From: Panicum virgatum
Lineage: Eukaryota; Streptophyta; Magnoliopsida; Poales; Poaceae
Assembly (NCBI RefSeq): GCF_016808335.1
Contig: NC_053142.1
Location: 48,975,992-49,039,991, forward strand
Direction of reading: 5' to 3'
DNA length: 64,000 nucleotides
Shown: in pieces, positions 1 through 64,000 of the stretch
How positions within the stretch are numbered: the stretch's first letter is position 1
Layout of the letters: each line of letters begins with the position of its first letter
Program-made: the position numbers and the translations under genes
The notes under the pieces: generated by a model
The model's input: only the letters and a program-made list of their open reading frames with translations
Told to the model about the DNA's origin: nothing
Database searches by the model: none

Positions 1-3
1 AGA

Positions 4-2130
4 ATGGGGGTGTACGAGCGGCCGGCGCCGGCGCCCGTGATGGGCATGTGGAACAGCGACCCGTTCAAGGTCGACAGCGGCCAGGCCACCAGTGGGTCCA
101 CCGTCATGGAGGCGGACAAGTTCGACACTAGGGTGAAGAACGATGAACTCATCAATCAGCTTGGTTCTTTCATGACTTCTGTGATTTGGGCAGAGTACTC
201 ATGTTGATGAGCTTTGCGCAGCTAGAAGATGTTCCACAGGTAGCACTGGAGCCGGCAAGAAGTACGGATCAGGAAACAAGCAGGCCGCCAGAGAGGGTAC
301 AGTTCAAGAATCTTTACTTGTTTTTTTTATTTTCTGCTTTTGACTGGCACACATGCTTAGGCCTTGTTTAGTTCTCAAAAATTTTCCTACAGTACCTATC
401 ACATCGAATTTTTTGAGACATGCATGGAGTATTAAATGTAGTTGAAAAAAAATAACTAATTACACAGTCTAACTGATTAGCACGAGATGAATCTTTTAAG
501 TCTAATTAGTTCATGATTGGACATTATTTATCAAGTAACAACGAAATGTGCTACAGTACCAAAACCCAAACTTTTTTCGCGAACTAAACACAGCCTCAGT
601 ATTTTTTTAAATACTACTATGTTCCAACAGAGAAAAGTCTTTAGTTCTTAGCTTCAACAGTCCATTTCATAGGTTGATTGATTTATTGTTGCAAGAGAAA
701 TAAATAAAATGCTCCGAATATAAACCTGAAATGATTTGCCTCAGGTCCTGCGAAGACTTGCACAGAACAGAGAGGCTGCTCGGAAGAGCCGGCTGAGAAA
801 AAAGGTAACCATAACCACAAGAACTTCACCAATCTTTAGGTGCTATCAACTATCATGGTATGGGTTACCCCTACCTTGTACGTAGTACCTCACAATTGTT
901 GCCGTTTTACTGCTGTTCAATAGGCGTACATCCAGCAGCTAGAGACAAGCCGGATGAAGCTGGCGCAGCTAGAGCAAGAGCTTCAACGGGCTCGACAGCA
1001 GGTACAAGAAAGGAAACAATCCGTTGGTTAAAACCATTTCATCAGTCCCTGCTACATTCCCTGATCCCCAGTGCATTGGCTGCTGATCTGCAGGGTGCCT
1101 ATGCAAATGGGAATTTGGGAGACCGAAATCTCGGATTCACAGGATCAATGGTTCCAGGTTAGGTTTTGCGCACATCGTTCGTTCTGAAGAACAAACACTA
1201 GCTGTCCAATGGCTTATTTGTGCGGTTTCCTTTCCACAGGTGTTGCTGCGTTCGAGATAGACTACAGCAACTGGGTGGAAGAGCAGAACAGGCACACAGC
1301 CGAGCTGAGGTCCGCTCTCCAGGGGCAGACCACGGAGCTGGAGCTGCGCATGCTCGTCGAGACCGGGCTCAACAACTACGAGCACCTGTTCAGGATCAAG
1401 GCGCTGGCCGCCAACTCGGACGTGTTCTACGTCACGTCCGGCGTGTGGAAGACCCCCGCCGAGCGCTTCTTCCTGTGGATCGGCGGGTTCCGGCCGTCGG
1501 AAGTGCTCAAGGTGGCCGTGCAGCTTCAGACATGCAGCAAGTGTTGTGTCCTCTGTCGATCCGGAGCGGTTTGTCTGACACGTTGGGCCTTGCTGTTGCT
1601 GGTGCCAGATCCTGAGGCCGCAGCTGGAGCCGCTGACGGAGGCGCAGCTGATGGCCGTGGGCGGCCTGCAGCACACCTCGACGCAGGCCGAGGACGCCCT
1701 GTCGCAGGGCATGGAGAAGCTGCAGCAGAACCTCGCCGAGACGCTGACGGCCGCGGCCGACCCGTTCGGCCCCCCCGACGGCTACATGCTGCAGATGGAG
1801 ACCGCCGTGGAGAAGCTGAAAGAGCTCGTCGGCTTCGTGATCCAGGTAACCAGCTGATCGAACCGAACCGGTCGCCAAGCATCATCATCATCATCGTCTA
1901 CCATGGATGGATTGCTCACTAGCATATGCGTGGGCGTGGCCTCTGCTCGGTCGGGTGTGCAGGCGGACCATCTCCGGCAGACGACGCTGCAGCAGATGCA
2001 CAAGATCCTGACGACGCGGCAGGCGGCGAGGGGCCTCCTGGCGCTCGGCGACTACTTCCAGCGCCTCCGCGCGCTCAGCCATCTGTGGGCGACGCGGCCC
2101 CGCGAGGCGCCGACGCTCAGCCATCTGTAG
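4..2130 (+). CDS. TGA-type bZIP transcription factor with DOG1 domain (TGA1/TGA4-like)
   Basis: Nuclear bZIP factor of the TGA clade, which binds TGACG (as-1) elements and works with NPR1-type co-activators in salicylate and defence signalling (family knowledge). Exons joined by GT-AG: 4-132, 222-296, 745-804, 924-1001, 1094-1157, 1240-1511, 1609-1845, 1963-2130. They sum to 1083 nt (360 aa), and every junction keeps frame. Exons 3-4 encode the basic region (core NREAARKSRLRKK) and the leucine zipper (YIQQLETSR...LEQELQRARQQ). Exons 6-8 encode the DOG1 domain (IDYSNWVEEQN; VWKTPAERFFLWIGGFRPSE; QAEDALSQGMEKLQ). The length matches TGA1/TGA4. The start at position 4 opens with MGVYERP, but the window begins 3 nt upstream, so an earlier start cannot be excluded. 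A MITE sits in the intron between exons 2 and 3. Confidence in the family is high; the exact subclade is inference. Confidence 0.93.
360..596. mobile_element. MITE in TGA intron
   Basis: About 237 bp with imperfect terminal inverted repeats: GGCCTTGTTTAGTTC at the left, and the reverse complement of GAACTAAACACAGCC at the right. The interior holds the phrases 'gcatggagtattaaatgtag' and 'gatgaatctttt', which recur in the element at 62183-62508, so both belong to one grass MITE family. It lies entirely within the intron between TGA exons 2 and 3. No clean target-site duplication was found. Confidence 0.75.
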
Positions 2131-2808
2131 TTCGTTGTATACTTCCCAAGGTGCAAGGCCCGATGACCAAAGACGACGACGACGACGAAGAAGTCGTGGA
2201 CCTCGCTGGGGTTGGAGATGAGGAACGCAGAGGCTTCGTTCTCAACCAGCGGCGCCGTGCCGCCGGTGCCCGCGTCTCCGTGGAACAGGAAACTGGTGTG
2301 CGTTTGTCGGGTGATGAAAGAATAACGGAAAAATTGAGGGCTTCCGAGACGTGTACAGTTTTGGTATACCCTGCCCGGAGGCTTTCTAGAGGCCGTATAA
2401 TTAACTGGTATAAATGATGGGTTTTACAAGTAGTGTTATTTACGGTATATCATGAATGAATTTATATGATGTAACGATATGTAACTAGTATCTGTCCATT
2501 TCTCATGAGTAGGGCACGCAGTCCTTGTGCAAATGTATTGTATGGAACAAGTTAGTCCACTTAAGATGAGATGCATCCGTAGAGTTTCAAATTTGCAGCT
2601 TCCTAGTGTGCGTGCGGTTCAGGCTTCAGAGGAAAAAAAAAAGCATCCGTTCGTTTGGTGCGCTCTTGTAATATTGTTACTTCTTTGTGAGTTAATCCGT
2701 GATGATTAAACGCAAACACACAGAACTGGGTACGTGGCTATAGGGGGGAGAAAGAGATTAGAAAAGAAGAACCAAGGGGCTAACGTGTAAATAAACTTAA
2801 TAAGAAGG

Positions 2809-2815
2809 AAAAAAA
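2809..2815 (-). terminator. Pol III T-run terminator of tRNA-Trp
   Basis: A run of at least seven A on the plus strand reads as TTTTTTT on the minus strand, 23 nt past the tRNA 3' end. This is the usual Pol III termination signal and supports the tRNA being transcribable. Confidence 0.6.
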
Positions 2816-2838
2816 GAGATCCTGTTGAATCGGGGGTT

Positions 2839-2910
2839 TGAACCCAACGTGAATCGAACACGCAACCTTCCGATCTGGAGTCAGACGCGGTACCAGTGCG
2901 CCACGGATCC
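2839..2910 (-). tRNA. tRNA-Trp (anticodon CCA)
   Basis: Read on the minus strand, this 72-nt sequence folds as a cloverleaf: acceptor GGATCCG with TGGGTTC, anticodon stem TCTGA/TCGGA around loop CTCCAGA (anticodon CCA), and T arm GCGTG-TTCGATT-CACGT. It closely matches the plant nuclear tRNA-Trp pattern. The D stem has one mismatch (GCGC with CCGC), and several acceptor and T-stem pairs are G-U. It may be a functional gene or a mildly degenerate copy. The internal B box GTTCGATTC is intact. A T-run follows 23 nt downstream on the minus strand. Confidence 0.88.
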
Positions 2911-3853
2911 GGAGGTGTCCAGTAGCTCCCGTAAGTTAATATGTTCTTACTCAGTCTGCAACGTCCTTCTTATCGACGATTAACGCCCCCGTGTGTTTCT
3001 GCGGTAATGCTCACACAGTTACGGGTTAGCAAACTTCATTCCTCAATTTCCACTAGATCTGCGGCATGCAATCTTCAGGTGTTCCGCTCCGTATCTCTCT
3101 GATCTTCACACCAACAACAGAACAACAGGAGGCTGGATTCTCCGCAATCCAATCAGGAAGCAGGGCCGTCGATCCGGAGTATCAATGCGAGCTCCTCTGC
3201 CCACTGAACTTCCTACTCCTACGCATCGCACCAGGGACCATGCACGCCATGGCTTTGGGATCCTGCTAGCCTTTATCCAGCGAGGGTACGCGAAGCACGG
3301 ACGAGTTCAGAGAGTTGGCGCACAGTTCCGGCGCGCGCGTGAGCAGGGGAGACTGGAGAGAGCCAGTCAGGCAGAGCGAGCGCAGAGCAACGCGACAGGC
3401 GGAGGCTCATGCGCCGCAGTAACTGATGGCTCTGAACGAACTCTCCCACAGTGCGCGCGGTCACGGAGCAGAGACGCGGAGTAAATGGGGCCGCGCCGCG
3501 CTGGCTTCATTCAAAGCCGCCGCGACCCGCGTCGCGGCCTGCCTCGCCGCTCGCCGGCCCGTCGCCTCTGTCTCCGGCCGGCGGGGTCACGACACGAACC
3601 CCTTCACGCGCCCGCAGTCGTCGCGGCAGCTGCGGGGGCTCGCGCAGCGCGGCAGGCCGAGCTCCCGGCCTTGAATGGCCACGCCGCGCCGCGCCTTCTC
3701 TCGACCGCGACCGGCCAGCGGCCTGCGGGCTGCGGCGCGGCAGGCTAGGGGGTCATTGAATCCGTGTGAGGGGGGCCGAGGATCATGTGACGCACAATCA
3801 AAGGTCCCCCCCGCGCGGCGCCCCTCATCAATGGCCGCGGCCTCATGCACGCG

Positions 3854-3862
3854 GGTATATAT
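3854..3862 (+). promoter_or_regulatory. TATA box of the EPF-like gene
   Basis: GTATATATG, about 190 nt upstream of the start codon at 4048, preceded by a very GC-rich stretch (3480-3760). Its position fits a core promoter with a 5' UTR of about 160 nt. Confidence 0.55.
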
Positions 3863-4047
3863 GCGCGTCGACGTGCAGAACCCAACGCCACCATTTGGCT
3901 GCAGAGCTCAGCCTCGCTCCTCGCGCAACAAGCAGTACGAGTAGATAGCCTCTCAGTGTTGAGCCAGTAGGACGCAGCGTCCGGGCAGCGAACAGCACGC
4001 CGGTTCGGACGCCGCGCCTCGTTCTCGCAGTTTCCTTGGGCTGGCTG

Positions 4048-4607
4048 ATGGCGATGGGGAGGCACGCTCCTGCCCTGCTCGCTCTGGCGGTGGCGTCGCT
4101 GCTCGCTGCCGTGAGCGATGGCATCAGACCGGCTCCTGGTAAGTGTGCGGCTGCTTAGAACTCTAAAAAAAAGTGTGCTCGCCGCCCTGTTCGATGCCGT
4201 ACGCGTGCTAACCATGATCGATCTTCTCATCTGAGCACAGCTCTGGAGCATGGGGCGACGACGGTGGAGATGACCATACCTTCGGTGCAGGTATGCTGCT
4301 GTTACGACTTACGACAACCAGCGCACTCAACTAACCTTGCATTGGCTCCATCTGAATTTCTGAATGGACCAACGACCTGCGAGCTCACGTTGAGGTTGGT
4401 TGGCAGGAGCAGGACCTGGTGCTGCGGGAGGAGGAGGTGCGCGCGACGGGGTCGAGCCTGCCGGACTGCTCGCACGCGTGCGGGGCGTGCTCGCCGTGCA
4501 GCCGCGTCATGGTCAGCTTCAAGTGCTCCGCGGCAGAGCCGCTGCCGTGCCCCATGGTCTACCGCTGCATGTGCAGGGGCAAGTGCTACCCGGTGCCCTC
4601 CAGCTAG
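4048..4607 (+). CDS. EPIDERMAL PATTERNING FACTOR-like secreted peptide (EPF1/EPF2 type)
   Basis: Small secreted cysteine-rich signal. In plants, EPF1/EPF2 peptides bind ERECTA-family receptors with TMM to restrict stomatal formation (family knowledge). Three exons, 4048-4138, 4241-4290 and 4407-4607, are joined by GT-AG to give 113 aa. Residues 1-25 form a signal peptide (MAMGRH then an Ala/Leu-rich core). The C-terminal ~55 residues are the mature peptide, starting GSSLPDCSHACGACSPC and ending CMCRGKCYPVPSS. That start matches EPF1/EPF2 rather than EPFL1-6 or stomagen. The mature part has nine cysteines; the family usually shows eight, and the extra one replaces a residue in the K-x-YPVP tail. 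The start at 4048 was chosen as the first ATG after the TATA box that gives a signal peptide; a second ATG lies two codons later. Confidence 0.9.
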
Positions 4608-5597
4608 CTCTCGCCCGGTGACGCCGCGCCACGAGGCCACGGCGGCGCGAGCAGAGAACAAGCAAGCTCTGGCGCGCACCGCTGCACACGCGTGGAGCAC
4701 CTACGCATCTTTACGCTGATGAATGAAGCATTGTACGTCGTCGCCCGAGCTTACGAAGACTTGAGCGTGTGTTGGTTGTGTGCCACACCGTCCGGGATAG
4801 TTTTGTAAATGATGATGGTCGAAGATGAGTAGTTAGATAGTTATTATTAGCTTATTAGGCGAGTACGTGTCCTGTGAGAAGAGAGATTCTCGATGAGCCA
4901 GTAATTTTTGGGATATGCCAGCATGCCTCGGTGCCTTTAGTTGTTGTATCTATTTCCCTTATTTATGATTTCACATACCTATTTTTTTGTCTATTTTTGC
5001 ATTCACACACACAAAAAAACCATTCCTACCCTTAAAAAAAAACCATTCCTCGTATTTCCTAGAATTTTGACATTGCATCCATCCAATCGCAAATACAGTG
5101 TTCAGCCACTTCATCATAAGCTCCAAAACGCATCACGTTCTCATTCCTTTTGATTTTTAAACAAATTAAAAAAAATCCAAATCAACTAGTAAGCTAACCC
5201 TTTGCCCATCACATCAACACTACAGCACTGAACACAACTCCCCATCTTCCACGATTGCAACTAAATTAAGATTAAAAAGCCCTCAAATCATCCACTAAAC
5301 CCACTTAAACAACCATTAACGCCCACACCAGCCGATGTGTACACACAAAAAACAACACACACAAAGCACCAAGATTGCCAACCGGGCTGGTGGCGGCAGC
5401 CGTGTGCACGTAGCAGTAGCAGAGAAGCAGCCTGCGACACCAGCAACACCTCGCGCTGTGGGCCCCGCCCCGCAGACCACCCACAAGCAGCAGAGGCGGA
5501 GGCAGCCAGCTGCCAGCCAGGCAGGGCACAGATACGATTCCGGATTCCACCGTTGGCGTAAACCCTCCTGCCTTTCCCTATCCCGCAACCCCAACAC

Positions 5598-5618
5598 CTC
5601 TCTCTCTCTCTCTCTCTC
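5598..5618. repeat. (CT)n microsatellite in POLI promoter/5' UTR
   Basis: About ten CT dinucleotides, roughly 220 nt upstream of the DNA polymerase I start. Pyrimidine runs of this kind are common in grass 5' UTRs and core promoters. Confidence 0.85.
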
Positions 5619-5837
5619 CCTCCGAACCGAACCCAAACTCTCCTCGCGCGCCGCCGCCGCCGCTCCATTCGCGGCCGCCGAATGCCCGCGCGGCCCGGCG
5701 CGTCCTGACCCTGAACCCTAACACGCGTGCCTACCCCGCGCCGCGCGGTGTTGTCCAAGACGGCGCCCTGCGGCCTCGGTTGCGGCGGCGGGGGAGCCGG
5801 GGGAGGGGCCGGGAGGCTGAGGCGGCTCGTGGGGTCC

Positions 5838-8800
5838 ATGGCGATGGCCGGGACGGCGCCGGCGCCGGCGCCGGCGCTGCTCCGGCGGTGCCCGTGCTCG
5901 GCGCCTCCCTGGGCGCCCTCGCCCTTCCGCCCCCGCCGCCGCGGCCGCTCGACGATGTCGCCCTTCACCGGTGGCAGAAGGTTAGTACCCCTACTGTTTT
6001 GAGGTTTTAATGCTCAATCAGTGAAGCTAGGTAGCCTGCGTGATGTGTGAATAGGTGGTAGTGCTAGTGATAATCATTTTTTCGAGGTTTACATGGGGCA
6101 CTAGGAATTAGTAGGATGCTGGCCTATGGTTTCAGGTTAGGTCGATGCTGTGAGCCTGTGCTAGCTGGCAAGCTGCTACTGCGGTGGTTACTGTTCAGTG
6201 TCGTGTTCTGGTGATACTAGTACTTTCTATGGACCAATCGTGGATGAGTGAGCCTAATACTATGTCTGCTGCGTAAATTTGCTCTGCATCCATATCCTGT
6301 ATTCCCGTAGGACTGACCCTATTGTCTCTGGCCCGTCCCTGGTTATGGTATTTGCTTGAACTTTGTTAGCGAATCAACATTTGATGATGGTTCTCCAAAG
6401 TATCCTAGTTGTGCATCACTTTGGTGTTTTCCCTCTAACTTTAAGAACGGTTCTGTTTGTCAGGCAGGAGTACTCTCATAGTTCAGGTGCTGGAATTCAA
6501 GACAACAAACCTCTTAAGTTTGGAGTATGTGTCAACTTTAACGTGCAAAGTAGTGGGGCGCAAGAATGGGCTGCTGAGAGCAAGAGGTTATCTGCCATCA
6601 GAACCAGCAACGGTACCTACAAAGGTTCCAGTCACCTAGGGCCAGCTATTCTTCATCATGAACACCTTGAAGATTTCAAGAGCTCCAAGCAGTCTTCAGC
6701 TCACAGTTTAAGACAAATAATGGCGCCGAATTCACTTGCAAATAGGCATGCCAATATGGAACCTGCAAAGCATCACATGATTAATCGTGCTGCAACTGCT
6801 GTGTCAGCACTGGCCAGTGTTGTTAAAGATGACACCAAACCAGTTAACAGGCATAGTGAATCCGAAGTGGAGGCTCATTGGCCAAATGGTTCCAAGTTTC
6901 ATGCTTCTCTTCCGAAAATTTCTGAAATTGAAACAAGCTTGCCATTTGATGACAAGGCTACAGAAAGCGATCCTAAAGATGAAAATGAATGCTCACCCAA
7001 GGAGACAGTACAACCTTCTCCCGCTAAAGCACCCTTGTCCAAGGAGTCTAAAGATGCACGGAAGGCACTTGCTACCATCTATGAAAAAGTTCTGGTGGTT
7101 GATGATGTCAAGTCAGCTAGGAGAGTTGTTCAGTTGCTTACTACGAAGTACAGAAATTTTATTCATGCATGTGATACAGAGGTAGGGATGAAAACCCTTG
7201 GCGATTGTTTGAACCTCTATAAGATCCTTTGCTGCCAATCTGCTATTGACATATTCAATAAGGCATTATATACTCCTTTAAAATCAGGACTCAGGGTTTT
7301 ACATATGCATACATACCCACCTTTTTTAAATTCCAAATGTTTGCTTCTGATTTAATTTACATTTTTCTTTCTTTCTGTGACTTCCTTATGCACCATGTAT
7401 GCCTGCACCTTTTGCTTTATTGTTCAGTATGGTGTCCATGATAAATGAGGGGTCTCATGGATATTGAACAGAATTAAGCAGATACCCATTATTATCTTGT
7501 GTTCTTTGTTCGGTGTTATGGTACTGACAATTAAGTTATATGTTGGAAAGATTTGTTTTCCTTTTGAATGCAAACCAACTCCTTGTTATTGTTTATAATT
7601 TAGGAGAGCTCAATGCATGCAGGTAGCTAATATTGATGTTAAACAAGAGACACCAGTTGGCCATGGAAAGGTCACATGCTTTAGCATCTACTCTGGCACT
7701 TCTGGTGCTGAAGCTGATTTTGGAAATGGCAAGACATGCATTTGGGTGGATGTGCTGGATGGTGGACGGGATGTCCTCATGGAGTTTTCCCCATTTTTTG
7801 AAGATTCATCAATTAGGAAGGTGAAATGCTGCTCACTTTCTCGTTCTTTTTGTTTGACACCACTTAGCGGGGTTATTAGGACTTGGGCCTCTTTCCTGGG
7901 CAGGACACCAAATCCATGTATCTTTACTGATTAACTAATTTCTCGACGCTGGGGTTGATCCTAAAGAGATTGTACTGGTGTCCTCTCTATTCCATTATTG
8001 TATAAGACTATTGTGGTATAAACAAATCCAAGAACAAGAGTATAATTGCAATTATTTAGGGAAGTATAATTGCAATTATTTACTATTTAAGGAAGTACAT
8101 GATATGTCACAGTCAGATTCAAAACTCATGCTTACTACTTTACGATGTGCAGGTGTTAGCCAAATTATCCGTTTCTCTGCTTTTACCCTTTTCTTTTGAT
8201 ATCTGTAGCCAAACCTTGCTATTCCTGGAACCGTAGGATAAAACATCTACCTCAGTTATCTCATTATTGGAATGTTCTAAAGAAAGTATCTTATTTTCGT
8301 TATGTAGGTTTGGCACAATTATAGTTTCGATAGTCATGTCATAGAGAACTATGGAATTAAAGTTTCTGGATTTCATGCTGATACAATGCATCTCGCACGA
8401 CTTTGGGATTCGTCAAGAAGAACGGATGGGGGATATTCTCTTGAGGGACTTACAAATGATCACAGGGTCTTGGGTGTTGTCCCAAAGGAAGTGCAAAAGA
8501 TCGGGAAGCGGTCAATGAAAACCATCTTTGGTAGGAAAAAGATAAAAAAAGATGGATCAGAAGGTAAAATTACTGCAATTGAGCCTGTTGAAATTTTACA
8601 AAGAGAAGATAGAGAACTGTGGATCTGTTATTCTTCACTAGATTCCATGAGTACGTTGAGGCTTTATGAAAGCTTGAAAATCAAGCTTGAAAGGATGCCA
8701 TGGACTTTTGATGGTGTCCCCAGAGGTTCAATGTACGATTTCTATGAGGAGTATTGGCGTCCGTTTGGTGCTATTCTTGTCAAAATGGAAACAGCTGGAA

Positions 8801-11800
8801 TGCTTGTCGACCGTGCTTACCTTTCAGAGATTGAAAAAGTTGCTGTTGCACAGCGCAAATTAGTTGCTGAAAAATTTCGGAAGTGGGCATCTAAGTATTG
8901 CCCTGATGCAAAATACATGAATGTTAATAGTGATATTCAGATTCGACAACTCTTCTTTGGTGGTATAGAGAACAGGTATGAACTTCACCATTTTCTCTGT
9001 TTAAAATTCCTTTTGGGCATCCATATTTATGCTGCTTTAATTTCCCATCTAGGAAAGTCTTATTTAATTTGTTACATATTAAATAAAAGGAGAAAAATTT
9101 AAGTCAATATATATTTAATTCTGTTTCCTAGATATTCCTTGGATGTAATCCCTATAAATTTTTGACGTTCTTGATTTCTGACAGATTCAAACCTGGTGAA
9201 TTTTTGCCGAAGAGTAGAGCTATTAAAGTGCCTAATGATGAAACTGCAGTTGCAGAAGGCAAGAAGATTCCAAAGTATCGCACAATTGAACTTTTCAGTA
9301 TTGTCGAAGACCTCCAAACTGAAATATTCACTGCAAGTGGCTGGCCTTCAGTTAGTGGGGATGCATTGAGAAATTTGGCTGGGAAAGTTCCATCGGATCT
9401 TGTTTACACAACAGATGATGTAAGTAATGATGAATGTGGTAGTGATTCTGAAATTTCTGATTGTGACCTAGAAGACACCTCCTCTTATGGAACTGCATAT
9501 GAAGCATTTGGGGGAGGCAAGAAAGGAAAAGAAGCATGTCATGCCATTGCAGCTCTATGTGAGATCTGTTCTATTGACTCGTTGATATCCAACTTCATTC
9601 TTCCTTTACAGGTGAGCTGGCTCCACATACCCTAGTGTAGATTGCAGCAGTCATTGTTGTACACGGCTATGTGAGTTTGGCTTGAATGCCAACTATCACA
9701 AAGTATAGCCTTAATTTGTGTCTTTATCCTAATTATCTCCTTTTGCTCCCCTGACAGGGAAATCATATATCATGTAAGGAGGGGCGGATCCACTGTTCTT
9801 TAAATATCAACACAGAAACAGGGCGTTTATCGGCGAGAACACCAAATTTGCAGGTTGGCATTTACGATTTTAGGGATTGCACCCGATTGTAGTATAATGG
9901 CATTCTCAAGGTCAATGTTATGGGCAGTTGGCTAGGCCTTATGGGCTGGATCCATTAGGGCTAGGGTTAGAGATAGGTGACAAGTAAACCTCATATAAAG
10001 AGAGGGGATGTATCAATCAAAGGCAAGCAAGAATGAACCAATCTATTATCCCAGTTCCCTTCTCCTACCTCTGCCCTTGTAGTGAGGTTGTGCATCTTGG
10101 GTTCGGAGCTATCCACACTCGTGTTTATGACAGTCAATAATTATACAGGACTTTCAACATATTATAAAATTTTAGAAAAGGACAACAGGCTGTTTGAGTG
10201 TTGGATCCTAACTTGAAACATAAGGCATAGTGTCATTACTTATTGTCGATGGGATAAAGTTAATGCGCTGAATTGGAATATGAACTATGATACAAATGTA
10301 TTTAGCAGTTAGATTGGCAGCTTCTATATTCTTAATATGTGTGGACTGGATGAAGCTTAAACAAGGTACTGTTATGCAAATCATTAAGCCATGTTCGTCA
10401 ACTCAATAAGCAAGTTGTTAGCCTGTTACTGATATTAAGTTTGAAAATGAGCTCTGTAGTTTCTTTGAACATAATGGCCCAAAATAGTTATATGAGGTTG
10501 TTGCAGCATTTAATCTGATAACCAAAAGATGAGAAATGTTTTGTCAAGTCTTGCAAGCTGTGAGCTGGTTGGTTGCTTTACATCTTCTAGTATTTTGATA
10601 CAAATAACCAACATCAAATAATTTGTTGAACTTGTGATGTAAATTCCTTCATGGCAGAACCAACCTGCACTTGAAAAGGATCGGTATAAAATTCGCCAAG
10701 CTTTTGTCGCAGCTCCAGGGAACACTCTTATTGTTGCTGATTATGGTCAGGTATTGTGCTCACTGCTCAGCTGAGTTTTCAAATATTTGTATGCTGATAT
10801 TAGTACAAAGCAAAAATGACTCACTTCTTTTGCATGTAGCTGGAGCTCCGGATATTGGCGCATCTTGCTGGTTGTAAAAGCATGTTAGATGCTTTCAAAG
10901 CTGGCGGTGACTTCCATTCCAGGACTGCCATGAACATGTACCAGCATATTCGCGAGGCTGTTGAAGAAGAGAAAGTAATTCTTGAGTGGCATCCTCAACC
11001 TGGTCAAGAGAAACCTCCTGTGCCACTGTTGAAGGTATGCTAGCTGTAATGGTATTTCTGAGAATTATACTGATTCCTTCTAATTTGTTAAAACTATGGT
11101 CAGGCTTGCCAGTTTATCGCTTCATCTTGTGTACTGCACTATGTTGCACTTACAGTTTCCTTTATTTTCCATGTCTTTTGGTCCAGTATACACCGTGGAG
11201 TTAGTTATGGATATGGGTCCATCAAATATTATTAGCATGAGAATGTATGTGACGTGTCTGGAACGAAACTCTAATGCTTTTCTTGTGATTTAGGATGCTT
11301 TTGGTGCTGAGAGGAGGAAAGCTAAAATGCTAAATTTTTCCATTGCATATGGAAAAACAGCCCATGGACTTGCTCGAGATTGGAAGGTACAAACTTGTCA
11401 AATGAACATATCTCTAAAATCTAAATTAACAGCAACATTTCAACTTTGGGTGTGTTTTCAGTACCAGCTTGGCCTACTGGGTTAACCAATCAGCTAGAAA
11501 CCAGAAAACAACCTGCATGCTGATTAGCCATGTTTATAAGACATGCAGCCTTATGTAATTTCCTCCCTTATCAGGTTTCTGTTAAGGAAGCAAAGGACAC
11601 ACTGAAACTCTGGTATAGTGATCGAAAGGAGGTTAAGGCTTGGCAAATGAAGCAGAAAGCGCTAGCACAGGAGAGGTGTGAAGTTTATACTTTGCTTGGG
11701 CGATCACGCCGTTTTCCAAACATGGCTCATGCAACTTCTGGCCAAAGGGGTCACATTGAGCGTGCTGCTATCAATGCTCCTGTACAGGTAAGTACTGCCT

Positions 11801-12370
11801 ATCGCAACTCATAGTTGTTGAAATTAGTTTTGTGCTTAAAATGTTTTCTTTTAACGCCATAGGGCAGTGCAGCAGATGTTGCTATGTGTGCAATGCATGA
11901 GATAGACAGGAATACTCGTCTGAAGGAACTTGGTTGGACGCTACTCTTGCAGGTATTTGATGTGTAAAGTTACTGATCACTGTTTAATGTTGGCATACTT
12001 TGTTTCCCCCTTTGAAACTGAAAAGGGCACTGACATTTTGTGACTGGTGAAACTTGGCCATTAGTATCCCATTTTTCTGAGTCAAAATGTATGCAGTTGG
12101 TGCTCACAATGTTTACTTTGGAATATTGTTTTAGATTTAGCCTTTTTGGGTAAATGCAACACAATTTAGACCTAGAAGAAGTGAAGAACTGACAGCTCCA
12201 TATTTCAGGTACATGATGAAGTGATACTGGAAGGGCCTGCCGAGTCCGCTGAACAGGCCAAGTCCATAGTAGTCGAGTGCATGTCTAAGCCCTTCTATGG
12301 CACCAACATCCTGAAGGTCGACCTGGCTGTTGATGCCAAATGTGCGCAGAATTGGTATGCAGCTAAGTAG
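5838..12370 (+). CDS. Plant organellar DNA polymerase I-like (family A, POP/PolI)
   Basis: Replicative and repair DNA polymerase of plastids and mitochondria, a bacterial PolI-like family A enzyme with 3'-5' exonuclease (family knowledge). Twelve exons: 5838-5980, 6464-7181, 7623-7820, 8308-8975, 9185-9611, 9758-9853, 10658-10750, 10840-11034, 11294-11386, 11575-11787, 11863-11952, 12209-12370. They total 3096 nt, 1031 aa, with frame kept throughout. Residues 1-50 are Ala/Arg/Pro-rich, like an organelle transit peptide. The exonuclease has Exo I DTE (285-287), Exo II NYSFD (D361) and Exo III YSSLD (D465). The polymerase has motif A DYGQLELR (D778), motif B RRKAKMLNFSIAYG (853-866) and motif C QVHDEV (D981, E982). 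All catalytic residues are present. The start at 5838 (MAMAGT) is preferred; the upstream in-frame ATG at 5727 would add 37 Gly/Arg-rich residues. Intron 6 contains a solo LTR. Confidence 0.96.
9916..10132 (+). mobile_element. 217-bp solo LTR inside POLI intron 6
   Basis: Starts TGTTATGGGC and ends TTTATGACA, so it has TG...CA ends, and it is flanked by the identical 5-bp duplication GTCAA (9911-9915 and 10133-10137). It contains a TATA-like CATATAAAGAG. No second LTR or internal region is present. The size suggests a TRIM/SMART-like or small Copia LTR. It sits in the sense orientation of the gene. Confidence 0.85.
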
Positions 12371-13339
12371 ACCATGTTGAGCAAAAACGGTAAGGTTGTG
12401 CCTCATCAATTCCTGCGGTGAAATTCAGTGCCTTTTGAACTGGTATCAACTGGTAGAGTAGTGCGGCCCCCCAGGTTGGATGCCATGCACTATTTATTTC
12501 GCCATGGGCAGTGGGCGATCGGCACTCGGTTGGGAAGGCATTGTGCTAAAGACCGGATTAGCTTGACTCCCACTCTCCCAATTAGGATCTGTGTCGATCT
12601 GTCGTTTGCATGATGTAGTTGACTGTCCCGAAGAGAAGTAGTAAAAACGAAGCATGCAATGTTTATAAGATTTGTCTAGCATGCTGACGTGTTAGTTTTT
12701 TTTTTAACGGACGTATTAGGTTAGCTGACCTATTCTGCTGATGCTGAACACTTCGCTACGTACTGCAACTGAAACTATGTTTTGGTAGAGACTCAAGGGA
12801 ATGTAATTTAGCGTCGTTCTGTTCGTAATCTTGTTTTTTTTTTCTGCGGCATTGTGAAATTGTGCGTAGCAGTGTTGTGATGATGTTCCAGCTCGTCAAG
12901 AATTCATCTCCAAATGCCTTACTTCAGCACCTGTGTCTGCCGAACTTCGTCTTGAAAGTTGCAGGAAAAAAAAGAGGGGACGGGATGACAAGTGACAGAG
13001 CCAAGTGATGACAGAAAAAGAGTTACAACTTGAGATTAGGTAGGTATGTCAGCGAAACCATGCCGGCACAGTTAAACGGGCCAGCGAAGAATGTTGCTAT
13101 TTCAACTCATTCAGAATACGAAGCAGCAGCTAACGGCAAAGCCAGAAGCTCAGAACCAAATGACAGTGCAGCACGCTTAATTGTTTACACATATGCCTCT
13201 GTATTGCAAATAGAACATGCTTTTATCAGCTTCTGTTCTGCTCGAATCATCTTTAAACAATGTCAATGCCAACCTCCAAATCTGAACCTCAACACACATT
13301 ACGCAGGAGTCAGAACAAAATGTTAAATCCATCACCCTG
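12371..13339. other. Intergenic: 3' ends of POLI and mTERF (convergent)
   Basis: Holds the 3' UTR of the polymerase gene (to about 12850) and, from the other strand, the 3' UTR of the mTERF gene. No further gene or clear repeat seen. Confidence 0.6.
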
Positions 13340-14527
13340 CTAGCTGCAGCTGCTGGCAATGGTGGAGCAATCACCACGCGAGCTCCGCTTGCAGTGATCA
13401 AGAGGATACATCTCGAGGAGTTCGGGCGCCTGATCGCTATACCTCAGTATATACCTCTCCACAAACCTGGCCTCCGAAGCTCTCACGATGTTCACCAGCC
13501 GCTCCTTGCCGATGTCCACGCCTCTGGCCTTCAAGGCCTCGATGGCGCGGCACCGAGGCACCATCCGCTTGCTGAGGCTGAGCGTCAGCAGCACGGGGTC
13601 CCTGACGATGTGGTCCGCGCCGCACCCGACGGTGCCCACCAGGAACTCCACCTTGCGGCGCAGCAGCTCGGCGGACATGAACAGGAAGCACGGCGCGCGG
13701 CGGAACATGGCGAGGAACTCCTGCTCCGTGCACCCGGTCCCGCGCATCACGGCGGCCCTCTTGGCCCGGAACGCGGCGTCGCTGACGTTGTGCAGCGTCA
13801 GGAGCGCCCACGCGTACATCCCGGAGCCGCGCGGCACCCCGCAGGCGTCGACGCGCGCGGCGAGCGCCCGGAGCTTGGCGGGCGACTGCATGATGAGCGA
13901 CGGCTTCAGGCGCACCGTGGCGGCGAGGCGCGCCTCGGGGACGCCGTGGCCCCGGAGCGCGTCGAGGTTCTGCAGGAGCGCGTCGACGCTGTTCCTGAGC
14001 AGCCACGTCTTGGCGAGCCATTTCATCAGTAACCTGGCGGACCCGAGGAGGTCGAGCCAGAGCAGGAGGCGCGGGAGGAGGGTGGTGTGGACGCCCATGG
14101 TGAGCGCGGCCGGGTAGAGCGCGAAGAGGCGCGCGGCCTCGGCGCGGGTGAGGCCCAGCGCCCGCACGGCGCGGAACTTGGGCGCGATGGTGGCGTCCAC
14201 GTCGCTGAGGAGCACCGCGGGGTTCCAGGACACGACGGCGCGGGCCTGCGCGCGGGTGAGCCCCCGCGAGCGGAGGAAGGCCAGCGCGGCGTCGGGACGG
14301 GCCGGGGAGCTGAGGTGCGCGAACCGCGGCGCCGCCTTGGCGGCCTTGTCCGGCGGGAGGCCACAGGTGGAGACGAGGTAGTCGACGATGAAGTGCGGCT
14401 GGTCAGACGAGGAGGTGGAGAGGCGGAGGAAGATGTGGCCTCGGATGCCGGATGAGAAGGATGCGAGCGGCGGCGGAGGTAGGTGGACGCGGTGGAGGGC
14501 GCGGCGGGCGAGCGGCCGCAGCGTCAT
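13340..14527 (-). CDS. mTERF-family protein, organelle-targeted
   Basis: Single-exon ORF of 395 aa. Mitochondrial transcription termination factor family proteins are helical-repeat nucleic-acid binders that act in chloroplast or mitochondrial gene expression (family knowledge). Residues 1-45 are Arg/Ser/Leu-rich without acidic residues, which fits an organelle presequence. Repeated mTERF motifs follow, with Leu/Pro periodicity: HFIVDYLVSTCGLPPDKAAK near 45; FLRSRGLTRAQARAVVSWNP and FRAVRALGLTRAEAARLFALYP; a C-terminal part with VEFLVGTVGC and PRCRAIEALKARGVDI. The intronless structure and high GC match the expanded grass mTERF families. It converges with the polymerase gene (tail to tail). 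Confidence 0.92.
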   Translation of the reverse strand: MTLRPLARRALHRVHLPPPPLASFSSGIRGHIFLRLSTSSSDQPHFIVDYLVSTCGLPPDKAAKAAPRFAHLSSPARPDAALAFLRSRGLTRAQARAVVSWNPAVLLSDVDATIAPKFRAVRALGLTRAEAARLFALYPAALTMGVHTTLLPRLLLWLDLLGSARLLMKWLAKTWLLRNSVDALLQNLDALRGHGVPEARLAATVRLKPSLIMQSPAKLRALAARVDACGVPRGSGMYAWALLTLHNVSDAAFRAKRAAVMRGTGCTEQEFLAMFRRAPCFLFMSAELLRRKVEFLVGTVGCGADHIVRDPVLLTLSLSKRMVPRCRAIEALKARGVDIGKERLVNIVRASEARFVERYILRYSDQAPELLEMYPLDHCKRSSRGDCSTIASSCS

Positions 14528-16030
14528 GGATCCCTCGGCTGGGCACCCAGGAACAAGGAGGGAGAGCCAGGCAAGGGACCATGAAGTGTGGTTGTGTACC
14601 CTGTGAAACCAAAAATTCGATCAATCTACCGTGCAAGTCCATTTTTTTTAGAGGATCTAACCGTCCAGTGTAAAGTGTCCGGCCGACCTTTTTTCTTTTT
14701 TTTTTTTTGGGGAGAGAGGAGTGCCCGGGCCAACAGGCAACAATCGTACAATTTTTACCATCAACCTCTAGCACTCTGAGATTTGTGTGCGGCGAGATTT
14801 CTTCTCTTCTCTTCCAGTTTTCAGGGCTCGGCGATCAGACATGTGTGGAGTCTGTGCGCGTCTCTAAGTCTTGAGTTTTCAGGGCACGTCTCTACGGCTT
14901 AGGGTTCGGGATCCAGAGCAATGTGCAATGTGCTTCTGTCCACACCCACATGTGTGGAGTAAAAAAAAAAACCGGTGGCCGCAGTGAGTGTGGGTGGCGG
15001 GCGGCGAGGCGAGGCGAGGCGATGGAGCTAGGGCTATGATCGATGGACGATGGGCAAAACCTTAGGAGGCGCGGTCAAGTGGGAGTAATGTATCGCCGGT
15101 CTTCGAATTCGGCTCAGAGTGTTATACCGATCTCCAAACTCTTAAAATGACCGTTTACATTTTCAAACTTGCTAATTTCATCATTTGAGATCCAAATCTC
15201 CTTAGCTTCCATTAAATTCAATGTATGTCTGATGTGACCTTGACATGTGGTGGGGGATTGCTAGTTAGCGAGCGAGCGTTGAGGGGCTTCCCAGCAAGCA
15301 ATCGATTGGGACAACACCCAACTTTCCTTTCTTGAAAAGTTTTTGTTTTCCGCAATTTTTCATTTTTAAAAAGTTACAAAGTTGTATATATGACTTTTGT
15401 GTATAATTTTTATATCATTTTTTTTAAAAAAATCTTTTCAATGAAATTTATGTTAGAGAAGTTTCGAACAAAAGTTTTAGGTATAACTTATCCTTATAAT
15501 TTTTTAGAATAACTTCACAAGTTCATGTGACAATAGTGCCAATGAAGTTTATGAGTGATACTATAATTAAAATTTCTAAGAAATTTTTTTCTAATATAAG
15601 TTTATAAATAATTTGTACAAGCAACATCATCGTAAAATTATATACAGAACTTATTCTGCACAACTTTGTGCATAACTCTTTCTAGACAAACTTTTCAAAA
15701 AACATAAGATTGTAAGTACCCACATGTTAAATAAAGAAACGAAAAAATGAAAAGGAATGGAAAAGAAATGCAAGAAAATAACTAATGTAGTAATGATTGT
15801 GGATACCCACACGTTAAGAAGTAAAATCAAAAATAAAAAATCAAAGGAGAATAAGGAAATAATAACTTAACTCTACCCACGCAGGTGGGCAGTTGGGGGA
15901 CCATCCTAAGGTAGGCGCCAATCCTATACATCTTTCGGTAGATTTTTTCTTCTACATCTTCCAGTATTTGAGATTCGTACAATCATCTAAACCATTGGAT
16001 CTCATACACTCAAACCCTATCCCTCACCTT
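14528..16030. other. Intergenic, AT-rich, no gene seen
   Basis: 14528-14780 is the presumed 5' flank of the mTERF gene. 15100-15900 is strongly AT-rich with two related A-rich stretches that each follow 'tacccaca(t/c)gtta' (about 15716 and 15810). It looks like old transposon sequence, but I could not define ends. Confidence 0.5.
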
Positions 16031-16039
16031 CTCTCTCAC

Positions 16040-16500
16040 CTCACGCCCTTCCCTGTGTGCCCAGCGCCGCCGCCCCGACGCAGGCACGCGCGCTACCGGC
16101 GGCCTTCCCTGGCGTGCTCCGCCGCCGCCGCTTGCCTTCCCCGACGCGGGCACGCGCCGCCGGCGGCCTTCCCCGGCGCACCCGCCGTCGCTGCCGGCCT
16201 CCCCTGGAGCGCCCAGCCGCTGGCACGCGCCGCCGCCGGCCTCCCTGGAGCGCCCCGCCGCCGCCCGACGCGGGCACGCGCCTCCGTTGGCCTTCCCCGG
16301 CGCGCCCGCCGCCGGCGGCCTTCCCCTGCCCGCCCCGCCGCTGCGCTCAGCCGCCGCGTTGCCCCGCCCCGCCCCGGCCAACCCTCCCGTCGCGCCGCCG
16401 CTCCTCGGCCTGCCGGCGCGCCGTCGCGGCCTACCTGCGCGCCGCCGCCTCTCACGCGGCCGGTCGGCCGCCGCGGCCGCCCGTGCCACCGGCGGCGGAG
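16040..16500. repeat. GC-rich degenerate minisatellite
   Basis: Imperfect repeats of about 40 bp built from 'ggcacgcgccgccg', 'gccttccccggcgcgcccgcc' and similar phrases. All six frames are open for long stretches and give only Pro/Ala/Arg-rich translations, so I treat it as repeat and not coding. It is bounded sharply by AT-rich DNA on both sides. Confidence 0.6.
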
Positions 16501-16509
16501 AAGATGGTA

Positions 16510-16680
16510 GCAAAAAATTGTCGAGATTCAACATTTTTTAAATATTGTTTAAAATTTTCGAAATATTAGTTCAACATTTTCAAAATGTTAGTTCAATATT
16601 TTAAAAATGTTGATTCAACATTTTTAAATGCTAGTTCAACTAATTTTTTCAATAAAATATTGAATGAATCATTAATTAGG
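16510..16680. repeat. Short AT-rich tandem repeat
   Basis: About four degenerate ~26-bp units based on 'agttcaacatttt(c/t)aaaatgtt'. Each unit is itself partly palindromic (aacattttNaaaatgtt). Confidence 0.6.
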
Positions 16681-17059
16681 TCTTAATGGGCTTTTATAGA
16701 TGAGTTGTTTAATTATCTTCCAGAAGATATAAGGTAGGCCCCAAGGTAGGCCCCTTGGAGCGGAGCGCACACGCCCGGGCTATAAATCTCGCCTCCATCG
16801 CCTCAAGGAAATTAATTGGAAGATTCAGCTTCAATTCAGCCCGACAGTGGATTTGGCCCAACACGGGCATGGAAGATTTGGCCCGTTAGCTTGAGCTGTG
16901 CACGTGACGACCTGGGCTCGGAGCCGTTTCCTTAATGTTTTAGCTTGATGGATTCCACTACGGCCCGTTCAATTTTTTTGATGGTTATGCCCGTTCAAGC
17001 CTTATCTGTTTCCACAGCGGGGGTATTTAACGGAAAATAAAGCAAGGTGAGCGTTCAAA

Positions 17060-17900
17060 CCCCATACCCACTACATAAGAAAAGAGTGCACTATCTATGC
17101 ACCATTGATTCATTTGTTATTATTACTCGGTGCGGATCTTTTTAAGTATTCCCCATATCTATGATTTTTTTCATTCTATTATTTTCTGATGATACTAAAT
17201 TCTCAATTATTGTATTCTAGACTCATTAATTGGTGTGTAAAATAATTTAGTTATATACTAACTTGTCCAACTCATATTCATATTGTCTCAAAAAAAACTC
17301 ATATTCATATTCCATTTGTATATAAAAATAATTTATTTGCCAGGTGGATGTGTTGTTCTTCATGTAAAATTATCTATCTTTATGTACATGTTTAATATTT
17401 TGTTCATAACATAATATTATTTGTTCCTCATGTTTAGTTTTTTGTTCGTAGAAAATTATTATTTGTTCGTGTTGTTAAAATATTTGTTCCCAGTAGCTGA
17501 AATTAATTATTTAGTATTAAAAAATACTTTAAATAATATCGGGGAAAGATAGGCAACTGTGGTCTTGTTTTGAAGATCTTGTCATAAGAAAGATAATGAT
17601 GTAATCGGAATTTAATTTGGATACATATTTTAAGTTTTATAGATTTTTTTACTTTTAAAACCTCTTTGCAAGTGGGTGACGTCATGGATTTTTGTATCTA
17701 TTTGCATGCATGCATCTTTTATTCTCTTACCTCCTGCTAGAGTACTACTCGTCCAGCTATGAAGTTTATGGAGCAGGTAAATGAAATAGAGTATAGAATC
17801 TGTTGGGCTGCCGGCCCATTTAATCGCTGCTTGAAAATACTCTTAAGGCGATGGTTGCTGATTTCGTCGCCTCTGGTGATGCATAATCGCACCCGAGCGC
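17060..17900 (+). repeat. AT-rich transposon arm, copy 1
   Basis: Contains 'ttaattggtgtgtaaaat', several 'ttgttc' words, 'ttatttagtattaaaaaatac' and 'gatcttgt.ataagaaagataatg', then a conserved subterminal block of ~80 bp (about 17811-17885) reading GGCCCATTTAATCGC... and ending near 'gatgcataatcgcaccc'. The same order of words recurs at 41380-42190 (+) and, inverted, at 48330-49000. Most likely an end of a DNA transposon family. Confidence 0.6.
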
Positions 17901-18700
17901 ACAGGCGCATGCGCACGATCGCCAGCAGCAACTCCAGCGAGCGATCGCTGATTTGGATTCCTGCATGTGGCGCCCACATGTTAGGCTCGTCTCCCTCCTC
18001 CACTCCTCTCTCATTTCCCTCTCCCGCATGGTTGGTGCCGGGCTGGCACTCCCTTGCTTGCCCACGGTGCCACTGCCGGCTGGCTACATGGCCGCGTGGG
18101 CACTGCCCGCGGCACCGCGCGGGCGAGGCTGGTGTGGGCCGGAGCGTCCTAGCCCGCGGGATAGATGCCCACGGTGCCGCACCCTTTGCCGGCATGGCAG
18201 TCACCCGCTTGGGCGGTGTTGGGCCAACGCTCCCTGGCCCGCCCACGGCGCTGCCACCGCCGACCGGCGCATCCTTGCCCACCTGCGGCCTGCTGCGCCG
18301 CCGCCTGTCGATGCATCCTGACATGGCAACAACAAGCTTGGGGACGACAATGTCACCAAGGCCTGGGTGCGAGAAGGTGCAGCCGAGGCGGCCAGCGATG
18401 GAAGGGGAAGGAGGAGGTGAGGAAGAGGCCTCTGATTTAAGTAAGGCCCGCTGCCGCCAAATCGTGGCCGCCCAGCCATCCACCGTGTGCAAGCAAGGCC
18501 AACGGCCAACGTCCGAGGGAAGGAGGAGGCGAGGAAGAGGGCTTGCTTTGGTGTTGGACGGCGCCGCGGTGGCGGGCAGAGGTAAGGATGGCAGCGCCGG
18601 TATCGTGGGCGGGTGAGGGAGCGCCGGACGAGAATGGAGATCACGGTGAGGAAGAGGTAAGAGGAGGTGAGGATAGAAGATATACATTTCCGTTGATCTG
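17900..18700. other. GC-rich segment next to arm copy 1
   Basis: GC-rich DNA directly inside the AT-rich arm. A 316-codon minus-strand ORF spans 17737-18687, but it is Pro/Arg/Gly-rich, runs into the repeat arm and shows no recognisable domain, so I do not call it a gene. It may be sequence captured by the transposon that owns the arm. Confidence 0.45.
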
Positions 18701-18879
18701 ATTTCGGTCGATTAGAGTGTTGTGTGAATAAGCCGGAAGCATTCAAATATACATAACATCTAGATCCAGAGATTCAAATATACATAATTCAAACATCCCA
18801 TATTTTCGGTTCAATTTTTTCTAGGCATTAGGTGATATGAACTTTTCTTCCTCTTCAAAAGTGTGCAACAGCAGTCAGC

Positions 18880-19480
18880 TGGTACTCATGCTGGTCAATA
18901 AGATCCAAGAACGTCCCTTTCTAGCTACTTGACGGTTGGACAGCTCATATGTCCCCAGGCAGGCTCCCCCAGCAAAGGAAGGAGGACGGCAGGCAGTCAC
19001 TCTAATCACACTAATAACAACTACTCCCTTCACCCACGAATAAAAATAATTCATATAAAAAATATTTAAATAGACATTTGGTAATATTTAATTTTTTATT
19101 GTTGGCAATCAAGGTAAAAATATTTATCTTATAAGAAATTTTGTGGACATAGAGAGTGCGACGCAACGCTTTCAAAGTCTCATATTCAGATCATCTAGAA
19201 GCCATTAGGTAGTAGCCACACCTACACACCGGTCGGCTGTCAGTTGCTTTCCGGCCCATGCACATGCAGTGTGCAGCGATGTCGACGCGATCACACGAGG
19301 CGTTTAAATGCCGGTCAGCAGCCGGTGCCCGCCGGATAAAGCTCGGAATGGAAATCACTTGTCGCCGTCGGAGTGCCTCGTCCAGTCGCCCGCACGAGCC
19401 CACCACCCCACGTCATGTCCTGATAGTACACGCTCGGTTCAACCACCATGCACCACAACCCCCAATAGTGGCGTGGAGTC
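18880..19480. repeat. Tandem-duplication flank, copy 1
   Basis: Closely matches 22560-22656 plus 23458-23880. Shared phrases include 'catatgtccccaggcaggc', 'ttcatataaa', 'ggtaatattta', 'attgttggcaatcaa', 'cgcaacgctttc.aagtctc' and 'gatcatctagaagccattag'. It is the 3'-side flank of the duplicated BAHD unit. The second copy is interrupted by the hAT element at 22657-23457. Confidence 0.8.
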
Positions 19481-19689
19481 ATGGATAGCAAATGCTGAGC
19501 TGAGAAACAATGCCGAGCATCTCCAACAGGTTGTGAAAATCACCGTGAATAGGTAAAAAAAGAGAGAAAGCGTTAAAACTCGTTTTCAACAGAACAGCTA
19601 AAGTCGTGGACTCGCTTTCTCCTCCCTCATCCCGACAAAACCGGTAAGAATCTTTATGGATGCCCTGCCACTCGCCATATATGATCTTT

Positions 19690-20230
19690 GTTCCAGGTCA
19701 TTTGTTCCGGTTATCTTTGGGTTTGGGACAAAATATGGCTTTTGTCCCGGGTCCAAAGGCTAGCCGGGCCAGCGGGGGACATAGGCCTTTTCCCTTTTGT
19801 CCCGGTTGGTGGCTCCACTCGGGACAAAAGGGCCAACCCTTTTATCCTAGTTGGTAACACCAACCCGAACAAAAGGGTGACCCTTTTATCTTGGTTGGTG
19901 GTACCAACGCGGACAAAATGACTCTTTTGTCCCGGTTGGTGTTACCAACCCGGACAAAAGTCCCCTCCATGTGATAGTTCAAAAGAGAGTTATTCTTTAC
20001 TGAGTCACATGTACTACTTAGGTGAGTTGGCAAGCATGCCATGCGCTAGGCAATAAGTCTTGGGTTCCAATCCCGCAGGGCGCAAAGATTTTTTAGCGCG
20101 AGGGATATTTTGTCCCGGTTCTACCACCCGGGACAAAAGACTCCAGGGCCGCTTTTGTCCCGGCGGCCGAATTCCGGTTCTAAAACCAGGACAAATAGCC
20201 TTTTGGAACCGGGACAAATGACCTTATTCT
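19690..20230. repeat. Cluster of TTTTGTCCCGGTTGGT hairpins (MITE-like)
   Basis: At least five short inverted repeats built from TTTTGTCCCGGTTGG and its complement CCAACC(G/C)GGACAAAA: about 19796-19830, 19834-19877, 19883-19918, 19923-19961, 20109-20160, plus a final pair near 20170-20220. Each can fold into a hairpin of 30-45 nt. The pattern is typical of a grass MITE whose transcripts form small-RNA-producing hairpins. LTR A is inserted right after it. Confidence 0.65.
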
Positions 20231-20233
20231 GTA

Positions 20234-21343
20234 TGTCGGTACCCTGCAACTGGGGTACCCACTCCTACTATACCAAGACTCGCGTAGTTATCCGTAACTA
20301 CGCCCTAAGGAGCTGAGCAGCCGGACCCCTGGGGTCCGACTCCATCTCACCGGACCAACGGTCCCGGACCCGCTTCCCACTCGGGGACGGGTCCGGTGTC
20401 ACCACGTGTCCCAGAGGTGGAAATACTCAGTACCTATGGCCGCGGACCCGGACCCCCGCACGTGGGTCCGGGACCTTCACGTGCCATCCGGACTCCCGCA
20501 GATGGGTCCGGGACCTCCACGTGCCTATCCGGACCCCCGTGAGCTCTCGGCTCAGCTAGCTGCCCGGGAGGGGTCCGGAGCCGCCACATGTCACGCAGAC
20601 GCGGGCGCAAGCCTTCCGCTGGAAGCTCCCTCACTCACCCGCATTAAGTGCGAGTGGTTGAGACGTGCTCTGCTGCCGCTGGGCACGGGGCAGCTTTTGT
20701 CAGTCCACACTGTGGATCGCCAGTTACCGAGGCGGCTCGTCAGTTACCAAGGCAAGCATTAAAGACTCAGCACCGCGAGCATGGACGACGAGTCATGATG
20801 ACCAGCTACTGACTGGAGCAATAGTACACGCTGCTACAGTGACTGAGTCAGTAGTTCGGCGCTTCATCATGACCTCGACGCGCGGCTGCAGAGGCTAGAC
20901 TCTACTCTGACAGGACAGCTCAAGACCATCCCTGGTCAGAAGCTACGCACGGAAACCGACGACAAGATCTCCGGATCTGAGGCATTGAAGGCTAAAGTGT
21001 AGTTTATAATACATCGCCGGGTCCACATGTCGGGCCCCCGCTCAGTGTACGTGCTCCCCTTGGATATATAAAAGGGAGAGCACGCCCTCCTAGCAGAGAG
21101 ATCTCTCGAACAAGCTCTCCGGACACACAAGCTCTCACAACTCTCTCACTCTCGTGGGAGGGCAATACAACACACAGTGGACGTAGGGTATTACGCTCCG
21201 GCGGCCCGAACCACTCTAATCCCGCTGTGTTCATCGTGTTCTTGAGCGAGATCGAACTAGGACTAGCTAACCCCCGAGTACACACCCTCTGGACTAGGGC
21301 GGGTGCCTTCCGCCACCCGACTGTGGTCTGCAGCATCACGACA
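20234..21343 (+). mobile_element. Solo LTR A (1110 bp)
   Basis: Starts TGTCGGTACC and ends CATCACGACA. It is flanked by near-identical 5-bp duplications CTGTA (20229-20233) and CTATA (21344-21348). A TATA box and the conserved block 'ggtattacgctccggcggcc' are shared with LTR B (26456-27572, opposite strand). No gag-pol internal region lies beside it. Confidence 0.85.
21065..21074 (+). promoter_or_regulatory. TATA box of solo LTR A
   Basis: TATATAAAAG in the GC-rich LTR, followed by a leader with repeated CTCTC phrases. This is the expected core promoter of the retrotransposon. Confidence 0.65.
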
Positions 21344-21348
21344 CTATA

Positions 21349-21900
21349 GTAGTCATCCCTCCTCCCGCATGGTCCCGCCCTCTCTCCCGTGCCCTCTCCC
21401 GCGGCGCCTACCTGCCTGCAGGTGACCGCGCCGTCGCCACCGCGCTCCCCAAGGTCGCCAACCGTCACGCTCCCCATTCTTTTAGACCACCTGCTCCAGC
21501 TGCGAGTTTCTCCTACTCGCCAGCGTACAGCTTGTGCGCGCCGGCCGCGAGCCGGAGTCCATGGTGCCAGCATTGCACACAGTGAGCGGGAGGAGGGAGA
21601 GAGGATGGGAGGATAAGAGACGAGAGGATAGGAGAGAGGATGACGTGGAACTGATTTTGATTATAGCCATGATATTTTACCTAGTTAATCTTTTGGATTA
21701 TCTCATAGAATTAGATGATTTTTTATTCTTACAAAGAGGTATAATCTTTAAATTTAGCTAACATAACACATAAACTCTTGGAGACACTCTTACGCCGTAT
21801 GCAGTACAGTGCAACAAACAAATTGTGTGTTTTTAAAATAAAGCCATTCCCAATTTTATTACTCAAAACGGAAATTCGAATAGCTCAAAACTAAACACCA
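21349..21900. other. No gene seen
   Basis: A GC-rich piece (21350-21620) whose beginning resembles part of 18000-18050, then an AT-rich stretch. The part near 21838, 'aaaataaagccattcc', matches the 3' flank of the intact BAHD gene (about 23955), consistent with the tandem duplication. Confidence 0.45.
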
Positions 21901-22403
21901 CTCATCCGACCCGAGCAGCTTGAGGAGCTCCGACTTGAACGCGTCGACGTGCACCCACTGGAGCATGGACACCGCCACCTGCACCCCGCTGCCGTCCCTG
22001 GTGCGGACTAGTGCCACGTGCCCGGCGTGGTTCATCCTCGCGTTTAGGGGCGGAGCCAGCCGATGGAGTCGCCGGTGTCATCTCCATTAGAAAACGTTGT
22101 CAGCTCACTTGATGAACAGAACGTAACAGTGATTTGTCACTAATTTTTTTAATAAAATCATCGTTATCAGCTGACCACGACAAACAGGCCCGGCTCCTCC
22201 CTGCTCACGTTCTCCGTCCGCCACGGCCTCCCCCACCCGAAGTCGGCGACGTCGGACGCCCTGAAGCCCGGCGACCCGGACACGGTCACCACCCGGTCGA
22301 TGGGGGTCCTCCCGTCGCGGGCCAGCTTGAGGAAGTCCCCACCCGGGCGACGAACCCAGCGGGTCCTCCGCCATCTCCCGGATCGCGTCCTGCACCGCCG
22401 CGA
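21901..22403 (-). pseudogene. Truncated BAHD acyltransferase pseudogene
   Basis: On the minus strand this is a diverged copy of the last ~340 coding nt of the intact gene at 24119-25573, covering the region upstream of DFGWG to the C-terminal KSELLKLLGS part. The reading is broken by an inserted 159-bp hAT element (22045-22203) and by small indels (for example an extra C near 22340). The 5' two thirds, including the HxxxD active site, are missing: homology stops at about 22403. With the flank copies at 18880 and 22560 it marks a tandem duplication. Confidence 0.85.
22045..22203. mobile_element. hAT-like MITE (159 bp) in the BAHD pseudogene
   Basis: TIRs TAGGGGCGGAGCC and GGCTCCTCCCTG (inverted). 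Flanked by the 8-bp duplication CTCGCGTT / CTCACGTT, one mismatch. The intact paralogue has a single CTCACGTT at this site, which confirms the insertion point. Confidence 0.85.
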
Positions 22404-22559
22404 CCTGATTGGTTTGCTGCTGAGCTGGGCCAGGCTCGTGCCGGGGAGCTAGGCTTCGGTGGCTATGCATGCAACACTCCTTTGATTGGTGGCCAGACAG
22501 GCATGCATCTCATGATCTCAAGAGTCAAGAACGTGGAAAGAACAAAATCAGAAAACCAA

Positions 22560-23880
22560 TCACTCTCAGATTTGGTTGACGGGTTGGACTTGGACAGTTC
22601 ATATATATGTCCCCAGCCAGGCCCCCCAGCAAAGGTCCAAGGAACGTGGAAATAACCAGTGGCGGAGCCACCACTAGGGCGAGCCAGGGCGGCCGCCCTA
22701 GGTCCCTCTAAGTGAAGTCCAGAGTATATTTGTTAATAGTAGAGGTAGCAGGAAAAGAGAAGAAGGATGGATCTGAAAAACATAGGAAGAACATAAGAGA
22801 ATAGGAAATTGGCTTCCGCAGAATAGATTACTTGAGAAAGGAGTAAGAGTTCAAACAAGTTGTTCGATACCATTCCTCCTCGCACGCACTCAGTATTTAA
22901 CTAGCGACTCTCTTGCGTTTACATGGGCTTGACCTGATATGTGCGCGCAGGCACATCTAGCGAACTCATTCGCGCCAAGACAGACACTAGGCTTCCTGGT
23001 GCGGCGGCCCATTGTAGGAGATGCTTTCTCTGGTTCGTGGGTGCTGACAATATCCCCGTTCTCAACTCCGGCAGGGGCTCATGACGTTGCGGCGGCGCCC
23101 CCCGAACGCGAGGTCGAGTGGGCTGCGGCCTCTTAAGTGGTTCAACCTAGCGCCCCAGCCCAGCACTGCATCTTGCCACCAGATGCAGCTGCCAATTTCG
23201 GCAGTTCACCATCTACCTCCCCTGCAGTCCCGCTCAGGCGCTCACGCTGGCGTGTCAATGCCGTTGTGCGACGCCACTCCACGCCCGTCCGTTCAGCAGC
23301 CCCATCTCGGCGCCGGTCGGTGGCGACAGCAGATCCCGTGCGCCGCCGGCGCAGGCGCCTGCAGCCGGGCAGCAAGTCTCGGCGTCTCGCTCTGGTCGTG
23401 CAAAAAATTTATCTAAAAGTCCGCCCTAGGTCATTTTCTGGGCTGGCTTCGCCACTGGAAATAACTGCTCCCTCCACCCACGAATATAAAAGAATTCATA
23501 TAAAATAAATTATTCAAATAGAAAGAGTTGCATTTGGTAATATTTATTTTGTATTGTTGGCAATCAATTTCAGAATATTTATTTTGTGATAAATTAGAAT
23601 TTTTTATATTTGTGGACATAGAGATTAGAGAGTGCGTGCCACGCAACGCTTTCGAAGTCTCGTATTCAGATCATCTAGAAGCCATTAGGCAGCAGCCACA
23701 CCTACCACGTTGACGCGAGTCACCCGAGGCGTTTACATGCCGCCGGATACAGCTCGAAACAGGGACGCGCGCGCCGCGTTGCGCATCCCGTCGACGGTGA
23801 AATGACTCGTCGCCGTCGGCGTGCCTCGTCCAGTCGCCCGGCACGGGTCCACCACCCCGTCCTGTCCTGACCGTACACTC
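22560..23880. repeat. Tandem-duplication flank, copy 2 (interrupted)
   Basis: Copy 2 of the segment at 18880-19480. It is split into 22560-22656 and 23458-23880 by the hAT element at 22657-23457. It precedes, in window order, the intact BAHD gene, as copy 1 precedes the pseudogene. Confidence 0.75.
22657..23457. mobile_element. hAT-like non-autonomous element (801 bp)
   Basis: Ends CAGTGGCGGAGCC and GGCTTCGCCACTG (inverted), with a perfect 8-bp duplication GAAATAAC at 22649-22656 and 23458-23465. The duplicated flank at 18880-19480 lacks the insertion. GC-rich parts inside (23060-23400) have short open frames but no recognisable transposase. Confidence 0.9.
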
Positions 23881-24118
23881 TCGACCATGGCCGACTCGGC
23901 TAAAATCAGCTAGCTTATCGGATCAGCCGAGCAGTCTCAAAATATCTGTTTTTAATAAAGCCATCCACCATTTCAAATACGACTATTTTCTACAAGAGTA
24001 AAGAGGAGAACAACCACTTGAGCAGGCAGAGCCTCGAGGGGAAGAGTTGAGACATTACAGACAAAAAATGAAACAGTAGGTAACCCACGACTCGAAAAAC
24101 AGCTGACAGAAGGGACAA

Positions 24119-25573
24119 CTACTCATCCGACCCGAGCAGCTTGAGGAGCTCCGACTTGAACGCGTCGACGTGCGCCCGCTGGAGCAAGGACACCGCCACC
24201 TGCACCCCGCCGCCGTCCCTGGCGCGGACCAGCGCCACCTGCCCGTCGTGGTTCATCCTCACGTTCTCCGTCCGCCGCGGCCTCCCCCACCCGAAGTCGG
24301 CGACGTCGTACGCCCTGAAGCCCGCCGACCCGGACACGTTCACCACCCGGTCGATGGGGATCCTCCGGTCGCGGGCCAGCTTGAGGAAGTCCCACCCGGG
24401 CGACGAACCCAGCGGGTCCTCCGCCATCTCCCGGATCGCCTCCTGCACCGCCGCCGCCGCCGCCGCCAGCGCGCGCTCGGCGAGGAGCTCCCGCGCCGGC
24501 AGCTTCACCAGGCAGCAGGTCAGGCACGCGCCGAAGTACTCCGTGCCGGCGGGAGGGTCGAGGCGGTCGCGGGCGTCGGCCAGGAAGAAGAGGAACACGT
24601 CGTCGTCCACCGGGAAGGACCGGCAGCGGACGGCGCAGGTCCATGCTAGCGAGACCACGGCGACGAAGCTGGACGGAGGGCGCCGCAGCGGCGCGCCGTG
24701 GGCCTCGCCGAGGCGGACGATGCGCTGCTTCAGCCGCGCGATGCGCGCCGCGTCCAGGGTGAACGTCCGGCGGGTGAACCGCAGCCGGTCTTGCTTCAAA
24801 ATCGCGGGCATAGGCACCTGGTGGTGTGGTGTAGTGGCAACAAAATCAAAACCCAAATCCAAATGGGAGAGATGTGAAGGAAGCCACATGCGCTGTGCTC
24901 GCGGGAACGCACGTACCACCGGCAGGTCTGGCATGTAGTTCCGCACGACGCTCCGGGCCAGCTCCTCGCCGCCGGGCAGCGCGACACGCGAGCGGTCGAA
25001 GCACGGAGGCGGCTCGGGCGGCGCGTCGCCGCGGCACGCCGCCGCCCAGGCCTCCACGAACCTCCACATCGACCGCCCGTCAGCGACGGCGTGGTGCAGC
25101 GTGAGCCCGAGGGCCACCCCGCCTCCTCCCCCGAGGCGCGTGGCCTGCACGGCCAGCAGCGGCGCCGGCTGCCGGTACATGTCGACCTCCGGAACGAGCC
25201 CCTCGAACGTGACCACGTCGTGGTCCTCGTCGCACGCGAGGCTGCGGGCGTCGGCGTCGGTCTCCGCGACCACGAACCTGACGCCGTCGTCGGCGGCGGA
25301 GCAGCGGATGGCGACCTCGCCGGTCTCCGCGAGGTGATGGAGCTTGCCGGCGAGCGGGGCGTGGGCGGCCAGCGTCGCCGCGAGGGAGGATTTTAGGGAC
25401 CGGACGACGTCGTCGAAGGGCGGCAGCTGGTCGCCCTCGAAGAGCAGGAGGTGCTGCAGCACCGGGGCCACGACCCACTGCACCTCCATGGCGTTGAGCT
25501 TGATAGGCCCGGAAGGCGCCGCCGGCGGCGGCGCGGGAACGTAGGCGACGTCGACGATTCTCACCGGAGCCAT
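24119..25573 (-). CDS. BAHD acyltransferase (phenolic glucoside malonyltransferase-like)
   Basis: Cytosolic acyl-CoA-dependent transferase that acylates plant secondary metabolites; the malonyltransferase-like subgroup and its substrate are inference. The reading frame is open for 484 codons. The catalytic HxxxD is HHAVADG (H161, D165), and the structural motif DFGWG lies at 426-430, 55 residues from the C-terminus, as usual. A probable intron at 24818-24916 (99 nt, GTACGT...ACCAG) is stop-free and in frame. Removing it gives 451 aa, closer to the usual 430-465, and deletes a T-rich stretch of low GC. A second, truncated copy lies at 21901-22403. The start MAPVRIVDVA at 25573 is preferred over in-frame upstream ATGs because it matches the typical short N-terminus of the family. 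Confidence 0.92.
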   Translation of the reverse strand: MAPVRIVDVAYVPAPPPAAPSGPIKLNAMEVQWVVAPVLQHLLLFEGDQLPPFDDVVRSLKSSLAATLAAHAPLAGKLHHLAETGEVAIRCSAADDGVRFVVAETDADARSLACDEDHDVVTFEGLVPEVDMYRQPAPLLAVQATRLGGGGGVALGLTLHHAVADGRSMWRFVEAWAAACRGDAPPEPPPCFDRSRVALPGGEELARSVVRNYMPDLPVVRAFPRAQRMWLPSHLSHLDLGFDFVATTPHHQVPMPAILKQDRLRFTRRTFTLDAARIARLKQRIVRLGEAHGAPLRRPPSSFVAVVSLAWTCAVRCRSFPVDDDVFLFFLADARDRLDPPAGTEYFGACLTCCLVKLPARELLAERALAAAAAAVQEAIREMAEDPLGSSPGWDFLKLARDRRIPIDRVVNVSGSAGFRAYDVADFGWGRPRRTENVRMNHDGQVALVRARDGGGVQVAVSLLQRAHVDAFKSELLKLLGSDE

Positions 25574-25768
25574 TGGGTCTGATGAGCGCGGCGCTGCAGC
25601 CACGAGCTGAGCGGCCGGATTAGAACTGCGTAGCGTCGCGCGGCTGGTGCGGACTGTGGACGCGGAAGGAGAACGTGACGAGCAGCGCGGGTCCGTGTCC
25701 CGCGTGTTTCGTGTTCTTGATCCACGGGGACCATGGATCCTGAGTGTCTGCCTATTAATGGCTTCATT

Positions 25769-25915
25769 CACCGTGTTCGGCAGGCTAGAGCTGGAGGCTG
25801 GAGCTGGAGTAGTGTGAGAGAAAAACACTGTTATCTGCTTGGTGGCTGGAGACTAGTGCTGCAGAAATGTAAGAGAAATCCTGTAGGGCTGGAGGCGCTC
25901 CAGCCGAACACGGTG
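25769..25915. mobile_element. MITE (147 bp), CACCGTGTTCGGC family
   Basis: TIRs CACCGTGTTCGGC and GCCGAACACGGTG are perfect inverted repeats, flanked by ATT at 25766-25768 and 25916-25918. The interior contains 'gtgtgagagaaaaacactg'. The split element at 27585-29194 has the same layout. Confidence 0.85.
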
Positions 25916-25949
25916 ATTCAGTATCTTCGAATCCAAGAGGCAAGAGCCC

Positions 25950-26110
25950 AAATACCTAAAAATGGCTTGATTCGACTCGACGGAGCAATATTGATTCCAC
26001 ACGAAATCTCAAATTTTTTAGATTTTAATTAAAAACTCACAATGCACGCATTTTAAACCCTATAAATCCATATATATATACACGCACTAAAAGACAAGGA
26101 GGCCATCATT
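25950..26110. repeat. Dispersed repeat, copy 1 (second copy 29210-29350)
   Basis: Shares 'gcaatattgatt', 'acacga.a.ctcaa.tttttta' and 'cgcaatgcacgca' with 29210-29350. The two copies are in the same orientation and flank the cluster of LTR B, MITE and LTR insertions. Probably a SINE or MITE fragment; the family is not identified. Confidence 0.5.
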
Positions 26111-26455
26111 ATCACGTCACGAAGATCACGGGTCAGAGTCCCGTGTGTTTCGCATTCAGGATCCTCGAATCCAAGAGTGCAAATGCCTAAAGTTATCTCT
26201 ACATCCATAATATCTATAGATGGCGGCTAAGAAAAAAATAAAAAACTACTCAATGCATAGTTTTCTACAATAAATAAATAAAATAAATTTGATCCAATCC
26301 TCAGGCTTCTCTCCTCTCTCTTCTTGCCTCATCCTATCACTCTTCTTCTTTTTTTTTGTTCTTGTGTAGATATGGTGTCTTACATGAGAAACCATGTATA
26401 TATTTTTTCTCATTAACTCTCTTGCCATGTCACAAAATTTCTTACGTACCATGCT

Positions 26456-27572
26456 TGTTGCGGGATTTCTAGGGTACCCACAGCCGGGTGGCGGAACGCA
26501 CCCGGCTATTCCCAGAGAGGGAGTGCTCGGGAAGGTACTAGGCGATTGGGCTAATCTAGCTCTGAGATAGGCACACAAGAACACACGGTCTAGAGTGGTT
26601 CGGGCCGCCGGAGCGTAATACCCTACATCCACTGGGAGAGGTTTTGATCTCTGTTGTATATGAATCTATCCTCTGCCGGGTCTTGGCTCTTACCCAGCCT
26701 GAGTTTCTCTTCTAGCGGGCGCCCCCCTTTTATAGACCAAGGGGCGCGGATACATAGGACGTTGGGGCCCCGACAAGTGGGCCCAACGTGACTGTGCTGC
26801 ATACAGCGCAGAGTACTCAAATGGCTACTGTGGTTACGAATCTTTCCTCCGATATGTTTCCATCCCCTGCTGACCCTCTGAGGCTCTGACGAAGGGAGGT
26901 CTTCTCTTGTCCCGTCAGCAAGGTGCCCGTTGGGGGAGCGTAGCTTGCGGCGCGACCTGTTGAGGCTATTATGTAGGCGTCATAATGGGTGAAGCCGAGC
27001 CGTCGTGTCCATCTGTCATGGCAACCTGACAGGCGCGGTGTGGGCGGCGCCATCGGCTCCACTACACGTCTTGGTAATATGCGATCAATAGTGTCCCCTG
27101 GTCAAAAACTCGCCTCGGCCTCTGCTATATCAATGCGGACGTTCACCTACCACAATGAATGTAGTGGCAGGTGATCCTTAGTATGGAGACCAAGCGGCCT
27201 TACATACGTGTCTGTGCTTGCAGACACGTGGCAGCTCCGGACCCCCCTGGGGCGGGGTGTCAACCCTTTCCCTTAGCGAGGGGTCCGATTACTATACAAG
27301 GGGGTCCGGACCCCATGGCGGGTCCGGGACTCCGCGGGGGTCCGGACCTCTACGGGAGGTCCGGAGCCCCCGGCTGTTCGAGCTGAGCGCCTGCTTCTTC
27401 CGGAACACGTCGTGCTCCAGACCTTCCCCAGCCGGGGGACGGGTCCGGGACCGTTGTCATGTGAACTGGGCTCCGGATCGCAGGGGTCCGGTTGTTTGGT
27501 TGTAGTTAAGGATAACCACAAGGCTCTTGTCTAGTCACTGCGAGGGGGTACCCCAATTCTGGGGTACCGACA
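26456..27572 (-). mobile_element. Solo LTR B (1117 bp), related to LTR A
   Basis: On the minus strand it starts TGTCGGTACC and ends ATCCCGCAACA. Flanking duplications are ATGCT (26451-26455) and GTGCT (27573-27577), one mismatch. It shares the block 'ggccgccggagcgtaatacc' with LTR A. A TATA box (TATAAAA, reverse complement at 26728-26734) sits at the matching place. Confidence 0.85.
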
Positions 27573-27584
27573 GTGCTCATTAAT

Positions 27585-29194
27585 CACTCTGTTCTACTAG
27601 CAACCAGCAGCAGTACTTTTCTCTCACATCAAATCAACACCAGCTACCAGCCAGCCAGCAGTATTTTTCTCTCACAGTGTCGGTACCGTGATTAGGGGGA
27701 CCCTAATCAGGGTACTAAGATCACCCTGACAAATGCGAACACATGTCAGCCAACCGGGCCCACGAAGGCCCACGGCCTCCTTCCAATCTGGAAGAAAAGA
27801 AAGTACTCAAAATAAGCCCAATATGCAGCCCATTCGCACCCCACTCGGGCCCGCGGGACGATCTCCGCTTCGCTCGAGGGCTCCCATCGGGACCCTTGAA
27901 TTGCGCCCCTCATCTCTGCCTCGCTCGAGGGTAGCGAATCTACCCTCGAGCGGGCAAATCATCTCCGCCTCGCTCGAGGGCAGCGAACCTCCCTCGAGCA
28001 GGTAACTCATCTCCGCCTCGCTCGAGGCCACTCCTCGGCATAAGGGACAAACGGCCTTGCCGCTCAACCGCCCGCCGTACGGAGGCATTGAATGGCAACC
28101 ACTCCTCCACAGTGCTCAGGACAGATGGCGTCAGACCGCCATTCCCCACAGTGGATGTGACTGGAGTCCTATCCGCCAACTCCGGTCACTACTCCGCCAT
28201 CCCGGACGCTGTGGCAGCACTGTGAGACCTGCGACGCGAGACGAGACGTGCTCGGCACTGCTCCCGTTACTATTCTGCCAACTCCGGCAGTCTGGACTCC
28301 ACCTCATCACACGCATAGCCCCAGACCCGCCTCCTGCTTGGGAAGGGGTCCGGCGACGCCACGTGCCCCTCAGGAGGAACGCTCAGCACACATAACCGGA
28401 GTCCTGGACCTCCCCCCTCGAGGGGTCCGGGACCTCCACGCGACCCTCAGACCTCCATTAGTGCGAGTACCGGCACTTTATTAAGAGGGATCCAGGACCG
28501 CCGCGTGCCCCGCCATCACTGGTGCACGCAGGACCCTGGCCTGTAGGGCCCACGGAACGTCATATCCGGAGGACTGAACATCCTACAGTGACGACCACGC
28601 CGCCTGCTGGAGTTGGCAGGACGCCGGCGCGATCTCCGCAAGACCAAGGACGATGGCTAGGACGACCGCCACACCCGACGCCATACCCCACAGTGTACTT
28701 TCCACATTACTCGATTATTGTATCCCCACAACTCGGGGAGAAACGACGATCTCCGCAATCCCCTGTGCATGTACCCGTCCCTCCTTGTGTCTATAAAAGG
28801 AGGAGGCGGGCATCCCTTAAGGGGGTCGGTCGGCTCTCTAGGCACACACCACTCAGAGCACACGCACTCGCTCCGAGCTCCGACATCACTATTCGCCACG
28901 CTCAACCCCTCTTCTAGCAGGGACTGGGGAGCTTCCCTCCCTCTCTCGCCTCGCTTGTACCCCCTACTACAAACACTCCGGGTGCAAGATAATACAGTGC
29001 CCTCGCACACCCCTTTGCTGGACGTACGACCCCGTGGCCGGAACCAGGATAAACCCGTGCGTTACTGTGTTGCCTCTTGCATCAACATCTGGGACGAGGA
29101 AACACGCATCATTTACTAGTTGGGATCCGGACCCTCGGGTCGGGACGCCGACACACAGTAAATCAGCACCAGCCATAGCCAGCCGAACAGAGTG
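27585..29194. mobile_element. MITE split by an LTR insertion
   Basis: Left part 27585-27677 starts CACTCTGTTC; right part 29154-29194 ends CCGAACAGAGTG. The termini are inverted repeats, flanked by AAT at 27582-27584 and 29195-29197. The interior 'ttttctctcaca' and 'ccagc' words match the family of the MITE at 25769. The LTR element at 27678-29153 sits inside it. Confidence 0.8.
27678..29153 (+). mobile_element. Solo LTR (1476 bp) nested in MITE
   Basis: Starts TGTCGGTACCG and ends GGGACGCCGACA, with a perfect 5-bp duplication CACAG at 27673-27677 and 29154-29158. A TATA box (TATAAAA, 28792-28798) is followed by a leader. It includes three related 'gcctcgctcgagg' phrases near 27870-28025. 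No internal gag-pol region is present. It shares the first 10 bases with LTRs A and B, but its interior differs. Confidence 0.87.
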
Positions 29195-29682
29195 AATGTT
29201 ATGGGAACTATCTGAATTCGACTCCACGAAGCAATATTGATTAGACACGAGAGCTCAATTTTTTAAATTACACAGTACAATTCTTTTTTTAGTTACACAA
29301 TATAAATTAGACACTCGCAATGCACGCACACTCATCTCTATGAATCCCTATGAGTACACGTATTGAAACTCCACCCATATAAATATTTTTGAAGACTGAG
29401 CCGTCAAATTTTTAAGATTAGCGAAGTCATCATAAACGTCTCTCTATCGATGAAAATATTACCTACCACTGGAAACGTAACATTGTTAAATTGTTACACG
29501 AGAGCTCAAATGCAAAAGACGAAAAAGCGAAAGAGGGAGGCAAAGATGATCGTCTACCCAGTACTCGGCCCAAGAGGCCGAAACAAAAATCATGGCCCCA
29601 TTGCGGCAGGCCAGCAGCCCGCGCAAGACCCACGTGATGGTACGGGCCCATAGGCACAGCGCGCGCAAGGAAGGAGTAGTCC

Positions 29683-29910
29683 GCGCTTTTTTTATTTTTT
29701 TATTTTTTATTTTCGTTTTTTACAAAAATATATTTTCAATATTACAATTTACAGTTTTGTACCCCTACCGCCCTCCTGGGGGGCGGCAGGCCCCCTGCCG
29801 CCCCCTAGGAGGGCGGTAGGGACTTATTTGTAAATAAAAAAAATTTATTTGCGCAGACGCCCTTGGCGGGAGCATGCCGCCCGGTAGGGGGGCGGCAGGC
29901 TCCCCCCTCC
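29683..29910 (+). repeat. Left TIR of the PMD element
   Basis: Matches the reverse complement of about 33580-33805. It contains a self-complementary block (ACCGCCCTCCTGGGGGGCGG ... GGAGGGCGGTAGG, 29765-29821) able to form a strong hairpin. Confidence 0.85.
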
Positions 29911-29911
29911 T

Positions 29912-29919
29912 GTATAAAA
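29912..29919 (+). promoter_or_regulatory. TATA box at the inner edge of the left TIR
   Basis: GTATAAAA at the inner end of the TIR. About 125 nt further on, a 5' UTR intron appears to start at 30046 (CGCAG|GTAACA) and to end at about 30522, just before the start codon at 30525. That intron contains degenerate repeats of 'tgtagaaaatgcagaaaaa'. Confidence 0.6.
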
Positions 29920-30524
29920 GGTTTCCCCTCCCCCCTCCCCCCTCATTTGCTTCCCACGACATCCAGAGAGCGGGAGGGAAAGAGGAGGGGTGAGGGAGGG
30001 AGTTGTAACGGCGAAGCCCTGCCGGATTTTGGATCCTAACCGCAGGTAACAAATATTTCTCAACTTTCTCGATCTAAATTTATTGTATGTTTAATTCTAT
30101 AATTAGTGTAAGCAGCAGTAATAATATTTTAGCGATTTAGGTAATGTTTTTAATATAATTTATGTAGAATTAAGATTAGTTTTTAGAAAAACCAATTAGG
30201 TTTACCAACAAATTTTGTGGTATTGAGTAGTTGTTTAATACGAGAAAATATTGGAAAAATATATTTATAAAATTATATTGTACAAAAATTGTAGGAAATG
30301 CAAGAAAATGTTAGAAAAGTTTATGAAAATTTAAGATTAATTGTAGAAAAATGCAGAAAAATTGTAGAAAATGCAGAAAAATTTAGATAAATTGTAGAAA
30401 ATGTTAGAAAAGTATATGAAACATTCAGATAAATTGTAGGAAATGCAGAAAAATTTAGAAAATATTAGAAAAATGCAGAAAAATTATAGAAAATGCAGAA
30501 AATTTATATTTTTTTGTATTAGGT

Positions 30525-33313
30525 ATGGCCGGAGATACGCCAGCTCTACTTGACGGAGTCATAGACTCGTCGCACCGGTCCTTTCTTGCTGTGGTTCAGC
30601 GCGTGAAACTTAACGTGCTGCGTCCACGTCCACCAGCGGAGTTTATTCCTGTTGAGCCACGATGGGTGCCCAGGTGATATGTCGTCGGATTATGTTTTTA
30701 AAAATTCGTTTGTTTCGTATATGTTTCGTACACGTTTCGTACATAATGTACTTACATTTGATCGTTCTATTTTTCAGGTTGAGTGAGGCTGGTCTTCTTA
30801 CTATAGGTCGTCTTGCTGAGAGTGGTTTAGTACAGCTGGACAGGTCCCTACTGACGGCTCTGGTTGATAGATAGAGGCCTGAGACAAACACCTTTCACCT
30901 CCCTTGTGGGGAGATGACACCGACCCTACAGGACGTTGCGATGCTGCTGGGTCTTCCTATCAGTGGGGATGCCGTAGGGCCTCGTGTCGTCCCGCCTACG
31001 TGGTTGGACGATCTAGAAGAGCGTTTTGCAAATATTGACATCGCGATTGATGTAGAAGAGCACCCAAAAGCAACAGGCCCTGCCAAGGCATGGATCCTCC
31101 AGTTCCAGGTACATACCTTGTTTTGTTACGATTAATGTTAGAGTTATGCTTTTGACTAGTGCAAATATGGTTTTATTTTATAATTGATCTCGTACTCATA
31201 AATGTTCATCTTTTCTATGCAGCCCGACAATTTAGCACATGATGCTGATGATGATAGCGTCACTCGATCCCTTGAGGCATACCTGATGTGGTTGTTTGGA
31301 TACATAATGTTCAACAACTCACACGGGGCCTATGTGGATAGGGTGCTTGTGCCTTACGCACTGGAGATCGCAGAGGCAGCTGTGGAGGAAATGCCTCAAT
31401 ACAGTTGGGGTGCAGCGGTACTTGCAGCCACGTACCGTGGCCTCTGCAAGGCATCGGTGCAAAATAAACACAATGCAATTCTTACAGGTTGTCCAATTCT
31501 GCTACAACTTTGGTCGTACGAGAGGATAGCAATTGGTCGCCCGCTTATCGACCACTCACCGTATGAGCTGGATATGTACGGTGACACCGAGGACGATAGG
31601 CCCACCATGGGGACTGTCTGGTACGCTCGTCAGGTACGGAAATGACTGCTACTCGTACTATTCTGTTGGCAATTCTGTTGCTTTGTTTTACCCTCTTTGT
31701 ATTTCTTATTTGTACATATTATTATTAATTTTGTGCAGAAGAGGTGGGCCCACGTACAGTCTCGTCGGGCCTATCCTGATTTTGTGGCTGAGTTTGATTG
31801 GTTGACACCTGAAGACGTCGTGTGGGAGCCCTACTCCGAGTTGGCTATAAACACTCGTGCACCGATCGGGATATCTTCGGTTTGCTTTCAGGACCAGGCC
31901 TTATGGATGACAACTACAGCGTTGGTGTACGACGTTTACATTGAGGCTCACTGCCCGGACAGAGTCAGGAGACAGTTCGGTCAAAGGCAATTGTATCCTG
32001 TGCCGTCAGCATTGGATCGGGTCGAACGCCATGACCACAGGTAACAATTCATATACTATTTCAGTGACTATGCATTGTATGGTTAACTAATCATATTTGA
32101 CTAAATTATTTTCAATATTTAGTTTATCGAGGACTGGGCAACCCTTCTCCAACATGTGGGTGACAAGGGTGCAGCCTTGGGTCGATGCCTGGGACCAGGC
32201 AGAGGAGAACGTGGCGCTTGCGACCCCTGCACACACGGAGGCTTCGTACAGGGCGTACCTGAGCTGGTACCTGCCTCAGACTCGTTGCCGCTTGATATAT
32301 GCTGACAAGCAACCACAGCCGCATGTTGCGACAGCACAGGATGGGTACGCACGACATAGGGATGAAGCATTAGCTGGGGCGGTGAGTCAAAGTTATCATC
32401 GCTTTTCAAATACTTTGGATTACAGTGTTAATGTCTTTTTTTTCTTGCTTGCAGTTTGAAATATGCAGGTTGATGGACTTAGATGCCAGGGCGAATTTGA
32501 TGAGGATTCGAGGGGGATCTATGATGGATAGGAATGAGCAAGAGTCGGCCTGGATCCGAGTTTCACAAAGAGCCCATTCCATGCTTGAAGCCTTTGGTAG
32601 CCGGACATCGTACGATGACTCGTACGGTTCGTCTCAAGCCTCGACCTCGTTTCCTTGTGTTCCCACACAGCAGCAGTCTTCCCAAGCACCTTATTGGTCT
32701 CAGCAGCATTATCCAGGTACGTGAGGATACTTACTAACTTCCTACTTCGAAGCCAACAATTAATTCTCAGTGCATACAGGTGATGCACACCCACCTTACC
32801 AACCTCACGGAGGGACTCAGTTTAGTACCATGGCACCAGCTGCAGGGATGTCATTTCAACCAACGGCGACAGCAGAAGGAACGCAAGGTAAATACCTAAT
32901 CTGTAGCCCGAATTTATAATGTGCTTCTTATCTGTATGAATATTTTAAATAATTTGAACGGTTTACAGGATCGCACCACCAGCTTCCTGATATGGGTCAT
33001 TCATCGTATCCACCACCACCAGGTACGTATGATGAATATATATCAAAATATATGACTTATAAGACGATGATTAAGATATCTTAATTGCTACTGTATAGGG
33101 CCCACACAGGATACCTTTGAGGCGAACTTTGAAGATTGGAGTCGGTTATTTTCTACACCTAACCCGCAGGCCGATACTATCTTCCAGACACCTGTGCCCA
33201 CCGGACATCCAGGTAGAGACGTAGGGCCTCCAGAGCGACACACCTACTCTACAGACCACGTCCACGCTCAACGTAAAAGAGGTCGACATGGCCGGGGTGG
33301 CCGGGGTGGTTAG
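30525..33313 (+). pseudogene. Plant mobile domain (PMD) protein gene, stop codon in exon 2
   Basis: PMD proteins occur as host genes (MAIN/MAIL group, genome stability and silencing) and inside transposons (family knowledge). Nine exons by GT-AG: 30525-30673, 30778-31108, 31223-31633, 31739-32040, 32123-32381, 32455-32716, 32780-32887, 32969-33022, 33099-33313. PMD signatures are LSEAGLLTIGRLAESGLVQL, HLPCGEMTPTLQDVAMLLGL and WLDDLEERF. The C-terminus is Gln/Ser/Pro-rich and ends in an Arg/Gly tail (RGRHGRGGRGG). In exon 2 an in-frame TAG (30872-30874) replaces the Trp codon usual in 'DRWRPET'. Everything downstream stays open and splice sites are intact, so the break is a single recent nonsense change. 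Without read-through the protein stops after about 81 aa. Confidence 0.85.
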
Positions 33314-33579
33314 GATGTGCTTCTAGCTGTTTCTGTATTTTTGTTATGGATATGTCATCATGTTATACTTATTTCGTTCTCATACATCACCTATTTCGTT
33401 CTCATTTGCGTATGTGTGTGAATTGCTAGCTTATATTTTTCATATTCATATTCTTTACTAATGGTTTTTTATTTGTATTCATATCTAAAACACATTTAAT
33501 GGGCACAGCGGGCAGGGCAATATGTCGGGGAGCCTGCCGCCCCCCTGCCGGGCGGCAGGCCCCCTGCCGCCCAGTGGAG

Positions 33580-33805
33580 TGGCGGCAGGGGGCCTGCCAC
33601 CCGGCAGGGGGGCGGCAGGCTCCCGCCAAGGGCGTCCGAGCAAATAATTTTTTTATTTACAAATAAGTCCCTACCGCCCTCCTGGGGGCGGCAGGCCACC
33701 TGCCGCCCCCCAGGAGGGCGGTAGGGGTACAAAACTGTAAAATGTAATATTGAAAATATATTTTTGTAAAAAACGAAAATAAAAAATATAAAAATAAAAA
33801 AGCGC
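33580..33805 (-). repeat. Right TIR of the PMD element
   Basis: Inverted copy of 29683-29910. The adjoining inner part (33530-33640) holds further CCTGCCGCC/GGCGGCAGG palindromes, so the right end is longer and more GC-rich than the left. Confidence 0.85.
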
Positions 33806-34190
33806 GAGTAGTCCAGCCCCAACACGGGCCGGCTGGCCGGTCAGTCCAGCTGCAGCACCGGGTAATTTCTTAAGCAGTCAAGCTCCATGGCCGTTCCTGC
33901 GCCCCACATGGCTCCGCTCCCCTCGCCCTCGCCGCGTTAGTCCAGCGGGTATCTCGTCGGGAACGATGCACGGTCGCCACGCAAGCCATCAGGGAGGAGC
34001 GCGCACGCACACGCTCTGCCGATACAAAAGTTGCACGAGGTCACGAGGCGTTGGAAGGAGAGTTCGATAGGTTGTGCCCTCCAGTGTGGCGGAGCCACGG
34101 CCCGGGCTGCCCGTGCTTCACTTCACCCCGGGTTCTTGACCTAAAAATACATGGAAACTTGATTTTGTGTACAAACATGTCAGTAGTGAT

Positions 34191-34357
34191 CAGCGGCGGG
34201 TCCAGCAGGGGGGCTAGGGGGCTCCAGCCCCACTAAGCTCCCCTAATTACACGTAAAACACTGTAGCAAAAGCATCAAATCACTATTAAATTTTCACACA
34301 AATCAACATCTCCATTGTTTCAGCCCCCCCTTGCCTCTCATCCTGCATCCGCCACTG
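34191..34357. mobile_element. hAT-like MITE (167 bp)
   Basis: Ends CAGCGGCGGGTCC and GGATCCGCCACTG-type (GCATCCGCCACTG) inverted repeats, with a perfect 8-bp duplication GTAGTGAT at 34183-34190 and 34358-34365. Same family as 22045, 22657 and 52330. Confidence 0.9.
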
Positions 34358-34519
34358 GTAGTGATGTTAGTAATTTGAAACTTTGAACTGGTTCAACCCG
34401 GGGCCCAATGCATAAAAAGTATGTACTATGTAGGAGCATTTTTAGAGAACTGTTGTAATCAGTGTAATCTTCCTCTTAAACCTGTTGTAATGGAAGTTTC
34501 ATCAAGAATTTATATATAT

Positions 34520-35515
34520 TAAAGTGAAAAGTCCATTTGACCTCCTGAACTTGTCACCGAATCTGAAAAACACCTCTGAACTCAAAAACCAGAAATCTTA
34601 CATACCTAAACTTTCAATACCGACTAAATTACCCCCTTGACCACGTCGAAGCTGTTTTGTTGTTGGTGGTTTTGCTGATGTGGCACGTGTGGGTCCCACA
34701 TGTCACTATTTTTTTCCACATCACCTCCTCTGCCTCCCCCCTCTCTCACTGACTGAGCAGCCCCACATGTCAGCCCTTCTTCCACCTCCAGACCCCCTCC
34801 ACCGCCGACGCCCCTGCTCTTCCGGTCACCTCCCTCCAGCCTCCGGTGGCGCCCCCCTCCTCTCCTGTCATCCGCACACGGCGCGCGGCGCGAGCGCAAA
34901 GGAGGAGCCCGCGGCGGGACTAGCGGGCCAGGCTTGCCCGCGGCGTGGGCTCAGCGGCCTGCGGATGCAGGAGGCACACGCACGTGCAAGGCGGCTCGCG
35001 CGGGCGGAGCGGGAGCAGGGGCGGCGGAAGCTTCGCGCAGGAAGGGGGAAGGCAAGGGCCCAACAGCGCGCGGATCCAGCGGCGGCGGTGCGGGCGGGCG
35101 TGCGGGGGAGGGGGGGTGCGGCGCGGAGCAAGGCGGCCTCGGGCAGCGGCGGCGTGCGCGCAGGCGAGGCGGTTGGGGGAGGAGGCGGCGCGCCGGGCGC
35201 GCGGTCTGCGGGCAAGGAGCAGGGTGCACGGGTGCCCAGCTCGTGTGCGCCAGGAGGAAGAAGGGCTGACGTGTGGGGCCACTCAGTCGGTGAGAGAGAG
35301 GGGAGGAAGCGGAGGTGATGTGGCAAAAAAATAGTGATATGTGGGATCCACATGTGCCACATCAGCAAAACCACCAACAAAACAGTTTTGACGTGGTCAA
35401 GGGGCGTAATTTGGCTGGTATTGAAAGTTTAGGTATGTAAGATTTCTCGTTTTTGAGTTCAGGGGTATTTTTTAGATTTGGTGACAAGTTCAGAGGGGGT
35501 TAAATAATATGCCAA
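34520..35515. mobile_element. Long-TIR element with GC-rich core (Pack-MULE-like)
   Basis: Arms of about 270 bp are inverted copies. 34545-34790 ('tgaacttgtcacc', 'aaatcttacatacctaaact', 'ggttttgctgatgtggcac') pairs with 35270-35500. The core (34800-35260) is very GC-rich, with open frames on both strands but no recognisable domain. The layout resembles a Pack-MULE with a captured GC-rich fragment. I could not fix the exact ends or a clean duplication (possible ATCAAG repeats outside). Confidence 0.7.
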
Positions 35516-36334
35516 ATTAGTAATTTTGCTGATTTAGTAGTATCAAGGAGAGATGAGAGAGTTTCACGAAGTTGAGAGAGGAGTTTCGTCCTCTTGAAAC
35601 CTTGCAACCCCTGCCGGCACACAAGTTTTTAGTTATGATAATTGTGCAATGGAACACGAAACGACCAGTTGGACCCATGTAAAGCTGTCCAATGAAAATC
35701 TGAATCCGGATCGGACATCCACATTCAGACTTTCGGGCATCATCCGATCCATCGTGTTCATTCGATTTTCCCCAGGCGTGTGCCTGGCGATCGATTTTAG
35801 ACTTAGTACACCTTTAACTTGTGTGCCACATATATGCAGGACACAAGCCGGTCAATCGGATCTACTACAACCTCGAATAATTCCATGAACACAAAGCACG
35901 TAACACTCACTCGTATGGAATGGAATGGAGCACAGGACACAGTATATAGGTGACTGATTGTTGGACTGTTTATATATACACCAGCAGCAACAAACTATGA
36001 TCTGAATTCTGAAGACAACAAACAATTAATTCTACCACCCACACACATCGAGTAGCAAACGCACGTATCGGGTATTGCAGCTTAAACACGCAGATAACTA
36101 TACAGATAACTACAAACTTTCAGAGTCTTATTTCAAGTTCAGATCAGAGAAGCCTACGCAAACAAGAACCGCATAGCCACACCTACTACTTTATTTATAC
36201 TAAGTTAAAAGATGCTACACACGGCCATAGCTTCGACGAACAAAATACATCAGCTGCCGCCTGCCGCGGAGGCCGACGCGTCACCGTAGTTTCATCACCA
36301 GCTTATTTTGTTCGCGCAGATGGAGAAACGTCGT
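35516..36334. other. Intergenic, no gene seen
   Basis: Mixed composition. The part from about 36150 to 36334 is probably the 3' UTR of the minus-strand gene at 36335-36893. Confidence 0.5.
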
Positions 36335-36893
36335 CTAGTGGTGTACTCCGCCATTGCCCCCGCTGCCCTCCCTCGGCCTCCTCACCGCCCACACCCTGGT
36401 CACCACCTCCTCCTGCATGTACAAGAACTGCAACGGATTTCATATTTTCACGGGAGCCATCATCAGTCGTTCGGTTACCGGAGAAACGAGCGTGGAAATC
36501 AAGTCATGAAGCGGTGGCAAATCGATCCACACTTACGTTATTAGCCTCCTCGCCGCCGCCCTCTCCTTCCTTCGACGACGCATCCGCCGCGGCGTCCGGC
36601 GCAGCGACAGCGGCCGGCTTCGGGTCGGGCTCGTCGCTGCTGAAGTAGCCGTGCAGGCCCAGGCAGCCGGCGCAGGCGCGGAGCAGGAGCTGCAGCAGCG
36701 AGCACGGGTGCGCGAAGAGCGCCGGCGAGGCTTCTCCAGAGCTCACCACCTCCTTGACGAGCAGCCCCGCCGATTCCTCCGCTTTGTACCCCGGGCGCTG
36801 AGCCACCGGTGATTCTTCGGCGGCGGCGTCTTGGCGCTGCCCCGCCGAATCTTGGGACTTGTTCTCCGCCTCCTTTTCCCCGTGCTGATCCAT
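36335..36893 (-). CDS. Small two-exon protein of unknown function (149 aa)
   Basis: Exon 1 is 36893-36537 (119 codons), with donor AAC|GTAAGT. Exon 2 is 36427-36335 (30 codons plus TAG), with acceptor TTGCAG|TTC. Removing the 109-nt intron joins the exons in frame. The N-terminus is charged and low-complexity (MDQHGEKEAENK). A conserved-looking middle block, GYKAEESAGLLVKEVVSSGE then HPCSLLQLLLRACAGCLGL (about 55-105), has a hydrophobic, Cys-containing helix. The C-terminus is basic and Gly-rich (VWAVRRPREGSGGNGG). The exon pair, the exact splice sites and the ordinary GC content support a real gene. I do not recognise a characterised function. Confidence 0.72.
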
Positions 36894-38178
36894 TGTCTCC
36901 GGCTCTCCGCGGCCGCTCTCGGTAGATGCTGGGAGCTTCTGGAGAAGGGAGTTTGGGGGCGGCGGTTGTAGTATAGTCTCTAGCCTAGCGCTACGCTACT
37001 GTATCCTTTGCTCGTCAACTTTTGGGTGGGTGCCCTCCCTCGGTGGGATGCCGATGGCGGCGTTCAGGAGTATTTACTCCCCCTCTATGGCAGATTCATA
37101 CGGGCGTCGAGCCCTAATTTATTTCGCCGGGACGAGGGGAGATGGGCCCCAGAATATTTCCTGTAATACCCCTGGAGGGTTCGACTCGACGTCCTGTAGC
37201 CGGCACTAACAACCAGTCTAGTACTAGTGTACATTGTACAAGGGTAAACTTGTAAATGTCCATACTTCTTGCAGCCATGGCAGGTAGGGCGCCTTGAATG
37301 CCGACGCGGACACTGACGACAACCAGCTGCAAGGCAGCGAGGGGCATTGAAGTACACCTCAGCAACCCGGCTTTTAATTTCTACAGAGCTTTGCCTTGCC
37401 GCACCTGCATGCAAGATAGTAGACCTGGGGCCTGACCGGTCAACATCTCTTCATCAGGATCAGGGTACAAGCTGTTAATTATTCGGCACTGGGATTCTCT
37501 TTCTCTAACCCGCACGCTTATCCACTTAAGAGAACACTAGTTTTTGTCCATGTTTATCTGTCGCATTTCAGGCTTGAGAATCTGGGGTACGAGCGAGCGA
37601 CAGCACAAGGTCGATGTGAGCTCGCATCTACCAGCCTACCACATGCTCTGCTCCTGTGTTTTTTCCTATGATCTCAGCCCGGCCCGGGGAATTAATTATA
37701 AGACTTGTGCTCGACGAAAAGATCACCTGTATTAGTGTACTGCCTTCTGGTTGTGGTATCAACATCACATTCTACTGTACTGCATTTCTATTAGTGTTGA
37801 TCACCTCTCAAAATCGATTAGCTCGAGGCCATGTAATGATGTGTCCCGGCCACCCTGGCTTTTGGACTCCTGCCTGCTCGCTGCTCTTAGCTGGCCCTGC
37901 GAGCTTGCAAGCCTCACATGAGCTGCACGACCACTCAAATCGGTGTCCTCTGTTTGATCTTGATGATCTGGCTGCGATGCTGCGAGTTTGCTACCAGTAT
38001 AGAACTACAGATACTACGCCGCGCTCGCCTACTTTCTTTCTTTGAGTGCAGAAGATGAATGTGAGTTAAGTACGGGCCAGGGAGCGTACATGATCGTAGC
38101 ACCCTTCGTCTTCGTGGCAACCAGCATTGAATCCAGCCGCGTCCTCGTCTGCGCACTGCACTGTGGTCTACTCGTGTT
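36894..38178. other. Intergenic, no gene seen
   Basis: 36894-37080 is the 5' flank of the minus-strand gene. The rest has only short frames without domains. The sequence just before 38179 is the pre-insertion target of the LINE. Confidence 0.5.
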
Positions 38179-39162
38179 CCTGATGGATTGCAGCTTTTTT
38201 TTTTTGAGAAGCCGGATTTTTATTCATTCAAATATTTGGTGATTACAGCCCAAATTACAAGAACACCTTTGAAAGAAATAGAAATTACATTCAAATTCTT
38301 GTGCAATCCCGGTCGTTCTCGCCGCCGCCGGCCGGAGCTCCCAGCTTGATGCCGACCTCCTCCCTGGCGAAGAACAAGATTTTTTTGGCGCCGTCTTGAG
38401 TAGCACATCAGAATCGACATGCTGTATAAACCACTGAACGAACCGGCAGACAATCAACAGGCAACGAGAGATCCGCCGCCTCAAGGACCTCCGGAAACCC
38501 CACATCGCCAGACGACAAAGAACCCCGAAAAGGGATCAGAACCACCAACCCGACTTCGATTCGTGTTGGTACATAAAACTTCTCCGATGAACAAAGGAGT
38601 AACAAGCAATCTTCCTCCCGCCTCTTGCAGCCTTCTCGGTGGTTGCAAGGCCAGTGGCGCTGTGGCTGGCATGGACACATCCAGCGTAGGGAAGCACACG
38701 GCAGATTCGACCGACGACGCAAAAGACAAAGACAAAGAATAGCATCGTCGTCGTCGAACCGCCTGCACAAGACACCGAAGCGCTCCACCCTACCAACAGC
38801 CACCACCATACTGCAGATCCACTACCAAAGACCACATAGAAAACATGAAGGAAGCAAAAGATCCCCACCATAGCCGGCCGCAGGGAGCACGACGTCTCCA
38901 TTTCAAACACAAAGAAACGGAGAGCAAAAGACCATCTTCCGCCTCTGCCGCCAGAGCCGAGAGATCCTCCACAGCCGTAGAAGAAGACCCCACCCTCCGG
39001 GACAAGAACAGAGGAGGCAAAAGAAGCTCACAGCATCTTTGTCAAAGATGACTCCGCTGTCATCACAGACGAAGAGGAGCTGGAGAACCTTTATTCGGCA
39101 AAGGAGAAAAACTAACCACCACAGCAAATCACCGATGACACCTCCTCCGCAATTGACGTGAC

Positions 39163-40316
39163 TGTTGGAGTAATGGGCTTGGCCCATTACTTCTAAAGCA
39201 TTAAAAGAATTTAAAGCCCACTATTAATGCTAGGGAATCAATGCTTAATTCTGTACCGGGAATCGAGGAGGATCTCAACCGACTTAAAAGGTGGACTTCG
39301 TGTACACCACTTGTGAAGCCGGTAAGAGGAGGATGGTGAACCACACGCGCGCGCTAGCTCGCCTCGCCGGGCCGGGCCGGGCCGGGCCGGGCCGGGCCGG
39401 GCCGGGCCGGGCCGGGCCGGGCCGGGCCGTGGCCGAGGCCGAGGCCGAGACGAGGCGCGGCGCGGCGCGGCCGGACGGGCGGTGCGCGTGCGCGTGCGCG
39501 GCCGGACGTGACGTGCAGGTGCCGGTGCGGTGCGGTGCGATGTGATGGCTATTTTGCCGTTGACAGCAATTAATCGTGCGATTAAACGTGCAATTAAATC
39601 TATAATTAATGGCCATAACCGCATCACCTAAATGACTCTGATGGTGTCCAGGTTCAACGATCCTGAGCACCTGAGTCACTATATAAGAAGTGACATTCCC
39701 CTCATCCATTCTGCACCAGAGCACTGAGGCAACTCGGCTCCTCTCTTCTCCCTCTCCAGTTGCAACAACTGAGTTCCCCAACGCTAATTTCTGCGCGCAC
39801 AGAATTAGCGTGAGCAGGCCTCCGAAACCTTGCTCGCCTTGAGATCCTGCACGGGATAGGCGGTCAATCAGGTTTTTGGGTAACGCTTTAGCGTGACTGC
39901 TCAAAAATACAAAGGTTTTGCCCGATTGAACGACTACTTCCTGGTGGACGAGCCGAACGACTACGTCGACTACATTTTGGTGGTCGAACGACTACGTCGA
40001 CTACATCTTGGTGACCGTTCGCGGGACTGCACTGCGAACTTCTTCCTGCACCGATTTAGTTCGACTACTTCGACTGAGGCCAACCGAGTAGATGTCTACT
40101 CCAGTTGGTAACAGCGCAGCCAATACCTCCGGCAACGGCCCCGCTTCAGGGTACTCCCTGAAACTTTGGTTATTTATATTGTTTATGCTTATCTGTGTGA
40201 TAAGTATAAACATGTTCACATGTTTTATTTTACTCCTTAAAGTCATAAAAATATTGCTAGTTTATATATTTAATTTTGGAATTAAATTGTGCCCGAAATT
40301 ACCTAAATCTCTAACA
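39163..40316 (+). mobile_element. Solo LTR (1154 bp) nested in the LINE
   Basis: Starts TGTTGGAGTAATGGGC and ends AAATCTCTAACA, with a perfect 5-bp duplication GTGAC at 39158-39162 and 40317-40321. A TATA box (ATATAAG, about 39681) and a CT-rich leader follow. No gag-pol region adjoins it. Confidence 0.88.
39367..39428. repeat. (GGGCC)n microsatellite in the LTR
   Basis: About twelve units of the 5-mer CCGGG, followed by GAGGCC-type and GCGTGC-type short repeats (39430-39500). It lies inside the solo LTR upstream of its TATA box. Confidence 0.85.
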
Positions 40317-41379
40317 GTGACCTCCGACGAAGACACCGTGGTGGGATATGGAACCACCACCGACAAGCACCGATAAGGAAGAATCAAATCTACAACCTAA
40401 TCTACTAGACTAAACCTAAAGCTAGCAGATATACAGGACCTCACTCGTTTCTCGAGCCGATTCCCTTCCCTTCCGGCGCCGGCGACGCCGTCAGAGAACA
40501 GGAATTGGCGAGAAACGGGTGCGGGATCGAGATTCGCATGGAGCTCGCCGCTCTCTACTGGAGCTTGGGGAACGGGACGCTTCGCGAGAGCTCTAAATGG
40601 AATCCATTTTTCATGTCAGAAAATGGCAGATAATACCGGAGGAAAACTCCCTGATGGATTGCAGCTGGAAACAATAAAAGCGGCACGGGAAGAAGGAACC
40701 GCGTCTCCGATGGACTTTGGGCCGCAATCACCAACCCATATATTGAGCCTTGTGGGCTCACGTTACGAAAAAAAAAACAGAAGTCCTTTCCCTGAAAGAA
40801 CATGGGCTTCCCATGGTCAATTTCGAAAGCCCAGACAGAATGGCCGACCGGTACGCCCGCACGCGCGTAGTTAACGGAGCAGATGCCGACGCCAGCGGAC
40901 TCCGGAACACAAGTTTGTTATGTACATGTCCATACATGTGGACATATATGTTACAGGACACGTGCATGACGCAAGTTTGCTGTGGAGTATTTATTTTTGT
41001 TTTTCCTATTTCTCTTCACTTTTCTTTCTTATTATTATATCGTTGGTTGTAGTTTCTAGGTTTCCTTTCTTCTTTTAGCACGCATGAAAGCTGGTCATTG
41101 TCGGTGTATTATTTTTTTCCTCCTTCTCTCTTCCTCTTTTTCTCATTTCTTATTCCTTTTCATATAACAACTGATTTTATTGTTTTTTCTTCTATTTTGT
41201 TATTATATTTTCTTTTTTGCCTTTTATACTTAATTTTCTTCCATTTCCATTGAATTTTTGGATTACATTTTTTATTTCTTTTCTTCAATAATATGATTTA
41301 TTTTTAAATTTATTTATTTATTATTTATCCAACTTTTAATAGAAACTTATAAATTTTAGCACTGCAACACTTAGAAAAT

Positions 41380-42190
41380 TTGTTAGTAGTTAGTATATTT
41401 TTTCACATGCATATTAGTGTTTCAATCCGTTCCAAATTTGCTATTATTTAGTATATTTTTTCTCACATGAAAATTCATTTCTTCGTATTGTAGATTCATA
41501 AATTGGTGTGTGAAATGACTTATTTTCTTTATATACTAATTTATTTTAGTGCGTGTATATCCTTATAAATATATTTTTTATGTGTGAAATGATTATATAT
41601 ATATTTGATTGTATTGCATATGTATTTATCTTCCTGTAAAATTATTTGTCCGCGAGTAACCAATTTGTTCACAACATCAAATTATTTGTTCACTTTTCAA
41701 ATTAAATTGTTCCGTGACCTTGACCCATTTGTTCGCAATATTCATTTTCTCATTAGTTATCGTATACAATCAAATATTCACGGTGTTTAATATTTTTTTC
41801 ATTTTATATTATTAGTTGTTCATTATGTTTAATTATTTTGTTCGTAATAATAATTATTTGTTCTCAGGATCTAGAATTAACTATTTAGTATTTAAAAGAT
41901 ATTTTTTAAAAATATCATGCAAATATAGTCAAGTGAGGTCTTATTTTGAAGATCTTGTTTTAAGAAACACAATGGTGTAATCTAAATTTACTTTAGATAA
42001 ACAGTTAAAGATCTATAGTATTTTTGGTTCTGAACTTTGTTGTGTGTGGGATGACATCGTCAGTTTTGTTTTTTCTCCGTGCATACACTTATACTATGAT
42101 CCTAGCATGTTGTGTTGACGGCCCATTTAACCGCATGCGGAAGATGACTCCTGACGTGATGGTTGTATATTTTGTCACCTCCTCTAATGC
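41380..42190 (+). repeat. AT-rich transposon arm, copy 2, upstream of the MIZ1-like gene
   Basis: Same word order as copy 1: 'taaattggtgtgtgaaatga', 'ttgttcg' repeats, 'ctatttagtatttaaaagatat' and 'gaagatcttgttttaagaaacacaatgg'. It ends in the subterminal block GGCCCATTTAACCGC... 'cctctaatgcatatccgc' (42120-42195). A pyrimidine-rich stretch (40985-41250) lies outside it, as in copy 3. The block ends about 210 bp before the MIZ1-like start codon. Confidence 0.6.
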
Positions 42191-42407
42191 ATATCCGCGC
42201 CCGGCGGACTCGGCCGGCCGCCTCGCGGCTCCGAACCGCAAGCGCAACCGCATCAAAACACCCCCCGCCGTGCGTCCTCCGATGGTCAGCGAAGATCCGC
42301 AGCCTCAGGCTATCCATCGCGCTCGAAGCCGGCCGATCGGTGGAGCAGGCGGGCCGCGCCGGCTGCCGCACCACCGGTAGCGCGGGCCCAGCTTGCCTCC
42401 CTCCGTG

Positions 42408-43352
42408 ATGGCCGACGTCGACGCGAGCGCCGCCGAGGAGCCGGACCACAGGGCGCGCTCGGCGTCCCTCTCGTCGTCGGAGGGGAGCGACCACGACGAC
42501 GCCGCCGCGGGCGAGAATCCCATGCTGGGCCAGTCGGCGCCGTCCCCGGCGCGCTCCGCGGGCCACGCGCTCGAGGAGCCGCCGAAGCGGAAGGCCCCGG
42601 GGCGGCGGTCGCGGCCGATGCGGATGTTCCAGAGCATGTGCCGGTCGCTGCCGCTGCTGAACCCGCGGTGCGGGCGGCCGCTGCAGTCCGGCGCGTGCCG
42701 GATCGCGCCTCCCGCGCGCCTCACCCCGTCGGACTCCCTGCTGTCGCAGCTCATGGGGTCCTCGTCCAGCGCGGCGGCGGCGTCCCGCCACCGCCTCACG
42801 GGCACGCTCTTCGGCTACCGCGACGGCCGCGTGTCGCTGTCCCTGCAGGACAACGCCCGGTGCCGCCCCACGCTGGTGGTGGAGCTCGCGCTCCCGACGC
42901 ACGCGCTGCTCCGCGAGCTCGGCGCCCACGCGGGCGCGCGCATCGTGCTGGAGAGCGAGAAGCACGCGGCGGGGCCCACGGATGCGGGCGACCCCACCGG
43001 TGGCGACGGCGCCGGCGCTGGCGGCGCCAGCTTCAAGCATCACGACGACGACGGGTGGGTGCTGGAGGAGCCGATGTGGACCATGTTCTGCAACGGGAAG
43101 CGCGTGGGGTACGCGGTGCGGCGGGAGCCCACGGAGGAGGACATCGCGGTGCTGGAGACGCTGTGGGCGGTGACCATGGGCGGCGGCGTGCTCCCCGGCC
43201 GGTCGGACGTGGACGGGCCCGACGGCGAGGTGGCGTACATGCGCGGGAGCTTCGAGCACACCATCGGGTCCCGGGACTCGGAGTCGCTCTACATGGTCAG
43301 CCCGCCCGGCGGCGAGGGCCCCGAGCTCGCCATCTTCTTCGTTAGGCTATGA
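42408..43352 (+). CDS. MIZU-KUSSEI1-like protein (DUF617)
   Basis: Intronless ORF of 314 aa. MIZ1, the founding member, is needed for root hydrotropism in Arabidopsis; most relatives are uncharacterised (family knowledge). The DUF617 domain spans about residue 129 to the end: LTGTLFGYRDGRVSLSLQ, LVVELALPTHALLRELG, EEPMWTMFCNGKRVGYAVRR, GAGVLPG-like GGGVLPG, DGEVAYMRGSFEHTIGSRDSE and the C-terminal PELAIFFVRL. All the usual blocks are present, so the gene looks intact. The N-terminus (1-128) is Ser/Ala-rich and low-complexity. The start ATGGCCGACGTC at 42408 is the first ATG in frame. An AT-rich transposon arm ends about 210 bp upstream, so the promoter probably lies within or next to transposon DNA. 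Confidence 0.93.
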   Translation: MADVDASAAEEPDHRARSASLSSSEGSDHDDAAAGENPMLGQSAPSPARSAGHALEEPPKRKAPGRRSRPMRMFQSMCRSLPLLNPRCGRPLQSGACRIAPPARLTPSDSLLSQLMGSSSSAAAASRHRLTGTLFGYRDGRVSLSLQDNARCRPTLVVELALPTHALLRELGAHAGARIVLESEKHAAGPTDAGDPTGGDGAGAGGASFKHHDDDGWVLEEPMWTMFCNGKRVGYAVRREPTEEDIAVLETLWAVTMGGGVLPGRSDVDGPDGEVAYMRGSFEHTIGSRDSESLYMVSPPGGEGPELAIFFVRL

Positions 43353-44581
43353 ACCGGGAACCATCATCCCTAATCTTCGCTGCGCAGCGGCACCCACCGT
43401 CGTGGACAATTTTTTCCTCCCCCTCCTCTGTACGTACCGTCTCGTTCGTCAGCCTGAGCGTCAGAAATTTTCGCTGCCGCCATCAAGGAACTTTTTCTTC
43501 TTGATGCAAAACGAAAGGAGTACTCAAACAAAAAAAAATGAATCACGAGAAGTCTACATAATTCCTCGCCGTGCTCGGCGGACATGTCACGCCGGCCGAT
43601 CATGACCGCCACGTAGCCTGCAGGCACACCATCGATGCAGACCGCAGCAGGCAGAGGCCACACGTCTGGGCTCTGCATGCATGCATACAGACGCGCACGG
43701 CCGGCACGGTGGCCGCGGACGTGCGCACCTTTGGCAGCGAGCACCCTGTCAGTCAGGAGCACAGTTTATGTCACGTAGTTCCACGAATCAAGCACGGTTC
43801 CCCACGCAAAAGAATAGTAGCTGCGGCATTGATGGAACAGGCAGTTAGCCCTGTTGCTCTCAGGTCTCAGCTCGTCTCGTGAGAACACGGCGGTGCGGCG
43901 CACTGTGCGGAGATGCCCGGACCCCTACTCCCCCGCCGTGCGCCCGTACCCTGCCGCGACCGGCGTGCGCGTGCAAGTGCATGGCGCCCACGGGGTACGC
44001 GGCGCCTGCGCGGCGAGATCTCAGAGATCTGCGGGGAGAGACGCAGACGCTGAGCTGCCGACGGTGAAGCGTGCTGCTGAAAAAGCATCGCGTTGCGTTT
44101 GGGCATGGTGCATGCAGCAATGCACGGCCTTCTCAGGTCAGGTGTCCGCACGATGGATCATGGGCCCGGCAAGGCGGCAGCCGTGCACTGCACACGTGGA
44201 GAAAAGGCGTGGACGGCAGCGCGGCACTGCACATCGATCCACGAGGACATGGATGCAGTCGATGCAGTGCAGCGCAACAGCGGCGATTGCCTGTCGTCTG
44301 CCGCTGCGCGTTTTCACGTGCGTCCTGTGACGACTGATGAGCCCCTGCTGGCTGCTGGGTCACCCACACACACTAGCTAGCTGGTGCTGCTGCTCCTCCA
44401 GCGCTGTCGCTGAGGCTCCAATCTTCAGATCACAAGCTAACCACCGATCTTGATTTGCTTGATAAACTGGTTTTCGTTGGCAATGGGGAAAGATTAGATT
44501 CAAACCAGGCCCCATGCATGCATCATGTGCATCTCGCACTGAAACTGAGCCTTGCATGGAACTAGCTAGCGACCCGCGCGT
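43353..44581. other. No gene seen
   Basis: 43353-43600 is probably the 3' UTR of the MIZ1-like gene. 43850-44400 has open frames on both strands without domain signatures or codon structure that convince me. Confidence 0.5.
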
Positions 44582-44589
44582 GCAGGGAG

Positions 44590-45584
44590 TATATATGGGC
44601 ATGCAACCCGAGCCCGTTAGACCGGCCCGAGGCCCGAGGCACGTTTTTTTGACCCGGCCCAAGCACAGCCCGACCTGGTGACCTACGGGCCTGGGCTGGC
44701 ACAGCCCGAGGGAGCAGGCCGTGCCTGGGCCGCACCCCAGGCACGTGGGCCGGCACGGCCCGGTCCCAACGGTCGGCCCGATAAGCGGCCCGGTGCACTA
44801 GCGCCCCTCCCCAGCCCAGCCCACAAAATTCTACCCTTCCCCACAAAAATTCCCCACGGCGCCTCTAACCCTAACCCTATTCCCCACCCCGCCGATTCCC
44901 TACCCGGCCACCCCGTCGTCCCACCCCCGCCGCGCTCACAGCCCGCCCCCTCCTTCCTGGGCTCCTAGCCTCCACCTTGTCCTCCCACACCCACGAGGCC
45001 ACGAGCGGCGCTCTGCCGCCGCTCCGCCGCGTCGTCGCCACCGCCTGGTCCACCTCATCGTCCCGCACTGCCACGAACGGTGCTCCGCCGCGTCGCCGCC
45101 GCCGCCTGGCCCACCTCGTCCTCCCGCACTGCCACGAACGACGCTCCGCCGCGTCGTTCCTAGCCCGCGCCCTCCCTCCTGGCCTCCACCTCGTCCTCCC
45201 GCACCGCCACGAACGGCACCAGTGTCGCCGCCTAGTTCCTCTGGCTCGCCTCCTCCTCCTCTGCCCTCACGAGGGCCACGGCCGGCAAGCCCTCGAAGTC
45301 TGTCGGACCTGCGCGGGTCGACGGCGAGCTGCTGGACGACGGCGAGCTTGGACGACGACGAGCTATGGGCTGGCCCGGCCCGTGAAATTTGCCATGCTTC
45401 ACGGGCCAGCACAGCACAAAAAAGTCTCATAGGGCCGTGCCTGGGCCGGAGGCCAGACACGAAGCCCACAGCGGCACGGCTCGTGAGGCCCGTCAGCCCG
45501 TGTCGGCCCGACGCCATTCGGGCCGTGCCATCCCAATGTCGTGTCGTACTGGGCTGGGCCGGGCCGGCCCATTGGCCATCTATA
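44590..45584. mobile_element. hAT-like element (995 bp), TATATATGGGC ends
   Basis: Ends TATATATGGGC and GGCCATCTATA (inverted, two mismatches), flanked by a perfect 8-bp duplication GCAGGGAG at 44582-44589 and 45585-45592. GC-rich subterminal arms repeat GGCCCG/CGGGCC words on both sides. The core has no transposase, only a minisatellite (45045-45235). Confidence 0.85.
45045..45235. repeat. Minisatellite, about three units of 65-70 bp
   Basis: Units follow the pattern 'cacctcgtcctcccgcac', 'gccacgaacg', 'gctccgccgcgtcg' with small indels. Inside the hAT-like element. Confidence 0.7.
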
Positions 45585-45832
45585 GCAGGGAGATTCTCGA
45601 GTCTTTTCTGGCCAGGCGTCCAACAACGACAAGAATTTTTGGCATTTGCATGCAGCACACGCAGTCAGTCTCGGTCACTCCCTACGCGACGCAGTAGGCA
45701 TGATCCCCATCAGAGTCAGGGTCATATTACGCAGAGAGCCACAGAGCTTAGCGGCATGGCGGCCCATGCCCCCAACCAGGCTTAGCCCATCCTCTACCGC
45801 AAAGCACCGCGTCGCGATCGGCGGGGCCGCAG

Positions 45833-45896
45833 TATAAAGTCAGCCGGGAGCTCCAGGGAGGAGGCCTTTGGGGGACCAGGGAGGGAGAGGTCCCCC
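45833..45896 (+). promoter_or_regulatory. Possible core promoter with downstream hairpin
   Basis: TATAAA at 45833-45838 in GC-rich DNA, followed by an 8-bp perfect hairpin GGGGGACC / GGTCCCCC (45870-45877 with 45889-45896). No convincing coding sequence follows within about 1 kb. It could be the start of a non-coding transcript or of a gene remnant. Confidence 0.3.
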
Positions 45897-46464
45897 TGCC
45901 CCTGCTGGTCTCCTCCTCTCTTCTATCCGAGCTCGGCGGAACTCAAACGAGCTGCCTGCATGCGGCGGCATCTGCTGCGAGAGAGGCTTGGAGATGCCGT
46001 GATCTGGTATGGGTTGGTTCCGCGGCTCTCCACTGATGTTCTGGATATCCAGTCGTGTCTGAACTTTCTGTGATTCTGTTTCTGCCCGTGCATGGCTCTG
46101 AACCTGTAGTTCTCTGCATCTGTGTGAAAGCAGGGTTGTCGATCAGTTGGCGGCATTGGCGCCGGTCACCGGAGCTCGGATGGAAGCAGAAGGAGAAAAA
46201 AAAAACGGGTCATGTGGCTAGCAGCTTCTGTTTTTTACTTCCACTATGGTCGATTGCTGTTGTAGATTAACTGCTTTGTTGGGAGAGGACGGACTTGTAA
46301 AACGTGTTTTTGCAGGATCTAGCTCCCACTTCGCTCCTAAGATTTCTTTGTGCTCGCAAAAGTGATGTCTTTGATGTGGCCTCATTCATGTTTCATTGCT
46401 CTGTGTTCCATTGTTTTTTTTAAAAAAAACACCCAGATAGATTGTGGCCGGTATATATTAGTAA

Positions 46465-46637
46465 CAAGGTTTTAAATCTCCCAATATAGCTTCCGTTATA
46501 GCATGCTATAGCTATTTCAGGCATACATCACTATTTGAACTCATGCGTAATTTAGTCGCTATAGCCTCATTCAGCCCGCTATTAGCTGTTTTTAGAGTCC
46601 AGCCGCTAAACCTCTTAGCCCGCTATTTAGAATCATG
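46465..46637. mobile_element. hAT-like MITE (173 bp)
   Basis: Ends CAAGGTTTTAAAT and ATTTAGAATCATG (imperfect inverted repeats), flanked by a perfect 8-bp duplication ATTAGTAA at 46457-46464 and 46638-46645. The interior is rich in 'gctata' and 'cccgctatt' words. Confidence 0.85.
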
Positions 46638-46820
46638 ATTAGTAAGAAGAAGAATTACATGAGTAAGATACGCAGAAACAACGACCTACCCTAGTCAGGT
46701 ATGCTAAAAGAATTACTCACTACTGAATGGAGCAACTAAAGAAGAAAGGGTTTTAGCCCAGCAAGGCACCAAGTTTTGACCTCATCATGAATGAGATCAA
46801 AGACACGACCTGAAGAGTTA

Positions 46821-47158
46821 AGGTATTTTACGGTTTATAATACTAGATTATACTAACATTTGAAAAGAACTATTATATTAGTATTGGACGGTTAAAATTA
46901 ATTGCAGGTAGTATACATAAGTATTATGGGTACTCTAATAGTATTTCAGGAAAAGATCATAGATGACATCTCAAACTTTTGTAATTAACCTAGCGGTGAA
47001 ACGATCCCACTTACTTTAGGTTATCATTTATCAACCTATCATGTTCATCTAAATTAATAACAGATCAATAATTACTATATTACCTTCACTAATAGATGGT
47101 TAGATCTTTTCTATATCATACACCACTACGTGATAGTATTATGAACCGTAAAAGACCT
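46821..47158. mobile_element. MITE (about 338 bp)
   Basis: TIRs AGGTATTTTACGGTTTATAATACTA-type: 46821-46845 pairs with the complement of 47133-47158 with few mismatches (core TTTTACGGTT). AT-rich interior, no coding content. Duplication not resolved. Confidence 0.75.
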
Positions 47159-47159
47159 C

Positions 47160-48329
47160 AAGTTCGGATACAAAGCTTACTGGTTCTTGTTCCATCATTC
47201 TAATAATCCAGGGGAAAGAAATAAAATATGTGGATGGATGGACACTTGACCCTGCTGTGTCTAGCTCAAAGGTTATCTTTGTTACAAGCCATTGGGAAAA
47301 TAGTTGCGAGTTGTGAGCTGGCTCATCTTTCTTGAAGGAAATGATGTGCACATGATGCCAAATTCAGACAGGCGTTTTGTTTGCCACTTCTCCTGCTGTC
47401 CTGCATTGTTGTTGCCTCATCAAGAGAAAACGAGAGCAAAACTCTCCCCAAGTTCCGTAGTGCGCGAACAACAGTGGTCACCCCATGTCTGGTTTGTCCA
47501 TTTGGCGGGCTGACGGCGAGGGCCTAGATGCCAACCGTAACCGACGGAACCTGACTCCAAAGCTCGCACGAGAGCCTCTTCAGCTGCACTGCACGGGCCG
47601 CAATCTGTGGTACGGAGGCAGGTGGCAGGCCAACCAGCGGCGGCGTGGCGAGGGAATGCGGATTTGGTGAGCGCAGTGGCAGCTGCCCCCCCCCCCTCCC
47701 CCCCCAGCCGTCGCCGGGTCCGCTGCCGCCGCCCATCGGCTATCGAACCCCGCCCGGCCGGGGGTGCTGTCACCCCCCTCACCCGTGCCGCCGGACCAAC
47801 CGCTGCCGCCTCCGGGCCTGCCGTCGCCGCCACCATCCTCCTCTAAGCCTGACGGGCATGGCACCCCGGAAATCCGAACTCCCTAAGCTCCGCCGCCTCC
47901 CGCCGCCAACCCGGCCGCCGGCGACCTCGCCGGCGACCGCTCCGCCCACCAACCACCCTTGGATGGCACCCCGGCGGCGCCGGCGGCAGCACGAATCTTG
48001 GCGCAATCGAACGGGAGTCCAGAGGGAGGACAGGAGTCGCTGCACTCATCAGAATGTTAACGGTGGCGAGGCCATCCTAAGCAGGGACAGTCCAAAGACG
48101 CGCCACCGTCTCTATGCTGCGAGTCGCCGCAATTCCTGCCGGAGCCGCTGGAGGCTCATAGATCGAAGGATCCTGAAGCGCTCGCGGCGGGAGGATCCTC
48201 AAGTGCGCGGAGTGCCGCTCTATAGCCGGCAGACGGCAGCGGAAACGCGGTGACTGCGGCCGCGACGGGGAACAAGGGTGGACGGTATTTCATTTACTGT
48301 CCACCCCGGAGGTGGGGGGGGGGACTATC
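47160..48329. other. No gene seen; GC-rich segment next to arm copy 3
   Basis: 47480-48250 is GC-rich, with overlapping open frames on both strands, a poly-C run (about 47686-47706) and no domain. It includes a palindrome GGTGGACGGTATTTCA / ACTGTCCACC (48277-48306) of the family seen at 50261, 50777 and 51696. Confidence 0.5.
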
Positions 48330-49000
48330 CATCACCTGAAGTGATATTTCACGGAACCATCGCTTCAAGAGTATGATTATAGTTTGGGTCGGCCCATTTA
48401 TATTGAATTGCTGTGCTTATTGATAGGTAATCTGTGCATGCATGCAGAAATAGACAAACATGATGATATCACACATGTATGCAAATCTAAAACTAAAAAA
48501 ACTATAATTATTAAACCAAACACTTGGATTAAATTTGAAATCACCATTATCTTTCTAACAACAAGATCTTTAAAACAAGATCACACTTACCTATGTTTGC
48601 ACGATATTTTTTAAAAATATATTTTTAATACTAAATAGTGAATTTCAGATTCTGGAAACAAATATTTTAAGAACACGAGCAAATGATTATTTTCTACGAA
48701 CAATAAATTAAATGTAATGAACAAATAATAATGTACAACGAACAAAATATTACACACCACGAATATTTGGTTGTATAGAATAAATAACATCACGAACAAA
48801 TGAGTCAACATCACGGAATAATTTAATCTACATAGCGAACAAATTAGATACACACAGACAAATAATTTTATGTGAAGACAAATTAGCATATAAAAAAGAA
48901 CTAATTATTTTTTTCACATACTAATGTATGAATCTACAATATATATAAATTAGTCCACATTGAGTATGAATCACTTTTAAATGTGAACAAAAGAATATGC
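48330..49000 (-). repeat. AT-rich transposon arm, copy 3 (inverted)
   Basis: Reverse complement of copies 1 and 2. Read on the minus strand it has 'tagattcatacattagtatg', 'taaaattatttgtc', 'ttccgtgatgttgactcatttgttcg', 'ctatttagtattaaaaatat' and 'gatcttgttgttagaaagataatgg'. It ends in the subterminal block 'actcttgaagcgatggtt ... aggtgatggat' (48335-48380). A purine-rich stretch (49030-49110) lies outside. Confidence 0.65.
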
Positions 49001-49325
49001 AGGCTTATTTATATATAAAAATAAATCTTTATATGCAGGCTTAGAGTAAAAAAGGAAAAAAAAAAGAATGAAGGAAAGAAATAAAAAGAAAAAAGAAAAG
49101 AAAACAATCGGAGCAGTATAGTGAAAAAATAATAAACTAAAAAGAAGATAATGTTCAGCCATGCGTATGCGCATGTTGCATGCAACTGCCCAACTCAATT
49201 GCATGCGGATGCAATCGAAAGAGAAAGTAAAATTTGGACATAGTACCTGCATGTGATGTTATTAGGCCAGATGGAATTAAAAACAGCTTAATCTGTGCTT
49301 CAAACGATGGATCTGACATCTGTAG

Positions 49326-49327
<2 letters not shown>

Positions 49328-49380
<53 letters not shown>
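49328..49380. repeat. (TA)n microsatellite
   Basis: About 26 uninterrupted TA dinucleotides. Confidence 0.97.
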
Positions 49381-49382
<2 letters not shown>

Positions 49383-49759
49383 CCTTTCCGGTCACGGGGG
49401 CGTCATATCAAAAACGAGCGGCAGGATTCGTAGCGGCGGAGGCAAGAGAGAGCGTCGGGTGGGCCGAAAGGCGGCCAGCGCGGCCCAGTTTGCTGCCGAG
49501 GCCCAGAAAATGAATAGCAGGCACACTCCGTCCGTCATCACCGCGCCGGCCAACGCAGGTAACGGTGCCGGCCGTCATGCCGCCGTGCAGGAACTCGCGC
49601 CGCCGAGTGCCGGAAAGGGAGGAGATGATTGCCTTGCAGGAGCTGTCCTTCAATCATGGCGGGAGGAGGAGCACAGATTACACTAGAGCCGCTGCTGAAT
49701 GCCGCAGCTTCATTCAGGTCTGAGGAGAAGGGATCGGAGTAGCTCGGCGGGAGCCACGC

Positions 49760-52080
49760 CGGCGTGGCCTTGACAAACCTCTATGCTTGCAGAATCGATG
49801 GTGCTAGGTCTCCGTCTTATTGGCATCACTGCAGCAGCGAGAGAGTGGAATCTTGCAGAAAATCCGTCCGAAACCAGTTGACCTGCCTGCAGACTCTGAT
49901 GTTTTTGGTGCTTTCCCCCTGCAATGGTGCTAGGTCTCCATCCTTGCCTCCTTGGACGCGGGGAGGCGGACGCTCCGTCGAGGTGGATGGTCGGCACAAG
50001 CGCCGTTGACAGCGTTGGTCAGCACGCACCTGCGCGCGGGCGTCCGGCCGTGTGCCTGCTACCTTGCACGCGACGCGGCGGAGCCGAAGGGCGGCGGGGC
50101 TCCGATCCGGCGAGCAAACCGAGAGCGGCATAGTTGGCGTTCGTGGACCTGGACGCTGTGGGCTGGACCCATCCGAGTCCAAGTCTGACGAGGAAGACGA
50201 AGACTAGCGCAGAGATCAGAGCCGCACATGCTCGATCGGACGACGCGTAGACACCCAGGGGGCGGACGGTGTTTCAAATACCGTCCACCCGGACGGTATC
50301 TCAGGTACCGTCCGCTCCGTGGGATCGCCAGGTCGCCATGCCCACCGCACGCCGCGGCTCGCCCGTGCGCCGGCGAGTCCTGCCGGCCGCCGGATCACAT
50401 GTTCTTGCTCCTGGAGGCCCTCGCACTGGAGATCCTGCAGCGAACACTCGGCACCGGCGAAGGCGTCTTTGCGACCGCTCCTCGCGGCTCGCGCTGTGCT
50501 GCCTGCCATGCCCGCCAACGGCCGGCACCTGCCCGTGGCCGGCCGTGTGCTAGTTGCCTTGCACGCGCGTGCGCAACTGTGCGGTTGGCATGGGCACCGA
50601 GGAGCCCCAGACAATGGAGCAGGGCCGGCGGGCGGCAGAGCTCCGGCGAGCAAAGCGCGGCGTGGTTGGCGAGCCGTCAGAGTCCACGTTCACATCTGGG
50701 TCTGACAAGCAAGACACAGAGACTCGCATATCTTGTCCGTTCAAATCCAATCGGACGGCTTGCAGGCACCTAGGGGGTGGACGGTATTTGAAATACCGTC
50801 CGCCCGCTCTGTCCACCGTCCACCCCGTGGGGGTGCGAGAACGCCGTCTCCGCGGCACGCCATGGCTCGCCCGAGCGACGGCGACTCCCGGAGGCCAGCG
50901 CCTAAGGCGTCTTTCCTCCTGCACACCGTGCCGCCGCCGCCGCCGCCGCGGCCGCCGCAGTTCGCATCCACCATGCGCTGGCGTCGTGCGCTCCCAGTGC
51001 CCCTCCTCCCTCTTTTAGCCCCGCCGGCAACTCCACGCCCGCGCGCCGATCACCAGCTCGCTCTGCGATGGCGACCGAGCAGCGTGGATTCTACAGGATC
51101 GTCTCTGCAGATTTTGCAGTCTGTCGGCGCGTTCATCCGACGACCGCTTATGGATGGATTTCGTTGGACGGAACGTCCAGTCAGACATTCAGCAACGAAT
51201 ACAATCAAGATAACCAAAGATCAGTGCTGCACCGAATTGAAACGGACGGGGCAAGGGATTCAGGTCTAGATGCTTATCGCTACACCTTATCCCCTCCATT
51301 ATTGGCCTTCCGGCGAGGTGGATGGTTTCGGCACAGGCGCCACAGAGACCGGGCGTCCGGGCCAGGCAGCGGTGGTCAGCTCCTGCACGCCGGCGTCCAG
51401 CCGTGTGCCCTTGCTCGCGACGCGCCGGCGCCGCCCGTCCCTTGTCTGGAGTCCGTGTAGCGCGTACGCGTGGTCCGTGCAGCAGCGAGGAGCCCAAGAT
51501 AGAGGAGCGGGGCGGGCTGACGGCGGAGCTCCGGCGAGCAAAACGAGCGGCGTGACTGGCGTTCATGGACCTGGGCGCTGGATGGACCCGTCAGAGGCCA
51601 AGTCTGACGAGACGAGGAAGATGAAGAGGAGACTCTCTCGGCAAGCGCCGATCTGGACCGCACATGCTCGATCGGACGACGCATAGGCACCCAGGGGGCG
51701 GACGGGGTTTCAAATACCGTCCGCCCCGTGCGATCGCCAGGCCGCCGTCCCCGCCGAGCGCCGCTCGCGCCTGCCGCCGGCTCCCGTGTCCTCATTCCTG
51801 GAGACCTCGCCGCCGCCGCCGCCGCCGCCGCACTGAAAGGTGGATCCTCGATCGATCAGGTGCCAATCCGTTAAAACTTAAAACGATCGATTCGGCGACA
51901 TGAATTCAGAGCTCGCAGCACAGAGCCACAGACCATCGGAGCCTGGTGTTTCTGCAAGCAGCTTCGTTCTGCTCGCCACCATGATGAGCTTTGCTTGTCG
52001 CCCATGTCCCGTGCAGCAGCGAGCCCCAGGCAAAGGAACAAGGCCGGCAGGCAGCGAAGATCCGGCATGGAAATATTTTG
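49760..52080. repeat. Cluster of diverged tandem units with ACGGTATTTCAAATACCGT palindromes
   Basis: Three (perhaps four) related units of uneven length share, in order: 'cgtccggccgtgtgcc', 'agctccggcgagcaaa.cg.gcggc', 'tggcgttc.tggacctgg', 'ccaagtctgacgag', 'gcacatgctcgatcggacga' and 'acccagggggcggacgg'. Each unit ends in a near-perfect palindrome (50261-50290, 50777-50805, 51696-51726). Open frames of 100-180 codons exist on both strands, but none shows a domain. Best read as locally amplified transposon or captured GC-rich sequence. Confidence 0.6.
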
Positions 52081-52329
52081 TCACTCGAAGCTGATCTATA
52101 GGTTGCAAAAGTGATAAAAAGCAACAAAGAAATTCAGGCAGTCCCAACTCCCAAATCAGGTACTCCCGATTATTAGAATCAGATTGGCTATATGTAGCGT
52201 CGTTCGAAGTTGATCCATGGTTACAAAAGTTACTGAAAAGTAACAAAAAGTTAAATCACTTGAGAAATAGGGAATCCCTTGTGAACAGGCGGAGCTCTGA
52301 CCATTGACACAGCAACTGATGCATATCAG

Positions 52330-52611
52330 CAGGGGCGGATGCACACCCCGGGCCACCCGGGCCATGGCCCGGGGTTCGGCCCAAATTTTTTTCATTTTGC
52401 AGTAGCTTCTACCTCTGGACTTGGATCAATTGCTGAAGAAGGACTTGGATCAATTGCTGAAGAAGAATAAATATATTACTTCACGATGGCGCTTTTTGTA
52501 TGTTATCTATCTTTCCGTTTATATTTTTATGTATCTTTTGAACTGTGAGTTTGTGGACGTCTATACTTAAAACTCGGCCCGGGGTTCGACTCAATCCTGG
52601 TTCCGCCACTG
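52330..52611. mobile_element. hAT-like MITE (282 bp)
   Basis: Ends CAGGGGCGGAT and TTCCGCCACTG (inverted), perfect 8-bp duplication CATATCAG at 52322-52329 and 52612-52619. Contains a direct repeat of 'cttggatcaattgctgaagaa' (two adjacent copies, 52421-52467). Confidence 0.9.
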
Positions 52612-53152
52612 CATATCAGTATTCAGTACACATGTGGAATGACGAAGGTTTTTAGAGCCAGGGCGGCTCTTCCCGGCTCATCGCGTGTTAAAAGAAATGG
52701 AAGTCGCACTTTATCGTGTCGTGTGGCCCCAAAGATATTGGAAGAAAGCATCAATTGATCATTGCCCGCGGCAGTGTAATCGATGGTTCGTGCTGAATAA
52801 TCGATGCAAAATAAATAAAAATATTAGGATTAATAATCAATTGACCATGGTCGAGTCGGTAATCATATCATGCAATGGATGCAGCGCGTAATCAATTGAT
52901 CGTGGTCGAGTCGGTAATCAATTGCTGAATAAAGAGCAGCGCTAGCTCATTTCTCCAGGCGAGCCTTTCTTTTCACAGGTTTCAAGCGGCGCGATTGCTC
53001 GCCAACCGTGTGAGACGCGTGCGATCTGAAAACTAGTACTAGCTCTGAATTCCTGAAAGGCGAGGCATGCCGAGTACCCTCTGCTCTGCTCTGTCCCTGT
53101 CGTGGGCCTCGTCCAGCAAAGCCTGACGCGTCCGGCGAGCCGCCACGGCGTG

Positions 53153-53159
53153 TATAAAT
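53153..53159 (+). promoter_or_regulatory. TATA box of the small gene at 53304
   Basis: TATAAAT, 150 nt upstream of the start codon and followed by a C-rich leader. Typical spacing. Confidence 0.65.
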
Positions 53160-53303
53160 GGCACGCTCGGCGGTCGCCTCCGGCACTCACCGCTACTCCA
53201 CTGCCAACCAACCATAGTAGGCAAGCAAGGCAATTCATCACCGAAAAAATCATCGTACTAGCTAGCAGCACGCAGAGCACAAGCTACGAGATCATCGTCG
53301 TCC

Positions 53304-53609
53304 ATGGCCAACTTCGCCGCTCAGCTCAAGGACAAGCTCCTCGGCCTCGTCGACCGCGTCGTCAGCTGCGGCGGCCGCGGCGCCTGCGCAAACAAGGATG
53401 TACCGGAGGCGCCCGCCAAGTTGCCAAATGTTCAGGTGTGCTTGCTTCATCAGAATCGCCTACGAGTTCCTGTCAATTACTCCTCACATGCTTCTGCTAC
53501 ATCCATGGATCGCTGACTTGTACTGTGGCACCGTTTACTTTTGCAGCCCATTGCGATCAAGCCGAGAGATCCCAACGTGAGCCAAGGATCAAAGCCCGGC
53601 TTCAACTGA
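53304..53609 (+). CDS. Tiny two-exon protein of unknown function (64 aa)
   Basis: Exon 1 is 53304-53435 (44 codons), donor CAG|GTGTGC. Exon 2 is 53547-53609 (20 codons plus TGA), acceptor TTTGCAG|CCC. The N-terminus is MANFAAQLKDKLLGLVDRVV, an amphipathic helix. A Cys/Gly-rich link (CGGRGAC), the block KDVPEAPAKLPNVQ and a polar tail ending KPGFN follow. No signal peptide or membrane segment. The gene is real by structure: TATA box, splice sites, and a paralogue at 62852-63868 with the same exon break after ...VQ. I do not recognise a characterised family. Confidence 0.82.
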
Positions 53610-55480
53610 GACCAACCGCGTTAAATAAACGACTCGACTTGTTCATCGTTGTTGCGTGCATGGTTGATGACATGCTTGCCGGTGTTCCAAATAAGAATTC
53701 TCCTGTTCCATTGGTTGTAATGGAACCACCTTGAGATTTATTTTTTTATTTTCCTTTCGAAGTTTCCCTTTGATCCATGAGGATCTGGGCGTGTATTTTT
53801 ATTTTGAAACATGCAACCTCAATAAAAATAGTAGTTTGATTAATGGTATATCCACTCAAGTGACTGATCGCCTTCCATGTATTCTTTACCATTCAGATCC
53901 TCTCGTGCATTATATTCGCCATATAAAAAACGCTGAAGGTGAAGTTTGAGATTGAAATGGGCTCAATAAAATCTGATGTGGGCCTGTGGCTGTTGTCCTG
54001 TGCCACCCATATTTTTTTCTTTTAAAATTGTGTTTTGTAAAAATAATATCCCGAGTCAAATTTCCAAAAGTATACTAGCTTATACAGTGAACACAAAAGG
54101 CCAACTTAAATACCTCCAGTTGAAATGGCAAAATGTAAATATTTGCATTTCTACTGGTGAGATATCCTTTTTCTTCGCATCACTTATTCAGGAAACCGTA
54201 ACTTTTATGTGTGCTCAAATGAAAATGAAAGTTATGAAGCTCTTCAACTTTGTATAAAATGCACATATCTATTTATAGATCCAAATATTGTATTGATTAT
54301 TTTTTACACCCAACATGGCTTTTAATGAAAAAGTAATGGTGTAGAACATAGTTATATATTCCGGAAAGATAAATAAAGAATAACCATCCAAACTTTATTT
54401 CCATCGGAGGTCATATGGAAACGTTATTATTTCTAAAATTACACTACACTGAGCGCTGGTGACTGGAAAGATAAAAAATGATGTATACATAGATCTACAA
54501 CTAGAGACCAGAACACTTTATCGATTACTTGGGTGTAAATACTGCTTCAAATGTAAAAGTGGCGAGCCACAAATTTGCAGACCTCATCGAGCGCTATAAT
54601 ATTCACATAAATTTTATCTTGAGCCCAGCTCATGTGAAGAAGTTAAGATTTTTTTGAAGATGTGCTGCGTAGCCCTTTGTCTTGTTGATATTAAAATTCT
54701 GCGATTTGAATTGGCGGATCTTAAATATCGCTGCTTGAGTTGGTGGGATACTATATATGTTTGCAAATTTATGCCTTGGGATATTAGTTTTGCAAAGAAA
54801 GTTTAATAGTAATAAAAAACTCCACAGCAAGTTAATCATCGATCGATCGTATGTTCAAAAATAATAACATTACCCGCAAAAAAATTAAACCTCCATATGC
54901 CATACTAATGTAGCCCAACTCAGATCTTTATGATGGCACACATGGGCCAGCCCACCACTTGCACTAGTTTTATCTTTGCGCCCCCACCCTCCGGGTCCGG
55001 GAGTACTCCAGAGTCCAGAGTATTGAGTACAGAGCGACCCCTCCATCGATGATCGATGCCTGGAAGCTCCAACCGACCTCCATCCATGCCTGGCACGCCA
55101 ATAAAGTTGAGTCCTCTTTCAAAAAAAAAAAAAATCAGTCCTGAATCCTGATCCACGATGAGGCATGCATGCACCACATGTGGAATCACGAACATTCCTT
55201 CCTCCTGATCGCTCTCATGTGTCGCCGGGCAGCCACCGCGGGCAGCACCTGCTCCAGGGCGACGGGAGCCGGCGGGCTGCGCGGCTGGAGCGCCCCCGTG
55301 CGCGAGGCGGCCGACCGCGCGCTCGCGGCAGCGTGGCGGCGGCGGGGGCGGCGGCTGAAGGGGATCGGCAACAAGAAAATTGGAAAAAAAAAGACAAATC
55401 AGTAGGATACATAGTTGGGAGTCCAAATAGAGAACCACCAAATTAGTGGGGTGAGGGAGAAATTTAGAAGACCTACTAAA
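53610..55480. other. AT-rich intergenic region, no gene seen
   Basis: 53610-53950 is the 3' flank of the small gene. 53960-54900 is AT-rich and resembles old transposon DNA. A GC-rich island at 55200-55370 has an open frame without a recognised domain. Confidence 0.45.
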
Positions 55481-55837
55481 ATGGCAGTCTATTTAGAGCA
55501 TCTCCAGCCGGGCAGCCCAAATATAGACCCCTATTTTGTATTTTTAGGCCGATCTATAAAATTTAGAGGCTTGAAATTCTCTCCGGACTCCAGTCAGCCC
55601 GACCAAATGATAGCTCCTAAATCAATCTGGCCAGTGGGACCCAGTTGTCAGCGAAACTCTCCCCGTCCTCCCTCTGCTCGCGCTCCTCTGCGCCGGCGAC
55701 CTCGCGCCTCGCCGCCGTCCTCCCTCTCTCCCTCCCGCACCCGACAGAGACCTCCCTCCCGCACCCGCGGCGAGTTCGTGCCGCGCCGGCCGCCTCTCCC
55801 CCGCGCCGCCGTGCTCGTCGGCTGCGGGGTCGCACTG

Positions 55838-58800
55838 TGTGACATAACCGCCAAGTTAAATGGCTTAATTAAGCGTAATGGCCATCATTTAAACGCATCA
55901 GGCGCATTAGCTTAATTAAGTGTAACCTGACAGCCTGTTTCCAACCCACAGGCCGATCGAAACACACCAGAAGTCTCATGCGACGGCGAGCACAGACGGT
56001 ACCAGCATGATATAATTTCACAAAAATAGATAATAACATAAATATTTCCAAAACAGCTTTAAATTTAGAATTTACATAAAATAAATAGCAGCAGCGGAAG
56101 AGAATATGACCTGAGAGAAAGAAATTTGATTGAGAACCAATAAAACAAAACGATAACTATGAACACGTGAGGACGTCACATTGAGCCCACTGATGCGATT
56201 CATGTTTAGCTTCTATACCTGAAACAGGGTAAACAACAAACTCTGAGTATACTAATACTCAGCAAGACTTACACGACTTTTGGGTATATTTAGCCCACAT
56301 ATCTAGACATGCAAAGCTTTCTGGCTGGTGGATTTATTTGCAGAAAAGCATCTAAGGGTGGATCCTTACTTTCCATATTTTAGCTCACATTCTATATAAA
56401 TTAATATTCTCTAGCCATTTGCAGAACCCCTTCTAAAACAAACATAATAGAAGATCAATTAGTAATCTCAACATTTCCTTCAACATATACATTTATATTC
56501 CATCTCATTACTACGATGCGGTGCTGCGATCAAGGTGCTCATATCCGAGAGCGACTGACGGCGAATCAATCCGATTTAACCTTGCAAGGTGGACCTAACC
56601 AACACGGCACGTATTTGCCCCGTCGGACAATACAAACCAACCATTCACCTCCCCGCCTCGAACTACAGGAACCAGCCCAATGACATATGGTCAGCCAAAC
56701 TCAACGTGAGACCACCAAAAGTAAACACATGCATCCCCATTTCTCCGCGACTACTCAACTACCCCAGGAGTTGGGTGCGGGTTCCTGTACTTTCGAAGCA
56801 AGGCAGTACTCGGCTTACCGGTTTCGACTACCTCCTACTCCCGGCATGCAGTTAGTACAATTCAAACTCGATCACAGGGCCAGACAACGAATGGTCCTTA
56901 ATCGACACAGACGGGCTAGCCTTTCCCCGCCCGGTCTCCATTTTCTTTTCTTTCTCCAACCTATTCCATTATTCCATATACTCAAAATAACGATACATCC
57001 TATATCTCGCGAGTGACCAGAAATCACTCGACTTCCACCGAGATCTTATTAAGCATAGCATTTCTATCGTCCTATATATACTAGTATAACTATAGGGAAC
57101 CTATGGATCATGCAACTAGAGTTCCAAATAATTCCTAAACCTAATGCACAAGTAATAGAAACATATATAGATGTCATAAATTGAAATAATAGGATGTGCA
57201 CCGGGGCTTGCCTGTGATTAACACTAGGTCAGTGTTTGTTAGATGACACTCGCTTGGCGAGTATTCTGGCCCAAGCATGTACTCCTGGTTCTTTGCCTCT
57301 TCTGGATATGTCCACCAAACATCGTCTTCGTGTTCGGTTCCATCAGCACGTGCCTCACATCCACGCGTTGTATATCTAGCGCACCTAAATGATATGCAAT
57401 GATACGAGTGCATGAATATAAGAAAAATAACACATGATGCAATGCAATGTGACTAATAGAAAAGATATGACTGGGCAATTATTTACCGAGTAAACATAAC
57501 AAACGAGCTCACAAGGCAAATGGGTTGGGGCTGCAATACAAGAATTCATTCAGTTTATTTTAGCCTAAAGTGTTTCCTTCAAAAGCATTACTAAACTTAT
57601 TTAGAAAAGCCAAGCAATACGATAAAGCAAGAAGGATTAAACTAGAACTTGATGTAACAAGCGAGCAAGCATAAGCAAGATAAATAAAGACAAACCACAT
57701 TTTGATATATCCGATTTAACATGATTTATACATGAACAAGAATTTAATAACTGAATTTACCATTCAATACAATATTTATAAAAAAGTTTGTACAACTAGA
57801 GAGCAGACACAGGCAGCATATAGAGAGATGCTTATCAATAGTTGCATCAACCCTACACTAGTTTAACACACGGGCACTTCATACAACCAACATAACCAAC
57901 ATGTCAGATGTAATTAAAGTGTTTCAAAATTTTGTTAGACAGCTCATGAAAACTAGCTCCGATGACTAACCACCAGTCATGACATCATATGTACAAAACA
58001 AATATTTATTTTCTTCTAAACCTATTATCCACGTTCTTAATATTAAACAAGCCTATTATGAGGTAAATTAGTAACTCAGGATATGAAATTCTTACCTTAA
58101 ACTACAAACATTATCACTAATTTACCATGAAATTGCTAAAGCATTTGAATTGTTACAACTTCATTTAAGGAATTATTACAAATTATCCACATAAAGCATT
58201 AACAAGCAATTATTGATTTCCAACAAAATATTAAACTAAAGCATGCCATATTATCTACCCAAAGCATATATCTAGTCGTGAGGGGCATAACAAAATAAAT
58301 CTCGTCACTTATGGTTCAAACTATAATTTACTAGGCATTAAATAAGTTTAGCACATTTTCTATTTTTACACCTTTCTATTATTCATAATAATTTATTAAG
58401 CACTATCCAACTTAAATCAACAACTCAGTCATACATGCATCAATAATTCTGAAATTTTTATCACAGAACCTACATCACATGAATAACCTACCATAAAAAT
58501 TTCATAGCAAAAGGAGAAACATAACTACATATATGATTTTATCCCTAACAAGCATGGATAAAATTCTAGGACAATATTTTTCTACCTACACATGTCATAT
58601 TATAGGTTCACTACATAGATCTAATCACAAAGATTACAAAAAGTCCTTATTTGTCTTTTTAGGATTTTTCTACTATTTTTAATTGAATTTCCAAATTTAC
58701 TGCAAAAATGTAAAAACAAAACTAGATATTATGTTTAAGTCCCTAGATTTGCAAAAAAACCCCTAGAAAGATTTGGGACCTCGCAATCTAGCCCTTGGCC

Positions 58801-59522
58801 GGGGTTGGAGACAGGGGAGGCGGCGGCGGCCCGTTTTCCGGCGCCGGTGATCGCCGGCGGCGAGGGGGACTCTGGGGAAAAGCTAGAGGGGGTCCAGGCG
58901 AACCTGTAGAGGGACTTGGCCGGCGTTGGGGTGGCTCGTGGCGGCGGCGCCATGCGAGCAGGCGGCCGGCGGCGGCGCTAGGTCGCGGCGGCGGCGCTCC
59001 GGCGAGTAAGGGAGGGCGCGGCTTGGTCGATGAGCTTCCTTGGGAGGTAGGGAACGTGTCTGGGTGGTCGTTTGGGGAGGAAGGAGGTCGTAGGTAGGGG
59101 CTCCATGGCGAGCTCCGCTCGGCGGCGACTATGGCGGGTGGCGGCGGTAGCTGGCGGCGGCGGCGAGCTCGGCCCGTGGCGGCGGCGGCGAGCTCGGCCC
59201 GTGGCCGCAGCGGCCATGGCTCGGCGCTGGAAGGCGGGGCGAGCGGGGCGGAGTGGCACGCGGCGAGTTTGGCTCGCGGCCACGACGGCCATGGCGGCAA
59301 CGGCGGGCTCGGGAGCGCACGGTGCGTGGCGTGCATCGGCGACGCGAGGGGCGACGGCGCAGGGCACGCGGGCTCGTGGCAGGCGGTGTGCGTGCGAGAG
59401 AGAGACGAGGGAGTGAGCGAGAGGGACGCGGACGGCACTGGCGAGGACGCGCGGCACGCGCGCTCGAGCGGCGCCGTGGCCAATTTGGCGTTGGCGACCC
59501 CGGCAAATATCGGGGTGTTACA
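55838..59522. mobile_element. Large solo LTR (3685 bp) inside the captured reductase fragment
   Basis: Starts TGTGACATAACCGCC and ends TATCGGGGTGTTACA, with a perfect 5-bp duplication CACTG at 55833-55837 and 59523-59527. Joining the outer sides restores a continuous GC-rich reading region of the reductase-like fragment. AT-rich for its first 2.9 kb and very GC-rich in the last 0.7 kb. No coding domain. The length and ends suggest a Gypsy-type LTR. Confidence 0.8.
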
Positions 59523-59842
59523 CACTGCTCGCCCGCCGCTCCGCCGCGGCCCCTCGCCGCGAAGCCCAGGGACGAGCCGGACCCCGACGACGGCAGGCAG
59601 AGGGTCGTCATCTTCTTCGGGACGCAGACCGGCACCGCGAGGGCTTCGCCAAGGTTCCCACTCAACTGTGTCGTTTGATTTTTTTGTTGTTGTTTTTTGG
59701 CACAAGCAGAGCTCGGTGCTCTGCTCTTGCTTCCGCTGCTGGTTGGATTGAAGTTGATGGCCCTTTTGGCGTGGATTTGTAGGCGCTCGCTGAAGGGGCC
59801 AAGGCGAGGTACGACATGGCCGTCTTCAAGGTGGTCGATCTG
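59523..59842 (+). pseudogene. NADPH-cytochrome P450 reductase fragment (captured, broken)
   Basis: In one frame 59560-59640 reads KPRDEPDPDDGRQRVVIFFG then TQTGTA, the start of the FMN-binding (flavodoxin) domain of plant P450 reductase. A 1-nt deletion then shifts the frame before the expected EGFAK. After a 130-nt intron (59653-59782), exon 59783-59842 reads ALAEGAKARYDMAVFKVVDL. The matching upstream piece, with VLVGCGVAL from the membrane anchor, ends at 55837, across the LTR. Only the N-terminal anchor and the first flavodoxin exons are present: no FAD or NADPH domain. Two frameshifts and the truncation make it a dead fragment, most likely captured by the surrounding DNA transposon. Confidence 0.8.
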
Positions 59843-61490
59843 GTATGCTGCAGAGGCTTCACCCTTTCGCTGCTGCTTAAAAATTCCATGCTTCTAGCAG
59901 CTCAGCTTAAAAATTAATCTGTTTGGCCCTTTAGCTATCCGTGGGAAGCAATGCTAGTATAAATGGGTTTCTTATTTTGATTTCCTCCAAAAAAAGGTCC
60001 TTTGTGTATCTTGGAAATGATTTCTCGTCAATGGGTGATGACACCTGCTTGATCTGACCTGACACTAAAAGAACAATCATGCTTCAGTGTCCAAGTCAAC
60101 TTTTCTTGTTCTTGTCACTCTGCCAAGCTATATCTTTTTTATTCACTTCAATCGCTTTCTTGTTGACTGAAACTTTATATGTATCATTGAACAAACTCCA
60201 AGCAACTAAGCCACATGGAACAACTGTTCAAGATAATATCATCAAGTGATTGTTAATTTGCAGCAAATAGGAAGCAGCAATCTGACACTGATTGTTAATT
60301 TGCAGAAAGCTTAGCACATTACTCCATTGATGGCTTATCAACTAATTCAGGTACTACATTGAAAGTAATTATGTGTACACATTCTTTACATCTTATAGAA
60401 AAAAATCCTAAGTTTTCGTTTTCCAGATTTTCCAGGTACTACATTGGTTGCTTTGAGCTTCAAGGAAGCTTGGAAGGAGACCTGGTACTTGGAAGGATGG
60501 AGAAGACCTGGTACTTGGAAGGCCCCTGGAAAAAAACAGGCTGCCTGAGCATCCAAACTGATGTGATTACTTCTGGGAACTGATGTGACTGAATGTTAAA
60601 TTCAGGCTGTAACTGATGTGATTACTTCTGCAAACTGATGTGACTTCTGTAAACTTCTGTAAACTGTTGTTTCAGGCACTTTACATGATAAATGTTAGTA
60701 AAAATCCTTCCTGTAAAGGCTTAGTCAAAAGCCTTATTTGTGATTTAGGAGCTATCATTTGGTCCTTCCTGCTCGGAGAAGCTCGGCGTTTGGGCCTTCC
60801 TGCCGGCGCCGGTGAAGACAGAGCCGTGATATGGTGTTTTATGGCGCACGGGAGCAGGCAGGAGGGGGCCGGGTGGAGGCGATTGGAAGAGCTGGCGAGG
60901 CAGCAAGGCGCCGGGTGTGAGCACGGCGTCGGGGACCTAGCGTGGCCGTACGCCACCGGGATCGACCCCGGCGTCGTGGTTCTGGTGAGGTAGGACGCCG
61001 CTGGGACGAGGACCTGCCGGCCGTGTGGGTGTCACGAATGTCGACCGGCGTTTCTTGGATGACGAGGTAGGCGCGGCCGGCCGGGGAGGGCACCCATCGC
61101 CGGAGATGACGCGAGGCGGCGGCGGCCTGGTCCGGCTCGGCCCATCGCTGTCGGTGCCCCAAGGGGGGATCCGTCCATGGCGCGGAGTCTATCGGCAGCG
61201 GGCGAGGATCTCCGACGACGGCAAGGCGGGATGGTGGCGGCGGCGGCCGGCGCGGGAGCCGCGACGTAAGAAGGGACCGAGCGTGCGAACGAGAGGAGAA
61301 GGGAGAGAGGAAAAAAAGAAGTGGGGCCCTCATGTCGGGTGGAAATAGATGGCCTCCAGTTCTAGGGGCCCTAGGCCAAAGTTTGGTGGCCTCCACAAAA
61401 TGGTAGCCCGTTTAGGGGCCCGGCTAGAGTTGATTTTTCCACCTGGGAGACTAAATGAAAAGATAGAGGCCCATTTAGTCACCGGGCTAG
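59843..61490. other. No intact gene seen
   Basis: 59843-60660 is AT-rich and may be captured intron sequence of the reductase. 60760-61330 is GC-rich with open frames but no domain. Short repeats of 'gacctggtacttggaagg' occur at 60480-60525. Confidence 0.4.
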
Positions 61491-61780
61491 AGATGCTCTT
61501 ACTCCCCCTGCTGGTGATTGATTTTTGATGTCCACCGACTAAATTTTCATATGGAAATCCATTTGCTCTCCCTGCTGGAGTTGCTCTTAGCAAATATATA
61601 TATATAAATATAAATATATAAATGCTATAAGTTGCCGTTGCATCCATCACTGATCACGATCAGATTATATTATGTTATCACCAAGTACTAGTACCAACTA
61701 GTTACCCAAAAAATAATTAATTTCGCATCGCATCACATGGCGCTAGCAGACGCGTACTGGTGCGGAGCGGGCAGCAATTA

Positions 61781-62126
61781 GGACAGTCCCGATACATATT
61801 CCACTCATAGAGTCTTAAATCTCAAAGACTCTATCACAAAAAACTATATTTCTCAAAACAAAGTGTGTAATAGTAGTTTCTATACGTAGAATTATTTATT
61901 GTTTTTCTTCCATCACAAGATCTATGGACTCCACGCCCTCTCCACAACGCGAGTCTCTTTAGCTTCTTGGGCATTGAAGGGCACGTAGACTTGAGGTCTT
62001 ATCTAAAAACCAAGTCTTATTTTTTTCTCTCTCTTCAATAATTAGAGTGCTATATCAGAAAAAAACTATAAATAGATGACTATAAATATACTTAGACTCC
62101 ATGGTAGAGTCTGGATTGAGACTGCC
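61781..62126. mobile_element. MITE (about 346 bp)
   Basis: Ends GGACAGTCCCGAT and ATTGAGACTGCC (inverted, few mismatches). AT-rich interior with 'gactctat' words repeated in both orientations. Target duplication not resolved. Confidence 0.65.
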
Positions 62127-62182
62127 AACAATTCAACCAGCAGCCTTGCTCGTAGAAGCGAATGAATTAACCAGCTAATAAT

Positions 62183-62508
62183 GGCCGTGTTTGGTTATTT
62201 TCACGCACGTTTTCCGAGAAGAGAATCTCGCATGCATGGAGTACTAAATGTAGTCTATTTGTAAAATCTTTTCTGGGACGGGTGTAACTTTTTGAGATGA
62301 ATCTAATGACGGTAATTAATTGATGATTTGTTACAGTGATGCTACAGTAACCATTCTCTAATCACGCGGTCAAAGGCCTCGTTAGATTCGTCTCGCGATT
62401 TACACAGGAGGTTGTGGAGGTGGTTTTGTAATTAGACTTTATTTGATACTCTAAATTAGTAGTCAAAGATGAAAAAAAATTCCATAGAATCCTAACCAAA
62501 CACGGCCA
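62183..62508. mobile_element. MITE (326 bp), GGCCGTGTTTGGTT family
   Basis: Perfect 14-bp TIRs GGCCGTGTTTGGTT and AACCAAACACGGCC, flanked by AAT on both sides (62180-62182, 62509-62511). Shares internal phrases with the MITE at 360-596. Confidence 0.92.
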
Positions 62509-62631
62509 ATGAGATCGAGAGCTCCGTTTTCAGGTGCTCTCGCTCACCAACCATATGATACACACGCGCGGCGGCCGAGAAATTCTCTGATGCCTCGTCG
62601 TGGGTCTGTCTGATGATGTCTGATGAACACG

Positions 62632-62755
62632 AGCTCCCTTATTCAGTTCTTGCAGGTCTAGCGCCCCTGGCTACACACCCAACTAATTCCATCAGCTCCC
62701 TTATTCAGTTCTTGCAGGTCTAGCGCCCCTGGCTACACACCCAACTAATTCCATC
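62632..62755. repeat. Exact 62-bp tandem duplication upstream of the small gene
   Basis: Two identical 62-bp units starting 'agctcccttattcagttctt' and ending 'aactaattccatc'. They lie about 100-220 nt before the start codon of the disrupted small gene, in its promoter or 5' UTR. Confidence 0.95.
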
Positions 62756-62926
62756 AGCTAATTAATTTAGCTCGATCGGGAGGCAGTAGCACCGCTGCCT
62801 ACACATATACTAGCAACGACAAATTAAAGCTCTTCTATCTAGTCCAAACCCATGGCTAACTTCGCTGCTCAAATCAAGGACAAGTTCCTCGGCCTCGTCG
62901 ACCGCGTCGCCGGCTGCGGCCGCGCC

Positions 62927-63624
62927 TGTAACAACCCGAATAATGACTAAGATCTACTCTACACATTGAGTAAACCACACCTGCTAAATAACTATCTTAT
63001 GTTTTCGTCTTCGCTTCGCGCAAAAGGTTCGAACCGGAGTTACTAGCTTCCCAGGGACCGGCTATTTAAACTGGTTCGACTCCCTCTCTACTTTCAGTTT
63101 GGGACTAAGGAGCTGAGCTCCGCGGTGCTACAGTAGCTTGCGCTACAATAACCCACGCAGTTTAGTCGGCCCGTGGGACAAAGGAGCATGATCACCTCTC
63201 TTGGGCCACGTCCCATACGTCTAGTGCTACAATCCCTCTCTTGGGCCACGTCCCATACGTCTAGTGCTACAATCCCATGTGCCACGTCCGTGGATTCACT
63301 GGTATCTGTGTTTCCACGCGCCGACGTGTTCATGTACGCGCACTTCTGCCCGTACGTGGCATGAAACCGCGAGAGTATGGCTCTGATACCCCTGTAACGA
63401 CCCGGCCCAGGATAACAGCTAAGATCTACTCTACACGTTGAGTAAACCACACCTGCTAAATAATTCTCTTGCGCTTTCGTCCTCGCTTCGCGCAAAAAGT
63501 TCGAACCGGAGTTACTAGCTTCCCAAGGACTGGCTATTTAAACTGGTTCGGCTGCCTCTCTACTTTGAGTTTGGGACTAAGGAGCTCCGCGGTGCTACGC
63601 CCAGTCGGCCCGTGGGCCGTGACA
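62927..63624 (-). mobile_element. TRIM: complete miniature LTR retrotransposon
   Basis: Two LTRs, 62927-63180 and 63393-63624, start TGTAAC and end GGACA / GTGACA. A 5-bp duplication GCGCC lies at 62922-62926 and 63625-63629. Two bases from the right LTR is GGCTCTGATACC (63379-63390), the complement of the initiator tRNA-Met primer site, so the element is oriented on the minus strand. The internal part is only 212 bp and non-coding. The left LTR has about 20 extra bp near its end (63130-63155). Confidence 0.92.
63195..63274. repeat. Exact 40-bp tandem duplication inside the TRIM
   Basis: Two identical units starting 'cctctcttgggccacgtccc' and ending 'agtgctacaatc'. Confidence 0.95.
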
Positions 63625-64000
63625 GCGCCGGCACCGGCAAGGACGTGCGGGAGCCCATCAAGCTCCACACCGTGCAGGTATATATGTATCCTCATGCATC
63701 GTCGATCGATCTGTTAGTGGTGTCCAACACATCATGCATCCATCCGGTCGAGCTAATGCCGCCATTTCTCTGTTGCTGGATTATTTCGTGTTGCAGCGCG
63801 TTGAGGTCAGGTCCAGAGGCGGAGATAATCCTACCGTGCCAGATGGATCGCACGCTGGGGTCAACTAGGGACTGCTGAGCGGACGCCGTGGATGTACAAC
63901 TTCCTTGCCTGCCGCTCTCGCTGTGTCACGACATTTATTTGCTAGCTAGTGCTCTCAACTCTGAATGTAATGTTTTTTTATTTACAGAAAATAAAGTTCC

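What the first reader, a model, noticed from the sequence alone, without database searches (positions are those of the whole stretch)
29683..33805. TIR element with Mutator hallmarks whose only gene encodes a plant mobile domain protein
Seen: a perfect 9-bp duplication GAGTAGTCC, ~225-bp TIRs, a TATA box at the TIR inner edge, a 5' UTR intron and a nine-exon PMD gene filling the interior. Known: PMD proteins exist as silencing-related host genes and inside transposons. Inference: this is a non-autonomous Mutator-like element that carries a PMD gene as cargo. It may modulate silencing of the element, or be the route by which PMD genes spread. No transposase domain was seen.
Basis: partly seen in the sequence, partly recalled or inferred. 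Interest (0 to 1): 0.75.

Follow-up and report, generated by a model that had tools for sequence, protein, structure and literature searches.

The report
Defective grass transposon carrying PMD gene
A grass transposon copy without its own jumping enzyme carries one gene, broken here by a stop codon, whose protein family is predicted to fold like VANC21, a protein that an Arabidopsis transposon uses to undo its own silencing, which gives a protein domain of unknown role a testable one.

Summary
Element 29683-33805 has a perfect 9-bp target duplication, terminal inverted repeats of 223 and 218 bp (93% identical) and a nine-coding-exon plant mobile domain (PMD) gene behind a TATA box. No transposase was found by six-frame Pfam of the element or by tblastn of six related transposase parts against the window.

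PMD is not evidently fresh cargo. Of 96 homologues found, 43 carry Mutator-type transposase sequence upstream of the PMD, and the window's PMD lies in a clade mixing such members with others. Published work already describes PMD in plant Mutator-like elements (MULEs). The element is thus a non-autonomous, defective member of a known kind.

The parts
29674..29682 (.). left 9-bp target-site duplication GAGTAGTCC
   Evidence: exact
29683..29905 (+). left terminal inverted repeat (223 bp), AT-rich outer part, two GC-rich palindromes inside
   Evidence: alignment, 93% identity to the right TIR over aligned pairs; folding z -10 for 29750-29910
29763..29821 (.). palindrome in left TIR (28-nt arms, 96% complementary) made of CCTACCGCC/CCTGCCGCC units
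29868..29905 (.). second, shorter palindrome of left TIR
29913..29920 (+). TATA box at inner edge of left TIR
   Evidence: sequence
29945..30045 (+). inferred 5' UTR exon; start guessed from the TATA position, end at CAG|GTAACA
   Evidence: splice consensus; no transcript seen
30046..30522 (+). inferred 5' UTR intron; acceptor TTAG|GT-ATG lies 2 nt before the start codon
   Evidence: glycine, as G|GT-ATG would give, precedes the Met in 11 of 32 transposase-joined relatives with a Met there
30284..30502 (+). degenerate tandem repeat in the 5' UTR intron (72-bp period x 3.1; 30-bp period x 6.5 at 30303-30502)
30525..33313 (+). PMD gene, nine coding exons: 30525-30673, 30778-31108, 31223-31633, 31739-32040, 32123-32381, 32455-32716, 32780-32887, 32969-33022, 33099-33313
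   Evidence: in-frame joins; Pfam PF10536
30872..30874 (+). premature in-frame TAG in the PMD domain
   Evidence: position; W in 46 of the 49 of 53 relatives with a residue there
33527..33627 (.). long nested palindrome at inner edge of right TIR (44-nt arms, 98% complementary)
   Evidence: folding z -17.6 for 33515-33735
33588..33805 (-). right terminal inverted repeat (218 bp)
33669..33727 (.). palindrome of right TIR matching 29763-29821
33806..33814 (.). right 9-bp target-site duplication GAGTAGTCC
   Evidence: exact

Best explanation
This is a non-autonomous, defective copy of a grass Mutator-like element (MULE) from a lineage that carries a PMD accessory gene. Shown by sequence: target duplication, TIRs, PMD gene behind a TATA box at the TIR edge, no transposase found, a premature stop. 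Supported by comparison: the PMD groups with MULE-borne PMDs and begins at its own ATG beside a splice acceptor, so I infer a separate accessory gene rather than part of a transposase fusion. Supported by prediction: PMD relatives have the fold of VANC21, the sequence-specific anti-silencing protein of VANDAL21. Inferred mechanism: an intact PMD protein, made from the TIR promoter, binds short repeated motifs in the element's own non-coding DNA and keeps the family unmethylated and transcribable, while a transposase from another copy moves the element. Candidate motifs are the CCTRCCRCC palindromes of the TIRs or the repeats of the 5' UTR intron. This copy makes neither a transposase nor a full-length PMD and would move only in trans.
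Against: No plant DNA outside the window could be searched, so recurrence of the TIRs and an autonomous partner were not seen. 53 of 96 homologues show no transposase in the predicted protein. Glycine precedes the Met in only 11 of 32 joined proteins, and one of the 32 Mets (P0031) is doubtful. The DUF1985 matches are all below Pfam's cut-off and come from one close group found through that very stretch; of 53 of the 96 homologues scanned only P0096 matched, and the window protein did not. PMD profiles found no sequence match to 9lnj. Foldseek's own TM-scores are modest (0.30-0.46) with rmsd 14.4 and 8.0 A. The motif was picked after seeing the palindromes, and palindromes count both strands. 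A shared fold does not show DNA binding or anti-silencing; host PMD proteins MAIN and MAIL1 are reported to promote silencing. The hairpin units may instead be transposase sites or siRNA sources. No transcript of any PMD copy was seen.
Confidence: 0.6

Rival explanations
1. Pack-MULE: this element on its own captured a host PMD gene, with introns, as passenger DNA.
For: Introns retained; MULEs capture genes (PMC5418596 passage); PMD genes exist in the host lineage; 53 of 96 homologues show no transposase in the predicted protein.
Against: The window PMD nests in a supported clade with transposase-joined members; PMD starts at about the same point after transposase sequence in rice, Paspalum and Lolium proteins; PMD is listed as an additional ORF in several MULE groups (PMC6446971). 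Host PMD genes were not placed in the tree.
Confidence: 0.12
2. The element-borne PMD interferes with the host MAIN/MAIL1-PP7L silencing pathway as a mimic, without binding element DNA.
For: Host PMD proteins act in transposon silencing, and authors have proposed TE-made PMDs as counter-silencing (PMC8616336 and PMC5418596, passages).
Against: The fold match is to a protein crystallised with its target DNA, which favours DNA binding; no interaction data here. Not exclusive with the best explanation.
Confidence: 0.2
3. PMD is a transposition co-factor like MuDR's second gene mudrB, needed for integration and not for silencing.
For: Accessory-gene position; mudrB is reported as apparently required for integration (PMC6446971, passage); palindromic TIR units could be protein-binding sites.
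Against: No sequence or fold link to mudrB was tested; the single clear fold match is an anti-silencing protein.
Confidence: 0.15
4. The gene in this copy is a decaying remnant with no current role; the element is simply an internal-deletion derivative. This can hold together with the best explanation, which concerns the family.
For: Premature TAG and no transposase found.
Against: 70 of 72 conserved positions kept and all eight coding introns with GT/AG, so decay looks recent; a 96% identical relative without the stop exists.
Confidence: 0.3

Closest known systems
PMD-carrying plant MULEs (groups 42 and 45-50 of PMC6446971; PMD-C MULEs of PMC5418596)
   Same: 9-bp duplications and TIRs of tens to hundreds of bp in many groups, MuDR-type transposase lineage, PMD as additional ORF
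   Different: this copy has only the PMD gene, read inward from the left TIR, and it is broken by a stop; no transposase
VANDAL21 and its anti-silencing protein VANC21 (Arabidopsis MULE)
   Different: 8-9% identity in the structural alignment and no direct sequence match; long TIRs here, short, degenerate or absent in VANDALs; function untested; different candidate motif
Host PMD proteins MAIN and MAIL1
   Same: plant mobile domain
   Different: host genes reported to promote silencing, not element-borne
MuDR with mudrA and mudrB
   Same: Mutator-type element with long TIRs (about 220 bp in MuDR, recalled) and an accessory second gene
   Different: no mudrA here; no link of PMD to mudrB tested
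Pack-MULEs
   Same: non-autonomous MULE without transposase carrying another gene
   Different: its gene groups with MULE-borne PMDs, not evidently a freshly captured host fragment

Membership tests
Mutator-like element superfamily | 8-11 bp target-site duplication | tested here: met
   perfect 9 bp; range from PMC6446971 passage
Mutator-like element superfamily | terminal inverted repeats, often long | tested here: met
   223/218 bp, 93% identity over aligned pairs
Mutator-like element superfamily | MULE/MuDR transposase encoded (autonomous members) | tested here: not met
   six-frame Pfam of the element and tblastn of the window; so at most a non-autonomous member
Mutator-like element superfamily | TIRs recur in the genome with other copies or an autonomous partner | not tested
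   The genome search unanswered in 10 identical tries
PMD protein family (PF10536) | profile match over the domain above the curated cut-off | tested here: met
   201.9 bits against 34.9, (stop read as X)
PMD protein family (PF10536) | intact open reading frame | tested here: not met
   TAG at 30872-30874
MULE-borne PMD lineage | PMD groups with transposase-associated PMDs in a tree | tested here: met
   clade of 31 rows, 14 with transposase, SH-aLRT 99; the other 17 show none in the predicted protein
VANC anti-silencing proteins | VANC fold | tested here: met
VANC anti-silencing proteins | DUF1985 profile match above cut-off | tested here: not met
   best 21.8 bits against 35.1 in P0096; none in the window protein
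VANC anti-silencing proteins | sequence-specific binding to the element's own motif and loss of DNA methylation | not testable with these tools
   needs EMSA/ChIP and bisulfite sequencing
Pack-MULE | internal sequence is a fragment captured from a host gene outside the element lineage | tested here: inconclusive
   tree favours element lineage but host PMD genes were not placed in it

The most novel reading that the evidence does not exclude
PMD and VANC are branches of one transposon-made DNA-binding superfamily. MULE-encoded PMDs are sequence-specific anti-silencing factors that read the palindromic or tandem motifs of their own element, and the host silencing proteins MAIN and MAIL1 are domesticated relatives of a transposon anti-silencing protein, turned from de-repressor to repressor.
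Probability: 0.35. Interest if true: 0.85.

Novelty: new variant of a known kind. Interest (0 to 1): 0.55.

Why it matters
PMD is described as a domain of unknown function (PMC8616336 passage) that sits on both sides of the transposon-host conflict: in host silencing proteins and in retrotransposons and MULEs. A shared fold with VANC21, solved with its DNA target, gives a concrete hypothesis (sequence-specific DNA binding and anti-silencing) and names the DNA to test. It would explain why plant MULEs keep PMD genes, and suggests where MAIN/MAIL1 came from.

Tried and rejected
TIR palindrome pattern in viral contigs: 0 hits. PMD alignment in viral contigs and genome contigs: 13 and 7 pattern stretches, none a relative; these collections hold viruses, bacteria and archaea, so this says nothing about grasses. 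Rfam over 29400-34200: 17 matches with E up to 1, none reaching its gathering score. PMD profiles or P0096 against PDB sequences: no VANC21 and nothing credible. A sequence bridge to DUF1985 proteins with the last protein search: 7 hits, all PMD proteins, P0096 included; all seven show the weak DUF1985 match. Transposase remnants: none accepted. PMD as a hidden RNase H-like transposase: not favoured, since both models are mainly helical with few short strands and only VANC21 matched clearly; VIA-align looked only at Foldseek's top 121 and 38 chains, so other folds are not excluded.

P0001 as a spliced transcript: withdrawn. Its contig is 1647 bases, exactly the length of the window's genomic stretch from the ATG to codon 414, four introns of 405 bases included. 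It is therefore most likely a gene model on genomic DNA, no evidence of transcription or splicing.

Print check: papers holding both PMD and VANC terms turned up. I read passages of PMC8616336, PMC6446971 and PMC6419827, and of the VANC papers PMC5735166 and PMC10398659; none of these passages states a shared fold. PMC12859917 (passages) reports unpublished VANC-DNA structures shown at a 2025 meeting. The paper behind 9lnj was not found, so it may already say this. Searches listed only 15 of 244 and 10 of 73 papers.

Full report
Observation. The 9-mer GAGTAGTCC is found only at 29674-29682 and 33806-33814, immediately outside a 4,123-bp element. With the left terminal inverted repeat set at 223 bp, the best right partner is 218 bp, with 203 matches, 15 mismatches and 5 gap columns; 300 random inverted pairs from the window scored at most 0 against 340 observed (the partner's end was optimised over 30 positions, the controls were not). 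A TATAAAAG box lies at 29913. Nine coding exons (30525-33313) join in frame with GT/AG at all eight coding introns. The predicted 696-aa protein matches PMD (PF10536) at 201.9 bits, cut-off 34.9, with the stop read as X. No transcript was seen, so the exon model is a prediction.

The gene has an in-frame TAG at 30872-30874, inside the PMD domain. Among 53 relatives aligned, 49 have a residue in that column and 46 of these have W. A 96% identical protein, P0001, has the W. Otherwise the copy looks fresh: of 72 columns that are at least 90% conserved and filled in at least 40 relatives, 70 are kept, the two exceptions being the stop and one substitution shared with P0001. So this copy makes no full PMD protein unless the stop is read through.

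No transposase. Six-frame Pfam of the element found only PMD above cut-off. Tblastn of six transposase parts from relatives against the window gave two hits below E 0.01 (E 7e-5 and 0.002), both covering the start of the PMD gene, where the query pieces overlap it. The better one also runs about 90 bp upstream, through a stop, into the lysine-rich reading of the intron repeat, which I take as chance. All others were E 0.1 or worse.

Where the PMD comes from. A search of 5.8 billion proteins returned 96 homologues; only the 7,995 candidates sharing most words were scored. Of the 91 that bear a name, 90 are from grasses and one from a sedge (Rhynchospora); five are unnamed. By blastp to six transposase parts taken from the set, 43 of 96 carry transposase sequence upstream of the PMD (six of the 43 supplied the queries). 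In the tree (93 rows: the window and 92 homologues; P0081, P0091, P0092 and P0093 dropped for short cover; quick method, SH-aLRT support only) the window and P0001 sit in a clade of 31 rows, 14 with transposase, support 99. The next clade out has 44 rows, 25 with transposase, support 98. The label needs 22 changes on the tree (shuffled mean 30.8), so it is clustered but not one clade. Host PMD genes were not added, so capture from the host was not retested. A window ORF of mTERF type is 93% identical to a Panicum hallii protein, so the host is a grass near Panicum.

Separate gene rather than fusion (inference). In 34 transposase-joined proteins whose PMD start could be aligned, 32 have a Met within about five residues of it, and for most this Met is internal to the joined protein at the start of the PMD part; one (P0031) is doubtful. 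In 30 of the 32 the upstream part aligns to the reference transposase, and its last aligned residue ranges from 109 to 640. Glycine precedes the Met in 11 of 32; the others have E, D, R, K and single cases of V, I, N, Y. The window offers an explanation for the glycine cases: the acceptor of its inferred 5' UTR intron is TTAG|GT-ATG, which yields glycine when an upstream exon ends in G. I infer that many such fusions are gene-model joins of two genes. PMC6446971 (passages) lists PMD as an additional ORF, sometimes or often antisense, in plant MULE groups, which agrees with separate genes.

Non-coding repeats. VANC21 binds YAGTATTAY, and VANC targets often form tandem repeats in non-coding VANDAL21 DNA (PMC5735166). 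This element has two candidate arrays of its own: palindromes built from CCTRCCRCC units in the TIR regions (15 of the 17 matches on either strand of the window; single-strand folding z -10 and -17.6), and a degenerate tandem repeat in the 5' UTR intron (30284-30502). The motif was chosen after seeing the palindromes. Whether either array is bound by PMD is unknown.

Judgement. Non-autonomous MULE of a PMD-bearing lineage: about 0.95. PMD sharing the VANC fold: about 0.8. PMD acting as a sequence-specific anti-silencing factor: about 0.4. The element itself is ordinary and broken; the protein link is the interesting part. Seven literature searches and passages of eight papers showed no statement of PMD-VANC homology, but the library holds only open-licence papers and the paper behind 9lnj was not seen.

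Noticed in passing
34545-35493: A second terminal-inverted-repeat structure (92-nt arms, 90% complementary; left end CCTCCTGAACTTGTCACC) starts 731 bp right of the PMD element's right duplication; I read no clear target duplication.
   Followed up: partly
21897-22401 and 24118-24454: Pieces 93-98% identical lie about 2 kb apart, the second inside an acyltransferase-like ORF (BAHD type, my reading, not searched), suggesting a local duplication.
   Followed up: no
62632-62755: A perfect head-to-tail duplication of a 62-bp unit.
   Followed up: no
53302-53375 and 62850-62923: A 74-bp coding-like stretch is repeated at 89% identity 9.5 kb apart.
   Followed up: no
29868-29905 against 33527-33627: The inner palindrome of the left TIR looks like a shortened version of the long nested palindrome of the right TIR, as if its centre had been lost.
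   Followed up: partly
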